This document shows, one piece after another, positions 1 through 59,149 of a stretch of 59,149 nucleotides of DNA. This DNA is from Deltaproteobacteria bacterium (GTDB lineage: Bacteria > Desulfobacterota > Syntrophia > Syntrophales > Smithellaceae), in NCBI GenBank assembly GCA_012729055.1, contig JAAYDW010000038.1:1-59149 (forward strand), read 5' to 3'. A model generated the notes under the pieces. That model ran no database searches and had not been told where the DNA came from. It worked only from the letters and a program-made list of their open reading frames with translations. Numbering within the stretch: the first letter of the stretch is position 1; every line of letters starts with the position of its first letter. The position numbers and the translations under genes were made by a program.

Positions 1-1
1 G

Positions 2-667
2 CGTTTTTATCGCATATTTGAGCGTCTCGCTCAACGCAAGACGCTGCCGGTTCTGGTGGGCGGCACGGGGCTTTATCTGGAATCCGTTCTCACCGATTAC
101 GTTTTGCCCCCCGCCCGGCCCGACGAAAATTTGCGCAGGGAACTTGACGGAAAGCCGCTAGGAGAACTTCAGGAAATCCTGCTGGCCATGAAGCCGGATC
201 TGCACAACAAAACCGATCTCGAAGACCGGTTTCGGTTGATCCGGAAAATAGAAATTGAAAAGGCCAGAAATGAAATGAAAGGCGGCGATGGGGTCCGGCC
301 GAACATTTCCGCCGGTGTTTTCGGCGTCGCCTGGGAAAGAAGCGAACTGCGCCGGAGGATCGCGAAACGGCTCAGGCAAAGGCTCGATGGAGGGATGATT
401 GAAGAAGTGAAGTCGCTGCGCGAAAAGGGCGTATCCTGGGAGAGGCTCGACAGCTTTGGTCTGGAGTACCGCTTCATCGCCCATTACCTGCAGGATAAAA
501 TTCGCCGCGAAGAAATGGAGGAAAGACTGCGGATCGCCATCGGCCAGTTCGCCAAACGACAGATGACGTGGTTTCGGCGCATGGAGAAAAAAGGCGTCCG
601 TATTGAATGGATTGCCGGCGATCGTTACGACGTTCTTTGCAGCCGGGTCCGGGACCTGCTCGCATGA
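2..667 (+). CDS. miaA: tRNA dimethylallyltransferase, 5'-partial
   Basis: MiaA transfers a dimethylallyl group to N6 of A37 in tRNAs that read codons starting with U. The reading frame is open from base 2, so the gene enters from outside the window. The N-terminal P-loop is not visible. The in-frame VGGTGLY motif of MiaA lies at bases 56-76, followed by the RRIAKRLRQRLDGGMIEEV segment and the C-terminal KRQMTWFRR motif, all typical of the family. About 221 residues are present against a usual 300-320. The stop codon overlaps the start of the next gene (ATGA at 664-667), which suggests translational coupling. An internal GTG at 56 is not the true start because family homology continues upstream of it. 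Confidence 0.93.
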   Translation, partial: RFYRIFERLAQRKTLPVLVGGTGLYLESVLTDYVLPPARPDENLRRELDGKPLGELQEILLAMKPDLHNKTDLEDRFRLIRKIEIEKARNEMKGGDGVRPNISAGVFGVAWERSELRRRIAKRLRQRLDGGMIEEVKSLREKGVSWERLDSFGLEYRFIAHYLQDKIRREEMEERLRIAIGQFAKRQMTWFRRMEKKGVRIEWIAGDRYDVLCSRVRDLLA

Positions 668-2004
668 AAAAAGCCTCCCTCTTGGATGATTACCTGAGCC
701 GCTTTGCGACGGGGCCGGCCTGGACGCTGCAGACCGGCTCATCCGGGGACGCCGACCAGGCCGTGGTGATTCCCGCTTACGCTGAAAAAAATCATCTATT
801 CGATACTCTGGCGTCGCTTGCGGAAAACGACGCAGCGTCTCTCGAGAGGACGATGGTTATCTGTGTCGTGAACCACAAATCCGGCGCGCCGGTTGAAGAC
901 AGGGAAAACAATTTTCAGACGCTGGAACACCTGCGGGCACTGGTCGATCGCAAGCCTGTTCACGCCGCGAAGGATGAAAAGCCGCGGCGCTTTTGTCTCC
1001 AGAAGATAGCGGACAGTTCCCTGCGGCTGGGACTTGTCGATGCCTGTTCGCCCGGCCGGGAAATTTCCGGAAAGGACGGCGGCGTCGGAATGGCCCGCAA
1101 AATCGGCATGGACGCGGCTTTGCGCCTCCTGCGGACGGCCGGAGGACCGCGTCTTCTTTTCAGCCTGGACGCGGACACGCTGGTTCAGCCCCATTACCTG
1201 TCGGCGGTGCGTCAGACATTTTCCTCCCGCCACGCGCAGACCGGCGTCATCGCTTATGCACATCAACTGCCGCCCGATCCTGCCGGGCAAGCGGCTATCG
1301 TCCGCTATGAAATTTATTTGCGCTACTGGGTTCTGGGGCTTCAGTATGCCGCTTCTCCCTACGCGTTTCACTCCATCGGTTCGACCATGGCGACGACGAC
1401 GGACGCCTACCTGGCCGTGCGGGGCATGAACCGCCGGGCGGCGGGTGAAGATTTTTACTTTCTCAACAAACTGGCCAAGATCGGACCGGTCCGCCGCATC
1501 AGCGAAACGACGGTTTATCCGTCGGCGCGCGCTTCCCGGCGGGTTCCTTTCGGCACGGGCGCGGCCGTGGGAAAGATGCTTTCCGGCGCGGAAAAGGCGC
1601 TTCGCTTTTACGATCCCCGCGTATTTACGACCCTGAGACAATGGCTTTGTCTGCTCGCGCAATCGTATCCTGAAACCTGTGCCGGAATTCTCGAGCGGGC
1701 CCGGGCCATTGATCCCGAACTCGCGGCATTTTTACTGTCCCGGGGATTTTTGCAGATCCAACCGAAAATCCGTCGGATGGTCAGAGATGAGAAAACCTAC
1801 GTAAAGCAGCTTCACGGCTGGTTTGACGGTTTCGAGGCGCTGAAGCTCATCAATCATCTTTCACAGACGCGTTATCCGCGGACGGATTCTGTTCGGGCCG
1901 TCAAGAGCCTCTTGAAAAAGATGGACGCAGACGCAGGAACGGCCGGGCCGGAAGGCGGGGAGAATCTTATCGATCTGCTTGCATTTCTGCGCAGCCGGAC
2001 CTGA
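664..2004 (+). CDS. Family 2 glycosyltransferase-like protein
   Basis: This is a 446-residue protein with a GT-A type glycosyltransferase fold. The N-terminal strand AVVIPAYAEKNHL matches the nucleotide-sugar binding start of GT2 enzymes. SLDADTLVQPHYL carries the DxD-type metal/sugar-nucleotide motif, and GEDFYFLNKL resembles the ED acceptor-site motif. No clear membrane segment or signal peptide is seen, so it is probably cytoplasmic or peripheral. The start at 664 was chosen because it overlaps the miaA stop as ATGA; an in-frame upstream start at 607 would run far into miaA. The sugar donor and acceptor cannot be told from sequence. Confidence 0.8.
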   Translation: MKKASLLDDYLSRFATGPAWTLQTGSSGDADQAVVIPAYAEKNHLFDTLASLAENDAASLERTMVICVVNHKSGAPVEDRENNFQTLEHLRALVDRKPVHAAKDEKPRRFCLQKIADSSLRLGLVDACSPGREISGKDGGVGMARKIGMDAALRLLRTAGGPRLLFSLDADTLVQPHYLSAVRQTFSSRHAQTGVIAYAHQLPPDPAGQAAIVRYEIYLRYWVLGLQYAASPYAFHSIGSTMATTTDAYLAVRGMNRRAAGEDFYFLNKLAKIGPVRRISETTVYPSARASRRVPFGTGAAVGKMLSGAEKALRFYDPRVFTTLRQWLCLLAQSYPETCAGILERARAIDPELAAFLLSRGFLQIQPKIRRMVRDEKTYVKQLHGWFDGFEALKLINHLSQTRYPRTDSVRAVKSLLKKMDADAGTAGPEGGENLIDLLAFLRSRT

Positions 2005-2105
2005 GTTCCGGAGACCCGGAAACAGGATAAATTTCTTGACGCATAGAGGGATTGGGCATATAGCTCGGGCAATATTTTAACGTCATTTTTGGGGTGGAGG
2101 AATTC

Positions 2106-3212
2106 ATGAATACACATTTTCTGAAAGTTATTCTGGCGGTTCTTCTGGTCGTTTTAATCACAGCGGCCATGGGTTGCGGAAAGAAGGAAGAAGCGCCTCC
2201 GGCGCCCGCGGCCACTGCGCCGGAGGAAAAAACAGCGGAGCCGGCGGCGGCGCCGACGCCGATGCCTCCCGTCGGCGTTGACCGGTCCCCCATCGCTCCC
2301 TCTGTCCTCGATCCGGCCAAGGCGGCGCCGCAGGACGTGGTCATCAGCGTGGACGGCGTCGTTTTGAAAAAGGATGAGCTCGCCAGAAAAGTCAGAGTCA
2401 AGATGAGTCTCTATAAGGAGAAGATTCCGGCCGACAAGAAAAAAGAAGCCGAAAAGGGATTGCGAAAGCAGCTCATCGATGATTTTGTCCTGAGAACGCT
2501 TTTGACAAACGAAGCCGACAAAAAAAATGTTGCGGCTACGGGAAAAGAAATTTCAAACGCCATAAACGAAATCAAAGCCAACATTCCGCCCGACAAGAAA
2601 GTTGAGGACTTCCTGAAGGAAAACGACGTTTCCCGCCAGGACATCGCGCTGGGAATCCGGATCCGAAAGCTTGTCGAAATGGAAGCGGGCAAACAACTCA
2701 AAGCGACGGACAAGGAAATACAGACCTTCTACGACGGGAATAAGGACAAGTTCACGTCTCCTGCAACCGTTCACGTCCGTCATATTCTCGTGACGATCGA
2801 TTCCAAGGACGACGAAAAAATCAAAGCGGAAAAAAAGCAAAAGATTGACAATCTCCACAAGCAACTTGTGGACGGGGCGGATTTTGCCGAACTTGCCAAA
2901 AACAATTCCGATTGTCCCAGCAAGGAAAACGGCGGCGATCTGGGCGAGATCAAAAAGGGCCAGACGGTGAAACCTTTTGAAGATGCGGCTTTTTCACAGG
3001 CCGAGAACGTCATCGGTCCGGTCGTCAGCACGGAATTCGGCCATCACATCATTCAGGTGTTAAAACGCAATCCCGGCAAGGTTGTCGAACTGGGAGAGGT
3101 CAAGGATCAAATCGCTCTTTATCTGGGGCAGCAAAAGCAGTCGGAAACCTTTAATCGACTGATCATGCGCCTGAGAAAGAACGCGGCGATTGTTTTCTAC
3201 GAGAATCGATGA
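2106..3212 (+). CDS. PpiC/SurA-type peptidyl-prolyl isomerase lipoprotein
   Basis: This is a 368-residue periplasmic foldase anchored as a lipoprotein. A hydrophobic signal ends in a lipobox with Cys24 as the probable lipidation site (AAMGC). An Ala/Pro-rich linker follows (about residues 30-75), then a SurA N-like helical region and a parvulin rotamase domain at about residues 218-318 containing VHVRHILV, GADFAELAK, GGDLGE and FGHHIIQV. These are the usual parvulin motifs. The ATG at 2106 is preceded by GGAGG at 2096-2100; a GTG at 2094 would sit on that ribosome site. The next gene overlaps by 4 bases (ATGA). The likely role is outer-membrane or periplasmic protein folding. Confidence 0.88.
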   Translation: MNTHFLKVILAVLLVVLITAAMGCGKKEEAPPAPAATAPEEKTAEPAAAPTPMPPVGVDRSPIAPSVLDPAKAAPQDVVISVDGVVLKKDELARKVRVKMSLYKEKIPADKKKEAEKGLRKQLIDDFVLRTLLTNEADKKNVAATGKEISNAINEIKANIPPDKKVEDFLKENDVSRQDIALGIRIRKLVEMEAGKQLKATDKEIQTFYDGNKDKFTSPATVHVRHILVTIDSKDDEKIKAEKKQKIDNLHKQLVDGADFAELAKNNSDCPSKENGGDLGEIKKGQTVKPFEDAAFSQAENVIGPVVSTEFGHHIIQVLKRNPGKVVELGEVKDQIALYLGQQKQSETFNRLIMRLRKNAAIVFYENR

Positions 3213-4111
3213 GAGTTAAAAAAGCAGGTCGGGTGGATGAGGGGCTCTGGCTTCTGGGGACGGAGGAATCCTGCGTCTACCTGCTGGAAGGAAAGCGGTC
3301 GGCCGCTCTGATCAGCGCGGGCATGAGTTATATCCTGCCGGATTTTTTCGATCAGCTGGACGCGTGGGGGATTTCCGAAGACAGGATTGAACACCTGATC
3401 ATTCTGCACGCCCATTTCGACCACGTCGGCCTGGTTCCCTTCCTGAAAAGAAAATGGCCCCACCTGACCGTTTATGCCTCTGCGCGAGGCTGGAACGTTC
3501 TGGCCAATCCCAAGGCGATTGCAGTGATCAACGATTTTACAGTGATGGTCTGCCGCAGGATGCGGGGCCGGACCGATATGCTGGACTCCCTGGACTGGCA
3601 GTGGCGCTTCGATGTGCAGGGGGAGACATTGCGCGAAGGAAGCGTCATCGACCTGGGGGACCGGGTTCTGGAAATTTATGAAACGCCCGGACATTCGTCC
3701 TGCTCGATTTCCGCCTACGCGCCGCAACTGCGCGCTCTGTTTCCGTCGGATGCGGCCGCCATTCCTTACCGGGAGGAGTACGTCGTTGCAGCCGGGTCCA
3801 GCTTCGAAAAATACGGGCAGAGCCTGGACCGAATGGCCGGCTTCGACGTAAAGACGCTCTGCGCGGACCACTACGGCTGCATCACGGGGGAAGAAGCCGC
3901 CGGTTACATTTCCGAAAGCAAGGCGGCCGCCGACCGGATGATCGATCGCCTGCAAGCGGCGCTGCGGCAGGAGGGAAGCGTCGCGTCCGCGGCCCGGAAG
4001 CTGGTCGCGCTGCATTACGAACTGCGGCCGGATTATTTTGTTCATCCGGAGATCCTGCTTCGGACGTATACGCAAATGCTGCGACAGTTTCTTCCCGCCG
4101 GCCTTACTTGA
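3209..4111 (+). CDS. MBL-fold metallohydrolase
   Basis: This is a 300-residue metallo-beta-lactamase superfamily protein. The HxHxDH zinc motif is at residues 67-72 (HAHFDH). Later ligand candidates are the His in ETPGHSS, the Asp in FPSDAA and the His in DHYG. No signal peptide is visible, so it is probably cytoplasmic. The substrate is unknown; the family includes glyoxalase II-like thioesterases, lactonases and flavo-diiron-related proteins. The ATG overlaps the stop of the upstream lipoprotein gene. Its 3' end overlaps the convergent panB gene by 8 bases, so both stops lie in the same short stretch. Confidence 0.85.
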   Translation: MRVKKAGRVDEGLWLLGTEESCVYLLEGKRSAALISAGMSYILPDFFDQLDAWGISEDRIEHLIILHAHFDHVGLVPFLKRKWPHLTVYASARGWNVLANPKAIAVINDFTVMVCRRMRGRTDMLDSLDWQWRFDVQGETLREGSVIDLGDRVLEIYETPGHSSCSISAYAPQLRALFPSDAAAIPYREEYVVAAGSSFEKYGQSLDRMAGFDVKTLCADHYGCITGEEAAGYISESKAAADRMIDRLQAALRQEGSVASAARKLVALHYELRPDYFVHPEILLRTYTQMLRQFLPAGLT

Positions 4112-4922
4112 AGCTGTGCTCCGCGTCCGGAAATGCGCCGGACTTCACTTCCTCGATGTAGCGTTTAACGGCGCTGCGGATTTCAACATTCAGATTTGCG
4201 TATTTTTTAACGAATTTCGGCGTCATCCGTTCGTAGAGCCCCAGCATGTCGTTGACCACCAGAACCTGCCCGTCGCACTCTACGCCGGCGCCGATGCCGA
4301 TGGTCGGAATGGAAAGAGCGGCGGTGATGTCCGCCGCCAGTTTTTCCGGAACGCACTCCAGCACCACGGAAAAAGCGCCTGCCTCCTCGAGCGCCAGCGC
4401 GTCTTGCATCATTTTTTCCGCCGCGTCTTCCTTTTTGCCCTGAACCCGGAAACCGCCCAGCTGGTGAATGGACTGCGGCGTCAGTCCCAGATGCGCCATG
4501 ACCGGAATGCCGGAAACGGTCATCTTCCGCACCAGTGCCGCGTGCTCCCGGCCGCCTTCCAGTTTGACGGCCTGGGCATCCGCTTCCTTCAATAAACGCC
4601 CGGCGTTGGCCAGCGCCGCTTCATGCGAAACCTGATAGGACATGAACGGAAGGTCCGCGACGACCATGGCCCGGCGCGCGCCGCGGGTGACGGCCCGCGT
4701 ATGATGCACCATGTCTTCCATCGTGACGGGAATCGTCGTGTCATAGCCCAGGATGACATTGCCCAGGGAATCGCCGACCAGGATGATGTCGATATCGCTT
4801 TCATCCAGAATGGCGGCGGTTCCGTAATCGTAAGCGGTGAGAACGGTTATTTTCTCGCCCTGCAGCTTCATTTTCCTGATGTCGAGGGTGGTTTTCCGGG
4901 TGATTTTGGTTTGTGTGCTCAT
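4104..4922 (-). CDS. panB: 3-methyl-2-oxobutanoate hydroxymethyltransferase
   Basis: PanB makes ketopantoate from alpha-ketoisovalerate and 5,10-methylene-tetrahydrofolate, the first step to pantothenate and CoA. The 272-residue length is typical. Metal and substrate residues known from E. coli PanB can be aligned: Asp51 in VGDSLGN, Asp90 in VVADLPF, and Lys120 and Glu122 in VKLEGG. The MAHLGLTPQ segment is also characteristic. The start overlaps the stop of the upstream DUF2520 gene by four bases (ATGA on the minus strand), so the two are probably co-translated. panE, the next pathway step, lies far away at 49246-50163. Confidence 0.96.
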   Translation of the reverse strand: MSTQTKITRKTTLDIRKMKLQGEKITVLTAYDYGTAAILDESDIDIILVGDSLGNVILGYDTTIPVTMEDMVHHTRAVTRGARRAMVVADLPFMSYQVSHEAALANAGRLLKEADAQAVKLEGGREHAALVRKMTVSGIPVMAHLGLTPQSIHQLGGFRVQGKKEDAAEKMMQDALALEEAGAFSVVLECVPEKLAADITAALSIPTIGIGAGVECDGQVLVVNDMLGLYERMTPKFVKKYANLNVEIRSAVKRYIEEVKSGAFPDAEHSFK

Positions 4923-5809
4923 GGATTTTCTCCTTTCAAAAGCCCCATGATGGTTTTTGCCTGGCCGGCGCCGAGCGTGCCTTTTTCACACGCGAGTTTC
5001 ACTGCGATGGCTCCCATGTGCGCATACATGGACGCGAAAGCGGGAAGATGGCGGGCCATGGCGTCGATATGTTTTTGGATGGTTCCCGAATCGCCGCGCG
5101 CGATAGGTCCGGTGAGCGCGTTCGGGCATCCCTGATTTTCAATATTTTTCAAACTGCCGTAGACCAGCGGCAGATAGGCCTTGCGGGCGTCTTTTTCCGA
5201 AAAGCCGATGGACTTGTAAATGGATTCCACAACGCTCAAGAGCGAAACCAGGTAATTCGAAGCGATGCAGGCCGCCGCATGGTACAAGGGCTTTTGCTCG
5301 GCGGAAATGGAAATGGGAATGCCCCCCAGGTCGCGGACGATGTCCGCCGCCAGTTTTTTCGCGCCGACGGCGGCCGTAACGCCGAAGTAGCTGCCCGGAA
5401 TGCTGGCAATGGCGCCGTCAATGGAGGAAAAGCTCTGCAGCGGATGAATACTGGCGACCAACGCGCCGGCCCGGGCCGCAGGAGCCAGCAGATCCAGTCC
5501 GCCCGCGCCGCTCATGTGAAAAACCTTTTTTCCGGCGAGGGAAGACTTTCCGGCGATCTGCGCGCAGACGGAGCCGATGCGGTCGTCAGGAGTAGTGATG
5601 AGGATGCATCCGGCCCGATCGGCCGCCCGGGCCGGATCGCGAAAGGCAGGCGCGCCGATATAGGCCTGTGCCCTTTTCCGGTGCAGGGCGCTGGCGTCCG
5701 CCAGGGCCGCGATGTCATGGCCGGCGTTCTTGAGCAGAACTCCGATGGCCGTTCCGACCATGCCTGTTCCGATAACGGCAAATTGCAGGGAGAATTTTTT
5801 TTTCGACAT
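4919..5809 (-). CDS. Rossmann-like DUF2520 protein
   Basis: This is a 296-residue NAD(P)-binding protein resembling the DUF2520/Rossmann-like family, structurally related to pyrroline-5-carboxylate and ketopantoate reductases. The N-terminal AVIGTGMVGTAIG has the GxGxxG dinucleotide motif. The C-terminal half is helical, like 6-phosphogluconate-dehydrogenase-type dimer domains. No specific reaction is established to my knowledge; its coupling to panB suggests a role near pantothenate metabolism. The start at 5809 gives the expected N-terminus just before the Rossmann strand. The frame stays open upstream through a terminator-like hairpin to about 5926, with another ATG at 5872, so a longer leader-fused product cannot be excluded. 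Confidence 0.82.
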   Translation of the reverse strand: MSKKKFSLQFAVIGTGMVGTAIGVLLKNAGHDIAALADASALHRKRAQAYIGAPAFRDPARAADRAGCILITTPDDRIGSVCAQIAGKSSLAGKKVFHMSGAGGLDLLAPAARAGALVASIHPLQSFSSIDGAIASIPGSYFGVTAAVGAKKLAADIVRDLGGIPISISAEQKPLYHAAACIASNYLVSLLSVVESIYKSIGFSEKDARKAYLPLVYGSLKNIENQGCPNALTGPIARGDSGTIQKHIDAMARHLPAFASMYAHMGAIAVKLACEKGTLGAGQAKTIMGLLKGENP

Positions 5810-5819
5810 ATCAATCCAC

Positions 5820-5853
5820 AAAAAAAGGGTCTTCCGCAGCGTGAGGAAGACCC
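5820..5853 (-). terminator. Intrinsic terminator or attenuator hairpin
   Basis: On the minus strand a perfect 9-bp stem (GGGTCTTCC with GGAAGACCC) encloses a 9-base loop and is followed at once by seven T residues. This is a textbook intrinsic terminator pointing left. It ends 11 bases before the DUF2520 start codon, a position expected of an attenuator or the end of a short upstream RNA rather than an operon end. Confidence 0.8.
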
Positions 5854-5916
5854 GTATTCCGACAGTATGCATTAACTCCCGTCTCAGTCTGTACAAGTGA
5901 TCCAAGCGGTTGGCCG

Positions 5917-5945
5917 TTACTAACACACCCCGCTTGCATCGTCAA
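5917..5945 (-). promoter_or_regulatory. Possible promoter of DUF2520-panB leader
   Basis: On the minus strand, TTGACG (5945-5940) and TAGTAA (5922-5917) are separated by 17 bases, a fair sigma-70-type match. Transcription from here would make a leader of about 90 bases ending at the hairpin at 5820-5853. Confidence 0.45.
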
Positions 5946-6025
5946 ATGATATTTCTCGGGCTGCGGCCACAAAGAATCTTGTTTTTGCCGGGGCTCTCGG
6001 CTATACAACCTCGGAGGAGAACTGC

Positions 6026-6670
6026 ATGAAAAAAGTGGATTTGATGATCTTTGATTTTGACGGCACGATTGCCGACACGGGGGCGGATCTGGCTTCATCG
6101 GTGAATCACGCGCTCGTCACCATGAGGCTTGCCCCCAGACCGGAACAGGAGATTCTCGGCTTTGTGGGGGACGGCCTCCGAAAGCTGATCGAACGATCGC
6201 TGGGCGAACAGGCCGCCGGCCTTCTCGATGAGGCGCTTGCCGTCTTCAGCGTGCATTATGAAAAACATCTTCTGGACCGGACTGTGTGCTGTCCGCACAT
6301 CGAGGACGTTTTGAAGTATTTTCAACACAAGATGAAAGTGATCCTAACCAACAAGCGCCTGTCGATGGCGCTCGCCATCGCGCGGGGCCTGCGCATCGAA
6401 CGGTATTTTATGGAGACCGTCGGAGCGGATTCTTTGCCTTACATGAAACCCGATCCACGGGTGATCGACTACCTGCTGGAAAAATATAACGTGGCGCCGG
6501 CCAAAGCCGTTATGATCGGCGACGGCGTCAATGACATCGCCGTGGCGAAAAATGCGGGAATTCTTTCCTGCGCCTATCTGAACGGCCTGGGAAATCGGGA
6601 AAGGCTCCTGCAAATGGACGCCGACTATTATTGCGAGGATCTCCTGGAAATCCATGGCCTCTTTCAATGA
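6026..6670 (+). CDS. HAD phosphatase, Gph/PGP-like
   Basis: This is a 214-residue haloacid dehalogenase-family phosphatase resembling phosphoglycolate phosphatases. Motif I is DFDGTIADT near the N-terminus with the nucleophilic Asp. Motif II is LTNKR, the conserved Lys lies in MKPDP, and motif IV is IGDGVNDI. A helical cap region lies between motifs I and II. The substrate is unproven. GGAGGAG precedes the ATG at a good distance. The 3' end overlaps tilS by 17 bases, so the two are probably one transcript. Confidence 0.87.
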   Translation: MKKVDLMIFDFDGTIADTGADLASSVNHALVTMRLAPRPEQEILGFVGDGLRKLIERSLGEQAAGLLDEALAVFSVHYEKHLLDRTVCCPHIEDVLKYFQHKMKVILTNKRLSMALAIARGLRIERYFMETVGADSLPYMKPDPRVIDYLLEKYNVAPAKAVMIGDGVNDIAVAKNAGILSCAYLNGLGNRERLLQMDADYYCEDLLEIHGLFQ

Positions 6671-8084
6671 CGACCTGCTGAGTAAGGTCGAACAAACCAT
6701 CGAGCGCCACGCGCTTTTGGCTTCGGGCGATACGGTTGTGGCCGCCCTGTCCGGGGGCGCGGATTCCTGCGCGTTGCTTTCGGTGCTGGTGCAGTTTGCG
6801 GAAAAATACCGGCTGACGACGGTGGTCGCCCATTTCAACCACGGCCTGCGCGGCTCTTTCTCCGATGAAGACGAGGCCTTTTGCCGGAATCTGGCGAAAC
6901 GATACGGCCTTGCGTTTGCCGCGGAAAAGATGTCCGATCCGTCGGTGCCCCGGGGGATGTCGCCGGAGGATTACTTTCGCCGCATGCGGTATCTTTTTCT
7001 CGACCGGGTTGCCGCGGACGTCGGCGCGTCTAAAATTGCGCTGGGGCACCAGCTTCAGGACCAGGCGGAAACGGTCCTGCTCAATATCCTGCGGGGCAGC
7101 GGTCTGGGCGGCCTTAAGGGCATCGCGCCGATCCGCGACGGCCGGTATATCCGGCCGCTCCTCGACGCGACGCGCAAAGAGATCCTCGCATACCTCAAGG
7201 AAAGAGGTCTGACCTACCGGGAAGACCGAAGCAATGAAAGCCCGGTCTATCTGCGCAACCGCGTCCGCGAAGAAGTGATTCCTCTTTTGCGGGAACACTA
7301 CAATCCGCGCATCGAACAGAACCTGGCGCGGATGGCTCAGATCCTCCGTCGCGATGACGACTTCATCGAGGCTTCTCTCGAGGAGGCGACAGCCGGTTCT
7401 GCCGTCCGGCAGGTAAAAGAAGGAGTATCCTTTTCCGTGGCATTTTTCCGATCCCTGCATGCGTCATTGCGTTTTCGACTGATTAAAACGCTGCTGGAGA
7501 GAACGGCCGGCCCGGAAGCGGGGTTTTCCTTCGCCCACATTGCGGCGGTGGCGGATCTCGCGCTGGCGCCGGGGCCAAGCGGTTCCATTGCGCTGCCGGG
7601 GGGGCTGTGCGCCCGCCGGGAATATGAGACCGTCGTGATCGGGCCGGCTCTTTCCGGCCTGGTTCCGGATTACGCGTATCCGGTGGCGATTCCCGGGACC
7701 GTTGACGTAAAGGAAAGAGGCATTACGCTGTCCTTTAGAAAGGAGCGGGCAGGGGCGATGCCGTTGCCGGCCGGTTCCTCCTGGTGTTTTGATGCGGACA
7801 AAATCCGGGAACCCCTGACGCTGCGCAATCGGCGGCCGGGAGACCGGTTCGAGCCGCTGGGCACGAAAGGCTCGCAGAAAGTCAAAAAGCTGTTGATCGA
7901 CCGCAAAATTCCGCGAATCCGGCGTCAGGGCGTCGCCTTGCTGGCCGATCTCGAATCCGTCGTCTGGATTGAAAACCTGCACGTAAGCGATCGGGTCAAG
8001 GTGACGCCGGAAACAAAGATGCTTTTGATTCTCGACGTTGGCGGTCCGGCCCGAATTCCGGGAGGTTCCAAAGAAAATATTTGA
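6654..8084 (+). CDS. tilS: tRNA(Ile)-lysidine synthase
   Basis: TilS attaches lysine to C34 of the CAU-anticodon tRNA-Ile, changing its decoding from AUG to AUA. The 476-residue protein has the PP-loop motif SGGADS at residues 33-38 and the family segment HFNHGLRG. GHQLQDQAETVLLNILRGSGL is represented by GHQLQDQAETV, followed by GLKGIAP. The C-terminal region has the RRPGDRFEPLG motif of the TilS C-domain. The start lies inside the preceding phosphatase gene. ftsH follows after 59 bases, an order common in bacteria. Confidence 0.95.
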   Translation: MASFNDDLLSKVEQTIERHALLASGDTVVAALSGGADSCALLSVLVQFAEKYRLTTVVAHFNHGLRGSFSDEDEAFCRNLAKRYGLAFAAEKMSDPSVPRGMSPEDYFRRMRYLFLDRVAADVGASKIALGHQLQDQAETVLLNILRGSGLGGLKGIAPIRDGRYIRPLLDATRKEILAYLKERGLTYREDRSNESPVYLRNRVREEVIPLLREHYNPRIEQNLARMAQILRRDDDFIEASLEEATAGSAVRQVKEGVSFSVAFFRSLHASLRFRLIKTLLERTAGPEAGFSFAHIAAVADLALAPGPSGSIALPGGLCARREYETVVIGPALSGLVPDYAYPVAIPGTVDVKERGITLSFRKERAGAMPLPAGSSWCFDADKIREPLTLRNRRPGDRFEPLGTKGSQKVKKLLIDRKIPRIRRQGVALLADLESVVWIENLHVSDRVKVTPETKMLLILDVGGPARIPGGSKENI

Positions 8085-8143
8085 GTTAAATTGGATATTA
8101 TTATAAAGATCGGCAAACACTTTTGATTTTAAGGAGAAAGATA

Positions 8144-9961
8144 TTGAATCCGTTTCAAAAAAATATAGCACTGGTCCTGACGGTGCTGTTGGTTTTCCTG
8201 CTGGTCTGGCAATTGTTCAACCAGCAGAAACCAGGTTTAAAAGACATTAATTACACGGATATGCTGACGCACCTGTCCAGCGGTGAAATTACGGAAGTCA
8301 CCATACAGGGAGAAACGGTCACGGGCAAACTGGCCAACGGAAATACGTTCAAAACCTATGTGCCCAAAGATGATCAGCTCGTCGCCATGTTCCGGGAGAA
8401 AAAAGTCAAAATCACGGCCAAACCCCCGGAAGAGAATCCCTGGTACATGATTTTCATTTCCTGGTTTCCCATGCTCCTGCTCATCGGCGTGTGGATATTC
8501 TTTATGCGCCAGATGCAGGCCGGCGGCGGCAAGGCCATGTCTTTCGGCAAGAGCCGGGCCCGGTTGATCACCGACAAATCCAAGAAAGTAACCTTTGCCG
8601 ACGTGGCGGGCGTTGACGAAGCCAAGGCGGAGCTTGAAGAGGTCATCGACTTTCTGAAGGATCCTAAAAAGTACACCAAACTGGGCGGACGGATTCCCAA
8701 GGGACTTTTGCTGGTCGGTCCTCCCGGCACGGGCAAAACGCTCCTGGCGCGGGCGATTGCCGGAGAAGCGGATGTTCCTTTCCTCAGCATCAGCGGGTCC
8801 GATTTCGTGGAAATGTTCGTCGGCGTCGGCGCGTCCCGCGTGCGCGATCTGTTCAGCCAGGCCAAGAAAAACGCGCCCTGCATCATTTTCATTGATGAAA
8901 TCGACGCGGTGGGGCGTCACCGCGGCGCGGGGCTCGGCGGCGGCCACGACGAGCGTGAGCAGACCCTCAATCAGCTCCTGGTTGAAATGGACGGTTTCGA
9001 ATCCAATGAAGGCGTGATTCTGGTTTCCGCGACCAACCGCCCGGACGTTCTGGACCCGGCGCTGTTGCGTCCCGGACGATTTGACCGGCAGGTCGTCGTT
9101 CCCCTGCCGGATGTCAAAGGAAGAGAGAAGATATTCGAAGTACACGCCCGCAAAACGCCCGTGGACAATGACGTCGATTACGCCATTCTGGCGCGGGGAA
9201 CGCCCGGAACCTCCGGCGCCGATATCGAGAATCTGGTCAACGAAGCGGTGCTGAACGCCGCCCGGTTCAACAAGGACAAGGTCAACATGTCCGATTTTGA
9301 ATTTGCCAAGGACAAGATTCTCATGGGAACGGAAAGGAAGAGCATGGTGATCAGTGAAGCGGAAAAACAACACACCGCTTACCACGAATCCGGTCATACG
9401 CTGGTCGCCCGGCTGATTCCCGGAACCGATCCGATTCACAAAGTAACGATTATCCCGCGCGGCAGAGCGCTGGGACTGACCCAACAGCTGCCGATTGATG
9501 AAAAGCATACCTATCCCAGCCGGTATCTTGAAGACAATATTGCGATCCTGCTGGGCGGACGCGCCGCGGAGGAATTGATTCTGAAAGACTTTACGACAGG
9601 CGCCGGCAACGACATTGAACGGGCCACCAATCTGGCCCGGAAAATGGTCTGCGAGTGGGGCATGAGCAAGATCATGGGGCCGCTCAGCTACGGGAAGAAG
9701 GAAGAGCAGATCTTCCTCGGGCGGGAGTTTGCCACCCACAAGGATTACAGCGAAGAAACGGCCCGGAAAATCGACGAAGAAGTGGTCTCCGTTGTGAAGC
9801 GAAACTACGAAAGAGCTTTGTCGCTGCTTGGCGAGCACATCGAAATCCTGCACCGGATGTCGAAAGAGCTGCTGGAAAAGGAAGTGCTGAACAGCTCGGA
9901 AATCGACGCCCTTATCGGCGATGCGCTGCCGGCCGGGCACGCGACGCCGTCCCAGTCATGA
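8144..9961 (+). CDS. ftsH: ATP-dependent zinc metalloprotease FtsH
   Basis: FtsH is a hexameric inner-membrane AAA+ protease that degrades membrane and regulatory proteins. The 605-residue protein has two N-terminal membrane segments (about residues 7-25 and 102-124) flanking a periplasmic domain. Walker A GPPGTGKT is at 192-199, Walker B is IIFIDEID, and the zinc site is HESGH at 414-418. Position three of that motif is Ser, where Ala is commonest. The start is taken as TTG at 8144, because AAGGAGA lies at 8131-8137; an in-frame TTG at 8123 would place that ribosome site inside the gene. Confidence 0.97.
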
Positions 9962-9995
9962 CGTATGATCGCCTCTGTTCTCGATCCGAATCCGG

Positions 9996-10024
9996 GTGAC
10001 GGGCGGCTCGCGCCGCCCCATCAC
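9996..10024 (+). other. GC-rich hairpin between ftsH and folP
   Basis: A perfect 7-bp stem (GGGCGGC with GCCGCCC) closes a TCGC tetraloop at 10001-10018 and is extended by GTGA/TCAC pairing across a small internal loop. No T tract follows, so it is not a standard intrinsic terminator. It could stabilise or separate the ftsH and folP parts of a transcript. Confidence 0.5.
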
Positions 10025-10077
10025 GGGCGGCGTCCGTTACCGAAGAAGGAAACCGCAGGTTTAATCTTTTTATCCCC

Positions 10078-11289
10078 TTGATCGAACGGTGTGAAAAATT
10101 GAGACTTGTTGATATTCAACAGATCAGTGAAGCGAATGAAACCTTCCGGAAGATCGGGGTGGATCCTTACGGCATCGCCGCCATGGCGCCGAAAACGCGG
10201 CAGCTTCTTATCCTGCTGGAAAAACAGTCCTGTAAAGTGGCCAACATTTTAAAACAGGAAATGCTTTCGCTGGGAGCCGACGCGGCAGTGGCGCGCGGCA
10301 GCGTGGCCTGTTCCGTGGCGGGCACGGATGTGCTGCTGATGGGAACGCAAAAGCAAATCGGCGCCCTGGTGAGAAAAATTGAAAAACAGCCCTTCGGGCT
10401 GGCCGCGATCGCTACCGATCTCGCAGCCTTGCTCGAAAGAGTATCGCTGGAGCGCCTTGTTCTCAAAACGGCCAGGCGTGAAATCGATCTGGGGGAAAAG
10501 ACGCGAATCATGGGTGTCCTCAACGTGACGCCGGATTCCTTTTCCGACGGCAACCGTTATCTGGGCCGGGAAAAAGCCGTCGAACGGGCCTTGCAGATGG
10601 CGGACGAAGGCGCGGATATCATCGACATCGGCGGTGAATCGACGCGGCCGGGAGCCAAGCCGGTTCCCGCGCGAGAGGAAATCGCCAGGGTCGCGCCGGT
10701 TGTAGAAGCCCTGTCCGCGAAGCTGAAGATTCCCCTGTCCGTCGATACAACCAAGGCGGCGGTCGCCGAAAAGGCGCTTGCAGCGGGAGCTGAGATCATC
10801 AACGACGTGAGCGCTCTGGGAGACAGGAAGATGGCTTTTGTCGTCCGCGACAGGCAGGCGGCGCTGATCCTCATGCACATGAGGGGAACGCCCGCCACCA
10901 TGCAAAGCGGCGATCTGGCGTATGACGATCTGATGGGCGACATTGTCGCCTATCTGGACAAGGCCTGCCGGAAGGCCGAGGCGGCGGGCGTCGGCCGGGA
11001 TCATTTGGTGATCGATCCGGGCATCGGATTCGGGAAGACCTGCGACGACAACTGCCGAATCATCAGAAAACTCGGCGAACTAAAAACACTGGGGCTGCCG
11101 CTGCTGGTCGGAACATCGCGCAAAGCGTTTATCGGCCGAGTGACGGGCGGCGCTCCGTCGGAAAGACTGGAAGGGACGGCGGCAACCGTTGTCGCGGCTG
11201 TTCTGAAGGGCGCGCAGATCATCCGCGTCCATGACGTGGCGCAGATGAGAAAAGTCGTGGATATGACGGACGCCATTCTCCGCGCATAG
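10078..11289 (+). CDS. folP: Dihydropteroate synthase, long form
   Basis: FolP joins p-aminobenzoate to hydroxymethyl-dihydropterin diphosphate in folate synthesis. The catalytic TIM-barrel begins near residue 143 with IMGVLNVTPDSFSDG, then DIGGESTRPGA, LSVDTTKA, INDVSAL, LMHMRGTP, DPGIGFGK and TSRKAFIG, all characteristic. An N-terminal region of about 135 residues precedes the barrel, as in the long form seen in some anaerobes and archaea. The start is uncertain: TTG at 10078 opens the frame without a strong ribosome site, and TTG at 10099 is an alternative. acpS begins 10 bases after the stop. Confidence 0.94.
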   Translation: MIERCEKLRLVDIQQISEANETFRKIGVDPYGIAAMAPKTRQLLILLEKQSCKVANILKQEMLSLGADAAVARGSVACSVAGTDVLLMGTQKQIGALVRKIEKQPFGLAAIATDLAALLERVSLERLVLKTARREIDLGEKTRIMGVLNVTPDSFSDGNRYLGREKAVERALQMADEGADIIDIGGESTRPGAKPVPAREEIARVAPVVEALSAKLKIPLSVDTTKAAVAEKALAAGAEIINDVSALGDRKMAFVVRDRQAALILMHMRGTPATMQSGDLAYDDLMGDIVAYLDKACRKAEAAGVGRDHLVIDPGIGFGKTCDDNCRIIRKLGELKTLGLPLLVGTSRKAFIGRVTGGAPSERLEGTAATVVAAVLKGAQIIRVHDVAQMRKVVDMTDAILRA

Positions 11290-11298
11290 GGGCAGGCC

Positions 11299-11676
11299 AT
11301 GATATACGGCATCGGCATCGATCTTGTGGAAAACGAGCGGATGGAAAAAATCATTGCCAAATGGGGTGAACAGTTTTTGTCGCGGGTTTTTTCCGACGGA
11401 GAAATCGCCTACTGCAGCCGCCACGCGCAGGCGTCTCTGCATTATGGCGCGCGTTTTGCCGTCAAGGAAGCGTTTTTAAAGGCCATCGGCACGGGGCTGG
11501 GCCGGGGTGTTCGGTTGCGGGAAATCGAGGTGGTCAACGAGGAAAGCGGAAAGCCGGATGTTCATGTGTCCGGAGGAGCCCGGCGCTACCTCGATGACGC
11601 CGGGATCGACCGGATTCACCTGAGCATCACCCATACAAAAAATTACGCGTCGGCAGTGGTTCTGCTGGAAAAATGA
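11299..11676 (+). CDS. acpS: Holo-[acyl-carrier-protein] synthase
   Basis: AcpS transfers 4'-phosphopantetheine from CoA to the acyl carrier protein Ser. The 125-residue length fits the family. GIGIDLVENERM supplies the metal-binding Asp8, and the second signature, FAVKEAFLKAIGTG, has the conserved Lys-Glu-Ala. SITHTKNYASAVV is the usual C-terminal strand pair. It lies between folP and tsaE in a tight same-strand run. Its substrate CoA depends on the pan genes found elsewhere in the window. Confidence 0.96.
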   Translation: MIYGIGIDLVENERMEKIIAKWGEQFLSRVFSDGEIAYCSRHAQASLHYGARFAVKEAFLKAIGTGLGRGVRLREIEVVNEESGKPDVHVSGGARRYLDDAGIDRIHLSITHTKNYASAVVLLEK

Positions 11677-11683
11677 TCACTGC

Positions 11684-12193
11684 ATGATTAAAGAAGACAT
11701 GTTGTCCATGAATAAAGAAAGCGCTCTTGTTGAAATTCGGTCGGAAAGCGCCGAACAGACCTTTGCGGTGGGCCTCGCCATCGGGCGGCGGGCTGCCGAC
11801 GGAGACGTTTTTGCCCTGTCCGGAGAGCTGGGAGCGGGGAAAACCTGCTTTACCGGGGGACTGGCCCGGGGGCTCGGCGTCGGCGAGGAGTATGCGATCA
11901 CCAGCCCGACGTTCACCTTGCTTAACGAATATCCGGGACGGTGCCGGTTTTTTCATTTCGACGTGTACCGCCTGAATCAAACGGGCGAGCTGGACGATCT
12001 GGGGTACGATGAATATGTTTCCGGAAAAGGCGTCGCGGCCATCGAATGGGCGGAAAAAATTGCCGACGCCCTGCCGCCGGAAACCGTGTGGATTACAATG
12101 CTGTACGTTCATGAAAACGAAAGAACCATCCGCATCAGCGGGCCGCGGGACAGGGTTCGGACTTTAGTAAATGATCTCAAGAGGGAGGATTAG
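11684..12193 (+). CDS. tsaE: tRNA threonylcarbamoyladenosine ATPase TsaE
   Basis: TsaE is the ATPase partner of TsaD/TsaB in forming t6A37 in ANN-decoding tRNAs. The Walker A segment is GELGAGKT, followed by [12 protein letters not shown] and FHFDVYRL, all typical. IEWAEKI near the end is also conserved. The 169 residues include a short N-terminal extension: ATGs at 11684, 11699 and 11708 are all possible starts, and the family alignment does not decide among them. lysC starts 2 bases after the stop. Confidence 0.94.
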
Positions 12194-12195
12194 CT

Positions 12196-13416
12196 ATGGG
12201 GTTGGTTGTTCAGAAATTTGGCGGAACATCGGTGGCGAACGTGGAAAAGATAAAAAATGTGGCGCAAAAGGCGATCCGCGAAAAGGAAGCGGGCCACGAC
12301 GTCATTGTGGTCCTGTCCGCGATGGCCGGAGAAACCAACCGGTTGATCGATCTGGCGCAAAGCGCCGCCGATTCTCCCGATGAGCGGGAATACGATTCCC
12401 TGATCTCAACGGGAGAGCAGGTGACAATCTCGCTGTTGTCGATTGTCCTCAATGCAATGGGGTACCGGGCCCGTTCCTTTCTGGGGTTTCAGGTGCGGAT
12501 TCTGACGGATAAAGCATACAAGAAAGCCCGCATTTCCATGATCGACACGAACGCCGTCTCGCAGGAATTGAAGAAAGGGACCATTGTTGTCGTCGCCGGA
12601 TTCCAGGGGGTGGATGAGGAAAACAACATCACGACGCTGGGGCGCGGCGGTTCCGACACCAGCGCGGTCGCGCTGTCTGCGGCGCTGGGCGCCGAGCGCT
12701 GCGATATTTACACGGACGTCGACGGCGTCTATACCACCGATCCCAATATCTGCGCCAACGCCAGAAGGCTCGACAGAATTTCCTACGACGAAATGCTGGA
12801 AATGGCCATGACCGGCGCCAAGGTTCTCCAGCCCCGTTCGGTGGAGATGGCCAAAAAATACGATGTGCCCGTATATGTCAAATCAACCTTTTCCGATGAA
12901 GGCGGAACACTTGTAACGAAGGAGGATGAAGAGATGGAGAGAGAAGTGCTGTCAGGAGTTACCTACGATCGCGATCAGGCGAAAATTACGGTCGTTCACA
13001 TCCCGGACAAACCGGGCATAGCGGCGAGTTTGTTTACGCCTTTGTCGGAGCGGAATATCAGCGTGGACATGATCATCCAGAACGTCAGTTTGCAGGGGTA
13101 TACGGATCTGACGTTTACCGTGTCGAAAAAGGACACGAAGGAAGCCCAGAAAATCGTGGAGGCGGCGGCTAAAGAGATCGGCGCCAAGAAAGTGGAAGTG
13201 GACGATGACGTCGCCAAGGTGTCGATCATCGGCGTCGGCATGGTCAGCCATTCCGGAGTGGCGGCAAAAATGTTCAAGACCCTGGCGGATGAGGGCATCA
13301 ATATCCAGATGATCAGCACGTCGGAAATCAAAATATCCTGTGTGATCCAGAGAAAATATACGGAACTCGCCGTGATGGTGCTCCATGATGCGTTTCATCT
13401 GGAAAGGAAAGCCTAA
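12196..13416 (+). CDS. lysC: Aspartate kinase
   Basis: Aspartate kinase phosphorylates aspartate, the first step towards lysine, threonine and methionine. The 406-residue monofunctional enzyme begins with the family signature [29 protein letters not shown] binds nucleotide and aspartate, and [10 protein letters not shown] follows. Two C-terminal ACT domains (about residues 265-400) include [12 protein letters not shown] and [15 protein letters not shown], which implies feedback control by end-product amino acids. GGGAGGA precedes the ATG. The partner genes hom and a proposed homoserine kinase lie at 46514-49069. Confidence 0.96.
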
Positions 13417-13975
13417 CCGGCAAAACATGATCGATCATCAGATCAGGGGAATTCTTTCGCTGTCCGTTTTTCTGGCGTTGATTCCCCTGATCGGCTTTCT
13501 TCTCTCCTTGCAAAGCCCCGCCCCCTGTCCGGTTCTCTCCACGGCCGGTCCCGCATTCCGGGCGGTCGAGGTTGTCCGGGACAACGGCGAAACCGGGATT
13601 TATTTCGTAAAACCGGGGACATCCGTTTCACAGTTGTTGGAAACCCTTGAAACAGAAAAGACTCCCGCCCGAAATCAAGAACTTATCGGCGGCATGAAAA
13701 TCCGCAACGTTGATCGGGGAGCGCCTTCGGAAATCCGCATCGAAAAAATGGATGCAGCAACGAGGCTGGCGCTGGGACTGCCGGTGGACATCAACACAGC
13801 CGGGTTCGCTGATCTCGTCCTGGTTCCCGGCGTGGGAGAAAAGACGGCCGACGCTATCCTGGCTCTGCGCGGGGAAAAAACCCGGTTCGGCTCGCTGGAG
13901 GAGCTGAAGGAAATCCGCGGCATCAAAGAAAAGAAGATGGAAAAGTTGAGGCCCTACCTTTGCGTCGAACCATGA
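13385..13975 (+). CDS. ComEA-like helix-hairpin-helix protein
   Basis: This is a membrane-anchored DNA-binding protein candidate. One hydrophobic segment lies near the N-terminus ([17 protein letters not shown]). The C-terminal 60 residues form the ComEA-type tandem helix-hairpin-helix, with [20 protein letters not shown] and [16 protein letters not shown]. ComEA binds incoming DNA in competence; many short homologues have no proven role. The start is uncertain. ATG at 13385 overlaps lysC by 32 bases and gives 196 residues, while ATG at 13427 gives 182 residues and avoids overlap. Confidence 0.8.
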
Positions 13976-13985
13976 ACCGCCGGAT

Positions 13986-14609
13986 TTACGATTTGCTGTA
14001 CGTCTCGTAGTAGGCCAAAACGCGGCGGATGTAATTCTGGGTTTCACGATAGGGCGGCACGCCGTAGTTGTACTTGGCAACGGCGCCTTCTCCCGCATTG
14101 TAGGCGGCAAGAGCCAATGTCAGGTTGCCGTTGTAGAGGTTAAGCAGGTAGCGCAGGTAGCGGGCGCCTCCTTCAATGTTGTCCTGGGGATGAAAAACGT
14201 CGTCGACGTTCAGAGCGGAGGCGGTCTGCGGCATCAGTTGCATGAGGCCTTTCGCCCCGGCGCGGGAAACGGCCTGATGATTAAAATTCGATTCGGCCTT
14301 GATGACGGCTTTAATCAGAGCGACGTCCAGATTGAACTTGCCGGCCGCTTTCGCGATGATTTTGTCGTATTTGCGGATGTCGATGCCTTTGGGAAAATGC
14401 ACTCTTTTTTCCTTCAGGATCATCACATACCTGGCTTTGGGATTGGAAGGGACGTTGGTGAGATGGAGGACGCCGTTTTCATCCTCGTACTTGTAAATAT
14501 CGGCATGAACGGGCGCGGCGAGGCAAAAAAAAGCCGCAACCAAGGCTAACAAGACGACAGGAAGGATGTCTGCCGGTCGAATGTGCTTTCCAATTGTCTT
14601 ATGATTCAT
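13986..14609 (-). CDS. Lytic transglycosylase, DUF4124 plus SLT domain
   Basis: This is a 207-residue exported murein-cleaving enzyme. A signal peptide ends at about residue 36 (APVHA). A short DUF4124-type segment follows (IYKYEDENGVLHLTN), then the SLT domain with the catalytic Glu in IKAESNFN and the GLMQLMPQTA and ALAAYNAGEGAV motifs. It converges on the comEA-like gene with 10 bases between the stops. A role in peptidoglycan turnover or in opening the wall for envelope machines is likely. Confidence 0.92.
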   Translation of the reverse strand: MNHKTIGKHIRPADILPVVLLALVAAFFCLAAPVHADIYKYEDENGVLHLTNVPSNPKARYVMILKEKRVHFPKGIDIRKYDKIIAKAAGKFNLDVALIKAVIKAESNFNHQAVSRAGAKGLMQLMPQTASALNVDDVFHPQDNIEGGARYLRYLLNLYNGNLTLALAAYNAGEGAVAKYNYGVPPYRETQNYIRRVLAYYETYSKS

Positions 14610-14747
14610 GACGTTATCATACTGTAACGATTCTTTTAGTTCAAGATAAAAGTTTTTTGCCGGATTCCAGCGGGTCGCGCGAAAACGAAGGCCTCTTTCC
14701 GAACCCGTCGAAACGCGACGCCGGGAGGATTTGGGTTTTGTTTGTTC

Positions 14748-14776
14748 TTGACAGGGTTTCCCGATGGTGGTAATGA
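14748..14776 (+). promoter_or_regulatory. Promoter upstream of tRNA-Pro
   Basis: TTGACA (14748-14753) and TAATGA (14771-14776) are separated by 17 bases and end 26 bases before the tRNA. The -35 box is perfect and the -10 box is weak. Confidence 0.6.
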
Positions 14777-14802
14777 CCTCAACACTTTACAGTACAATGT
14801 GT

Positions 14803-14879
14803 CGGGGCGTGGCGCAGTCTGGTAGCGTATCTGAATGGGGTTCAGAGGGCCGGTGGTTCAAATCCACTCGCCCCGACCA
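14803..14879 (+). tRNA. tRNA-Pro (anticodon GGG)
   Basis: A complete 77-base cloverleaf is present. Acceptor arms CGGGGCG and CGCCCCG pair perfectly, and the anticodon stem TCTGA/TCAGA holds the loop ATGGGGT, giving anticodon GGG. The T-loop is TTCAAAT. The CCA end is encoded at 14877-14879. Confidence 0.95.
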
Positions 14880-15094
14880 TTTTCAAAACGAAATCTTCTT
14901 TAGTCAATCCAAGAGGTAATTACCGGGGCATCCTCCGGAGAAATCGCGCGTGTGCCGGGCGGGTGGTGAAGACAAAATGAACATCGCCGGACACGATCTT
15001 TTTCTTGCATTAAAGGGAATTATCATTTACAGGAGGTGCGGACGAATAGCGCAATTTGACTGGTTTTGTTGCTTTACGCCGAGAATAATCCGCG

Positions 15095-15122
15095 TTGACA
15101 TTTTGGACGGGAAATATATACT
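15095..15122 (+). promoter_or_regulatory. Promoter for tRNA-Leu and probably tig
   Basis: A perfect TTGACA (15095-15100) and TATACT (15117-15122) lie 16 bases apart, 16 bases before the tRNA. No terminator is seen between tRNA-Leu and tig, so both may be read from here. The 215 bases between tRNA-Pro and this promoter hold nothing I recognise. Confidence 0.7.
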
Positions 15123-15138
15123 TTTCAAGTCATCACAA

Positions 15139-15225
15139 GCGAGAGTGGCGGAATTGGCAGACGCACTGGACTTAGGATCCAGCCCGCCCTAGCGGTTAGG
15201 GGTTCAAGTCCCCTCTCTCGCACCA
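15139..15225 (+). tRNA. tRNA-Leu (anticodon TAG)
   Basis: This is an 87-base class II tRNA with a long variable arm. Acceptor arms GCGAGAG and CTCTCGC pair perfectly, and the anticodon stem CTGGA/TCCAG holds CTTAGGA, giving anticodon TAG. The CCA end is encoded at 15223-15225. Confidence 0.96.
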
Positions 15226-15266
15226 GAATGCATGAGGATAATAATTTCATATAAGGAGAAAACGTT

Positions 15267-16577
15267 GTGAGTGAGCTTTCCGTTAAAGTAGAAGATATCA
15301 GCCCGGTGAAAAAAAAGATGTCCTTTGAAGTGCCGTGGACCTTCGTCAAAGACGAATTGGAAAATGTTTATCGCGAGATCGGCAAGAAAGCCAAGATCAA
15401 AGGTTTCCGCCCCGGCAAAGTTCCGCGCAAAGTTCTGGAGACCTATTTCAAGGCCGACGCGGAGGGAGAAACGATCACCAATATCGTCAACAAATACTAC
15501 TGGCAGGAACTGGACAGCCGCGGCATCGTATCTCTGTCGCGCCCGGAAATCGAACAGAACGGATTCAAGGAAAACACGGACTTCGCTTTCAGCGCGTCTT
15601 TTGAAACGGAGCCGGCGTTTGAACCACAGGGCTACAAAGGGCTCGAACTGGAAAAGACGGACATCAAGGTATCGGACGAAGATATGGAAAAGCGTCTCGG
15701 AGAAATCCGCAAGATGTTTGCCACCATGCAGGATATTGAAGACGACCGCCCTGCGGACATGGGAGATTTTGTGACGATCGATTTTTCAGGGACGCTCGAC
15801 AATGAGGCCTTGCCCGAACTGCAATCGGAAAACTATACCCTTGAACTGGGGTCGCAGCGATTCGTGCCCGGCTATGAAGAACAGATCGTCGGCATGCGCA
15901 AGGGTGAAACGAAGGACGTCAAGGTGACCTTTCCCGAGGACTATCATGAAAAGAAGATGGCCGGGAAAGAGGTCACGTTTACGGTCGTCCTGAAAGGGAT
16001 CAAAGAGCAGAAGCTGCCGGAGATCAACGAAGAGTTTGTGAAGAATTTTGATAAATACAATACGCTGGACGATTTGAAAAACGACGTGCGCCAGTCAATG
16101 GAGGAGCAGTGCAAACGTCAGAGCGACACGCAGTTCAAGGACAAAATCATGGAGGCTATTCTTCTGGCCAATGAATTCGAACCGCCTCCCTCTCTGGTGG
16201 AGCGGCAGATTTTTTACATGATCACGGATACGCACAAGAGGATGAGATCCGCGGGAATGGATGAAAAAAACGCCATGGACCTGAGTTTCCGCATGCACGA
16301 TCAGTTCAAGCAGGATGCGGAAAAATCGGTTCGGTCTTTTCTGGTTCTCAAAAAGATTGCGGAAAAAGAGTCCCTGACGGTCACCGATGAAGATATCGAT
16401 AAATACATCAATGAATTAGCGCAGCTGCACAAGGCGGACTACGAAGTGGTGAAGGACGCCTATGAAGATGAAGAGCGCATGAGTTCGCTGAAATCGGAAA
16501 TTCTGCAAAAAAAGGTATTTGACTTTATCGAACACGAGGCCAATATTAGAGTCGTCGAAAAAGTGGGAATGGCATAA
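15267..16577 (+). CDS. tig: Trigger factor
   Basis: Trigger factor is the ribosome-associated chaperone that meets nascent chains at the exit tunnel. The 436-residue length is typical. The N-terminal domain carries the ribosome-binding signature GFRPGKVPRKV near residues 46-56. The FKBP-like isomerase domain follows (GDFVTIDFSG, FVPGYEEQIVGM) and then a long helical C-domain. GTG at 15267 is chosen as start, since AAGGAG lies just upstream. It begins the conserved tig-clpP-clpX-lon order, all on the same strand. Confidence 0.97.
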   Translation: MSELSVKVEDISPVKKKMSFEVPWTFVKDELENVYREIGKKAKIKGFRPGKVPRKVLETYFKADAEGETITNIVNKYYWQELDSRGIVSLSRPEIEQNGFKENTDFAFSASFETEPAFEPQGYKGLELEKTDIKVSDEDMEKRLGEIRKMFATMQDIEDDRPADMGDFVTIDFSGTLDNEALPELQSENYTLELGSQRFVPGYEEQIVGMRKGETKDVKVTFPEDYHEKKMAGKEVTFTVVLKGIKEQKLPEINEEFVKNFDKYNTLDDLKNDVRQSMEEQCKRQSDTQFKDKIMEAILLANEFEPPPSLVERQIFYMITDTHKRMRSAGMDEKNAMDLSFRMHDQFKQDAEKSVRSFLVLKKIAEKESLTVTDEDIDKYINELAQLHKADYEVVKDAYEDEERMSSLKSEILQKKVFDFIEHEANIRVVEKVGMA

Positions 16578-16589
16578 GGAGGCTGCCCG

Positions 16590-17189
16590 ATGAATTTGAT
16601 ACCGATGGTCGTGGAGCAGGACGGGCGGGGCGAGAGAGCCTTTGACATCTATTCCCGGCTTTTAAAGGACCGGATAATTTTTCTGGGAACGGCGATCGAT
16701 GATAATGTGGCCAATGTGGTCGTCGCCCAGATGCTTTACCTGGAAGCGGAGGATCCGGACAAGGAGATTTTTTTCTATCTGAATTCGCCCGGCGGACATG
16801 TGAGCTCCGGAATGGCGATTTACGATACGATGCAGTATATAAAACCTCCGATATCAACGGTCTGCATGGGACAGGCGGCCAGCATGGCGGCCATTCTGCT
16901 GGCGGCCGGGGAGAAGGGAAGGCGGTGCGCCTTGCCCCATTCGCGGATTCTGATTCATCAGCCGCTGGGCGGGTTTCAGGGACAGGCGACGGATATTGAT
17001 ATCCAGGCCAGGGAAATATTAAGATTAAAAGACGAATTAAACAAAATTCTTTCGGAATTGACGGACCAGCCGTTGGAAAAAGTCATGAGCGACACGGAGC
17101 GGGACTACTTCATGACCAGCAAACAGGCTAAAGAGTACGGATTAATTGATGAGATTGTTGTAAGAAAGCCTGTGTCGTCCGGAGCATAA
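16590..17189 (+). CDS. clpP: ATP-dependent Clp protease proteolytic subunit
   Basis: ClpP is the tetradecameric serine peptidase chamber that degrades proteins fed by ClpX or ClpA. The 199-residue protein has the catalytic triad at Ser98 (GQAASMAA), His123 (ILIHQP) and Asp172 (TERDYFM), matching E. coli mature numbering closely. The [16 protein letters not shown] region forms the oxyanion loop. It starts 12 bases after tig, and clpX follows after 15 bases. Confidence 0.97.
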
Positions 17190-17204
17190 AGAGGAGAAAT
17201 TTAC

Positions 17205-18470
17205 GTGATTAAAAGAAGCAAGGATAATCGAGGCCAGGGTATGCTGTTTTGTTCATTTTGCGGAAAAATGCAAAGTGAAGTTCGTAAGCTGGTCGCCGGT
17301 CCAACGGCTTATATCTGTGACGAGTGTATCGAACTTTGCCGCTGCATTGTCGAAGAAGAAGAAAAGACGGTAGAAAAAAGCCCCAAAAATGTTTTGCCGG
17401 AGCCGAAGGAAATTAAGAAATTTCTGGATTCCTACGTCATCGGACAGGATAAAACAAAGAAAATCCTGTCGGTTGCGGTTTACAACCATTACAAGCGGCT
17501 TTTCTCCAACGTCGGCGCCGGCGACGGCGTTGAAATTCAAAAAAGCAACGTTCTCTTGATCGGGCCGACCGGATCGGGGAAAACCCTGCTGGCGAAAACG
17601 CTGGCCAAGTTCCTCAATGTTCCCTTTACCATCGCGGATGCCACCACGTTGACTGAAGCGGGTTATGTGGGAGAAGATGTCGAAAACATCATTCTCAGCC
17701 TGCTGCAAAACGCCGATTACGACGTCGCCCGCGCTTCGAAAGGCATTGTCTATATTGATGAAATAGACAAAATAGCCAAAAAGTCGGGCAATCCGTCCAT
17801 TACCCGGGACGTTTCCGGCGAAGGCGTTCAACAGGCGCTTTTGAAAATCATGGAAGGCACGATGGCCAACATTCCGCCCAAGGGCGGCCGAAAGCACCCG
17901 CAGCAGGAATTTATTCAGGTCGATACCACGAACATTCTGTTCATCTGCGGCGGAGCATTCAATGATCTGGAAACGATTATTTCCAAGCGCATCGGGACCA
18001 ACACCATGGGGTTCGGCGCGGAAATCAAAAGCAAAAAGGAAAAGCGGGTTGGAGAACTGCTGGCCGAAGTCCGCTCGGAGGATCTCCTGAAATTCGGTCT
18101 TATTCCGGAGTTTATCGGACGCCTGCCCGTGATCGCCACGCTGGACGATCTGGACGAGGATGCGCTGGTGCGTATTCTGGTGGAACCCAAAGACGCGATC
18201 ATCAAACAGTACAAGAAACTGTTCGAGATCGAGAACGTCCAGTTGAAATTTACGGACGGGGCGCTGCGCGGCGTAGCCAAGTTATCCATGGAAAGAAAAT
18301 CCGGCGCGCGGGGATTGCGCTCCATTCTGGAAAACACGATGCTGGAAGTGATGTACGATATTCCCTCGCAGCGTGACATCAAGGAATGTGTGATCAGTGA
18401 AGACGTTGTGATCAACAACGAAAAACCGATTTTGATTTACGATGCGAAATCCGAATCCGCATCGGCTTAA
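17205..18470 (+). CDS. clpX: ATP-dependent Clp protease ATPase subunit ClpX
   Basis: ClpX is the AAA+ unfoldase that recognises substrates such as SsrA-tagged proteins and delivers them to ClpP. The 421-residue protein has the N-terminal C4 zinc finger (Cys16, Cys19, Cys38, Cys41), Walker A GPTGSGKT near residue 122, Walker [11 protein letters not shown] and the ClpP-binding IGF-type loop written here as [15 protein letters not shown] at 17205 is the start; GAGGAGA lies 7-13 bases upstream. It sits between clpP and lon. Confidence 0.97.
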
Positions 18471-18494
18471 TCCACTCATATTCAGGAAACGCGA

Positions 18495-20903
18495 ATGAGC
18501 GAAGAACAAAACGATAACATTCAAGACAAAACAAACATAATTCCGCTATTGCCGCTGCGGGACGTGGTCGTCTTTCCGCACATGATCGTGCCCCTGTTTG
18601 TCGGACGGGAAAAATCCATCGCCGCTCTGGAGTCCGCCATGAAATATGAAAAGGGCATCTTCATGGTGGCTCAGAAAAACGCCAAAAAAGACGATCCGGG
18701 CGAAGAGGACATTTACCGCGTCGGAACGATCGGCATCATCATCCAGCTGCTTCGTCTGCCGGACGGAACCGTCAAGGTTCTGGTGGAGGGCAAGACGCGC
18801 GGCTCCATCCAGGAATACCTGAAAAACGACGACTTTTTCCTGGTGAAGGTGGCCGAGATTGAAGACATCGACGATGATCCGAACGATGTCCGCAAGCAGG
18901 CGCTCATGCGCAGCATCAAGGAATCTTTCGAGCTGTACCTGAAACTCAGCAAAAAAGTCCACGTGGAAATGATGGGTACGATCGCCGCCATTGAAGATCC
19001 CTCCAAACTGGCCGACGTGGTGGTGACCCATCTCAACGTAAAGCTCGAAGACAAGCAGAAAATTATGGAAATCTACAGTATCGGCGAAAGGCTGGAAGCC
19101 ATTTACTCGCTGATGCTCTCCGAGATCGAGATTTTGCAGGTAGAGGAAAAGATCAAGCGACGCGTCAAGAAACAGATGGAAAAGACGCAGAAGGATTATT
19201 ACCTCAACGAGCAGATGCGCGCCATCCAGAAGGAGATGGGCGAAAAGGACGACTTCAAAAACGAAATCGCGGAGCTGGAAAAACGCCTCAAGCAGAAGAA
19301 GCTCTCCGAAGAAGCGTCCAAGAAGGTCCGCCAGGAAATCAAGAAATTGCAGATGATGGCGCCCATGTCGGCGGAGGCCACCGTCGTGCGCAATTACATC
19401 GACTGGCTCCTGGACATGCCCTGGTCGGAGGTTACGGAGAACAAATACACGCTCAAGGAGTCGGAGGCGATTCTCGACGAGGATCACTATGGCCTGAAAA
19501 AGGTCAAGGAACGAATCATCGAATATCTGGCGGTTCAGGCCCTCGTCAAGAAAAACAAGGGACCGATCCTGTGCCTGGTCGGACCTCCCGGCGTGGGAAA
19601 AACGTCCATTGCCAAATCCGTCGCCCGCGCCACGAACCGCAAATTTGTGCGGATATCGCTGGGCGGCGTCCGTGATGAGGCGGAAATCCGCGGCCATCGC
19701 CGGACCTATATCGGCGCAATGCCGGGCAAGATCATTCAGTCCCTGAAGAAGGCCGGGTCGAACAATCCTGTCTTTTGCCTGGACGAGGTGGACAAACTCA
19801 GCTCCGATTTTCGCGGCGATCCTTCTTCGGCGCTCCTGGAAGTTCTCGATCCCGAGCAGAACGTCGCCTTCAACGATAACTATCTGGATGTGGATTATGA
19901 TCTTTCCGACATTCTCTTCATTACGACGGCCAACATTTTGCAGACCATTCCTGCGCCGTTGCAGGACAGAATGGAAGTGATCCGCATTGCCGGCTACACG
20001 GAACAGGAAAAGATGCACATCGCGCAGAGGTTTCTTCTGACGAAGGAAATGGAGGCCAACGGACTCAAGGAAGCCAACATCGAAATCACCAAGGGAGCGC
20101 TCCTGCGGATCATCCGTCAGTACACCCGGGAAGCCGGCGTCCGCAACCTGGAAAGAGAAATTGCCTCCGTCTGCCGGAAGGTCGCCAAGGAAATCGTCAG
20201 CAACGGCGCCCGGAAAAAAATCGTCATCAGCTCCAAGAATATTCCGAAGTATCTGGGCGTGCCCAAGTTCCGCCACGGCGAAACGGAAGAAAAGAGCCAG
20301 ATCGGCCTTACGACCGGGCTGGCCTGGACGGAAGTCGGAGGCGAATTGCTGGCGATTGAAGCGTCTGTTATGGAAGGCACGGGCCGGATGGTGATGACGG
20401 GAAAACTGGGCGACGTCATGCAGGAATCGGTGCAGGCGGCCCTCACCTATATCCGGGCTCGCGCGGAAAGATTCGGTCTTCCCAAAAGCTTTTACAAAAA
20501 GATCGACATTCACGTGCATGTTCCGGAAGGCGCGATTCCCAAGGACGGGCCATCGGCCGGCATCGCCATGGCCACCTCGATCGCGTCGGTGCTGATGAAG
20601 AAGAAAGTTCGCGCGGATCTGGCCATGACCGGTGAAATCACCCTGCGGGGAAGGGTCCTGCCGATTGGCGGCCTGAAGGAAAAAATTCTGGCGGCGCATC
20701 GCGGCAATATCAAAATGGTCGTGATTCCGAAAGACAATGAAAAGGATCTGGCGGAGGTTCCGCAAAACGTTCAGAAAGCGCTGAAGATCGTTTTTGTCGA
20801 TCATATCGATGAAGTGCTGGACATTGCTTTTGCCAGGGAAGAAGAGGAATTCGGCGAGCCGGTCGGCAGTGATGTCCAGATCTGCGCTCGACCGGTTAAT
20901 TAA
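18495..20903 (+). CDS. lon: ATP-dependent protease La (Lon)
   Basis: Lon is a cytoplasmic hexameric AAA+ serine protease that removes damaged and regulatory proteins. The 802-residue protein has the N-terminal LON substrate domain ([19 protein letters not shown] region), a coiled-coil helical middle, Walker A GPPGVGKT, and the protease domain with the Ser687-Lys730 dyad (DGPSAG and [11 protein letters not shown]). It ends with a tail slightly longer than in E. coli. It lies 24 bases after clpX and closes the proteolysis cluster. Promoter elements for tRNA-Val follow closely. Confidence 0.97.
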
Positions 20904-20925
20904 AGGAGATTTCTGATTTTATCGC

Positions 20926-20954
20926 TTGACAAGGAATCTCAATGTTGCTAGAAG
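20926..20954 (+). promoter_or_regulatory. Promoter of tRNA-Val/tRNA-Asp
   Basis: A perfect TTGACA (20926-20931) and TAGAAG (20949-20954) lie 17 bases apart, with the tRNA starting 24 bases later. Confidence 0.6.
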
Positions 20955-20977
20955 CGGAAAGCTTTTTTCGGGCACGT

Positions 20978-21053
20978 GGGCGGGTAGCTCAGCTGGAAGA
21001 GCGCCACGCTTACACCGTGGATGTCACAGGTTCGAGCCCTGTCCCGCCTACCA
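20978..21053 (+). tRNA. tRNA-Val (anticodon TAC)
   Basis: A 76-base cloverleaf is present. Acceptor arms GGGCGGG and CCCGCCT pair with one G-U wobble at the end. The anticodon stem CCACG/CGTGG holds CTTACAC, giving anticodon TAC. The T-arm CAGGTTCGAGCCCTG is standard, and CCA is encoded at 21051-21053. Confidence 0.96.
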
Positions 21054-21092
21054 GAAAAAGGGTAGTGTAAAGCGTTTTCATCAGGATTTTTT

Positions 21093-21169
21093 GGGGTCGT
21101 AGTTAAGTTGGTTATAACGCCGGCCTGTCACGCCGGAGGGCGTGGGTTCAAGTCCCATCGGCCCCGCCA
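21093..21169 (+). tRNA. tRNA-Asp (anticodon GTC)
   Basis: A 77-base cloverleaf lies 39 bases after tRNA-Val. Acceptor arms GGGGTCG and CGGCCCC pair with one wobble. The anticodon stem CCGGC/GCCGG holds CTGTCAC, giving anticodon GTC. CCA is encoded at 21167-21169. Confidence 0.96.
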
Positions 21170-21180
21170 GAAAATTCGAA

Positions 21181-21211
21181 GGGAGTCTGCGTAAAGCGGC
21201 TCCCTTTTTTT
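21181..21211 (+). terminator. Terminator after tRNA-Val/tRNA-Asp
   Basis: A 7-bp stem (GGGAGTC with GGCTCCC, one G-U pair) is followed directly by seven T residues. It closes the two-tRNA transcript. Confidence 0.85.
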
Positions 21212-21356
21212 ATACGCCTCTTTGAAATCCGGATGATTGACATAATCGGTTGACCATGTTTAAAAGACCGGTAAAGAAACAGAGAAAAAAATGAAGGCGT
21301 CATGAGGCCCGAGGTTCGGCGCGGTCTGTAGGGCATCAGGAGACCTGGAAACGGAC

Positions 21357-22187
21357 ATGAAGAAAAATTCTGACCTATTTTTCTGGCGCAGGCCGGAATA
21401 TTCGCGTCGTGAACTTTTTTCGATTCTGGCCAAAGCGCACAGGACAGGCTATCTGGACGATGAAACCCGGAAGATGATCGAAAATATCCTGAATTTCAAA
21501 GCCACCCTGGTTCGCGAGATCATGATTCCCCGGACGGACATCGTTTCGATCAACGCTGAGGATGCGCCGCAGGATATTGTGCGTGAATTGGCCGAATCGC
21601 GCTACACACGTGTTCCTGTGCATCGCGGGTCGGTGGACAACATCGTCGGCATCCTGAACGTCAAGGATCTGCTGAAAACCTGGTCGGACCGAATGACCCG
21701 GTCCGATATTTTTTCCCATCTGACCAAACCCTATTACATTCCCGAAACGAAAAACGCTCACCTGCTGTTTCGCGAGTTCCAGAGCAACAAAAAGCATATC
21801 GCTATTGTGATCGACGAGTACGGCGGAACCTCGGGGCTGGTGACCCTGGAGGATCTGCTCGAAGAGATTGTCGGGGATATCCGGGATGAGCACGAAGAAG
21901 GCGCCGGATCCGATGAGATGGTGGAAACCGCCGAAGGCGCGGTGATATTTGACGGGCGGACGGAAATCGAAAAAGTTGAGGAGCGCCTGTGCGTCACTCT
22001 TGAAAGAGGCAGATACGAAACCATCAGCGGCCTTGTTTTAGACACGCTTCGCAGAATTCCACACCGGGGGGAACGGCTCCGGATCGGGGGCATGGACATT
22101 ACCGTCGAAAGTGCGGATGAGCGCAGCATAAAAAAAGTCAAAATAAAAAAGATGGAAGATGAGGAGGAAACAAATGTCCGTCGATAA
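21357..22187 (+). CDS. CorC-like CBS-domain protein
   Basis: This 276-residue protein resembles CorC/YbeX, the soluble members of the HlyC/CorC family. The segment VREIMIPRTDIVSI begins the CBS pair, and DEYGGTSGLVTLEDLLEEIVGDI is represented by DEYGGTSGLVTLEDLLEE in the second CBS. A CorC_HlyC FAD-like C-terminal domain follows (about residues 195-270). There is no membrane domain. Such proteins are linked to magnesium/cobalt efflux, often near ybeY and phoH, which lie nearby on the other strand. The 3' end overlaps the start of prfB by 14 bases. Confidence 0.87.
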   Translation: MKKNSDLFFWRRPEYSRRELFSILAKAHRTGYLDDETRKMIENILNFKATLVREIMIPRTDIVSINAEDAPQDIVRELAESRYTRVPVHRGSVDNIVGILNVKDLLKTWSDRMTRSDIFSHLTKPYYIPETKNAHLLFREFQSNKKHIAIVIDEYGGTSGLVTLEDLLEEIVGDIRDEHEEGAGSDEMVETAEGAVIFDGRTEIEKVEERLCVTLERGRYETISGLVLDTLRRIPHRGERLRIGGMDITVESADERSIKKVKIKKMEDEEETNVRR

Positions 22188-23317
22188 TATTCAGGAAACC
22201 ATCAGCGATCTCAAACAAAGAATTCAGTACATCGGGGAGTGTCTTTGACGTCGGCGAGCTGGAATTAAAAGTCAAGGACCTGGAAGTGCTGTCCGCGAAA
22301 AAGGATTTCTGGGACGATCCGGAAAAAGCGCGTTGGGTCCTGCAGCGCAAAACAAAATTATCCGATTCGCTGGAAAAGTGGAAGACATTCAAAAGCCGGA
22401 TCCGGGAGACGGAAACACTCTGCGGTCTGGCTTCTGAAGAAAAGGATGAAGCGGTCCTTCTTGATCTGGCCTTCGATCTCGAGCATCTTTCGGCTGATGT
22501 CAGAGAGGAAGAACTGAAAATGATGCTCTCGAGCGAACAGGATCCGATGAACGCGATTATGTCGATCCACGCCGGGGCGGGAGGAACCGAGGCGCAGGAC
22601 TGGGTCGAAATGCTTTTGCGGATGTACCTGCGCTGGGCCGAAAAGCGGAACTTTAAAACCAGCGTCATTGATTATCTTCCGGGAGATGAAGCCGGTGTGA
22701 AAAGCGTCACTTTTACGGTGGAAGGGGAATACGCCTACGGCTACGCCAAGGCGGAGATCGGTATTCACCGCCTGGTGCGCATTTCTCCGTTTGACGCGGG
22801 GGGAAGGCGTCATACGTCTTTCGCTTCCGTTTTCGTCTATCCGGAAATCGACGATGAAATCAGAATCGACATCAACGAAGACGACCTGAGAATCGACACG
22901 TTTCGGTCGGGAGGGAAGGGCGGTCAGCACGTCAATAAGACGGATTCCGCCGTGCGGATCACGCATCTGCCCACGGGCATCGTCGTGCAGTGTCAAAACG
23001 AAAGATCGCAGCACAAGAACAAGGCCATGGCGATGAAATATCTGAAATCGCGGCTCTACGAAAAGGAACTGCGGGAAAAAAACGAGAGGCTCGATCAGGA
23101 AAACAAGCTGAAAAAGGATATCGCCTGGGGAAGTCAGATCCGTTCCTACGTGCTGCATCCCTACAAAATGGTCAAAGATCACCGGACGAATCTGGAAATC
23201 GGCAATACCCAGAAAATTCTGGACGGTGATATCGATGATTTCATTCAGTCTTATTTGATGATGACGGGCGACCGGGAAAACAGTCCGCCGTCCGCCGATC
23301 CTTCCGGCAAGGGATAA
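22174..23317 (+). CDS. prfB: Peptide chain release factor 2 (programmed +1 frameshift)
   Basis: RF2 releases peptides at UGA and UAA. The frame starts at ATG 22174 (ribosome site GGAGG at 22163-22167) and meets an in-frame TGA at 22246-22248. The product continues in the +1 frame from GAC at 22247. The coding parts are therefore 22174-22245 and 22247-23317, giving about 380 residues. The RF2 tripeptide SPF ([11 protein letters not shown]) and the GGQ motif ([13 protein letters not shown]) are both present. A short C-terminal extension after the usual end is Pro/Ser-rich. The frameshift autoregulates RF2: scarce RF2 favours shifting at the slow UGA. Confidence 0.96.
22234..22249 (+). promoter_or_regulatory. 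prfB frameshift signal
   Basis: The slippery CTT TGA C is at 22243-22249. A Shine-Dalgarno-like GGGGAG ends three bases before CTT, the same geometry as the classic AGGGGG-TAT-CTT-TGA-C site of E. coli prfB. Confidence 0.92.
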
Positions 23318-23336
23318 TTTCCAGCAACATATTGTT

Positions 23337-23364
23337 TTGGAATACGGGCAAAATATGCTATAAA
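23337..23364 (+). promoter_or_regulatory. Possible promoter of the LysM transglycosylase
   Basis: TTGGAA (23337-23342) and TATAAA (23359-23364) are separated by 16 bases, about 110 bases before the start codon. Confidence 0.45.
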
Positions 23365-23474
23365 ACGCGGCAAAAGTGTCTGGGCTGCTGAATTTTCAAA
23401 AAGAAAGGGTTGATGTTCATCACAGGCCCCATGCGATTTGTGTTTTGCATCTAAAAGAACGGGAGGCTCTGTCC

Positions 23475-25394
23475 ATGACGAAACGAAAAAAAAATAATTT
23501 TTTTATTTGTCTGATAGTTTGTTGTTGCGCAGCCATTGTCGGCTTTGCAACCTTTGAAGCTCAAGCCTGGGAATTGCCGCTGTTCGGTTTTTCAACAAAT
23601 CCGCAAGCAACAACCGTAGCACAAAGTTCCAACGCGGCGCAAAACGCTTTCGACGCCGCGCCGGGTCCTGCGACCAGTCCGGCTGCGAAAACCAAGGCGC
23701 AGGACGAGGAAGACAAGGAAGCTGTGGAAGAAGAAGAGGACCTGATGGAAAGGGCCCTGGAGCTTCTGGAAATCGCCGATACACACTGGAAAAGCGGCGA
23801 TGTTGAAACAACATTGAACACGCTGGACAAGGCCTACGCGCTGGTTCTGGACACCAACGGCGACGTGGAGATCGCCCGGCAAAAAGACGACCTGCGTCTT
23901 CTGATTGCCAGGCGGATCCTGACGCTTTATTCGTCTCAGGAAAAACGCACCAACGGAAAAGCCAGCGAGATTCCTCATCTGATGAACGCGGATGTCGAAA
24001 AGGAAATCCGCTCCTTCCAGGGGCCGGAAAGAGAGTTCTTCATCGCCTCCTATCACCGCTCCGGCATGTACCGCGAGCTCATCGTCACTGAACTCAAAAA
24101 GGCCGGCATTCCGGAGGAACTCTTCTGGCTGCCGCTCGTGGAAAGCGGTTTTAAAGTGAGCGCTCTGTCGTCCGCGAGGGCCCTGGGACTATGGCAGTTC
24201 ATCCCTTCCACCGGCTATAAATTCGGCCTGACCCGCGATGAATGGGTCGACGAACGCATGGACATTCTGAAATCCACTCAGGCGGCCATTGCCTATTTAA
24301 AAGAACTGCACTCCATGTTCGGAGACTGGCTGACCGTTCTTGCCGCTTATAATTGCGGTGAAGGAAGAGTTTTGCGCGTGATCTCCCGGCAGCACATCAA
24401 CTACTTCGACCGTTTCTGGGATCTCTATTCGCAGCTGCCCAACGAGACCGCCCGTTATGTTCCCCGATTTCTGGCGACACTGCACATCGTCCGGAATCCG
24501 GAAAAGTACGGGTTTGACCTGCAGGCCTCGACGGTTTCACTGAATAATTATGAGGCAGTCAAAGTCGACAAGATGATGAAGCTGTCCGATATCGCGGAAA
24601 AGATGGAAATGCCCGAAGACGTGATGGCTCTGCTCAATGCGGAGCTGCGCTACAAAATTACGCCGAACCGTGAATATTCCGTCAGAATTCCCCAGGGAAC
24701 GCTTCAGAAGTTCAACATGGTGTACAACGAGATTCCCGAAACGGAAAAACCGCGCTTCACCTTCAGTCGCGCAAATTATCTGCGTCACCGCGTGCGTTCC
24801 GGTGAGACCGTAACCTCCATTGCCAAGCGTTACCGTGTATCCACCGCAAGCCTTTACGATTGCAACAAGATCAATAAAAGAAGAAAACTGGTGAAGGGGC
24901 GGATAATCCGCATTCCGGTCAGCCGTGTGGAAACAGCCGGCGTGTCGTCGAAGCCGTCTCCGGCCAGGAAATCGGCCGCTTCCACTGCGGTTAAAACCTA
25001 CAAAGTCAAGCGGGGCGATTCCCTGCTGGGCATTGCCAGAAAGTTTAATATTCCCGTGGCCCGGCTCAAGGAAGTGAACCGGTTGAAGGGAAATTCCATT
25101 CAGGCCGGACGGGTGCTGAAGATTCCCCGGGACGAAGCCAAGCGCAGCGAAGAGGACCAACCGGGGAAAGCCGATCTTGCGAACAAGGCTTCGGAGCAAA
25201 CAGAGATCGCCGGGAAAACGCTTTCAGCAAAGGATATCGCCGATCTGGGCGTTGATAAACACATTGTCACCAAGGGAGAAAATCTGACGGCGATTTCCCG
25301 GAAATACAATATCGCATTGGCCAAATTAATGCAGATCAACCGGCTGTCCGGAGAGGGTTCCCTGACGCCGGGGCAGGTCCTTGTCATCAAATAA
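23475..25394 (+). CDS. MltD-like lytic transglycosylase with three LysM domains
   Basis: This is a 639-residue exported murein hydrolase. A signal peptide-like hydrophobic N-terminus ends near FEAQAW. A low-complexity Glu/Asp-rich stretch and a helical region come next. The SLT domain follows, with the catalytic Glu in PLVESGF and GLWQFIPSTG and LAAYNCGEGRV. Three C-terminal LysM modules begin at HRVRSGETVTSIAKRY, YKVKRGDSLLGIARKF and HIVTKGENLTAISRKY and anchor it to peptidoglycan. ATG 23475 is chosen because GGGAGG lies 8 bases upstream; an in-frame start at 23376 would bury the signal peptide. Confidence 0.9.
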   Translation: MTKRKKNNFFICLIVCCCAAIVGFATFEAQAWELPLFGFSTNPQATTVAQSSNAAQNAFDAAPGPATSPAAKTKAQDEEDKEAVEEEEDLMERALELLEIADTHWKSGDVETTLNTLDKAYALVLDTNGDVEIARQKDDLRLLIARRILTLYSSQEKRTNGKASEIPHLMNADVEKEIRSFQGPEREFFIASYHRSGMYRELIVTELKKAGIPEELFWLPLVESGFKVSALSSARALGLWQFIPSTGYKFGLTRDEWVDERMDILKSTQAAIAYLKELHSMFGDWLTVLAAYNCGEGRVLRVISRQHINYFDRFWDLYSQLPNETARYVPRFLATLHIVRNPEKYGFDLQASTVSLNNYEAVKVDKMMKLSDIAEKMEMPEDVMALLNAELRYKITPNREYSVRIPQGTLQKFNMVYNEIPETEKPRFTFSRANYLRHRVRSGETVTSIAKRYRVSTASLYDCNKINKRRKLVKGRIIRIPVSRVETAGVSSKPSPARKSAASTAVKTYKVKRGDSLLGIARKFNIPVARLKEVNRLKGNSIQAGRVLKIPRDEAKRSEEDQPGKADLANKASEQTEIAGKTLSAKDIADLGVDKHIVTKGENLTAISRKYNIALAKLMQINRLSGEGSLTPGQVLVIK

Positions 25395-25429
25395 GGCCGG
25401 TGGCGGCTTCTTCCGTCTGTCAACCGCAT

Positions 25430-25876
25430 TCAGCCGGCGTCTGCGAGCAGACGAAAAAGTTCCCTTTCTTTCCGCTTCATCTTCAGGGCGTTCGCCCTTG
25501 TGGTATTCTCGTGATTGTATCCGGTCAGGTGCAGGACGCCGTGAATGATCAGGAAGAGAATTTCCTCATCGACGCAGTAATGCCCCTCCCGGGCATCCCG
25601 AAGGGCCGTCTCAGCGGATATTACGACGTCTCCCAGCACATCCGGATTGATGTTCCCGTATTCTCCCTCCAGCAGAGAGAAGGAAATGACGTTGGTCGGT
25701 TTGTCCTTGCCCAGGTATTCCCGGTTGATGGTTCGAATGGCCGGATCGTCCACAAAGGTTATGCTGAGTTCCTTTGGAGAGCAGCCGATCAGTTTCAGAA
25801 GCCTGGCGGAAAGGCGGCGGATTCGCCGCTTGTCGATTTTGATGCATTTCTGCCGGTTGTCGATCTGGATGTTCAT
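25430..25876 (-). CDS. ybeY: Endoribonuclease YbeY
   Basis: YbeY is a metal-dependent RNase for 16S rRNA 3'-end maturation and ribosome quality control. The 148-residue protein has the three-His zinc motif HGVLHLTGYNH, where the residue before the last His is Asn; most homologues have Asp. The VISFSLLEGEYG and LGDVVIS strands are typical. Its start overlaps the stop of pgpH by four bases (ATGA), and it is the last gene of the phoH-pgpH-ybeY operon. Confidence 0.94.
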   Translation of the reverse strand: MNIQIDNRQKCIKIDKRRIRRLSARLLKLIGCSPKELSITFVDDPAIRTINREYLGKDKPTNVISFSLLEGEYGNINPDVLGDVVISAETALRDAREGHYCVDEEILFLIIHGVLHLTGYNHENTTRANALKMKRKERELFRLLADAG

Positions 25877-28152
25877 GAAGATTCTTTCTTGCCGTTGGTG
25901 TCCCGGGGCGTCGTTTCGGGATAATCGACCCGGTGATGGAAAATACCCGTCAGAATCCGGGTGAACGTTTCGGCGATGGTGTTGAGGTTCTTCAAGGTCA
26001 GCTCGCAGTCGTCGAGCTGACCGTCCGCGTAGATGCGCTCGATGCGTTCACGGACCAGTGAACGAATTCTGGCCGGTGTCGGATTGATGAGGGTGCGGGA
26101 CGACGCCTCGATGACATCCCCCAGCATGACCAGTCCGGCCTCCTTTGTCTGCGGTTTCGGTCCCGGATACCGGAAATCGCTTTCCGTGAGCGAGCGGATC
26201 GATTCATCCTTGTCTTTCTTGGCCTTGTCGTAAAAAAAGCTGATGAGGCTGGTGCCGTGATGTTCCCGGATGATATTGATGATCGGCTGGCCGATTTTAC
26301 CCTGGGAAGCCAGTTCGCATCCTTCCTTGACATGGGAAATGATGATGAGCGCGCTCATCTTCGGAGACAGCTTGTCATGACGGTTGTCGTAGCCGGGCTG
26401 GTTTTCGATGTAGTAATGCGGTTTGGCCAGTTTGCCGATGTCATGATAGTAGGCGCTGACCTTGGCCAGGAGCGAATTGGCGCCGATGGCTTCGGCCGCG
26501 GCCTCGACCAGCGAAGCGACGACGACGCTGTGGTGATACGTGCCGGGCGCTTCGATGATCATCCGCTGGAAAAGCGGTTGGTTGAGGTTGGCAAGCTCCA
26601 GCAATTTGATGTCCGTAATGTAACCGAACAGGCTTTCAAAAATCGGGGTGATGCCCGCCACCAGGATACCGGTGATGATACCGCCGAGAAACCCCATGGC
26701 CAGGCGGCTGGCCAGATCGGTAAGGAACTGCCCCGTCAGAAGATTCAGACAGAGAATCGCAAAGATGTTCATCACGCCCAGGAAGATGCCCACCTTCAGG
26801 AAAGTGGAACGCTGACGGCTTTTGACGATGTGATAGGACGCGGCCACCGACCCCAGAAATGAGAAAAGAGGGAAAAGAATCTTTTCATCGAACAGGAGGC
26901 TGACAAGAAAGGAGGTCAGGATGCTGATGATCATCGCGACGTTGCGGTTGATCAGAACGGCGATCATCATCGCGCCGCAGGCGAACGGTATCGCAAAATA
27001 ACAGGCGTCGACGGGCAGCATCGGAAATGCCCGGTTCAAAGCGACGGAGATGAAGATACCCGCTTTGACAAAAAAGACCTGCAGCACGGCGACGATGGCG
27101 AACACCAGGAAATCCACATTGGAGCGCGCAGGAGCCTTGAGCCAGTTTCGCGTGCGCCAGAAGTAAAGGATCAGCGTCAGGAAAAGGGCGGTGAAGAATA
27201 TGCCGGCAACGACGGTCAGTCGGGAAATTTTATTTTCCGCCGATGTTTTGTAAAACGCGTCGAGCTTAGCCATTTCCAGATAACCGATCTTTTCGCCTTC
27301 GCGGACGATCATTTCATTTTTTTGCACCTGGAAATAAACCGGTTTAACGTCCTCAACGACAAAGCGGACCTTTTTGTCCGTGGCCTCCTGGTCGAAGGCG
27401 AGATTGGGTTGGATCAGTTTTTTCAAAAGGGAAAAAGCCCGTCGTCTCGCTTCGGGTGTATCATTTTTAAAAACCGCGTAAACTTTTCTGGATAATGCCG
27501 CCTCCGCTTCCCGAATGGTCAGGACCGATGAGATATCTTTGAGATTTTCTTCTTCCCGGGTAATGCCGTTGACGATCGTAATGCCTTTTTCACGATCGCC
27601 TTTCTGAAACGCGTTTTGCACGACGAGAGCGTTTTCGTAAAAAAAGGATATCGTTTTTTGCATTTTTTGCAGAAGATCGTCGGAAAATTTTTCGGATTTC
27701 AGGAATGTGTGTTCTTCGGGTGTCAGCGTCGCGCCCAGTGTTTGATCCAGAAAGGCTTTCCGTTTGTCGTCGCTCGTCTCGCGCGCGGCGAGCAGGAAGG
27801 CTCTTCTTAAATTGGACTTGAGCGTCATCGCCAACTCGGCGTCGAGTTCGTAGATCGGGCGGACACCGGCCGCGGCTGCAATCTTTTTCTGCCGCGTGGA
27901 ATTTACGTCTTCAACCAGAAAATCGCGATTCGCCTTGATGTTTTCAGACGCGATTGCGCCGTGACGATATTCCATCCGGAATTCGTAAAATTCCGGCGCC
28001 AGAATGAGGGTCAGGCCGACGCTCAGCAGGACGGCAATTGCCCAGCGCTGAAAGATGGCGTTGTTCAGGAACGTGAAAGAGACTTTATGCTTTTCTTTCA
28101 GCTTCCGGTAAAGGGAATAAATTTTTTCCGATGTCGTATCGAGGAAGTTCAT
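25873..28152 (-). CDS. 7TM-HD phosphodiesterase, PgpH-like
   Basis: This is a 759-residue membrane protein of the 7TMR-HDED/HDIG type. In PgpH of Listeria this architecture hydrolyses cyclic di-AMP. One N-terminal membrane segment (about residues 32-52) leads to a large extracytoplasmic HDED domain. Several membrane helices follow from about residue 310 to 500. A cytoplasmic HD domain has the metal-binding pair in YYHDIGK and further His residues in TYHHSVV and REHHGTS. Cyclic di-AMP activity here is inferred, since no c-di-AMP synthase is in the window. It is 12 bases from phoH and overlaps ybeY. Confidence 0.87.
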   Translation of the reverse strand: MNFLDTTSEKIYSLYRKLKEKHKVSFTFLNNAIFQRWAIAVLLSVGLTLILAPEFYEFRMEYRHGAIASENIKANRDFLVEDVNSTRQKKIAAAAGVRPIYELDAELAMTLKSNLRRAFLLAARETSDDKRKAFLDQTLGATLTPEEHTFLKSEKFSDDLLQKMQKTISFFYENALVVQNAFQKGDREKGITIVNGITREEENLKDISSVLTIREAEAALSRKVYAVFKNDTPEARRRAFSLLKKLIQPNLAFDQEATDKKVRFVVEDVKPVYFQVQKNEMIVREGEKIGYLEMAKLDAFYKTSAENKISRLTVVAGIFFTALFLTLILYFWRTRNWLKAPARSNVDFLVFAIVAVLQVFFVKAGIFISVALNRAFPMLPVDACYFAIPFACGAMMIAVLINRNVAMIISILTSFLVSLLFDEKILFPLFSFLGSVAASYHIVKSRQRSTFLKVGIFLGVMNIFAILCLNLLTGQFLTDLASRLAMGFLGGIITGILVAGITPIFESLFGYITDIKLLELANLNQPLFQRMIIEAPGTYHHSVVVASLVEAAAEAIGANSLLAKVSAYYHDIGKLAKPHYYIENQPGYDNRHDKLSPKMSALIIISHVKEGCELASQGKIGQPIINIIREHHGTSLISFFYDKAKKDKDESIRSLTESDFRYPGPKPQTKEAGLVMLGDVIEASSRTLINPTPARIRSLVRERIERIYADGQLDDCELTLKNLNTIAETFTRILTGIFHHRVDYPETTPRDTNGKKESS

Positions 28153-28164
28153 CTGCGCGCGGCT

Positions 28165-29151
28165 TTATCCGTTTTTTTTCCCGGCGTTCCAGGCGGCATA
28201 CGCGGCAATGACGTCCGCGACCAGGGGGTGCCGGACAACGTCGATCTGGGAAAAATGAACGATGCGGATGGCGTCGATCCCGTTGAGAATTTTTTCGGCC
28301 TCGACGAGACCCGATGTTTTTTCATTCGGCAGATCGATTTGTGTAATGTCGCCTGTAACCACCGCCTTGGAATGGAAGCCCAGGCGCGTCAAAAACATTT
28401 TCATCTGCTCGGAAGTGGTATTCTGGGCTTCATCCAGGATGATGAAGGAATCATTGAGCGTACGGCCGCGCATGAACGCCAGCGGCGCCACTTCGATCAG
28501 CCCCTTGTTGATGAGCGCGCCGGCTTTTTCCATATCGACCATGTCATACAGGGCGTCATACAGCGGGCGCAGGTAAGGGTTGACTTTTTCCGCCAGATCG
28601 CCAGGCAGAAATCCCAGCCGTTCGCCCGCCTCGACGGCGGGACGGGTCAAAATGATGCGCTGTACTTTCTTTTCCAGAAGATGAGAAACGGCCATTGCCA
28701 TGGCCAGATAGGTCTTGCCGGTCCCGGCGGGACCGACGGCCAGCACCATATCGGCGTTTCTCATGGCATCGATGTAGTGCCGCTGGGCGATGCTTTTCGG
28801 GGCAATGACGCGCTTCTTGGCGGAGATGAAAACGGTATCCAGAAAAATGCGCGCCAGATCACAATGAATGTCTTCGCTGAGAATCCGGTGGGCGTAACCG
28901 ATGTCGGCGGACTGAATCGACCACCCTTTTTCCATGATCGCATAGAGCTGTTTGATGATCAGGGAAATCTTCAGAACGGCTGCTTCCTCACCCGCGACGG
29001 AAAGATGATTGCCCCAGGGCTTCACCTTGACCGGTTCCAGTTTTTCCAGGAGCCTCAGGTGTTTGTCATGTTCGCCGCATAAATGTCTCAACAGATTCTG
29101 ATCGGCGAAGGAGATTTTTTCCGCCTGGCTATTTTGGGTTGCTCGAATCAA
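28165..29151 (-). CDS. PhoH family ATPase
   Basis: This is a 328-residue PhoH-like P-loop ATPase of the YbeZ type. Walker A is GPAGTGKT, Walker B is SFIILDEAQN, and LTRPAVEAGERLGFLPGD is characteristic (core TRPAVEAGERLGFLPGD). An N-terminal KH/R3H-like region precedes it. Family members act with YbeY in RNA metabolism, and ybeY lies in the same operon here. The start is TTG at 29151 with a weak GAGG upstream. A possible promoter (TTGTAT-16-TAATGG) lies at 29257-29284 on the same strand. Confidence 0.92.
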   Translation of the reverse strand: MIRATQNSQAEKISFADQNLLRHLCGEHDKHLRLLEKLEPVKVKPWGNHLSVAGEEAAVLKISLIIKQLYAIMEKGWSIQSADIGYAHRILSEDIHCDLARIFLDTVFISAKKRVIAPKSIAQRHYIDAMRNADMVLAVGPAGTGKTYLAMAMAVSHLLEKKVQRIILTRPAVEAGERLGFLPGDLAEKVNPYLRPLYDALYDMVDMEKAGALINKGLIEVAPLAFMRGRTLNDSFIILDEAQNTTSEQMKMFLTRLGFHSKAVVTGDITQIDLPNEKTSGLVEAEKILNGIDAIRIVHFSQIDVVRHPLVADVIAAYAAWNAGKKNG

Positions 29152-29285
29152 AAAATGTCAGCCTCTGAAAAGGTTAATCTTCACCCCGGTGCGCCTGCAT
29201 GTGCTGCTGCCGGTACTTTAACAAGAGGGTCTTTGTCCGCATGAGGCCGATTTCTACCATTATGGGACAGTGAATGCAATACAAT

Positions 29286-30527
29286 TTACGTCTGTAAAAA
29301 CAGGTGGGCAAAGACCTTCGCATTACCCGCCATGTCGTCGATCGAGCAGTTTTCGTCCGGTTGATGGGCGTTCATGCGGAGTTTAGACCATACGGCGGCC
29401 GGCAATCCGTTTTTGCGCAGATAAGCGGCGACGGTTCCCGCGCCGATGCCGCCGGCCCGCGCGTTTACGGAATAAACGGCCGCAACCGCCTCCTGCAGGG
29501 CCGGAACGACCGGAGCGTCGGCCGGCGTGGGCGGCGGTGACTGCACATATTGCTCGCGGATGATCTCGATGCGCACGGAGAATTCTCTTTCCACTTTTTT
29601 TGTAATCCCGGCAACTTCGGCAAGAACGTCATCAAGGGCGTACTGCGGCAGGATGCGGCAATCCATGTAAAAAACATCTTCGCCGGGAATGGTGTTGATG
29701 TTGCCCACATTGGCTTCCTTCTTTGTCGGTTCAAACGTGCTCGCTGGCGGGTCGAAAAGCGGATCGGAAGCGTTGAAAATGCCGCGCAGTTGCGTGAGTT
29801 CGGTCACCAGACGGGAAGCGGCCTCGAAAGCGTTGATGCCCAGTTGCGGTTTGCTGCCGTGGCACTGCCGGCCCGTAGTCTTGAAGCCCAGCCAGAGGAT
29901 GCTTTTTTCGGCGATCTCAATCAGCGTGCCGCAGGCGTTGCCCGAATCCGGAACGACGATCAGATCGTTTTCGGAAAATATTTTTTCGGGCAGATCCAGC
30001 ACGTAATAAAGCCCTTTGCTGCCGGAGGTCTCCTCGTCCGCGACAAAAAAAAGCCCGACTGCGGAAGACGGGGGGATGCCCTCGTCCAGAAAAGCCCTGG
30101 CGGCGAAGATCGAGGCCACCATATCCTGCTGGTTGTCTTCCGTTCCTCGGCCGTAGATGCAATTGTTCCGAACATATGCCGTGTACGGATCCGCGCTCCA
30201 AAGTTTGATTTCGCCGGGAGGAACGATGTCCAGGTGGGTGATGATCCAGACGGTGCGGGCTTTGCGGCTTCCCCGGAGAGAGGTCAGAAAATTCGGACGC
30301 AGGCCGGCAGAAACGCTTTCATCCGGCGCGTCAAAATGGCGAAAAGAGGTAAAGCCCATGTCGACCAGGCGTTCTTTCAGCACCCGGGCTTTCAGCATCT
30401 CGCCGTCGCCGCCGTTCGCGGGACCGACGGCCGGCACCGCGGTCAGCGTCTTTTGCAGTTCGATCATGTCCCCGCGGTAGGAATCGATTCTGCGGGATAG
30501 TCTTTCAAAGATTTTTTCATCAATCAT
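29286..30527 (-). CDS. M20 family metallopeptidase
   Basis: This is a 413-residue di-zinc peptidase of the ArgE/DapE/PepV type. Zinc ligand motifs are visible: THLDIVP (His and Asp), GRGTEDNQQ (Asp bridging) and ADEETSGSKG (catalytic Glu pair). A dimerisation domain interrupts the catalytic domain, and a late His occurs in MNAHQPDE. ATG 30527 is chosen because GAGGAG lies just upstream; the frame is open further up to 30590. It is the last gene of the operon from the radical SAM gene and follows the M16 pair by 14 bases. Substrate unknown; short peptides are likely. Confidence 0.88.
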   Translation of the reverse strand: MIDEKIFERLSRRIDSYRGDMIELQKTLTAVPAVGPANGGDGEMLKARVLKERLVDMGFTSFRHFDAPDESVSAGLRPNFLTSLRGSRKARTVWIITHLDIVPPGEIKLWSADPYTAYVRNNCIYGRGTEDNQQDMVASIFAARAFLDEGIPPSSAVGLFFVADEETSGSKGLYYVLDLPEKIFSENDLIVVPDSGNACGTLIEIAEKSILWLGFKTTGRQCHGSKPQLGINAFEAASRLVTELTQLRGIFNASDPLFDPPASTFEPTKKEANVGNINTIPGEDVFYMDCRILPQYALDDVLAEVAGITKKVEREFSVRIEIIREQYVQSPPPTPADAPVVPALQEAVAAVYSVNARAGGIGAGTVAAYLRKNGLPAAVWSKLRMNAHQPDENCSIDDMAGNAKVFAHLFLQT

Positions 30528-30541
30528 TGCGGCTCCTCGAT

Positions 30542-31972
30542 CTAGGGTTGCGGATTTAAAAAAACAGGGCCTTCCCAGGCATCGGGCCATTTGCCGAATT
30601 GTTCCACATCGCCCAATATAACGGTGAGTCTCTTTTTTTCATCCAGGTACTTGGCTGCGACGCGTTTCAGATCGTTGAGCGTCACCGTCTCTATGCGCCG
30701 TCGATAGGCGGAAAGATAGTCCCGCGGCAGATCTTCAAATTCCACGGTCATCTGCTGAGCCGCAATCTGGGCCGGCTCTTCAAACGAGAAGATGAAGCCG
30801 TTGAGAACGGATTTTTTGGCCCAGTCCAGATCAGCCTGTGAGACAGCGCCGGCAGCGACATCTTTTAGAATGGAACGGATCAGCAAAAAAGCCTGAAGGG
30901 TGGATGATGTTTTCGTAAAGGCGTATGTTCCAAACACGCCGTAGTTCCCGCGCGCGCGGTAGAAGCTGCCGGCGCTGTAGGCCAGACCTTCGTTGTTGCG
31001 GACGGCCGTGAAGATGCGCGAGGGAAAGCCTCCGCTGCCGATGATGAAATCAAGAACGGCAAAGGCGTGATAGTCGGGATCCTTTTTGCCGACGCTCAAC
31101 TCCCCGCTGACCACGACGGACTGCGAAAGGGGCTTCCGGATAAAGTAAGGGCCGCCGGCGCTTTTCGACGGCGGCGGAAGAACAGCCGCAGCGCTCCGGG
31201 GATTTTCCCGGATTCCGAAATACCGCTCAATCGTTTTTACGGCGTCATCCCGGGAGATATCGCCGGAAAGGGCAATCATCATGTTGGCGGGAAAAAAATA
31301 TTTCCGGTGGAAAGAGGCAAGATCGTCGCGGGAAACGTTCTCCAGGGAGGCGACAGTCGCATAACGGCCGCGGGGATCATCGGGATAGAGCAGGCGATTG
31401 AATTCCCGAAACGCCAGTTTCTGCGGATTGTCCGCGATCCGGCGCAGCTCTTCTCTCTTCTGCGAAAGGGCGATTTGCAGTTTCTGTTCCTCAAATGCCG
31501 GCTCTTGCAGCATTTGGGACAAAAGATCCAGGCAGCTGTCAAGATCGCTCTTCGGAAAGGTAAAATGAACGCTGGCGGAATCCAGCCCCATGGAAACGGA
31601 CGGGGATACGCCGAGAAAATCAAAGCGTTCATCCATGCCGGCGCTTTCCGTTTTTTTTGTGCCGCCCGTTCTCAGGAGATAAGCCGTCAGTTCCGCGACG
31701 CCTTCTTTGCCCGGCGGATCATACGCCGAGCCGGTTCGCACGAGCACGGAAAGGGAAACCAGGGGCAGTTCGCGGTTGGCGAGAAAAAAAAGCACCATCC
31801 CGTTTTGGAGTTCAATCCGCTCCGCCGCAGGCAGACGAAACTCCAGCGCGGGATACTGCAGGCGGTCCGGGGGAAGGAGCGTCCGGGGAGCCCGCGCTTC
31901 TGACGCGATGCCGAAACAGGAAGCAAAAAACAGCAGCGAAACGAAAAAGCAGAGGTAATGTCTATTGTTCAT
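30542..31972 (-). CDS. M16-like peptidase partner without zinc motif
   Basis: This is a 476-residue exported protein with a signal peptide ending near SEARA and two M16-type halves. The expected HxxEH zinc site is replaced by ELTAY at the aligned place, so it should not hold zinc. In the family, such proteins form heterodimers with an active M16 subunit, as in mitochondrial processing peptidase or PqqF/PqqG-like pairs. The upstream neighbour is exactly such an active M16 gene, overlapping by 11 bases. Peptide binding rather than catalysis is the likely role. Confidence 0.88.
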   Translation of the reverse strand: MNNRHYLCFFVSLLFFASCFGIASEARAPRTLLPPDRLQYPALEFRLPAAERIELQNGMVLFFLANRELPLVSLSVLVRTGSAYDPPGKEGVAELTAYLLRTGGTKKTESAGMDERFDFLGVSPSVSMGLDSASVHFTFPKSDLDSCLDLLSQMLQEPAFEEQKLQIALSQKREELRRIADNPQKLAFREFNRLLYPDDPRGRYATVASLENVSRDDLASFHRKYFFPANMMIALSGDISRDDAVKTIERYFGIRENPRSAAAVLPPPSKSAGGPYFIRKPLSQSVVVSGELSVGKKDPDYHAFAVLDFIIGSGGFPSRIFTAVRNNEGLAYSAGSFYRARGNYGVFGTYAFTKTSSTLQAFLLIRSILKDVAAGAVSQADLDWAKKSVLNGFIFSFEEPAQIAAQQMTVEFEDLPRDYLSAYRRRIETVTLNDLKRVAAKYLDEKKRLTVILGDVEQFGKWPDAWEGPVFLNPQP

Positions 31973-33488
31973 TTTGATCCGTGACCTTCTTTTTGGCGAC
32001 AGGGGGGATCAGCACGGCAATCGTGCGGTTTTCAGCGACCAGGTATTTCTGCGCCGCTTTCTGAATCTCCTGTGCGGTAATCCGGTGAATGCGGGAAAGA
32101 TAGGTGGAAAAATACCGGTAATTGCCCAGCAGGAGCTCGTAGTACGAAAGAATGGATGCCAGTTCGGCGTTGGAATCCAGGCTGCGGATATAGTCCATTT
32201 TCATCTGGTTTTTGGCCTTGGCCAGTTCCCGTTCGGAAACGGGATTTTCCCGGATATCTTCCAGCTCGTGAAAAACGGCGTCCAGCAATTCATCGTTGGT
32301 GTGCGGATGGCGGGGACGCGCAAAAATCGTAAACAAATTGGGATAGCGGGCGGCCGGCATGCCGTTGTGCACACTGATGCTGTCGGCAATTTTTTTATCG
32401 AGTACAAGACCGGCATACAGGCGGCTGGTCCGTCCTTTGCTCAAAATCGTTTCCAGGACATCCAGGGCATAGTCGTCATCCGACGGCGGGGCGGGTTTGT
32501 GAAAACCGATGGCCAGTGACGGATTCGCGTCAAAGGGAACCTCGACCTTTCTTTCTTCCCGCTGGGGAGGCTCGGCCGGGATGGCATCGTTTTGGGCGAC
32601 GCCTCGGGGAACTCGTCCAAAGTAGCGGTTGATCAGTGCGAGGGTTTTATCCGGATCGATGTCTCCGACGACGGCGATGACCATGTGTTCCGCCCGGAGA
32701 TATTTTTTATGCATGTGGCGAATCGCTTGCGGATTCAGAAAGCGCAAATCTTCGGGAAGACCGATGATCGGAACGCCGTAGGGATGAACCCGGTAGGCCT
32801 CGCCGAGAAAGGCTTCAAACAACTTGCCGTCGGGGCTGGTTTCGATGGTCTGGCGTCTTTCCTCCAGAATGACGTCCCGCTCCGTATAGAAGTCACGGAA
32901 GACGGGATTCAGGAGACGGTCCGATTCGATGCGCGCCCACAGTTCGATCTTATTGGCCGGCAGATTGACAAAATAGGTCGTCACATCCTGGCCGGTCGAG
33001 GCGTTCATCTGCAACCCTCCGTTTTCCGTGTAGAGGCGGTCGATCTCATTGGGAACGTAGTAGCGGCGGTGTTCGTCCTGAAGGCGCTTGAGGGAGGAGG
33101 CAAGACGCTCGATGCGCCGGCGATTGCCTTTTTCTCCTTTTCTTCTTTCGCCGTCCAGCGCGCGTCCGGTCTGTTCAATCTGCGCCAGCAGTTTTTTTTC
33201 CGCCGCGAAATTCTTCGCGCCGATGGTGGGCGTGCCTTTGAACATCATGTGCTCAAGAAAATGCGCCGCGCCGCTTTGACCTTTCACTTCATCAACGGCG
33301 CCGACCCGGTGGCGGATATACAGGGAAACCGTGGGACTGAAATGTCTCTCGAGCATGAGGACGGTCAGCCCGTTGGGCAGCCGGGTTTTGATGACCCTTT
33401 TCTCCAGGTCGAAAGCCGCGGCCGAGCCGTTGGCCGACAGGCAAATGAACAGAACAAGCGCCAGACAAAATCTATTTCGTATCAGCAT
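31962..33488 (-). CDS. M16 family zinc peptidase
   Basis: This is a 508-residue exported zinc metallopeptidase with the inverted HxxEH motif at His76-Glu79-His80 (AAHFLEHMMFKGT) and the distal Glu region ERDVILEERR. The N-terminal hydrophobic stretch (CLALVLFICLSANGSAAA) is a signal peptide, so it acts in the periplasm or outer envelope. ATG 33488 is chosen to place the signal peptide at the N-terminus; ATG 33500 and a start at 33536 are alternatives. Its start lies inside the end of the small membrane-protein gene, and its end overlaps the inactive partner. Confidence 0.92.
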   Translation of the reverse strand: MLIRNRFCLALVLFICLSANGSAAAFDLEKRVIKTRLPNGLTVLMLERHFSPTVSLYIRHRVGAVDEVKGQSGAAHFLEHMMFKGTPTIGAKNFAAEKKLLAQIEQTGRALDGERRKGEKGNRRRIERLASSLKRLQDEHRRYYVPNEIDRLYTENGGLQMNASTGQDVTTYFVNLPANKIELWARIESDRLLNPVFRDFYTERDVILEERRQTIETSPDGKLFEAFLGEAYRVHPYGVPIIGLPEDLRFLNPQAIRHMHKKYLRAEHMVIAVVGDIDPDKTLALINRYFGRVPRGVAQNDAIPAEPPQREERKVEVPFDANPSLAIGFHKPAPPSDDDYALDVLETILSKGRTSRLYAGLVLDKKIADSISVHNGMPAARYPNLFTIFARPRHPHTNDELLDAVFHELEDIRENPVSERELAKAKNQMKMDYIRSLDSNAELASILSYYELLLGNYRYFSTYLSRIHRITAQEIQKAAQKYLVAENRTIAVLIPPVAKKKVTDQNEQ

Positions 33489-33702
33489 GGTCCATCTCAT
33501 CAGGGGATTTTCCGGGAAAGAAGCGGAAAACTGCATAGAGAACGCCGGTGATGCAAAATAAGATGATGAAAGAGGCGGAAAACAGCGTCATGACAAATTC
33601 CAGCGGATTGGCGAGCTTGAAGGATTCGATCAAAATATCAACGCCCAACACCAGAAAAAAAAGAGACAATATGAAAACCACAATATTTTTTATCAAAATC
33701 AT
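33472..33702 (-). CDS. Small two-helix membrane protein
   Basis: This is a 76-residue protein with two strong hydrophobic segments (about residues 4-22 and 38-62) and a short acidic tail. I do not recognise a family. Its start overlaps the stop of the radical SAM gene by four bases (ATGA) and its end overlaps the M16 gene start, so the reading frame is clearly embedded in the operon. The tight coupling argues that it is a real gene. It could be a membrane anchor or chaperone for its neighbours, but the sequence does not show this. Confidence 0.75.
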   Translation of the reverse strand: MILIKNIVVFILSLFFLVLGVDILIESFKLANPLEFVMTLFSASFIILFCITGVLYAVFRFFPGKSPDEMDHADTK

Positions 33703-35075
33703 ATTCCGTCTTCAAACCCTCCGTTTCCGGGAGGCGATTTTAATTTTGCCTTGAGCCTGCGGTAAGCTTCGTAACTGAAATCGTCGTTGCGGCAGCTCAA
33801 AAGAGAGTTGTTATGATATAGAGGTTCCCGCCGAATGTCAAATGGCGAAGCGGCAACAGCCTCTTCCCACATCTTTGTTCCGGGAATGGGTGAATATTCG
33901 GCAAGAATGGGTTTTGCGCCGCAGGATAACACAAAATCGATACTGCGGGCGACATCAGCGGTTTTCTGTCCCGGAATGCCGCATAAAAGGTAAATACCGA
34001 TGTCCTCGGGCGCATACCCCGCATTTCGCAGATGGATGACAGCAAGGCGCAGTTCTTCGTTCTCGACTTTGCCGCCGGTGGACTTCTGCAGACGGAAATC
34101 GGACGTTTCAAAGCCGAAGCGGATTGTTTTAAAACCGGAATCGAAAAGCAGACGGCTCAATTCCTCATCGATATCGCGCAAATGCAGGCCGTTAGGGCAG
34201 TGAAAACGGCAGTTAAGTCCTCTTTTTTTAAGCCCGTGCAGCAGAGGCTTGATGAGCAGATCCGGTTCAGCCAGAAGCGCGTCATCGTAGAAGCTGAAAT
34301 CGATAACGCCGAAATTTCTATGCCAGTGCTCGATTTCGTCCACGACGCGAAGCGGATGGCGGCGAATGAATTTCCTGTGTAACAGGTGCGACGCGCAGTA
34401 ACTGCAGCGGTATGGGCAGCCCAACGACGTGATGATCGGAATCTGATCCGGTTGATCCAAAAGGTCGAATGCTGGGTAGGGCAGGGCGTCGAGATCGTCG
34501 TCATCCGGCAGGAAGCGGATGGGTTCGCCGAAAATCGTCTTCAGAATCTCCAGGATTTGCATCTCCCCGCGGCCGTTCACCACCCAGTCGGCGCCGGAAT
34601 GGGCTTGCGCATGCTCATAGCACAGAGAAGCATATTTGCCCCCCAGGACGACCGGTGTGCCGGGCAGAGCTTCCTTGACGATCTTGATGACCTCAAAGAC
34701 TCCAGGATACCAGTAGGTCATCATGGAGGTGACGAGCACCAGGTCCATTCCGGAATAACGGCCGAGTTCGTCGCGAAAGATGTCCGGATCTATTCCGTAG
34801 CGGCAGTAGTTGCGGGGCAGAATCTCGAGGCATTTCGGTTTGTCGACCACCTGACGGAAAAACCGGCCGTGGCCGTAGGCATGGCGCTTCGGCGCTTTGC
34901 CGAATTTCTCGAGCATCGGCAAAGAGCGGGGATTAAGGCAATCGATATAGGAAACCGTGTGATGATTGGCGCGCAGCAGGCCGCCCAGGTATAAAAGTCC
35001 CAGGGGCTTGAGCCAGAAGTCGTACGCGGCAAAATCATATATCCAGGGATTGACAAGCAGGACACTTTTACTCAT
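33699..35075 (-). CDS. B12-binding-domain-type radical SAM protein
   Basis: This is a 458-residue radical SAM enzyme of the BchE-like layout. The N-terminal 200 residues have the cobalamin-binding-like fold (PLGLLYLGGLLR, VVLGGKYASL, ADWVVNGRGEMQ), but I do not see the DxHxxG cobalamin ligand motif. The iron-sulfur cluster motif is Cys220, Cys224 and Cys227 (GCPYRCSYC). TIRFGFETSDF and GIYLLCGIPGQ are typical of the SAM barrel. The substrate is unknown. It is the first gene of a five-gene operon with a small membrane protein, two M16-type proteins and an M20 peptidase. Confidence 0.85.
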   Translation of the reverse strand: MSKSVLLVNPWIYDFAAYDFWLKPLGLLYLGGLLRANHHTVSYIDCLNPRSLPMLEKFGKAPKRHAYGHGRFFRQVVDKPKCLEILPRNYCRYGIDPDIFRDELGRYSGMDLVLVTSMMTYWYPGVFEVIKIVKEALPGTPVVLGGKYASLCYEHAQAHSGADWVVNGRGEMQILEILKTIFGEPIRFLPDDDDLDALPYPAFDLLDQPDQIPIITSLGCPYRCSYCASHLLHRKFIRRHPLRVVDEIEHWHRNFGVIDFSFYDDALLAEPDLLIKPLLHGLKKRGLNCRFHCPNGLHLRDIDEELSRLLFDSGFKTIRFGFETSDFRLQKSTGGKVENEELRLAVIHLRNAGYAPEDIGIYLLCGIPGQKTADVARSIDFVLSCGAKPILAEYSPIPGTKMWEEAVAASPFDIRREPLYHNNSLLSCRNDDFSYEAYRRLKAKLKSPPGNGGFEDGI

Positions 35076-35160
35076 GGCAGCGCTTTTAACATACCCGTCG
35101 CGTAATTACAAAATCTATCGGTCAGCGGATCGTGACCGGAGATTTTCTTCGAGAAAGAAC

Positions 35161-35189
35161 TTGAAGACCGGGGCGTTTGTTGCTAACAT
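35161..35189 (+). promoter_or_regulatory. Possible promoter of dtd
   Basis: TTGAAG (35161-35166) and TAACAT (35184-35189) are 17 bases apart, 27 bases before the dtd start codon. Confidence 0.45.
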
Positions 35190-35216
35190 GCGCAATCTTT
35201 TTTAACGGGATGCTCC

Positions 35217-35687
35217 ATGCGTGCAGTGATTCAGAGAGTTGACCGGGCCTGCGTTCGAATAAATTCACAGGTGTATTCGTTCATCAATCGGGGCGTCCTG
35301 CTTCTCCTGGGCGTGGAGAAAGGCGATTCCGAAAAAGACGCCGACTATATTCTGGAAAAGACGGTTCATCTGCGCATTTTCGAGGATGATCGGGCGAAGA
35401 TGAACCTTTCACTCTCCGATATTGCGGGAGAAATGCTGGTGGTTTCGCAGTTCACACTTCTGGGCGATTGCAGTAAAGGGCGCCGCCCGTCTTTTACGGA
35501 AGCTGAAGAACCAGCCAAAGCCAATGCGCTCTATGAATATTTTGTCGGCTCAGCCGCCTCCCGGGTGAAGAAACTGGCCGCCGGAAAATTTCAGGAAATG
35601 ATGGACGTCGAATTGATAAACAACGGTCCCGTGACCTTATTGCTGGACAGCAGGAAATTATCCTACAATGACAGAAAGCGACATTAA
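35217..35687 (+). CDS. dtd: D-aminoacyl-tRNA deacylase
   Basis: Dtd removes D-amino acids (and glycine from tRNA-Ala) from mischarged tRNAs. The 156-residue protein has the N-terminal MRAVIQRV start, the catalytic SQFTLLGD motif and the cross-subunit NGPVTLLLD motif (Gly-Pro pair) that define DTD. A GGGA-containing ribosome site precedes the ATG. The DUF1285 gene overlaps its 3' end by 20 bases. Confidence 0.96.
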   Translation: MRAVIQRVDRACVRINSQVYSFINRGVLLLLGVEKGDSEKDADYILEKTVHLRIFEDDRAKMNLSLSDIAGEMLVVSQFTLLGDCSKGRRPSFTEAEEPAKANALYEYFVGSAASRVKKLAAGKFQEMMDVELINNGPVTLLLDSRKLSYNDRKRH

Positions 35688-36123
35688 AATTGATAAGGAA
35701 GGCCTCTGGTATTACCGCGGGGCGCATATGTTTCGCAAAGATATTCTTAGCATATTCTTCAACCATCTGAATATCGATGCGTGCGGCCGCTACTATATTC
35801 AGCTCAATGACGAGGTATGCTACCTCGACGTGGAGGACACGGTTTTTGTCATCACGTCGGTCTTGAAAACGAAAAATCCGTCCGACGCTTCGGAAAAACT
35901 GGAAATTCTCACCAGCGACGACGAACGGGAAACCCTGGATGCCGCCTCCTTGACCGTCGGTTGCGATCATGTCATGTACTGCCGGATCAAGGAAGGTCGC
36001 TTTATTGCCCGTTTTACCCGGAAAAGCTATTATCAACTGGCGGAATTCATCGAACAGGACGAGCCGGACGGTCATTTTTACGTGCGCCTCAACGACAAAA
36101 AACATTATATTGGAAACCGGTAG
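35668..36123 (+). CDS. DUF1285-like protein
   Basis: This is a 151-residue protein resembling the DUF1285 family. The N-terminal pattern GLWYYRGAHMFRKDILSIFF and the later VEDTVFVITSV fit that family as I remember it. No catalytic motif, membrane segment or signal is seen. The role is unknown. It overlaps dtd by 20 bases in another frame and lies 24 bases before guaB, so it is probably co-transcribed with both. Confidence 0.7.
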   Translation: MTESDIKIDKEGLWYYRGAHMFRKDILSIFFNHLNIDACGRYYIQLNDEVCYLDVEDTVFVITSVLKTKNPSDASEKLEILTSDDERETLDAASLTVGCDHVMYCRIKEGRFIARFTRKSYYQLAEFIEQDEPDGHFYVRLNDKKHYIGNR

Positions 36124-37608
<1,485 letters not shown>

Positions 37609-37613
37609 TTCCG

Positions 37614-40600
37614 ATGAAGCATGCCAATTTCGTTCATCTTCATGTTCACACGCAGTACAGTCTTCTGGACGGAATGATCCGTCTGGACGATCTTTTCAAG
37701 AAGGCCAAGGAATTTGCAATGCCGGCCATGGCCATTACGGACCACGGCAACATGTTCGGGGCCATCGATTTTTACAAGCAGGCCTACGCCAATGGAATCA
37801 AACCGATTATCGGCTGTGAACTCTATGTTGCGCCGCGAAGCCGATTCGACAAGACTCCTTCCGCTATCGGCGAAGCCACGCGGCATCTGGTCGTCCTGGT
37901 CAAAAACATGCAGGGCTACAAAAACCTGATGAAACTGACCTCTCTGGCGCACATCGAGGGATTTTACTACCGGCCGCGCGTAGACAAGGAATTGCTCAGA
38001 GAATGTTCGGAAGGGCTCATTGCTTCCAGCGCCTGTCTGCACGGCGAAATCGCCGCCCACATCTGCCGGGGAAACATGGATGAGGCGAGGAAATCCGCCC
38101 TGGAATACCGCGACATTTTCGGCGAGGACAATTTCTATCTGGAAATCATGGAAAACGGTCTTCCCGAACAGAAAATCGCCAATCAGGGCTTGATTGAACT
38201 GAGCAAAGAACTTTCCCTTCCCCTGGTCGCCACGAACGACTGCCATTACCTCAATCGGGAACATGCCGAAGCGCACGAGATCCTGCTGTGCATTCAAACC
38301 GGGAAAACGATTGAGGACAGCGACAGGATGGCGATGACGTCCGATCAGTTTTACGTCAAATCCCCCGAAGAGATGCAGACGCTTTTTGCCGAAACGCCTG
38401 ATGCGGTCGCCAACACGGTGAATATCGCCGAGCGCTGCAATCTGACGTTTGAATTCGGAAAATTCTATCTGCCGAAGTTTGAGGTGAAAAATCCCGAGGA
38501 AACACTGGAAGATTACCTGGACCGAAAGGCACAGGAAGGTCTGGAAAAGCTTCTGCCTTCCATCATGAAGTATCAAAAGGAAGAGGAAACAGCGGTTCGG
38601 GAAAGATACTTCAAGCGCCTGCATGCTGAACTGGAAATCATCCGGAAGATGGGATTCGCGGGCTACTTTCTTATCGTTTCGGATTTCATCAAGCACGCCA
38701 AACACAACGGCGTTCCGGTCGGGCCGGGCCGGGGATCTGCCGCAGGGTCCCTGGTGGCGTACGCCATCCGGATAACCGATATCGATCCGCTGCGGTACGG
38801 TTTGTTTTTTGAGCGTTTTCTCAACCCCGACCGGATCAGCATGCCGGATATCGATATCGACTTTTGTCAGGAGCGCCGCGGAGAAATCATCAAATACGTG
38901 ACGGAAAAGTACGGCAAGGACAAAGTCACGCAAATCTGCACATTTGGAAAGATGCTGGCCAAGGGTGTCATTCGCGACGTCGGCCGGGCCTTGAACATTC
39001 CCTACAGTGATGCGGACCGCATCGCCAAACTGGTTCCCAATGTTTTGAATATTACGCTGGCTGAAGCCTTTAAAATGGAACCTCGTTTCGACGATGAAAG
39101 GAAAAAAAACCCGCAAATCGACAAACTCCTGTCCCTGTCGCTTGTCCTCGAAGGTCTGAACCGTCATTCTTCGGTCCATGCCGCCGGAGTGGTCATATCG
39201 GATGCGCCGCTTGTGGAACGTGTGCCGCTTTTCGCGCCGAAAGACGACATCGTCTCCCAGTATTCCATGAAAGACATCGAGGCGGTAGGATTGACCAAAT
39301 TTGATTTCCTGGGGCTCAAAACGCTAACGGTAATTAAAAATGCCTTGAATTTCATTAAGGAATCCAAAGGAATCGAAATTGATATCAACAATCTGCCGCT
39401 GGATGATCCGGAAACCTACAAGCTTCTGATGCGAGGAGAAACAGACGGCGTTTTTCAATTGGAAAGTTCCGGGATGAAAGACCTTCTGGTCAATTTCAAG
39501 CCGGACCGCATTGAGGATGTGATCGCCCTCATTGCCGCCTACCGGCCGGGGCCCATGAAGATGATTCCCGATTTCATCGCCCGTAAACACGGCAAGCAGC
39601 AGATTACTTACGAGCTTCCGCAACTGGAACCCATCCTGAAAGAGACGTACGGCATTATTCTGTACCAGGAGCAGGTGATGCAGATCGCCAACGTCATCGG
39701 CGGTTATACAATGTCCCAGGCCGATACGCTGCGAAAAGTCATGGGTAAAAAGCAGGTTGCGGCGATGGAAAAGGAAAAGCCGCGGTTTCTCGAAGGAGCC
39801 AAAAAGCAAAAAATCGATGAAAACAAGGCCAAAACCATCTGGGATAAGATGGAAACTTTTGCCGAGTATGGTTTTAACAAATCCCACAGCGCGGCGTATG
39901 CGATGATTACTTACCAGACGGCTTACCTCAAAGCGCATTATCCGGTCGCTTTCATGGCGGCCCTGCTTACCAGTGAAAAGGACAATCGCGACAAGATCAT
40001 CAAACATATGTCCAACTGCAAGGAGATGGGCATCAGCATCCTGCCGCCGGATATCAATGAATCGGAGAAGGATTTCAGTATCAGCGGGGACAACATCCGG
40101 TTCGGTCTGACAGCGGTGAAAAACGTCGGTGAAGCGGCCATTGAATCCGTGATCGCCATGCGCGAGGAGTCCAAATTTACTTCATTTATGGATTATCTGA
40201 GCCGGGTGGATCTGCGCAAGGTCAACAAAAGAGTGATTGAAAGTCTGGTCAAGTGCGGCGCTTTCGATACGTTGGGCTACCGCCGCAGACAGTTGATGGA
40301 ATGTCTGGATTCGGCTATGGAGGAAGCCCAGCGCATCCAGAAAGAAATATTGAGCAATCAGGCAAGCATCTTTGATGCGTTGGACGGCCCCGGCGCATCG
40401 AAAGAGAAAGGATCCAACGGTTACCGGATACCCGATTTGCCCGAATGGGACCGTAAGGAGCTGCTGTCCATAGAGAAAGAGACCCTGGGATTCTATATTT
40501 CAGGCCATCCCCTTCACGGTTTCACCGATAAATTGCGTTTTGTCACCAATGCCGATTCCAGCGCCGTCAAAACCAAAAGAGACAAAGACACGATCACAAT

Positions 40601-41126
40601 TGCCGGCGTCGTGAGTTCGCTTTCAGAACGCCTGACCAAGAAAAAAGAAATCATGTGCACTATCGTTCTGGAAGATTTGCAGGGATCGGTAGAGGTTATT
40701 TTCTGGCCGGACATTTATAAAAAGTTTTATGAATTGCTTCATGCGGATGAACCGATCGTGCTTCAGGGAACCCTTGATGTCCAGGGCAATACCGGAGGAG
40801 GGGGAAATACCCAAGGACTCGAAAATACGGAAGAAAACATCAAGGTGATTGCCCAGGATGTGATCTCTCTGACCAAGGCTCTGGAAAATCCCTATAAACA
40901 GGTTCGCTTTATCGTCGATGCGGACAGAATTGCACCGGACGGCATTTCGTCTTTGAATGAAGCGATTAAGAAATATCCTGGTAAATACGAAAGTTACATA
41001 CATATTGTTAATGAAAAAAGTGAAACAATTGTCCGCCTCGGAGATTCCGGCCGCATTGATATTTGCGATCGCTTAAAAAGAGAAGTGGATGGAATTTTGG
41101 GGGAGGGCAGCACAATTTACTGCTAA
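37614..41126 (+). CDS. dnaE: DNA polymerase III alpha subunit
   Basis: This is the 1170-residue catalytic subunit of the replicative polymerase. The N-terminal PHP domain (residues 1-215) keeps nine candidate metal ligands: His10, His12, Asp19, His44, Glu69, His91, Cys141, Asp209 and His211. These match the set reported for proofreading PHP domains. Polymerase catalytic acids are Asp412 and Asp414 in MPDIDIDF. A tandem helix-hairpin-helix region and an OB fold (ITIAGVVSSL to EVIFWPD) follow near residue 985. The tail binds partners. No strong ribosome site is visible; coupling to guaB is likely. Confidence 0.96.
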   Translation: MKHANFVHLHVHTQYSLLDGMIRLDDLFKKAKEFAMPAMAITDHGNMFGAIDFYKQAYANGIKPIIGCELYVAPRSRFDKTPSAIGEATRHLVVLVKNMQGYKNLMKLTSLAHIEGFYYRPRVDKELLRECSEGLIASSACLHGEIAAHICRGNMDEARKSALEYRDIFGEDNFYLEIMENGLPEQKIANQGLIELSKELSLPLVATNDCHYLNREHAEAHEILLCIQTGKTIEDSDRMAMTSDQFYVKSPEEMQTLFAETPDAVANTVNIAERCNLTFEFGKFYLPKFEVKNPEETLEDYLDRKAQEGLEKLLPSIMKYQKEEETAVRERYFKRLHAELEIIRKMGFAGYFLIVSDFIKHAKHNGVPVGPGRGSAAGSLVAYAIRITDIDPLRYGLFFERFLNPDRISMPDIDIDFCQERRGEIIKYVTEKYGKDKVTQICTFGKMLAKGVIRDVGRALNIPYSDADRIAKLVPNVLNITLAEAFKMEPRFDDERKKNPQIDKLLSLSLVLEGLNRHSSVHAAGVVISDAPLVERVPLFAPKDDIVSQYSMKDIEAVGLTKFDFLGLKTLTVIKNALNFIKESKGIEIDINNLPLDDPETYKLLMRGETDGVFQLESSGMKDLLVNFKPDRIEDVIALIAAYRPGPMKMIPDFIARKHGKQQITYELPQLEPILKETYGIILYQEQVMQIANVIGGYTMSQADTLRKVMGKKQVAAMEKEKPRFLEGAKKQKIDENKAKTIWDKMETFAEYGFNKSHSAAYAMITYQTAYLKAHYPVAFMAALLTSEKDNRDKIIKHMSNCKEMGISILPPDINESEKDFSISGDNIRFGLTAVKNVGEAAIESVIAMREESKFTSFMDYLSRVDLRKVNKRVIESLVKCGAFDTLGYRRRQLMECLDSAMEEAQRIQKEILSNQASIFDALDGPGASKEKGSNGYRIPDLPEWDRKELLSIEKETLGFYISGHPLHGFTDKLRFVTNADSSAVKTKRDKDTITIAGVVSSLSERLTKKKEIMCTIVLEDLQGSVEVIFWPDIYKKFYELLHADEPIVLQGTLDVQGNTGGGGNTQGLENTEENIKVIAQDVISLTKALENPYKQVRFIVDADRIAPDGISSLNEAIKKYPGKYESYIHIVNEKSETIVRLGDSGRIDICDRLKREVDGILGEGSTIYC

Positions 41127-41173
41127 GGTGCGCTCGAATGTTTTACACCCCGGATACGTATTACCATAAAAAG

Positions 41174-41194
41174 CTATCCACAACCTTATCTACA
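41174..41194 (+). promoter_or_regulatory. Two DnaA-box-like 9-mers
   Basis: CTATCCACA (41174-41182) and TTATCTACA (41186-41194) each differ by one base from TTATCCACA, and lie 12 bases apart in the same orientation, just before the next start codon. This is the only such pair I noticed. No AT-rich unwinding region or further boxes are evident. Confidence 0.3.
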
Positions 41195-41198
41195 TAAC

Positions 41199-41918
41199 AT
41201 GAAAAACGAGGAACGATTATATAGATCATTAATTAATAAAGATTATTTGATTTCATATCGTCTGAAAATCAAGGAAAGCGACTTGTTGATAAGTTCCGAT
41301 TCCGACCTCAGTGTTCCGGCAGAGAAATCTCTGATTCAGCACCGTCAATTTCTGGAAACTTACATCAACGCTCATCCTGAATTTGCCACATCTCTTTTGC
41401 CGTTGCCCGATGACAATCTGGCGCCTCCGATTGTCCGTGAGATGATCCGCCGAACGAAAATCTGCGGCGTTGGGCCGATGGCTTCCGTGGCCGGCGCCGT
41501 CGCTGAATTTGTGGGCCGGGATCTTCTAGTGAAAACAGAAAATCTCATTGTGGAAAACGGCGGTGATATCTTTCTCTATTCCAGAAGAAAATCAACGATC
41601 GCAGTTTATGCAGGAGAATCTCCTTTAAGTTTTAATGTTAATATCATTGTAAAACCAGAAGAAACACCGCTTGGAATTTGCACATCATCCGCCACGGTCG
41701 GTCCTTCTTTGAGTTTTGGAAAAGCCGATGCGGTTTGCGTCCTGTCCAAGTCCGCAACGCTTGCCGATGCGGCTGCGTCAGCGATCGGCAATCGGGTAAA
41801 GAAAAAAGCAGACATTCGAAATGCCCTGGATTATGGAAGGAACATTCCCGGCGTTTCCGGAGTTGTCATCATTTTAGGAAAAGACCTTGGAGTCGTAGGC
41901 GAGGTAGAGCTTGCATAG
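41199..41918 (+). CDS. UPF0280 family protein
   Basis: This 239-residue protein fits the UPF0280 family, which is related to the ApbE flavin-transferase fold. VGPMASVAGAVAEFVG, IVENGGDIFLYS and GICTSSATVGPSLSFGKADAV are the conserved stretches. ApbE attaches FMN to Rnf and Nqr subunits; whether UPF0280 proteins do so is unknown to me. It lies 72 bases after dnaE, and the gap holds two DnaA-box-like sites. It is the last plus-strand gene before a convergent minus-strand operon. Confidence 0.85.
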   Translation: MKNEERLYRSLINKDYLISYRLKIKESDLLISSDSDLSVPAEKSLIQHRQFLETYINAHPEFATSLLPLPDDNLAPPIVREMIRRTKICGVGPMASVAGAVAEFVGRDLLVKTENLIVENGGDIFLYSRRKSTIAVYAGESPLSFNVNIIVKPEETPLGICTSSATVGPSLSFGKADAVCVLSKSATLADAAASAIGNRVKKKADIRNALDYGRNIPGVSGVVIILGKDLGVVGEVELA

Positions 41919-41959
41919 GGAAGAAAGTTCAAAACCTCAGCGATTTAATAAAAGTTAAC

Positions 41960-41973
41960 ATAAGATATCTTAT
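41960..41973. repeat. Perfect 14-bp palindrome
   Basis: ATAAGATATCTTAT is self-complementary over 14 bases in the AT-rich gap between the UPF0280 gene and the convergent dnaJ-like gene. No T tract follows, so it is not a clear terminator; it could be a protein site or chance. Confidence 0.35.
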
Positions 41974-42036
41974 AAGACATTAAGCTGGAATTGTAAAAAC
42001 AGCGGGAAGTGGTTCTTTTAGATAAAAAACGCAGGA

Positions 42037-42987
42037 TTAAATACCTTCAGTTGCCATTTGCTCAACAAGTTTCATCTGCTTTTCTGTTAATTTTCTTGGA
42101 ACCTCAATGTTAATCTTTACGTATTGATCGCCTTTTCCCGCACCCTTCAGACCGGGAACACCAAATCCCTTCATCCGAATCTTGGTATTATTTTGCGTGC
42201 CGGGAGCGATTTTTAATCTCTTGGTGGCGCCGTCGATCGTCGGCACTTCGATTGTCGTACCCAGAGCCGCCTGGCTAAATTTGATGGTTTTTTCAATGTG
42301 GAGATCGTTGCCGTCCCTGGCAAAAATGGGATGAGGCAGAACATTGATATTCAAATACAAATCTCCGTTTGGGCCTCCGTTATAACCGGAAACGCCTTTG
42401 CCTGGCAGCCGCAGCTTTTTTCCGGAGCTGATTCCGGCCGGAATTTTGACGTTGATGTCTTCGATGCGGTTTTCCATCTGTAGGGAGATCTTTTTTTCCG
42501 CTCCCATAACAGATTCTTCTAATGATATCGATAGATTGTATTCAGCATCCTGGCCTTTCTGCGGCATGTTGGCGTACTGCCGTCCCCCTGACGCGCCAAA
42601 AATGCCGGCAAAGGGATCTTCATATTCCGAGGAATAGCTGTCCCCTCTTCTGTTGGTTCGAAATGCTGTTCGCCCCCCGCCTCTGGCCCCTCCGAAGCCA
42701 AAGCTGCGTAAAATTTCATCGAGATCGAAACCACGGAAAATGTCTTCCTGGGAGTATTGTTGGCGAAACTGATCAGCCGAACCGAAATTATCGTAATTCT
42801 GTCTTTTTTCCGTATCGCTTAAAACAGCATAAGCTTCACTGATTTTCTTGAACTTTTCTTCGGCCGCCTTGTTGTTGGGATTTTTGTCCGGATGCCATTT
42901 GACAGCCAGCTTGCGATAGGCTTTTTTTATTTCTTCAGCCGAGGCTTTCTTATCGACTCCCAAAACCTGATAGTAATCTTCTGCCAT
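42037..42987 (-). CDS. DnaJ-like chaperone, CbpA type
   Basis: This is a 316-residue type II Hsp40 co-chaperone for DnaK. The J domain spans residues 5-70 with the HPD motif at 32-34. A Gly/Phe-rich linker follows, and the two-lobed DnaJ C-terminal domain includes [19 protein letters not shown] (core [11 protein letters not shown]) and [15 protein letters not shown]. The Cys-rich zinc finger of true DnaJ is absent, so it resembles CbpA. It lies 48 bases after iorB and may be the last gene of the hom operon. Confidence 0.93.
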
Positions 42988-43035
42988 AACTTCAATGTTC
43001 CTTAAGAAAGATCAAATGTTCATTGTGGCGCTAAT

Positions 43036-43617
43036 TTAAGCAGCAATTCCTTTTTGAAAAGCCTCCAAGTTCAATTTTATCAGTTTTTGAGGAAAGGATT
43101 TTTTAATAACATTTTCCCAGATAGCCCGGTCGATGCCTGTCAAGTTGGAAAGCGCACCCAGAAGAACGACATTAGCAGCTTTGATGCTGCCTGCCTGCTG
43201 TGCGATCTCCGCTGCGTTAAACGCAATGACTTTCGCGTAATGATTCTTAAGAAAGTTGATAATATCTGCCGGATAAGGCAATTCTCCCATATTGACCGCC
43301 GGAGGATTGATCTCTTCGGTATTTAAAATGATGGATGCGTCGTGGCTCAAGAACTTCAGATAGCGCAGCGCTTCCATTTTCTCGAAGGAGATAAGGATAT
43401 CGATGGTTCCCGACGCGGCCAGAGGTGAATACACCCTGGCGCCGTAGCGCACATGACTGGTCACGCAGCCGCCGCGTTGCGCCATTCCGTGTACTTCGCT
43501 TTTTTTAACGTCAAAGCCGGCTTCCATCATGGTCTGACACATAATGTCGCTGGCCCGTAAAATGCCCTGACCTCCGACACCTGCAAACAAGATACTTTTG
43601 ACTTTATTGTCCTTCAT
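43036..43617 (-). CDS. iorB: Indolepyruvate oxidoreductase, beta subunit
   Basis: This is a 193-residue gamma-type pyruvate-ferredoxin oxidoreductase domain protein. FAGVGGQGILRASDIM and VHGMAQRGGCVTSHVRYG are the family signatures. With IorA it oxidatively decarboxylates aryl pyruvates from aromatic amino acids to acyl-CoA and reduces ferredoxin. It starts 17 bases after iorA. The enzyme pair is typical of anaerobes that ferment amino acids or activate aryl acids. Confidence 0.95.
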   Translation of the reverse strand: MKDNKVKSILFAGVGGQGILRASDIMCQTMMEAGFDVKKSEVHGMAQRGGCVTSHVRYGARVYSPLAASGTIDILISFEKMEALRYLKFLSHDASIILNTEEINPPAVNMGELPYPADIINFLKNHYAKVIAFNAAEIAQQAGSIKAANVVLLGALSNLTGIDRAIWENVIKKSFPQKLIKLNLEAFQKGIAA

Positions 43618-43634
43618 TCAATCTTTCCTTATCG

Positions 43635-45401
43635 TCAGGCGATGGCGTTGAATTTGCAAACCTGAGCACACAAACCGCAGCCGTTACAAATGGTTTCATC
43701 GATCACCGCAAGACCTTTCCGTTTGGATCCTTCCCTGGTAACACCCTCTTTCCAGGCTATCGGCGGACAATTGAGCCCCAGACAAGCCTTGCAGCCTTCG
43801 CATTTGTCCGGATCGATTTTGAGCGGCGGAACTGGCTTCATGTTCGCACGCTTGAAGAGGGCGCAGGGTCTCTGCGCAATGATCACCGAGGGACCGCTGC
43901 TGGCCAGCTCATCCTTGATCGCGATTTGAGTTTCTTTTAAGTTATTTGGATCAATAACCCTTATGTTCTCGATACCTAAAGAAGAAACTAAAACCGGTAA
44001 ATTAACTTTTTTTGCTTCTTTTCCCATCAGCGTAAAACCGGTTCCGGGATGCTCCTGCATTCCCGTCATGGCGGTAGTGCTGTTGTCCAGGATGATGATC
44101 AGCGCATCACTGTTGTTATAGGCCATGTTGAGAAGCCCCGTGATGCCTGAGTGCAGAAAGGTGGAATCACCGATGACGCCGACAACCTTGCCCTTCCCTT
44201 TTTCCTTCAACGCTTTGCTCATGCCGTGGGCCATCCCGATGCTCGCCCCCATGCAAATGCAGGAATGCAGCCCTTCCAGCGGCTTCAAATAAGACAGCGT
44301 GTAACAACCGATATCGCCGTGAACGTAAGCCTTTGATTTTTTTAGCGCATAAAACAAGCCGCGATGAGGGCAGCCGGGACAGAGATTCGGCGGCCGCAAC
44401 GCCAGGGTTTCCTTGTAGGGAGAAACGGATCCCCGCAAATCCCCGAGTATTGCATGTTTTATGATCCCCGGATCAAACTCGTTGGTGTAGGGGAAAATCT
44501 CCTTGCCCGTTACCTCAATGCCCATGGCCCGGATCTGCTCTTCCAGATACGGGTCAAGTTCTTCAATAACATAAATTTTTTTTACTTTACCGGCAAACTG
44601 TTTGATCATTTTCACCGGCAGAGGATAGACCATGCCGAGTTTGAGATAGGAATAATCCGGGAAAACATCCTTGGCATAGTTGTAAGGCATGCCGGCGGTG
44701 ATAATCCCGACTTCCGGATCGTTGATTTCCATTTTGTTTTCGGCAAACGTCTCCACAAAGCGGCGCAGCGCTCGTTCGCGCTTCTCCACTTCAACGCGCC
44801 TCATGCGGGCGTTGATGGGAACCATGACATATTTTGCAGCATGATGAGCCAATTTTGTTTTATTTTCTGGCAGATGGGAATCTTCGAGTGCGACAACCGA
44901 TTTGGAATGGGAAACGCGGGTCGTTGTCCGCAAAAAAACGGGGGTATCGAATTGTTCGCTGATCTGAAACGCCAGTTTTATAAATTCCTTGGCTTCCTGC
45001 GGATCCGCCGGTTCCAGCATAGGGATTTTGGCAAACTTGGCATAATTGCGGTTGTCCTGTTCGTTTTGCGAGCTGTGCATGGACGGATCATCAGCGCTGA
45101 TGATGACCAGGGCCCCTTCGATTCCGGTGTAGCTCACCGTGAAAATCGGATCGGCTGCGACATTGACACCGACATGCTTCATCACGGCCAAAGCCCTTGC
45201 TCCGCCGAGTGCGGCGCCGATGGCCACCTCAACCGCCACTTTTTCATTGGGGGCCCATTCCGCATAAATCCCATCGTATTTTGCAAACTGTTCCATGATT
45301 TCGGTGCTGGGTGTTCCGGGATAAGCAGCGGCAAAACGAACACCCGCTTCGTAAACGCCGCGGGCAATCGCTTCATTTCCTGACAGAAGTACTTTCTTCA
45401 A
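43635..45401 (-). CDS. iorA: Indolepyruvate ferredoxin oxidoreductase, alpha subunit
   Basis: This is a 588-residue thiamine-diphosphate enzyme. The N-terminal domain has SGNEAIARG and AYPGTPSTEI. The TPP-binding half has CPGCPHRG, then GDIGCYT, GASIGMAHG and GDSTFLHSG with Asn further on in MAYNNSDA. The C-terminal ferredoxin domain has two cysteine clusters, CEGCKACLGLNCP and CNGCGLCAQVC; the first has wider spacing than the usual CxxCxxCxxxCP. TTG at 45401 is the start, with GGAGG nine bases upstream. Confidence 0.96.
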   Translation of the reverse strand: MKKVLLSGNEAIARGVYEAGVRFAAAYPGTPSTEIMEQFAKYDGIYAEWAPNEKVAVEVAIGAALGGARALAVMKHVGVNVAADPIFTVSYTGIEGALVIISADDPSMHSSQNEQDNRNYAKFAKIPMLEPADPQEAKEFIKLAFQISEQFDTPVFLRTTTRVSHSKSVVALEDSHLPENKTKLAHHAAKYVMVPINARMRRVEVEKRERALRRFVETFAENKMEINDPEVGIITAGMPYNYAKDVFPDYSYLKLGMVYPLPVKMIKQFAGKVKKIYVIEELDPYLEEQIRAMGIEVTGKEIFPYTNEFDPGIIKHAILGDLRGSVSPYKETLALRPPNLCPGCPHRGLFYALKKSKAYVHGDIGCYTLSYLKPLEGLHSCICMGASIGMAHGMSKALKEKGKGKVVGVIGDSTFLHSGITGLLNMAYNNSDALIIILDNSTTAMTGMQEHPGTGFTLMGKEAKKVNLPVLVSSLGIENIRVIDPNNLKETQIAIKDELASSGPSVIIAQRPCALFKRANMKPVPPLKIDPDKCEGCKACLGLNCPPIAWKEGVTREGSKRKGLAVIDETICNGCGLCAQVCKFNAIA

Positions 45402-45422
45402 ATGGATTAGCCTCCGTAAAAA

Positions 45423-46103
45423 TTAGCTCAGAGCGGATATTTTACGTTTGAGGAGAAGGGTCGCCGAGGGTTCGGTTGTTTTCTCCAACGCTTTTGTATA
45501 ATATTCCAGAGCTTTTTCCTTGTTGTTTAATGCTTCGTAAGCGCGGGCAATATTTCGCAGGCTGATAGATTCAAACCCCGTATTATAAACGTTTTGCGCC
45601 TGCTCAAAATATTTGAGGGCTTCCTTGAAATCCTTTTTGGCTTCATAGGCGTAGCCCAGGGATGTCAGCGCCAGGAATTTGAGTCCCGTTTTGTCAGACC
45701 CTGTTTTACCGGCAAATTTCGAATAGGATTTGATGGCCTTGTCGAGTTCCCCTTTACCGTAGTAGATATTGCCCAGATGATAGTAGGCCATCCGTCCGCT
45801 TAAACTATAGGGATATTTTTCAATTAGTTCATTGAAGATTTTAATATTTTCGTCTGCGGTTTGCGGTGTGTCGCCGCTTCTGAGGATATTGCCCTGCGCC
45901 TTGGCGTAAAGCTTCAGGGCCGAGTTCGTGTAATAGCTCCAGTAAAAATAAATTCCCAGCGCAACCAGCACGGCGCAGGCGAAAGCCACGACAACGACCA
46001 TCACCCGGGTCTTGTTATCGGAAACATAGTCGCCGACCCTTTCGAAGGTTGATTGAAACGCATCGGGACTTTTCAGTTCTTTTTTTGATAATTTAGCGGC
46101 CAT
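45423..46103 (-). CDS. Membrane-anchored TPR protein
   Basis: This is a 226-residue protein with a cytoplasmic N-terminus, one membrane helix at about residues 33-55, and three to four tetratricopeptide repeats outside (for example YYHLGNIYYGKGELDKAIKSY, core NIYYGKGELDKAI, and AYEALNNKEKALEYYTKALE). This layout recalls YfgM/BamD-like periplasmic adaptors. ATG 46103 is chosen for the GGGGAAG ribosome site; an upstream in-frame start at 46148 would overlap the thioesterase more deeply. Its function is unknown. Confidence 0.82.
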   Translation of the reverse strand: MAAKLSKKELKSPDAFQSTFERVGDYVSDNKTRVMVVVVAFACAVLVALGIYFYWSYYTNSALKLYAKAQGNILRSGDTPQTADENIKIFNELIEKYPYSLSGRMAYYHLGNIYYGKGELDKAIKSYSKFAGKTGSDKTGLKFLALTSLGYAYEAKKDFKEALKYFEQAQNVYNTGFESISLRNIARAYEALNNKEKALEYYTKALEKTTEPSATLLLKRKISALS

Positions 46104-46524
46104 ATTCTTCCCCTTTTTTAATATCATATTTGTTCGCGAGATCGACAATCACCTGCGGCATGCGGCGGATTTTGCCTTCCCGGTTGGTGCAGGCGTGAAT
46201 CGTGTATCCTTCCGCATGAAGTTTTTGCCGGTTTTCATCCCATATTTTGGAATTGAACTTAATGCTCGCCCTTTTGATGTAATCGAACGCCGTTTCAACC
46301 GTCACGAGTTGATCGTATTTAGCGGGGGCAAGATAATGGCAGGATACCTTGGTCAGTGGCAGATTGAGCCCCAATTTTTCAAGTTCCGTGTAGGAGACGC
46401 CAAGTTGCCGCATCAGTTCATTTCTGCCCAACTCGAACCAGCGGATGTAGTTGGTATGATAGACGATGCCCATTGCATCAGTGTCGGCGTAGATGATCCG
46501 GACCTGTGTAAAGTTACTGAGCAA
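46093..46524 (-). CDS. Acyl-CoA thioesterase, YbgC/4HBT type
   Basis: This is a 143-residue hotdog-fold thioesterase. The active-site motif is YADTDAMGIVYHTNYIRWFE, whose core DTDAMGIVYHTNY holds the catalytic Asp of 4-hydroxybenzoyl-CoA thioesterases. The length fits. The substrate may be an acyl-CoA made by nearby IorAB or an acyl carrier protein; both are inferences. It overlaps the genes on both sides by 11 bases, so it sits firmly in the hom operon. Confidence 0.9.
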   Translation of the reverse strand: MLSNFTQVRIIYADTDAMGIVYHTNYIRWFELGRNELMRQLGVSYTELEKLGLNLPLTKVSCHYLAPAKYDQLVTVETAFDYIKRASIKFNSKIWDENRQKLHAEGYTIHACTNREGKIRRMPQVIVDLANKYDIKKGEEYGR

Positions 46525-47740
46525 GGAATGCCCCCCAGTTCTTTATGAAATTGTCCATGAGCAAATGACCGGGTGAAACTACGATGCCGGTTTTCCGGGC
46601 GCAGGCTTCCGTGAAAGGCGACCCCGAAGCCTTGTTTTCCTCGTTGCGTGAGGATAAAACGGCAAAAGGACTGGGATCGCCTACATGCGTCTTCAGGTCG
46701 ATCGGTGTCGGATGATCGCTCAAGGCCAGGATGCGGTATTCGCCCAGAGATCCGATGTTGGTGAGTATGGGACCGACGATCTTTTCGTCGAAAAATTCGA
46801 TGGCCTGAATTTTTCCCGCGGCATTGCCTTCGTGCCCCATTTCATCGGGCGCCTCCAGATGAAGAAAAACAAAATCCATGAATTTCAGGGCATCGAGCGC
46901 CATTTTAGCCTTGCCCTCGTAGTTGGTGTCGATGTACCCGGTGGCTCCTTCCACCGTCAGGGGCTGCAGGCCGGCATTGACGCCCAGACCTTTGAGAAGA
47001 TCGACGGCGGAAATCATTCCGCCCCTGAAATCGTATTTTTGCGTCAAAGGCACAATCTGCGGTTTCCTCCCCTGCCCCCAGAGCCAGATGGAATTGGCCT
47101 GCTTTTTTCCGGCCGCCAGTCGCTGTGCGTTCACCGGATGGTCTTTCAGTACACGCGCGGCTTTCTGCATCAGGTCATGAACTTCCGCAGCGTAATCGCC
47201 GGCGGGCAGATAGGCGGCAATGGCCTTTCCGGGGATATCGTGAGGCGGCGTAGTTTGCGGCGACCCGGCGGCGTTGCGCCACACGAGCAAATGACGGTAG
47301 CCGACGCCGGGATAAAATTGCAGTTGGGAAGATCCGATTTTTGCGTTGATCTCCAGAATCATTTCTCCGGCTTCGGCCGAAGAAATATGTCCGGCTGTAA
47401 AATCGTCCATAAAAGCTTGGTCTGAGTCCTGTTCGCCGATGGAAACCAGGTTGCAGCGGTAGGCGACATCATCGGCGCCAAGCCCAATGCCCATGCTGGC
47501 GGCCTCCAGCGGCCCCCGACCTGTATAGGTTTCTTCGGGATTGTAGCCCAGCACGCTCAGGTTGGCCACATCGGAACCGGGGGTTAACCCTTCGGGGATG
47601 GTGTTTACCAATCCCAGTGTGCCCTGTGCGGCAATCTGATCGAGGAAAGGCGTGAGAGCGCATTCGAGCGGTGTTTTCCCTCCGAGCTGCGCACTCGGAT
47701 AATCCGCCATGCCGTCGCCCAGTAATACAACATATTTCAT
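46514..47740 (-). CDS. ApgM-like protein, proposed homoserine kinase
   Basis: This is a 408-residue member of the alkaline-phosphatase/phosphoglycerate-mutase superfamily. VLLGDGMADYP provides the first metal site, then TPGSDVANLSVLGY with a Ser nucleophile candidate, GRGPLEAAS, EAPDEMGHEG and ALSDHPTPI, where the Asp-His pair binds metal. Archaeal ApgM converts 3- and 2-phosphoglycerate. A subgroup found next to hom in bacteria without thrB has been proposed as an alternative homoserine kinase (TIGR02535, from memory). The gene directly follows hom by 21 bases, which favours that role. Confidence 0.88.
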   Translation of the reverse strand: MKYVVLLGDGMADYPSAQLGGKTPLECALTPFLDQIAAQGTLGLVNTIPEGLTPGSDVANLSVLGYNPEETYTGRGPLEAASMGIGLGADDVAYRCNLVSIGEQDSDQAFMDDFTAGHISSAEAGEMILEINAKIGSSQLQFYPGVGYRHLLVWRNAAGSPQTTPPHDIPGKAIAAYLPAGDYAAEVHDLMQKAARVLKDHPVNAQRLAAGKKQANSIWLWGQGRKPQIVPLTQKYDFRGGMISAVDLLKGLGVNAGLQPLTVEGATGYIDTNYEGKAKMALDALKFMDFVFLHLEAPDEMGHEGNAAGKIQAIEFFDEKIVGPILTNIGSLGEYRILALSDHPTPIDLKTHVGDPSPFAVLSSRNEENKASGSPFTEACARKTGIVVSPGHLLMDNFIKNWGAFLAQ

Positions 47741-47761
47741 ATTTGTTCCTTAGCGTTAAAG

Positions 47762-49069
47762 CTATAATTCGTCTTCGATGCGGATGATGACGGTCTTGTC
47801 CTTCACAACGTCCAGCCGGTCGATTTTTTTGAGCGCCTGGCGAACGTCCTTTTCTCTGGCTTTATAGGTGGTCATGACAATCGGAACAGGTCCCGCCTCT
47901 TCCCTTGCTTTCTGGATAACGGTAGCCAGGCTGATGTTGTAGCGGCCGAGGATGCCGGAGATTTTGGACAAAACACCGGGACGGTCCAGCACAGAAAAAC
48001 GGAAATAGTATTTGGTTTCAATGTCGTCCATCGGAATCAGACGGATGTCCTTCATTTCCGTCTCGTTGATGGAGCGCAGCGGCACCCGTCCGGAGATGCC
48101 GTGCAGAACATTGCGGGCGCAGTCGATGATGTCGCTGAACACCGCGCTGGCCGTAGGCATCATTCCGGCTCCCTGTCCGAAAAGAAAGACGGGCCCGGAA
48201 GCGTCCCCCACAAGGTGAAACGCGTTGTAATTGCGGTTGACGTTTGCGAGCAGATGCCCCGATTCGATCATGGTCGGGTGAATCCTGGCTTCCACCGCCT
48301 CTCCCTTGAGCATGCCGATGGCCAGGAGCTTGATCCGGTAGCCCAGCTCTCTGGCAAAGGCGATGTCCAGCGCGCTGACCTTGGTGATGCCTTCCAGATA
48401 TATTTTTTTCAGGTTGACCTTATTCCCGTAGGCCAGTGACAGCACGATGGCCATTTTATGGGAGGTATCGATGCCTTCAATGTCAAACGTCGGATCCGCC
48501 TCGGCAAAACCCAGCTCTTGGGCTTCTTTTAAAACCACGTCAAAGGGCTTCCCTTCATCGGTCATCTTGGTCAGGATGAAGTTGCAAGTCCCGTTCATGA
48601 TGCCGACGATGGAATTGATTTTATTGGCGACCAGCGCTTCCTTCAGGGTTTTGATGATGGGAATGGTCCCGCCGACACTGGCCTCGAATCCGACATCCAC
48701 TCCGCGACGCTGGGCGGCTGGAAAAATTTCATTGCCGTACGTCGCCAGCATGGCCTTGTTGGCGGTGACGACATGCTTGCCCTTTTGAATGGCTTCCAGG
48801 ACGAATGTCCTGGCCGGTTCGTAACCGCCCATCAATTCAATAACGATGGATATGTCCGGATCGTTGAGGATGTCCCGCGCATCCGTTGTGAACACGTTGC
48901 GATCAATTTTTATCCTGCGCGGCGCCGTGATATTGATATCGGCAATCCGCTTTAAGACAAGCCTGGCGCCGAGTTTCTGCGTAATGAGTTTTTCGTTTTG
49001 CTGCAACAGTTTGACCACGCCGGTGCCGATGTTGCCCATGCCTATCAAACCGATCGAGATTTTTTTCAT
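47762..49069 (-). CDS. hom: Homoserine dehydrogenase
   Basis: Hom reduces aspartate semialdehyde to homoserine. The 435-residue monofunctional enzyme begins with the Rossmann motif GLIGMGNIGTGVV. GTCNFILTKMTDEG and EADPTFDIEGIDTSHK are catalytic and substrate-binding stretches. A C-terminal ACT domain (about residues 350-430, DRPGVLSKISGILG) implies threonine feedback. It heads a probable seven-gene minus-strand operon through dnaJ-like and has a good promoter upstream. lysC is elsewhere, at 12196. Confidence 0.97.
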   Translation of the reverse strand: MKKISIGLIGMGNIGTGVVKLLQQNEKLITQKLGARLVLKRIADINITAPRRIKIDRNVFTTDARDILNDPDISIVIELMGGYEPARTFVLEAIQKGKHVVTANKAMLATYGNEIFPAAQRRGVDVGFEASVGGTIPIIKTLKEALVANKINSIVGIMNGTCNFILTKMTDEGKPFDVVLKEAQELGFAEADPTFDIEGIDTSHKMAIVLSLAYGNKVNLKKIYLEGITKVSALDIAFARELGYRIKLLAIGMLKGEAVEARIHPTMIESGHLLANVNRNYNAFHLVGDASGPVFLFGQGAGMMPTASAVFSDIIDCARNVLHGISGRVPLRSINETEMKDIRLIPMDDIETKYYFRFSVLDRPGVLSKISGILGRYNISLATVIQKAREEAGPVPIVMTTYKAREKDVRQALKKIDRLDVVKDKTVIIRIEDEL

Positions 49070-49142
49070 TGTTTTGCTCCGCCTTTATTCCCCAAAATCA
49101 ATTAATAACCTCATTTTCAATCCCGTTTTTCAATGGGTGATA

Positions 49143-49170
49143 CCTATAACAAACGCCGTGAGTTTGTCAA
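49143..49170 (-). promoter_or_regulatory. Promoter of the hom operon
   Basis: On the minus strand, a perfect TTGACA (49170-49165) and TATAGG (49148-49143) lie 16 bases apart, about 73 bases before the hom start. Confidence 0.6.
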
Positions 49171-49245
49171 ACAGATATGCTGATGATCCGCATGGAAAGA
49201 TCAACCGGTCTGTGCGCGAAGCGCCGTGAAAATACGGAGGGTTTT

Positions 49246-50163
49246 TTATTCGTCCAATTGCCGCAGAACTTCGTCGTGGAGCGGCGTGGGAATTCCCGTT
49301 TCCCGGCCTTTCCGGCACAGGTAAGCGGTCAGTGTGTCCACTTCCGTTTTGTTGCCTCTTTCCCGGTCCAGCTGCATTGAAGTTTTGGCGTCGAAGCTGA
49401 AACGGCCGATCATGTCCATCGTTTTTTCAACCGCATCCGCCGGAAGGCGGATATGCAGGGCCTTTGCCACCGCTGTGACTTCGCGCATCAGCCCCGCAAG
49501 GCGGTTGCGGAGATCCTCATCCTGCAGGATCCGTCCGTAGGTTTGTCCCGTCGCGGCCGTGAGCGATCCCAGCGGGCACATCATCAGGTATTTTTTCCAG
49601 AGGATGTCGGTTATATGGTCGGATAAGTGCGCGTCGATTCCCGATTCCACAAGAAGCTGCAAAATGGGAGTATAGCGGCTTACGGTTTGCGGATCGTCTG
49701 TGCCGAATGTCAAACGGCAGGCGCCCTGCGTCTGGATAACGACGCCGGGTTTTTCAATAAAGGTGATGATGTACACGCTTCCGCTCACGATATCCGCTTC
49801 CGGAAGAACGGCGCTGAGGCGCAGAGCGCTGTCCACGCCGTTGAGAAGAGGAATAACGACCGTGCGGCGGCTGATGTTTTCTTTGAGCCGCCGGGCCGCG
49901 TCTTCCAGAGAGTAGCTCTTGACGCAAAAAAAGACGAGGTCGAAGATACCGTGTTCCGACGGATCATCGGTCGCAACATTCGGCCAGGCGATGTATACGC
50001 CTTCCCGCGTGTAAAGCTGAAGGCCGTTTTTCTGGATTTTCCGCAGGTGCTCCCCTCTGGCGATGAAGATGATTTCGTGCATTCCCGACGATGCGTATCG
50101 TCCCGCCAGTTTTCCGCCGAAATACCCCCCTACTCCACCGATGCCGACAATTGCGATTCTCAT
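49246..50163 (-). CDS. panE: 2-dehydropantoate 2-reductase
   Basis: This is a 305-residue ketopantoate reductase (or a close homologue), reducing ketopantoate to pantoate with NADPH. The N-terminal GIGGVGGYFGGKLA has the dinucleotide motif. WKKYLMMCPLGSLTAATG carries the catalytic Lys region, and the C-terminal SFDAKTSMQLDRERGNKTEVD segment (core KTSMQLDRERGNKTEVD) holds the conserved Asn/Ser/Glu set. The family includes paralogues with other 2-oxo acids, so the symbol is likely but not certain. It is not next to panB. Confidence 0.88.
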   Translation of the reverse strand: MRIAIVGIGGVGGYFGGKLAGRYASSGMHEIIFIARGEHLRKIQKNGLQLYTREGVYIAWPNVATDDPSEHGIFDLVFFCVKSYSLEDAARRLKENISRRTVVIPLLNGVDSALRLSAVLPEADIVSGSVYIITFIEKPGVVIQTQGACRLTFGTDDPQTVSRYTPILQLLVESGIDAHLSDHITDILWKKYLMMCPLGSLTAATGQTYGRILQDEDLRNRLAGLMREVTAVAKALHIRLPADAVEKTMDMIGRFSFDAKTSMQLDRERGNKTEVDTLTAYLCRKGRETGIPTPLHDEVLRQLDE

Positions 50164-50483
50164 AAGACTTTACTCCCTGCCGGTGTTTCTTGATACAACC
50201 GGCCGCAAAGATCAAGCACATATTTGAGTTTTTTGGCGGGGAAAACCGGATCACCGGCGCGGACAGAGGCGGGATCTTTCTTCTGGACAAAACGACGGCG
50301 CCGGGCCGGTTAACGCTCCGGGCCTCCAAAAATCTGAAACAGGACCAGATTGATCTTCCGGAATTCCTTGCGTCGCTGAAATTAATGACGGATGTTGCCG
50401 CCTCCGGGACTCGAAAAATTCAGGCAGAAAGAGAAACAACTGTCCGTTTTTCAACGCTGCCGGACGGGAATTGCAGGGAGGCT
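50164..50483. other. 320-base gap between recG and panE
   Basis: No gene, RNA or terminator is recognised here. A plus-strand frame from TTG 50190 stays open through the gap with codon use that looks coding-like, then runs antisense into recG to 50903. The predicted peptide in the gap matches nothing I know, so it is left as a possible remnant. Confidence 0.5.
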
Positions 50484-52949
50484 TCAGCCGGTTCTGGCCA
50501 ATTCCAGCCTTCCCTGCCAGCGGGCAAAGAGCGTCTCTTTCAGAACGGCGTGCTCGGGTTTGGAAAGGAGAGGATCGCGGGCGGCCAGCGCAAAGGCGTC
50601 TTCCTTGGCGTCGTTGAGGATGCGGGCGTCGCGCAGAATGCTGGCGATGCGGAAGTCCGGCAGTCCCGATTGGCGGGTGCCCAGAAAATCCCCGGGACCG
50701 CGGATCGCCAGATCCTCCTCGGCCAGCGCAAAACCGTCCGTCGTCTTTTCCATGACTTTCAGCCTTTTGCGGGCGTCCGCCGAGCATTTAAAATCCGTGA
50801 GCAGAATGCACTGGGAGGGGATATCTCTGCGCCCCACTCTTCCCCGCAGTTGATGCAGTTGGGAAAGGCCGAAGCGTTCGGCGTGTTCGATGACCATCAA
50901 TGAGGCCCGCGGCACGTCAATGCCGACCTCGATGACCGTGGTGGAAACAAGGATCTGGATGGACTGATCCAGAAAATTCTGCATGACGGCGTCTTTCTCT
51001 TTTTCTTTCATCTTGCCGTGAATCAGCCCCACGCGGTATTCGGGAAAAATGTCCTCTTGCAGGTGCCGGGCCATCCGGGTGGCGTCTTTCAGGTCCAGGT
51101 TCTCCGACTGCTCCACCAGCGGGTAGACGATGAAGACCTGATGATGCCGGGCCAATTCTTTGCGGATGGCTTCATAAACTGCTTCCCTTTTGTGTTCGCT
51201 CATCACAACCGTCCGCACCGGCTTCTTTCCGGGGGGCATTTCATCGATCACCGAAACATCCAGATCGCCGTAAACCGTCATGGCCAGTGTCCGGGGAATC
51301 GGCGTGGCCGTCATGACCAGCACATCGGCGTTGATACCCTTCTCGCGCAGCGTTGCCCGCTGCAGGACGCCGAAACGATGCTGTTCGTCAATGACGACAA
51401 GGCCCAGTTTGGAAAACGCGACATCTTCCTGGATGAGGGCGTGCGTTCCGACAATGATGTCGGACCTTCCGCTTTTGATGGCATCCAGCGCATCGGCGCG
51501 CAGCGTCTGGCTCATGCTTCCGGTCAGGAGTGAAATGCTGAGGCCGACGGTTTCAGCCCAGGTCGACAGCGTGGCATAATGCTGCTTGGCGAGGATTTCC
51601 GTAGGCGCCATCAGGGCGCTCTGGTAGCCGTTTTCGCAGACGGTCACCATGGCTGACATGGCGACCAGCGTCTTCCCGCTGCCGACATCTCCCTGCAGGA
51701 GGCGGTTCATGGCGGCGGGCAGAGCGAGATCGCGTTGAATCTCGCCGATGACGCGCGTCTGTGCGCCGGTCAGCGCAAAAGGCAGGAGGGCGATGAATTT
51801 CCCCAGCAGCGGACCGTTGAGGGAAAACGCAATGCCCTTTTCCAGAATACGGCCGGACTTTTTGACTGCCATGCCTAGTTGAAAGAAGAAGAACTCATCG
51901 TAAATCAGGCGCCGGTGGGCTTCGGAACGGGCTTGAAGCAAAGTATCCAGTACGGCGTCGGGACCGGGAAAATGGACGGACAGGAGCGCTTCGTGAATGT
52001 TCGGCAGATTGCGCCTGCGGCAGATTTCCTTGGGAATCGGCGAGGCGACATAACGCGAAAAATTTTCAAGCGCGGTATGCATGATCTTGCGCATGTACTT
52101 CTGGCGCAGACCTTCCGTTTCCGAATAAACCGGAACAATCCGTTTGAAGTTAAGCAGATTGTCTTCGTCCTCTTCCTCCAGAATTTCATAGTCGGGATGG
52201 ATCATGGACTTTCCGGAAAAATTGGGTGTCACCTGGCCGGTGAAGATAACGCGAGTCCCTTTTTTCAGCGCATTCACCAGGAATGACATCCGGCCTTTAA
52301 ACCATTTGACGGTCATGGAGCCGGTGTTGTCGTGAACGGCGATTTCCAGAATTCGTTTTCTTCCGTACTGACGGAATTCGCAGGCTGCGACCTCGGCTAT
52401 GACGGTTTGGACTTTTTCTGTTTCCAACGTATTGATTTTTCGGATTTCCCGGCGGTCTTCATACGTGCGCGGCAGGAAGTAAAGGAGGTCGAAAACGGTA
52501 AATATTTTTTTTGCAGCGAACCGGGCGGCCATTTTGGGCCCCACGCCCTTCAGAAACTGCACCGGTAAGGCAAGCTTTTCCGCCGAGGTTTTCAGGTCCT
52601 CGATTCTTTGCGAAATCTGCTCTTCCTGCTGCGGCGAAAGCGGGCTTGTGGCGTTAAACGCGTCGGCCGCCTTTTTTAACCGTTCCAGAATCGACGCCGC
52701 TTCCGCAATTTTTGTTTTTTTAACGGCCGTCTCCTGCGCATCGTAATCCAGAAAAATCCGCGCCATGTGTTGCAAGGGCAGTTCAAAAATATTTTTGGCG
52801 GCGGGCGGTATCGCCTGGGTCTGTGCCGCGATTAAAACGGACAGGGATTTTCCCAGTTCCCGAATGTGGGACAGATTCTTATGATTGTCTCTGGCGGCAA
52901 AAATCAGAGGCTGCTCGATTTTCAGCAGATTTTTTTTAAACGACTCCAT
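50484..52949 (-). CDS. recG: ATP-dependent DNA helicase RecG
   Basis: RecG remodels stalled forks and branched DNA. The 821-residue protein has an N-terminal helical extension of about 110 residues, the wedge OB domain, Walker A GDVGSGKT near residue 420, Walker B VVIDEQHRFGV, and the helicase motifs TATPIPRTL, STTVIEVGIDVP and QLRGRVGR. The start is taken at ATG 52949, with GGGGA upstream; the frame is open to 53048, but that would reach into the divergent purM control region. Confidence 0.95.
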   Translation of the reverse strand: MESFKKNLLKIEQPLIFAARDNHKNLSHIRELGKSLSVLIAAQTQAIPPAAKNIFELPLQHMARIFLDYDAQETAVKKTKIAEAASILERLKKAADAFNATSPLSPQQEEQISQRIEDLKTSAEKLALPVQFLKGVGPKMAARFAAKKIFTVFDLLYFLPRTYEDRREIRKINTLETEKVQTVIAEVAACEFRQYGRKRILEIAVHDNTGSMTVKWFKGRMSFLVNALKKGTRVIFTGQVTPNFSGKSMIHPDYEILEEEDEDNLLNFKRIVPVYSETEGLRQKYMRKIMHTALENFSRYVASPIPKEICRRRNLPNIHEALLSVHFPGPDAVLDTLLQARSEAHRRLIYDEFFFFQLGMAVKKSGRILEKGIAFSLNGPLLGKFIALLPFALTGAQTRVIGEIQRDLALPAAMNRLLQGDVGSGKTLVAMSAMVTVCENGYQSALMAPTEILAKQHYATLSTWAETVGLSISLLTGSMSQTLRADALDAIKSGRSDIIVGTHALIQEDVAFSKLGLVVIDEQHRFGVLQRATLREKGINADVLVMTATPIPRTLAMTVYGDLDVSVIDEMPPGKKPVRTVVMSEHKREAVYEAIRKELARHHQVFIVYPLVEQSENLDLKDATRMARHLQEDIFPEYRVGLIHGKMKEKEKDAVMQNFLDQSIQILVSTTVIEVGIDVPRASLMVIEHAERFGLSQLHQLRGRVGRRDIPSQCILLTDFKCSADARKRLKVMEKTTDGFALAEEDLAIRGPGDFLGTRQSGLPDFRIASILRDARILNDAKEDAFALAARDPLLSKPEHAVLKETLFARWQGRLELARTG

Positions 52950-53041
52950 GGCGCTTTCCCGTCCCCGTCCGGATAAAAGAAAGATTCTCTGGAAATTGCT
53001 GGTATTTTTAACAAATAAATGCGGTTTGCGCAAGTCAACGA

Positions 53042-53070
53042 TTGACACAACCGATGATTTACGTTACAGC
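53042..53070 (+). promoter_or_regulatory. Possible purM promoter
   Basis: A perfect TTGACA (53042-53047) and TACAGC (53065-53070) are separated by 17 bases, about 52 bases before the purM start and in the gap divergent from recG. The -10 box is weak. Confidence 0.45.
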
Positions 53071-53121
53071 ATTCCATCAAATTTTCACACGAAGACCTGA
53101 CTGTCATTATATTGGAGTCCT

Positions 53122-54198
53122 ATGGTAAAAAAATCGTCACAATCGGAAACATCGGAAACCTCGACCTACAAGGATGCCGGCGTCAATATCGACACGGCCA
53201 ACGCGTTTGTGGAGCGCATCAAACCGCTGATTAAGACGACGACCCGCAAGGAAGTGATTTCCGGCATCGGCGGATTCGGCGGCCTGTTTCGTTTCGACAC
53301 GGCCAAAATGAAGAATCCGGTTCTCGTCTCCTCCACCGACGGCGTAGGCACCAAGCTGAAAATCGCGCAGTTGATGGACAAACACGACACCATCGGAATC
53401 GACCTGGTGGCCATGTCGGTCAACGACGTCGTCGTTCAGGGCGCGGAGCCCCTGTTCTTTCTGGACTATCTGGCCACAGGCAAGATCGAACTGGAAAAAA
53501 GCGTACAGATCGTGGACGGCATTGTCAACGGCTGCCGGCAGGCCGGCTGTACGCTGCTGGGCGGAGAAACGGCGGAAATGCCGGGTTTTTACCAGCCCGG
53601 AGACTACGATCTGGCCGGATTCTGCGTGGGCGTTGTGGAGCAGGAGAAGCTCATTGACGGATCCATGATCAGCATCAACGACCGGGTCATCGGCCTGGCG
53701 TCCAGCGGGCTGCACAGCAACGGTTTCTCGCTCGCCCGCAAGGTGCTTCTGGAAAAGGGCAGACTTTCCATGAACGACACCGCGACGGGGCTGGAAAGAG
53801 CGATCGGTCTGGAGCTTCTGGAGCCCACACGGATTTACGTTAAACCGCTTTTGAATGTTTTCAAAAGCTTTACGGTCAAAGGCCTCGTGCACATTACCGG
53901 CGGCGGCTTCTACGACAACATTCCGCGCATCATTCCGGATGTCTGCCGTTGCGTTGTTACCCGCAACAGTTGGGAGATTCCTCCGATCTTTTCCGTCATT
54001 CAGGACATCGGACGCGTGGAGGAGAAGGAAATGTTCCGCGTCTTCAACATGGGCATCGGCATGATGATGATCGTTCCCGAAAAAGAAGCGCAGGACATTA
54101 TCGACCGCCTGACCGTGCTGGGCGAAAAAGCGTATCTGATCGGCGTGGTCGAAAAGAAGGAAGAAAACCAGGCGTCGGTCTGCTTTTCGGAAATGTAG
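53122..54198 (+). CDS. purM: Phosphoribosylformylglycinamidine cyclo-ligase
   Basis: PurM closes the imidazole ring to make AIR in purine synthesis. The 358-residue protein has a Ser/Thr-rich N-terminal extension of about 15 residues, then TYKDAGVNIDTANAFV, GIGGFGGLF, STDGVGTKLKIA, DLVAMSVNDVVVQGAEPLFF (core MSVNDVVVQGAEPLFF), GGETAEMPGFY and GLASSGLHSNGFSL, all signatures. A GGAG precedes the ATG. purN starts 2 bases after the stop, so they form an operon. Confidence 0.97.
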   Translation: MVKKSSQSETSETSTYKDAGVNIDTANAFVERIKPLIKTTTRKEVISGIGGFGGLFRFDTAKMKNPVLVSSTDGVGTKLKIAQLMDKHDTIGIDLVAMSVNDVVVQGAEPLFFLDYLATGKIELEKSVQIVDGIVNGCRQAGCTLLGGETAEMPGFYQPGDYDLAGFCVGVVEQEKLIDGSMISINDRVIGLASSGLHSNGFSLARKVLLEKGRLSMNDTATGLERAIGLELLEPTRIYVKPLLNVFKSFTVKGLVHITGGGFYDNIPRIIPDVCRCVVTRNSWEIPPIFSVIQDIGRVEEKEMFRVFNMGIGMMMIVPEKEAQDIIDRLTVLGEKAYLIGVVEKKEENQASVCFSEM

Positions 54199-54200
54199 CT

Positions 54201-54863
54201 ATGTCTGATCTTTTGAAACTGGGAGTTTTGATTTCGGGAAGCGGCTCCAATCTCCAGTCCATTATCGATCACATCGAAAAAGGATCGCTTGGCGCGCGGA
54301 TTTCAATCGTTGTGAGCAACAATCCTGAGGCGTATGGGCTTACCCGGGCCGAGAAAGCCGGCATCCCGTGCGCGGTGCTGGATCACCGGACATTTGCCGG
54401 ACGCGAAGCGTTTGACCGCGAGCTGATCCGCGTTTTAAAGGACGCGGGAGCCGATCTGATCGTTTTGGCCGGTTTTATGAGAATTCTCACCGGCGCGTTT
54501 TTGCAGGCGTTTGACCAGCGCATCATCAACATTCATCCTGCCCTTCTGCCGGCTTTTCCCGGAACGCACGTCCAGCAAAAGGCGCTGGACTACGGCGTGA
54601 AATTTTCCGGCTGCACCGTGCATTTTGTTGATGAAGGCGTCGATACGGGCCCCATCATTATTCAAGCGGTCGTACCGGTTCTTCCCGGCGACACCGCCGA
54701 CACGCTGGCTTCCAGAATCCTGAAGGAAGAACATAAGATTTATCCTCAGGCCATCCGTTATTTCGCGGAAGGCCGGGTTGTCAAAAACGGCCGCCGTGTG
54801 GAAATCAGCAGCGTCCGCAGCGATGACGGCGCAGCGTTGCACAATCCGCCTCTGGACCGGTAA
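54201..54863 (+). CDS. purN: Phosphoribosylglycinamide formyltransferase
   Basis: PurN formylates GAR with 10-formyl-tetrahydrofolate. The 220-residue enzyme has VLISGSGSNLQSI, the catalytic segment INIHPALLPAFPG (Asn and His) and VDEGVDTGPIIIQ with the conserved Asp. ATG 54201 is chosen because it follows purM by two bases and begins the family domain; the frame is open much further up inside purM. The C-terminus extends about 15 residues past the usual end. Confidence 0.97.
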   Translation: MSDLLKLGVLISGSGSNLQSIIDHIEKGSLGARISIVVSNNPEAYGLTRAEKAGIPCAVLDHRTFAGREAFDRELIRVLKDAGADLIVLAGFMRILTGAFLQAFDQRIINIHPALLPAFPGTHVQQKALDYGVKFSGCTVHFVDEGVDTGPIIIQAVVPVLPGDTADTLASRILKEEHKIYPQAIRYFAEGRVVKNGRRVEISSVRSDDGAALHNPPLDR

Positions 54864-54905
54864 CAGGCGTTGGATCGGGCCTGGTGAGGAGGAAACCGTT
54901 CGCCC

Positions 54906-56348
54906 ATGTATGATCTGATTGTCATCGGAGATGATCTTGCGTCGCACGTCGCTGCTGCGTACGCCGGTCACAACGGCCTTTCGACGCTGCTCATCGCGGA
55001 AAGCGGTCTGGGCGGACTGCAGTTGATCGGCGATTATGTTTTCAATATCGATCCCTCCCCGCTTACGGGCCTGGGGCCCGGCGAGCCGGGATCCTCCCTG
55101 CTGGCGGAGATGGACATCGCCCTTCCGGAAAGCGGCTCCGGATCCCTGGAGTGTGCGTTCCAGATCATCCTTCCCGAACATCGCATCGACTTCTACAATA
55201 CCGCCGATGCCCTGCTGGCGGAACTGGCCCGGGAGTTTCCGGACCTGGAAGCGGAGATCCGCGAATACTACGGAATGGCGTTGGACGCGTCCGCGGTATT
55301 TCAGGAATGGCTCACGGACCATCCGCGGCTCCAGCCGCAGTCTCTCGGGGAGTACGGCGCTTATCTGAAAATCTTTCCGCAGATATTCCGTTACAAATTC
55401 GGGGCGGCCCGGTTCGATAAGGTGCTTTCGGGGCACGCCGCCCTGGAAAAAGTCTGGGAAGCGCTGCAGGCGCTCCTCAGCTTCAATACGGACGATTTGT
55501 TTTCCTTTGCCTCCGCGTATCAGTACTGCGCGCCCCTGCGCGGCGTTTCGTATTTTTCGCAGGGAAAACAGTTTCTGTTCAACGCACTCGTCGAAAAGCT
55601 CGAGCGTCATCAGGGTCTGTATCTCAACAATCACCGGATCACCGCCGTCACACCCGGACGGGAAATCGACGTGGATCTCCAGGCGCCGGATGGAGAAGCG
55701 CTGCGGATGTCGGCGCGCCATCTCATTGTCAGCACCAAGTCCGACAAACTCGATCTGCTCCGGGACAAGTACACGTATCTCAACTTTTTTGACCGCCTCC
55801 GTCCGGCAAAAGTCCTTTATTATCCTTTTACGATTTTTCTGGGGGTGGCCCAAAAGGGCCTTCCCCAGAAAACCGCCCGCCACATTGCTGTGGTTCCGGA
55901 CCCGGCCAGAAACCTCTATGACGACAATCTGATCCTTCTGGAAACCGGCTCTCCGGAAGATGAACGTCATATCGACCGGGCCAAGTCGCCGCTGACAGCC
56001 ACCGTTTACCTGCCGGACCAGCCCGAGCATTGGACACCCGAGGCCCTGAAGAAGCAGGCCGGCGCCGTTCTGGACAGGCTGGAGACGTTTCTTCCCTTCC
56101 TTCAGGAGAACACCGAGCTTGCCGATGTCGACGCATCGATCTCCGTTTCGCTCGCGTACCGAAAGGTGCAGAGCCCGAAATATTCCATACGCAACGCCTT
56201 TTTCACTTCCTTCACCGCGAAAAGCCACAAAACGCGCTTCGACAATATTTTTCTCACCGGAACGTCGCTCCTTGCGGATGCGGGTTTTGACGCGGAGCTG
56301 ATTACCGGCCGGAATGCGGCGTTGCAGGTTCTTCAGAAAAGGAATTAA
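54906..56348 (+). CDS. CrtI-like FAD/NAD(P) oxidoreductase, divergent
   Basis: This is a 480-residue protein with the overall shape of phytoene-desaturase/amine-oxidase-type flavoproteins. The N-terminal strand YDLIVIGDDLASHVAAAYAG aligns with the FAD-binding Rossmann unit, but GxGxxG is replaced by GDDLAS. The C-terminal FLTGTSLLADAGFDAELITGR resembles the second FAD motif. SYFSQGKQFLFNAL fits the middle of the fold. Flavin binding is therefore uncertain. The reaction is unknown. GAGGAGGAAA precedes the ATG, and the next gene starts 3 bases after its stop. Confidence 0.65.
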   Translation: MYDLIVIGDDLASHVAAAYAGHNGLSTLLIAESGLGGLQLIGDYVFNIDPSPLTGLGPGEPGSSLLAEMDIALPESGSGSLECAFQIILPEHRIDFYNTADALLAELAREFPDLEAEIREYYGMALDASAVFQEWLTDHPRLQPQSLGEYGAYLKIFPQIFRYKFGAARFDKVLSGHAALEKVWEALQALLSFNTDDLFSFASAYQYCAPLRGVSYFSQGKQFLFNALVEKLERHQGLYLNNHRITAVTPGREIDVDLQAPDGEALRMSARHLIVSTKSDKLDLLRDKYTYLNFFDRLRPAKVLYYPFTIFLGVAQKGLPQKTARHIAVVPDPARNLYDDNLILLETGSPEDERHIDRAKSPLTATVYLPDQPEHWTPEALKKQAGAVLDRLETFLPFLQENTELADVDASISVSLAYRKVQSPKYSIRNAFFTSFTAKSHKTRFDNIFLTGTSLLADAGFDAELITGRNAALQVLQKRN

Positions 56349-56351
56349 AAG

Positions 56352-57653
56352 ATGAACACCAACTTCAGCATAACCGGTCTGGGACCGTGCCTGATTGATT
56401 CACCGCTCAACACCGGTCTTTTCACGTCGGATGATGAGAAGGTTCTGTTTCACAACCGCCTGGAAGATTTCGCCGCCGCCAAAGGCAAAGCTGGCCGCCA
56501 TTTAACCGTGGAACTGGCCGGTCCGCGCAGGAAGATCTTTTTCGATCCTACCCGGACCCGGGCGGCCATCGTCACCTGTGGCGGTCTGTGTCCGGGAATC
56601 AACGACGTCATCCGCTCCGTCACCATGACGCTTTTTTATCGCTACGGCGTCCGGGAAATCCTGGGCATCCGGTACGGTCTGCGCGGGCTGAATCCGGCTT
56701 ACGGAGAAACGCCCATTCGCCTGACGCCGGATTACGTCAAGGACATTACCCATATCGGGGGCAGCATTCTTTCTACCTCCCGCGGACCGCAGGATCCGTC
56801 CGTGATGGTCGATTACCTGGAATCGCAAAAGATCAACATTCTGTTTTGCGTGGGAGGGGATGGCACGATGCGCGCGGCAGAAAAACTGACGATCGAAATA
56901 ACCGGCCGAAAATCCTCCATCGCCGTCATCGGCATTCCCAAGACCATCGACAATGACCTGAGCCTGATCGAGAAATCCTTTGGCTTTGACACGGCGATTG
57001 AAAAAACGGTGGAAGCCGTGCTCTCTGCCCATGTGGAAGCCAAGGGCGCCTTTAACGGCATCGGATTGGTAAAAATCATGGGACGGTTGTCCGGTTACAT
57101 CACCGCCACAGCCGCCCTGGCTCAGGGCGACGCCAACTTTGTGCTCATTCCCGAAGTACCGTTCGATCTTGAGGGAGACAGAGGATTTTTGCGGTGTCTG
57201 GAAGACCGCATCCGGGCGCGCGGACATGCGGTGATCCTGGCGGCCGAAGGCGCGGGCCAGGAACTGATGAAAAAGGAAAGCGACGAGCCAAAAACAGATG
57301 CGTCAGGCAACATCCGCCTGCGCGATATCGGCTTGTTCCTGAAAAACGCAGTTGAACGTCATTTCCGTGAGAATCATCTGGAAATCAATTTAAAGTACAT
57401 CGAGCCGAGCTACATGATCCGCTCCGTTCCCGCCAACGCATCAGACAGAATTTATTGCAGTTCGCTGGGGCAGTACTCCGTTCACGCCGCCATGGCGGGA
57501 AAGACGGGTTTGCTGGTGGCGCTTCGGAAAAACGATTATGTTCATCTGCCGCTGTCTGCGGCAACCTCCGGCAGGCAGATCGATCCTCAAGCCAATCCCT
57601 GGCTCCGGGTTTTGGAAATGACGGGCCAGCCGGCCCAGATGAGAAATCAATGA
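56352..57653 (+). CDS. 6-phosphofructokinase, TP0108-like group
   Basis: This is a 433-residue phosphofructokinase of the long group that includes plant and Treponema TP0108 enzymes. CGGLCPGINDVIRS and GIRYGLRGL are characteristic. The donor-site motif is GGDGT with Gly171, which favours ATP, whereas PPi enzymes usually have Asp there. Lys197 in PKTIDND is shared with PPi enzymes and with ATP enzymes of this long group. The IGLVKIMGR stretch binds sugar phosphate. ATP as donor is likely but needs assay. It follows the oxidoreductase gene closely. Confidence 0.9.
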   Translation: MNTNFSITGLGPCLIDSPLNTGLFTSDDEKVLFHNRLEDFAAAKGKAGRHLTVELAGPRRKIFFDPTRTRAAIVTCGGLCPGINDVIRSVTMTLFYRYGVREILGIRYGLRGLNPAYGETPIRLTPDYVKDITHIGGSILSTSRGPQDPSVMVDYLESQKINILFCVGGDGTMRAAEKLTIEITGRKSSIAVIGIPKTIDNDLSLIEKSFGFDTAIEKTVEAVLSAHVEAKGAFNGIGLVKIMGRLSGYITATAALAQGDANFVLIPEVPFDLEGDRGFLRCLEDRIRARGHAVILAAEGAGQELMKKESDEPKTDASGNIRLRDIGLFLKNAVERHFRENHLEINLKYIEPSYMIRSVPANASDRIYCSSLGQYSVHAAMAGKTGLLVALRKNDYVHLPLSAATSGRQIDPQANPWLRVLEMTGQPAQMRNQ

Positions 57654-57709
57654 CGGCCGGGCTAAAAAAAGCGACAAAAAAATATTTGTGTTTATGATGC
57701 AGATAATGC

Positions 57710-57738
57710 TTGCAAAATAAACGGTTTTGGCTTAGAAA
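57710..57738 (+). promoter_or_regulatory. Possible rpmB promoter
   Basis: TTGCAA (57710-57715) and TAGAAA (57733-57738) are 17 bases apart, about 30 bases before the rpmB start. Confidence 0.5.
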
Positions 57739-57768
57739 CCACAGACTTTTTTAAGAAGGAGTTTGATC

Positions 57769-57966
57769 ATGTCACGTGTCTGTGAAGTATGCGGCAAGAA
57801 GCCGGCCGTCGGCAATAACGTAAGCCATGCCAACAACAAATCAAAAGTGGTATGGCGTCCGAATTTGCAGAAATTACGCTGTGTTGATGAAAAAACGGGC
57901 GCGGTCAAGAGAATTAAAGCCTGCACGCGCTGCATCCGTTCCGGTTTTGTAAAGAAGGCCGTTTAG
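57769..57966 (+). CDS. rpmB: 50S ribosomal protein L28
   Basis: L28 is a 65-residue large-subunit protein. It has the zinc-ribbon form with Cys pairs in CEVCGKK near the start and CTRCIRSG near the end, plus [15 protein letters not shown] in the middle. The zinc-binding (C+) paralogue type is inferred from these four cysteines. AAGGAG precedes ATG 57769 at the proper spacing; an in-frame TTG at 57763 is not needed. Its stop overlaps the convergent gene by 4 bases. Confidence 0.96.
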
Positions 57967-58751
57967 TCTGTCGGAAGCCAGCCGGCTTCGCGGATGGTCA
58001 CTGCGCTCTGTTGAAGAAAGTCCTCGTCTTCGATGGAGGTTAAGGCGTCCTGGAACAGGCCGGTAATCGTTTCGGCAAACAGAACATTGTCATTTCGCAG
58101 GCCGAATTTGTCGGTAAAAAGACGAATTCGGCCTTCAATATTCATGATTCTTTCCATCCTTTCCCGAGTGATGTAGGAAACGGCGCTTTTCAGAACTTCG
58201 CCGGCATAGTCCTTTTCAACACCGTAGAGCCAGGCAATATCTTCGCAAAATTGCCTGCGTCTGCGGTCCAGCGTAAAATGAATCGCCTCTTCCAGAATGT
58301 CCATGGAGCGGTCGGCGTGGATGTGCGATCCGATAACCAGGTCGTAGATCATTTCAATAATCAGGTGGGATCGGTACGCCGCTTCCTCGTAGGAAATGGT
58401 GCGGCCGATGATTTTGTGCAGTTCCAGAAGGGAACCGATCAGGCGGCGCCCTTTCAAATAGGTGTAGCCGGCGGAATGGGGATTAAATCCCTCTTCACAG
58501 GTGAGCGATATTTTTCCGTAGTGGGCCAGATCGTCCACCAGCAAATGGAACATGATATAGGCGGTTCGCCGGTGATCGGCGGGCGCGAAGAGAAACCGGT
58601 CGATGGAATGGGTCCGGCTGGCGGTAATATCAGGATGGATGGTCAGCAAATCCGGGGCGATATTGTAGATGTAGATATCGGGATCCGTCTGCCGGATGCC
58701 CGACGCGGCCATGACCTGCTGCAGCAAATAGGTATGGGTCAACATCAACAT
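57963..58751 (-). CDS. Uncharacterised His-rich helical protein
   Basis: This is a 262-residue, largely helical, cytoplasmic-looking protein. The many His and Asp residues ([33 protein letters not shown]) recall zinc-dependent phospholipase C/S1-nuclease-like folds, in which His and Asp along helices bind zinc. I do not recognise a defined family and assign no reaction. No signal peptide is seen. Its start overlaps the end of the small upstream gene by 7 bases, so the two form a pair. Confidence 0.7.
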
Positions 58752-58978
58752 AAAAATGCCCGCTCGCAGGGGAGGAAAATTTCCTGAAGATCGAAGCGGT
58801 GTTTCAAATGGTCAAGAACATTTTCCATTTCCCCGGTGAAGTCCGGCATGATCAGAACCTGGAGGACGGCCGCCCGGGGATCCAGCGTGGAGATCGTGGC
58901 CGCCCCCTCGTATCCCTCGAGCAAAAACTGGACAAGCGCAATATCGCTTGTCTTTATTTTAAACCATTTTCGGATCAT
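58745..58978 (-). CDS. Small DUF4911-like protein
   Basis: This 77-residue protein resembles the DUF4911 family as I recall it: a short alpha-beta protein with KIKTSDIALVQFLLEGYEG near the N-terminus and a PDFTGEMENVLDHL middle. No motif indicates a function. Its stop overlaps the next gene's start region by 7 bases, which supports a real coding pair. ATG 58978 is the only sensible start. Confidence 0.65.
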   Translation of the reverse strand: MIRKWFKIKTSDIALVQFLLEGYEGAATISTLDPRAAVLQVLIMPDFTGEMENVLDHLKHRFDLQEIFLPCERAFLC

Positions 58979-59028
58979 TGCTTGTTTTTCGGACTATCAT
59001 TTATTGGTTTAAAGATCAAGCCGACCTA

Positions 59029-59103
59029 TTGCCTCATTAATAAATGTTACCGAGTGAAGAGCGAGGATGTTGAAGGTTGCCTCATAAAAGATGTTACCGA
59101 AGT
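59029..59103. repeat. Imperfect 27-base direct repeat
   Basis: Two copies, at 59029-59055 and 59077-59103, share TTGCCTCAT at the left and ATGTTACCGA at the right, with 5-6 variable bases between and a 1-base shift. The unit spacing is 48 bases. The surroundings are AT-rich and free of genes to the window edge. This could be an insertion-sequence end, a binding array or the start of a longer repeat. Confidence 0.6.
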
Positions 59104-59149
59104 TGGGTAATTTTTTTAAGCTTCATCTCCATGATGGTTTTTAGCTCAA

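Follow-up and report, generated by a model that had tools for sequence, protein, structure and literature searches.

The locus considered here raises the question of which enzyme phosphorylates homoserine when the gene for homoserine dehydrogenase (hom) is followed by a gene whose product would be labelled a phosphoglycerate mutase (PGM). The locus lies in a stretch of 59,149 nucleotides (the window, meaning the whole of the DNA that was analysed) from a Syntrophales genome (G000) of 3.36 Mb in 113 contigs, for which a completeness of 100% and a contamination of 1.15% are listed.

Among the gaps in amino acid pathways that lack an explanation, homoserine kinase is one of the most frequent, and the idea that an ApgM-like protein fills it is already published. 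In the available text of PMC7311316, the TIGRFam curators are credited with putting forward the family TIGR02535 as a homoserine kinase that would draw its phosphate from a donor like PEP. Mutants of BT2402 are described there as needing threonine in minimal medium and as rescued by it, and a personal communication is cited that BT2402 did not rescue an Escherichia coli thrB strain. The same text counts 29 of 148 organisms growing without amino acids as seemingly lacking ThrB, with TIGR02535 present in 15 of these 29. Excerpts of two other papers report the family, under the name ThrB2, from 300 gut genomes of which 278 have no thrB (PMC9026213), and name BT2402 an alternative homoserine kinase with conserved zinc sites (PMC9765024). 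A literature search, with subscription journals mostly outside its coverage, found no paper in which the activity of a TIGR02535 protein was assayed directly.

Gene order and family at the hom locus

The hom gene (47762..49069, reverse strand), recognized from the ORF list, NCBIfam and Pfam, encodes a homoserine dehydrogenase of 435 amino acids with a C-terminal ACT domain; its product belongs to PRK06349 (533.2 bits, cut-off 205) and carries the Pfam domains Homoserine_dh, NAD_binding_3 and ACT. By their coordinates, 21 bases (47741..47761) separate the stop of hom from the start of the apgM-like gene (46514..47740, reverse strand), whose product of 408 amino acids is the candidate homoserine phosphotransferase. 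The initial annotation had described this gap and both ORFs exactly as we found them. Neither a promoter nor a terminator was predicted within the 21 bases; over the region 45300-49400, five promoter-like sites were seen against 2.8 (sd 1.3) expected, and six terminator-like sites against 6.9. Read by eye, the gap contains an AAGGA stretch that resembles a ribosome-binding site.

The stop of the apgM-like gene is overlapped by 11 bases by an ORF for a YbgC/FadM-type thioesterase (46093..46524, reverse strand, with a TTG start in the ORF list), and the two are perhaps co-transcribed. A link of this thioesterase to threonine is not evident. A TPR-repeat protein (45423..46148, reverse strand) follows in the same run as an ordinary neighbour, and upstream of hom, across 176 bases, lies a panE/apbA-like gene for 2-dehydropantoate 2-reductase (49246..50163, reverse strand). 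When ThrB, IspE, ThrC, the shikimate-kinase-type homoserine kinase and LysC were searched against the window (tblastn, E 1e-3), LysC alone of the five queries matched, which agrees with the earlier statement that thrB is absent from the window. The match, obtained with the LysC of locus L100 (51% identity, E 1e-129), marks a lysC-like aspartate kinase gene on the forward strand; the aligned part spans 12202..13404 and is about 33 kb away from hom, thus as distant as had been claimed.

In NCBIfam, the ApgM-like protein exceeded the cut-offs of PRK04200 (546.4 bits against 426), of TIGR02535, described as a proposed homoserine kinase (521.6 bits against the curated 446.3), and of TIGR00306 apgM (506.6 bits against 320). 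The accession TIGR02535, which the initial annotation had quoted, is therefore correct. The PGM model PRK04024 was not reached, since the score of 290 bits was far below its cut-off of 489. At an E-value of 0.001, Pfam reported PhosphMutase and Metalloenzyme and nothing else, so that neither a GHMP kinase domain nor a nucleotide-kinase domain was found by this search. The protein is a further member of the known TIGR02535/ThrB2 candidate family and is not new in kind.

The arrangement behind hom was followed in the best 80 of 566 confirmed loci, taken from named genomes among which close relatives are over-represented. A same-strand hom gene lay upstream of the TIGR02535 gene in 59 of these 80 loci, including all of the first 35 listed (L021-L055), where the gaps of about 3-137 bases were extrapolated from BLAST ends. 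Either hom or thrC was linked in 64 of the 80, with thrC immediately upstream in eight (family-tested in L056 only). Among the 16 loci with neither gene, 11 were from Firmicutes and three (L067, L075 and L080) began less than 1 kb from a contig end; L065 and L093 belonged to neither category. The closest named loci among the matches listed were from Smithellaceae/Syntrophaceae metagenome-assembled genomes (L021, 84% identity). Because hom stands upstream in 59 of the best 80 of 566 loci, and in 35 of 35 in L021-L055, its adjacency to the apgM-like gene is not due to chance.

Structure, active site and the proposed reaction

The AlphaFold2 model of the ApgM-like protein (pLDDT 95.9, pTM 0.90) was aligned by VIA-align with 2zkt_B of Pyrococcus horikoshii (Z 46.3, rmsd 2.3 over 368 residues), with 3kd8_A (Z 33.8) and with GpmI structures (Z about 20-21). 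The protein has the fold of the alkaline phosphatase superfamily with a serine nucleophile and a two-metal site. We take D9, S56, D299, H303, D342, H343 and H352 to be the nucleophile and metal-site residues, following work on cofactor-independent PGM (iPGM). In an alignment of 90 of 91 TIGR02535 rows (L084, with an ORF cut at 308 amino acids, was dropped), all of these were invariant except for position 56, which was S in 87 rows and T in three.

With this much in common, the ApgM-like protein could be an ordinary cofactor-independent PGM that stands behind hom by coincidence. In favour of this are the names PRK04200 and TIGR00306, both over cut-off, the high Z score to 2zkt_B, a structure named PGM in the PDB, and the conserved catalytic residues. 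Other positions of the alignment argue against it. Ten PGM-type rows were used for comparison, namely 2zkt, 3kd8 and eight PRK04135-type rows, of which L106 and L113 were identified by family scan, L108, L112, L114 and L120 were placed by the tree, and L107 and L111 by similarity; an outgroup of 12 rows adds L109 and L110. At positions 114, 115 and 118, all ten PGM-type rows carried R, R and R (motif DRRAGR), whereas none of the 90 TIGR02535 rows had K or R there. Position 221 was W in 90 of 90 TIGR02535 rows against R in 10 of 10 PGM-type rows, position 148 was Y against H in the same sets, and position 296 was E in all 90 against K in the 12 outgroup rows. The basic residues shared by the PGM-type rows (DRRAGR, R221 and K296) were thus missing from all 90 TIGR02535 rows, and the protein studied here accordingly carries F114/T115/H118, W221 and E296. 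It shares R75, R95, N97 and R149 with the ten PGM-type rows. In a midpoint-rooted tree of 46 rows, 36 TIGR02535 rows (of the 90) formed one long-branched clade (support 100/100), for which the tool flagged possible long-branch joining.

Judged from position and charge, the lost basic residues would be those that bind phosphoglycerate, and the new ones would bind homoserine. On the reading that this is a homoserine phosphotransferase, Ser56 would take a phosphate from a donor and pass it to homoserine at the two-metal site. R75, R95 and R149, which PGM-type rows also have, may hold the phosphate or carboxylate of the donor, and Y148, W219, W221 and E296, with the D[FY][ST]AGH loop, would suit a smaller acceptor bearing an amino group. 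Because Pfam found no nucleotide-kinase domain, a phosphomonoester, such as the PEP suggested by the TIGRFam curators (in the available text of PMC7311316) or phosphoglycerate, may be as likely a donor as ATP. We also considered whether the residue signature separates genomes that have ThrB from those that lack it. This was rejected, since L117 and L118, the TIGR02535 proteins of two ThrB-bearing genomes (G064 and G062, respectively), show it unchanged at positions 114/115/118, 221 and 296.

Homoserine kinases and phosphoglycerate mutases across genomes

In the host genome, three homoserine kinase families were sought, namely ThrB (TIGR00191), ThrB_alt (TIGR00938) and the shikimate-kinase-type NF040667, hom_kin_desulfo, which from its name we take to model the group of DvMF_0971. 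ThrB was not found over its cut-off. The best match to TIGR00191 was a GHMP protein of 38.6 bits, which was rejected as a diverged ThrB, being IspE (TIGR00154, 228.3 bits). TIGR00938 had no match at all, and NF040667 (cut-off 197) reached 99.5 bits at best. The genome has one shikimate kinase domain, in a gene that adjoins aroC, and the enzyme is presumably AroK; given this position and the score of 99.5 bits, we rejected the idea that it doubles as the homoserine kinase, and a second activity is possible. Threonine synthase (ThrC) was detected with 240.3 bits (239.2 in a second scan) on a different contig from hom. Two GpmI-type genes were present, a canonical one (422.8 bits; 591.3 bits against 3igy, a structure from Leishmania) and a circularly permuted one (464.1 bits). 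The initial annotation had named ThrB elsewhere in the genome, with no other PGM, as the finding that would tell against it; the genome shows the reverse, with no ThrB over cut-off and two GpmI-type genes.

The same families were counted in a set of 59 genomes of relatives, the host included. TIGR02535 was over cut-off in 48 of them and ThrC in 54; neither ThrB nor thrB_alt exceeded its cut-off in any of the 59, with weak thrB_alt matches in 12. The presence lists for mutases were compiled by hand. Among the 48 relatives with TIGR02535, 25 had canonical GpmI or GpmA over cut-off (G047 and G055 have GpmA without GpmI), and a further 18 had a second ApgM, giving 43 with one or the other. These second copies are matches scoring at least about 100 bits, whose mutase role rests on annotation, and their count takes in the diverged L110 of G040 and a copy in G028 split in two pieces.

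These counts bear on the proposal that the ApgM-like protein serves glycolysis as an ordinary PGM. Four of the 48 relatives have the permuted GpmI as their sole other PGM, and in G033 (87% complete) no other was detected, which speaks for that proposal. However, the host itself has both a canonical and a permuted GpmI, 43 of the 48 have a canonical mutase or a second ApgM, and the available part of PMC2964296 reports the archaeal-type iPGM in 11 of 21 deltaproteobacterial genomes and never as the sole PGM. Together with the missing basic residues, this makes an ordinary PGM unlikely.

We suggest instead that the product of 46514..47740 is probably a TIGR02535/ThrB2 phosphotransferase that makes O-phosphohomoserine for threonine synthase in place of the missing ThrB, because its gene lies behind hom, the protein belongs to TIGR02535 and it conserves the nucleophile and metal residues, and because, of ThrB, ThrB_alt and NF040667, no family exceeds its cut-off in the host, which does have ThrC and another PGM. 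The gene content of the host thus supports its description as a candidate alternative homoserine kinase. We regard this as the best available reading, and one in which we have reasonable confidence.

Across 198 genomes of the phylum, TIGR02535 was over cut-off in 163, ThrB in two and NF040667 in nine, of which seven lacked TIGR02535 and two had it. Counts of the shikimate kinase domain PF01202 (194 of 198 genomes) were too unspecific and were set aside in favour of NF040667. With a threshold of at least 150 bits, looser than the curated 197, 36 genomes had a shikimate-kinase-type candidate. In a comparison compiled by hand, such candidates were commoner where TIGR02535 was absent (13 of 26, absence meaning no match or a best E above 1e-60) than where it was present (23 of 172, including four fragmentary matches in G167, G193, G198 and G243), with a Fisher p of 6e-5 that carries no phylogenetic correction and overstates the independence of related genomes. 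We took this uneven distribution as support for the homoserine-kinase reading, and counted against it the 23 genomes with both and the two of nine with NF040667 over cut-off that have TIGR02535.

The other 13 of the 26 genomes without TIGR02535 also lacked ThrB over cut-off and a shikimate-kinase-type match of at least 150 bits, the two types searched. Other kinds of homoserine kinase, or auxotrophs, therefore probably exist in the phylum, as the available text of PMC5764234 and PMC7311316 states for other bacteria. These genomes speak for the reading that an unrecognized kinase elsewhere in the genome phosphorylates homoserine and leaves the TIGR02535 protein an unrelated role. We consider this very improbable in view of the conserved linkage to hom or thrC in the best 80 of 566 loci and the threonine phenotype of BT2402.

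Some genomes hold both types of enzyme, and we counted these, too, against the homoserine-kinase reading, as well as the failure of BT2402 in E. coli thrB. G062 and G064 have ThrB over cut-off alongside TIGR02535; downstream of the TIGR02535 gene lie pyrG and kdsA in G064 and a pyrG-like ORF (called by eye) in G062. G094 has a ThrB-like match of 152.1 bits, below the cut-off of 168.25. In L100, the genes in a row are hom, one for a homologue of ThrB (42% identity to the ThrB of G064), lysC and the apgM-like gene, and in L086 a shikimate-kinase-like gene lies just upstream (best model NF040667, 174.1 bits against 197). The genomes with both enzymes could mean that the two are redundant, that the TIGR02535 protein has a related second function (threonine kinase, for example), or that the proposal is mistaken.

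The protein could accordingly act in or near the threonine pathway without being the main homoserine kinase, either as a threonine kinase for the corrinoid side chain or as a phosphotransferase beside ThrB. The row in L100 and the pairs in G062 and G064 are in line with this; both of these genomes possess a further PGM candidate from the superfamily of the TIGR02535 protein, so that PGM duty does not explain the TIGR02535 gene. An excerpt of PMC4285132 puts forward Dehre_1608, whose gene is part of a corrinoid operon, as a threonine kinase, and the failure of BT2402 in E. coli points the same way. On the other side, the host has ThrC, yet all three homoserine kinase families are below cut-off, and the rescue of BT2402 mutants by threonine fits a step before threonine. 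A role of this kind appears rather improbable to us, and homoserine phosphorylation remains our preferred reading.

Significance and comparison with known systems

A wider proposal, which we make tentatively and regard as possible but doubtful, is that TIGR02535 proteins are homoserine phosphotransferases of PGM fold that use a phosphomonoester donor (PEP or a phosphoglycerate) and not ATP, and that most Desulfobacterota-type bacteria would normally rely on them in the threonine pathway. If this is true, complementation in E. coli would have failed because the metal, the level of donor or the partner was not the right one. The host genome is a clean test case, having ThrC and another PGM with three homoserine kinase families below cut-off. 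The residue signature supplies mutations for testing and might aid annotation in telling the two functions apart, as PRK04200 labels such proteins phosphoglycerate mutase. What is added here to the published idea is this clean genome-level test, the phylum-wide counts and the invariant residue signature.

A close counterpart is TIGR02535/ThrB2 as known from BT2402 of Bacteroides thetaiotaomicron, with the family over cut-off, linkage to hom, no ThrB over cut-off and another PGM. It differs in gene order. Here a stand-alone hom lies upstream, ybgC downstream and thrC on another contig, whereas in most Bacteroidetes the ThrB2 gene is beside thrC and a fused asd-hom (excerpt of PMC9026213). The archaeal-type iPGM (2zkt of P. 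horikoshii, 3kd8 of Thermoplasma acidophilum) and the PRK04135 group share the fold, the nucleophile and most metal-site residues with TIGR02535, which forms a separate clade and lacks equivalents of R114/R115/R118, R221 and K296. PhpG phosphonoformyl transferase (NF038358) is an ApgM relative with a different reaction, and our protein scored far under the cut-off of its model (216.4 bits against 545). The GHMP homoserine kinase ThrB (TIGR00191) has only the proposed reaction in common, as the ApgM-like protein has no GHMP domain and no ThrB over cut-off was found in the host. DvMF_0971, the shikimate-kinase-like homoserine kinase of Desulfovibrio, which rescues E. coli thrB (available text of PMC5764234), is another replacement of ThrB; it belongs, however, to the shikimate kinase family, to whose homoserine kinase model the host has a match of just 99.5 bits.

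Two phosphoglycerate mutases in the window's genome

The genome that holds the window (G000) carries two cofactor-independent phosphoglycerate mutases (GpmI), one canonical and one circularly permuted. Judged from structure-sequence matches, the canonical enzyme (L102:2235-3881) is of the trypanosomatid type, as it scored 591 bits against the Leishmania structure 3igy and 338 bits against the Bacillus structure 1ejj.

The permuted gene lies on the reverse strand (L103:1808-3466, corresponding to about 12322-13866 of G000:C4) and was recognized by the order of its GpmI profile matches. In all 19 permuted genes that were read (L103 of G000 and L121-L138), a single open frame contained profile positions 214-504 first and about 2-212 second; in the comparison with 1ejj, query residues 309-514 were aligned with its residues 6-211. 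The motif MLGRRGE was found in 19/19 of these genes, at a place equivalent to LDGRD in the canonical GpmI of G000, and the AF2 model of the permuted protein had a pLDDT of 82.9. Judged by two-piece profile rows, 35 of the 59 genomes, G000 included, possessed a permuted GpmI. Among the matches listed in a literature search for a circularly permuted phosphoglycerate mutase, only PMC11046441, an alpha-glucan review, combined the terms of both subjects.

Neighbours of the TIGR02535 genes

In a Peptococcaceae MAG, hom, thrB, lysC (family-tested) and a gene of TIGR02535, the proposed homoserine kinase family, stand in a row (L100:2533-7209), with both homoserine kinase candidates in a single cluster. 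In Clostridium sp. MCC353, a shikimate-kinase-like gene lies just upstream of the TIGR02535 gene (L086:5472-7209); its best match was the homoserine kinase model NF040667, with 174.1 bits against a cut-off of 197. The TIGR02535 gene adjoins pyrG at L117:2781-6450, where kdsA then follows, at L065:6001-8840 and at L118:3763-7817; pyrG was family-tested in the first two loci and judged by eye in L118.

Diverged ApgM-like proteins

The ApgM-like proteins encoded on the reverse strand in L109 (2022-3320) and L110 (1949-3250) lack both R95 and N97 in the alignment (numbering of the window's ApgM-like protein). In each locus the gene is adjoined by an ORF of about 195 aa in which a HGRFQ..H.DH motif was seen by eye, and this ORF looks like a nucleotidyltransferase. 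The pair is reminiscent of PhpF/PhpG of phosphonate pathways, a possible counterpart.
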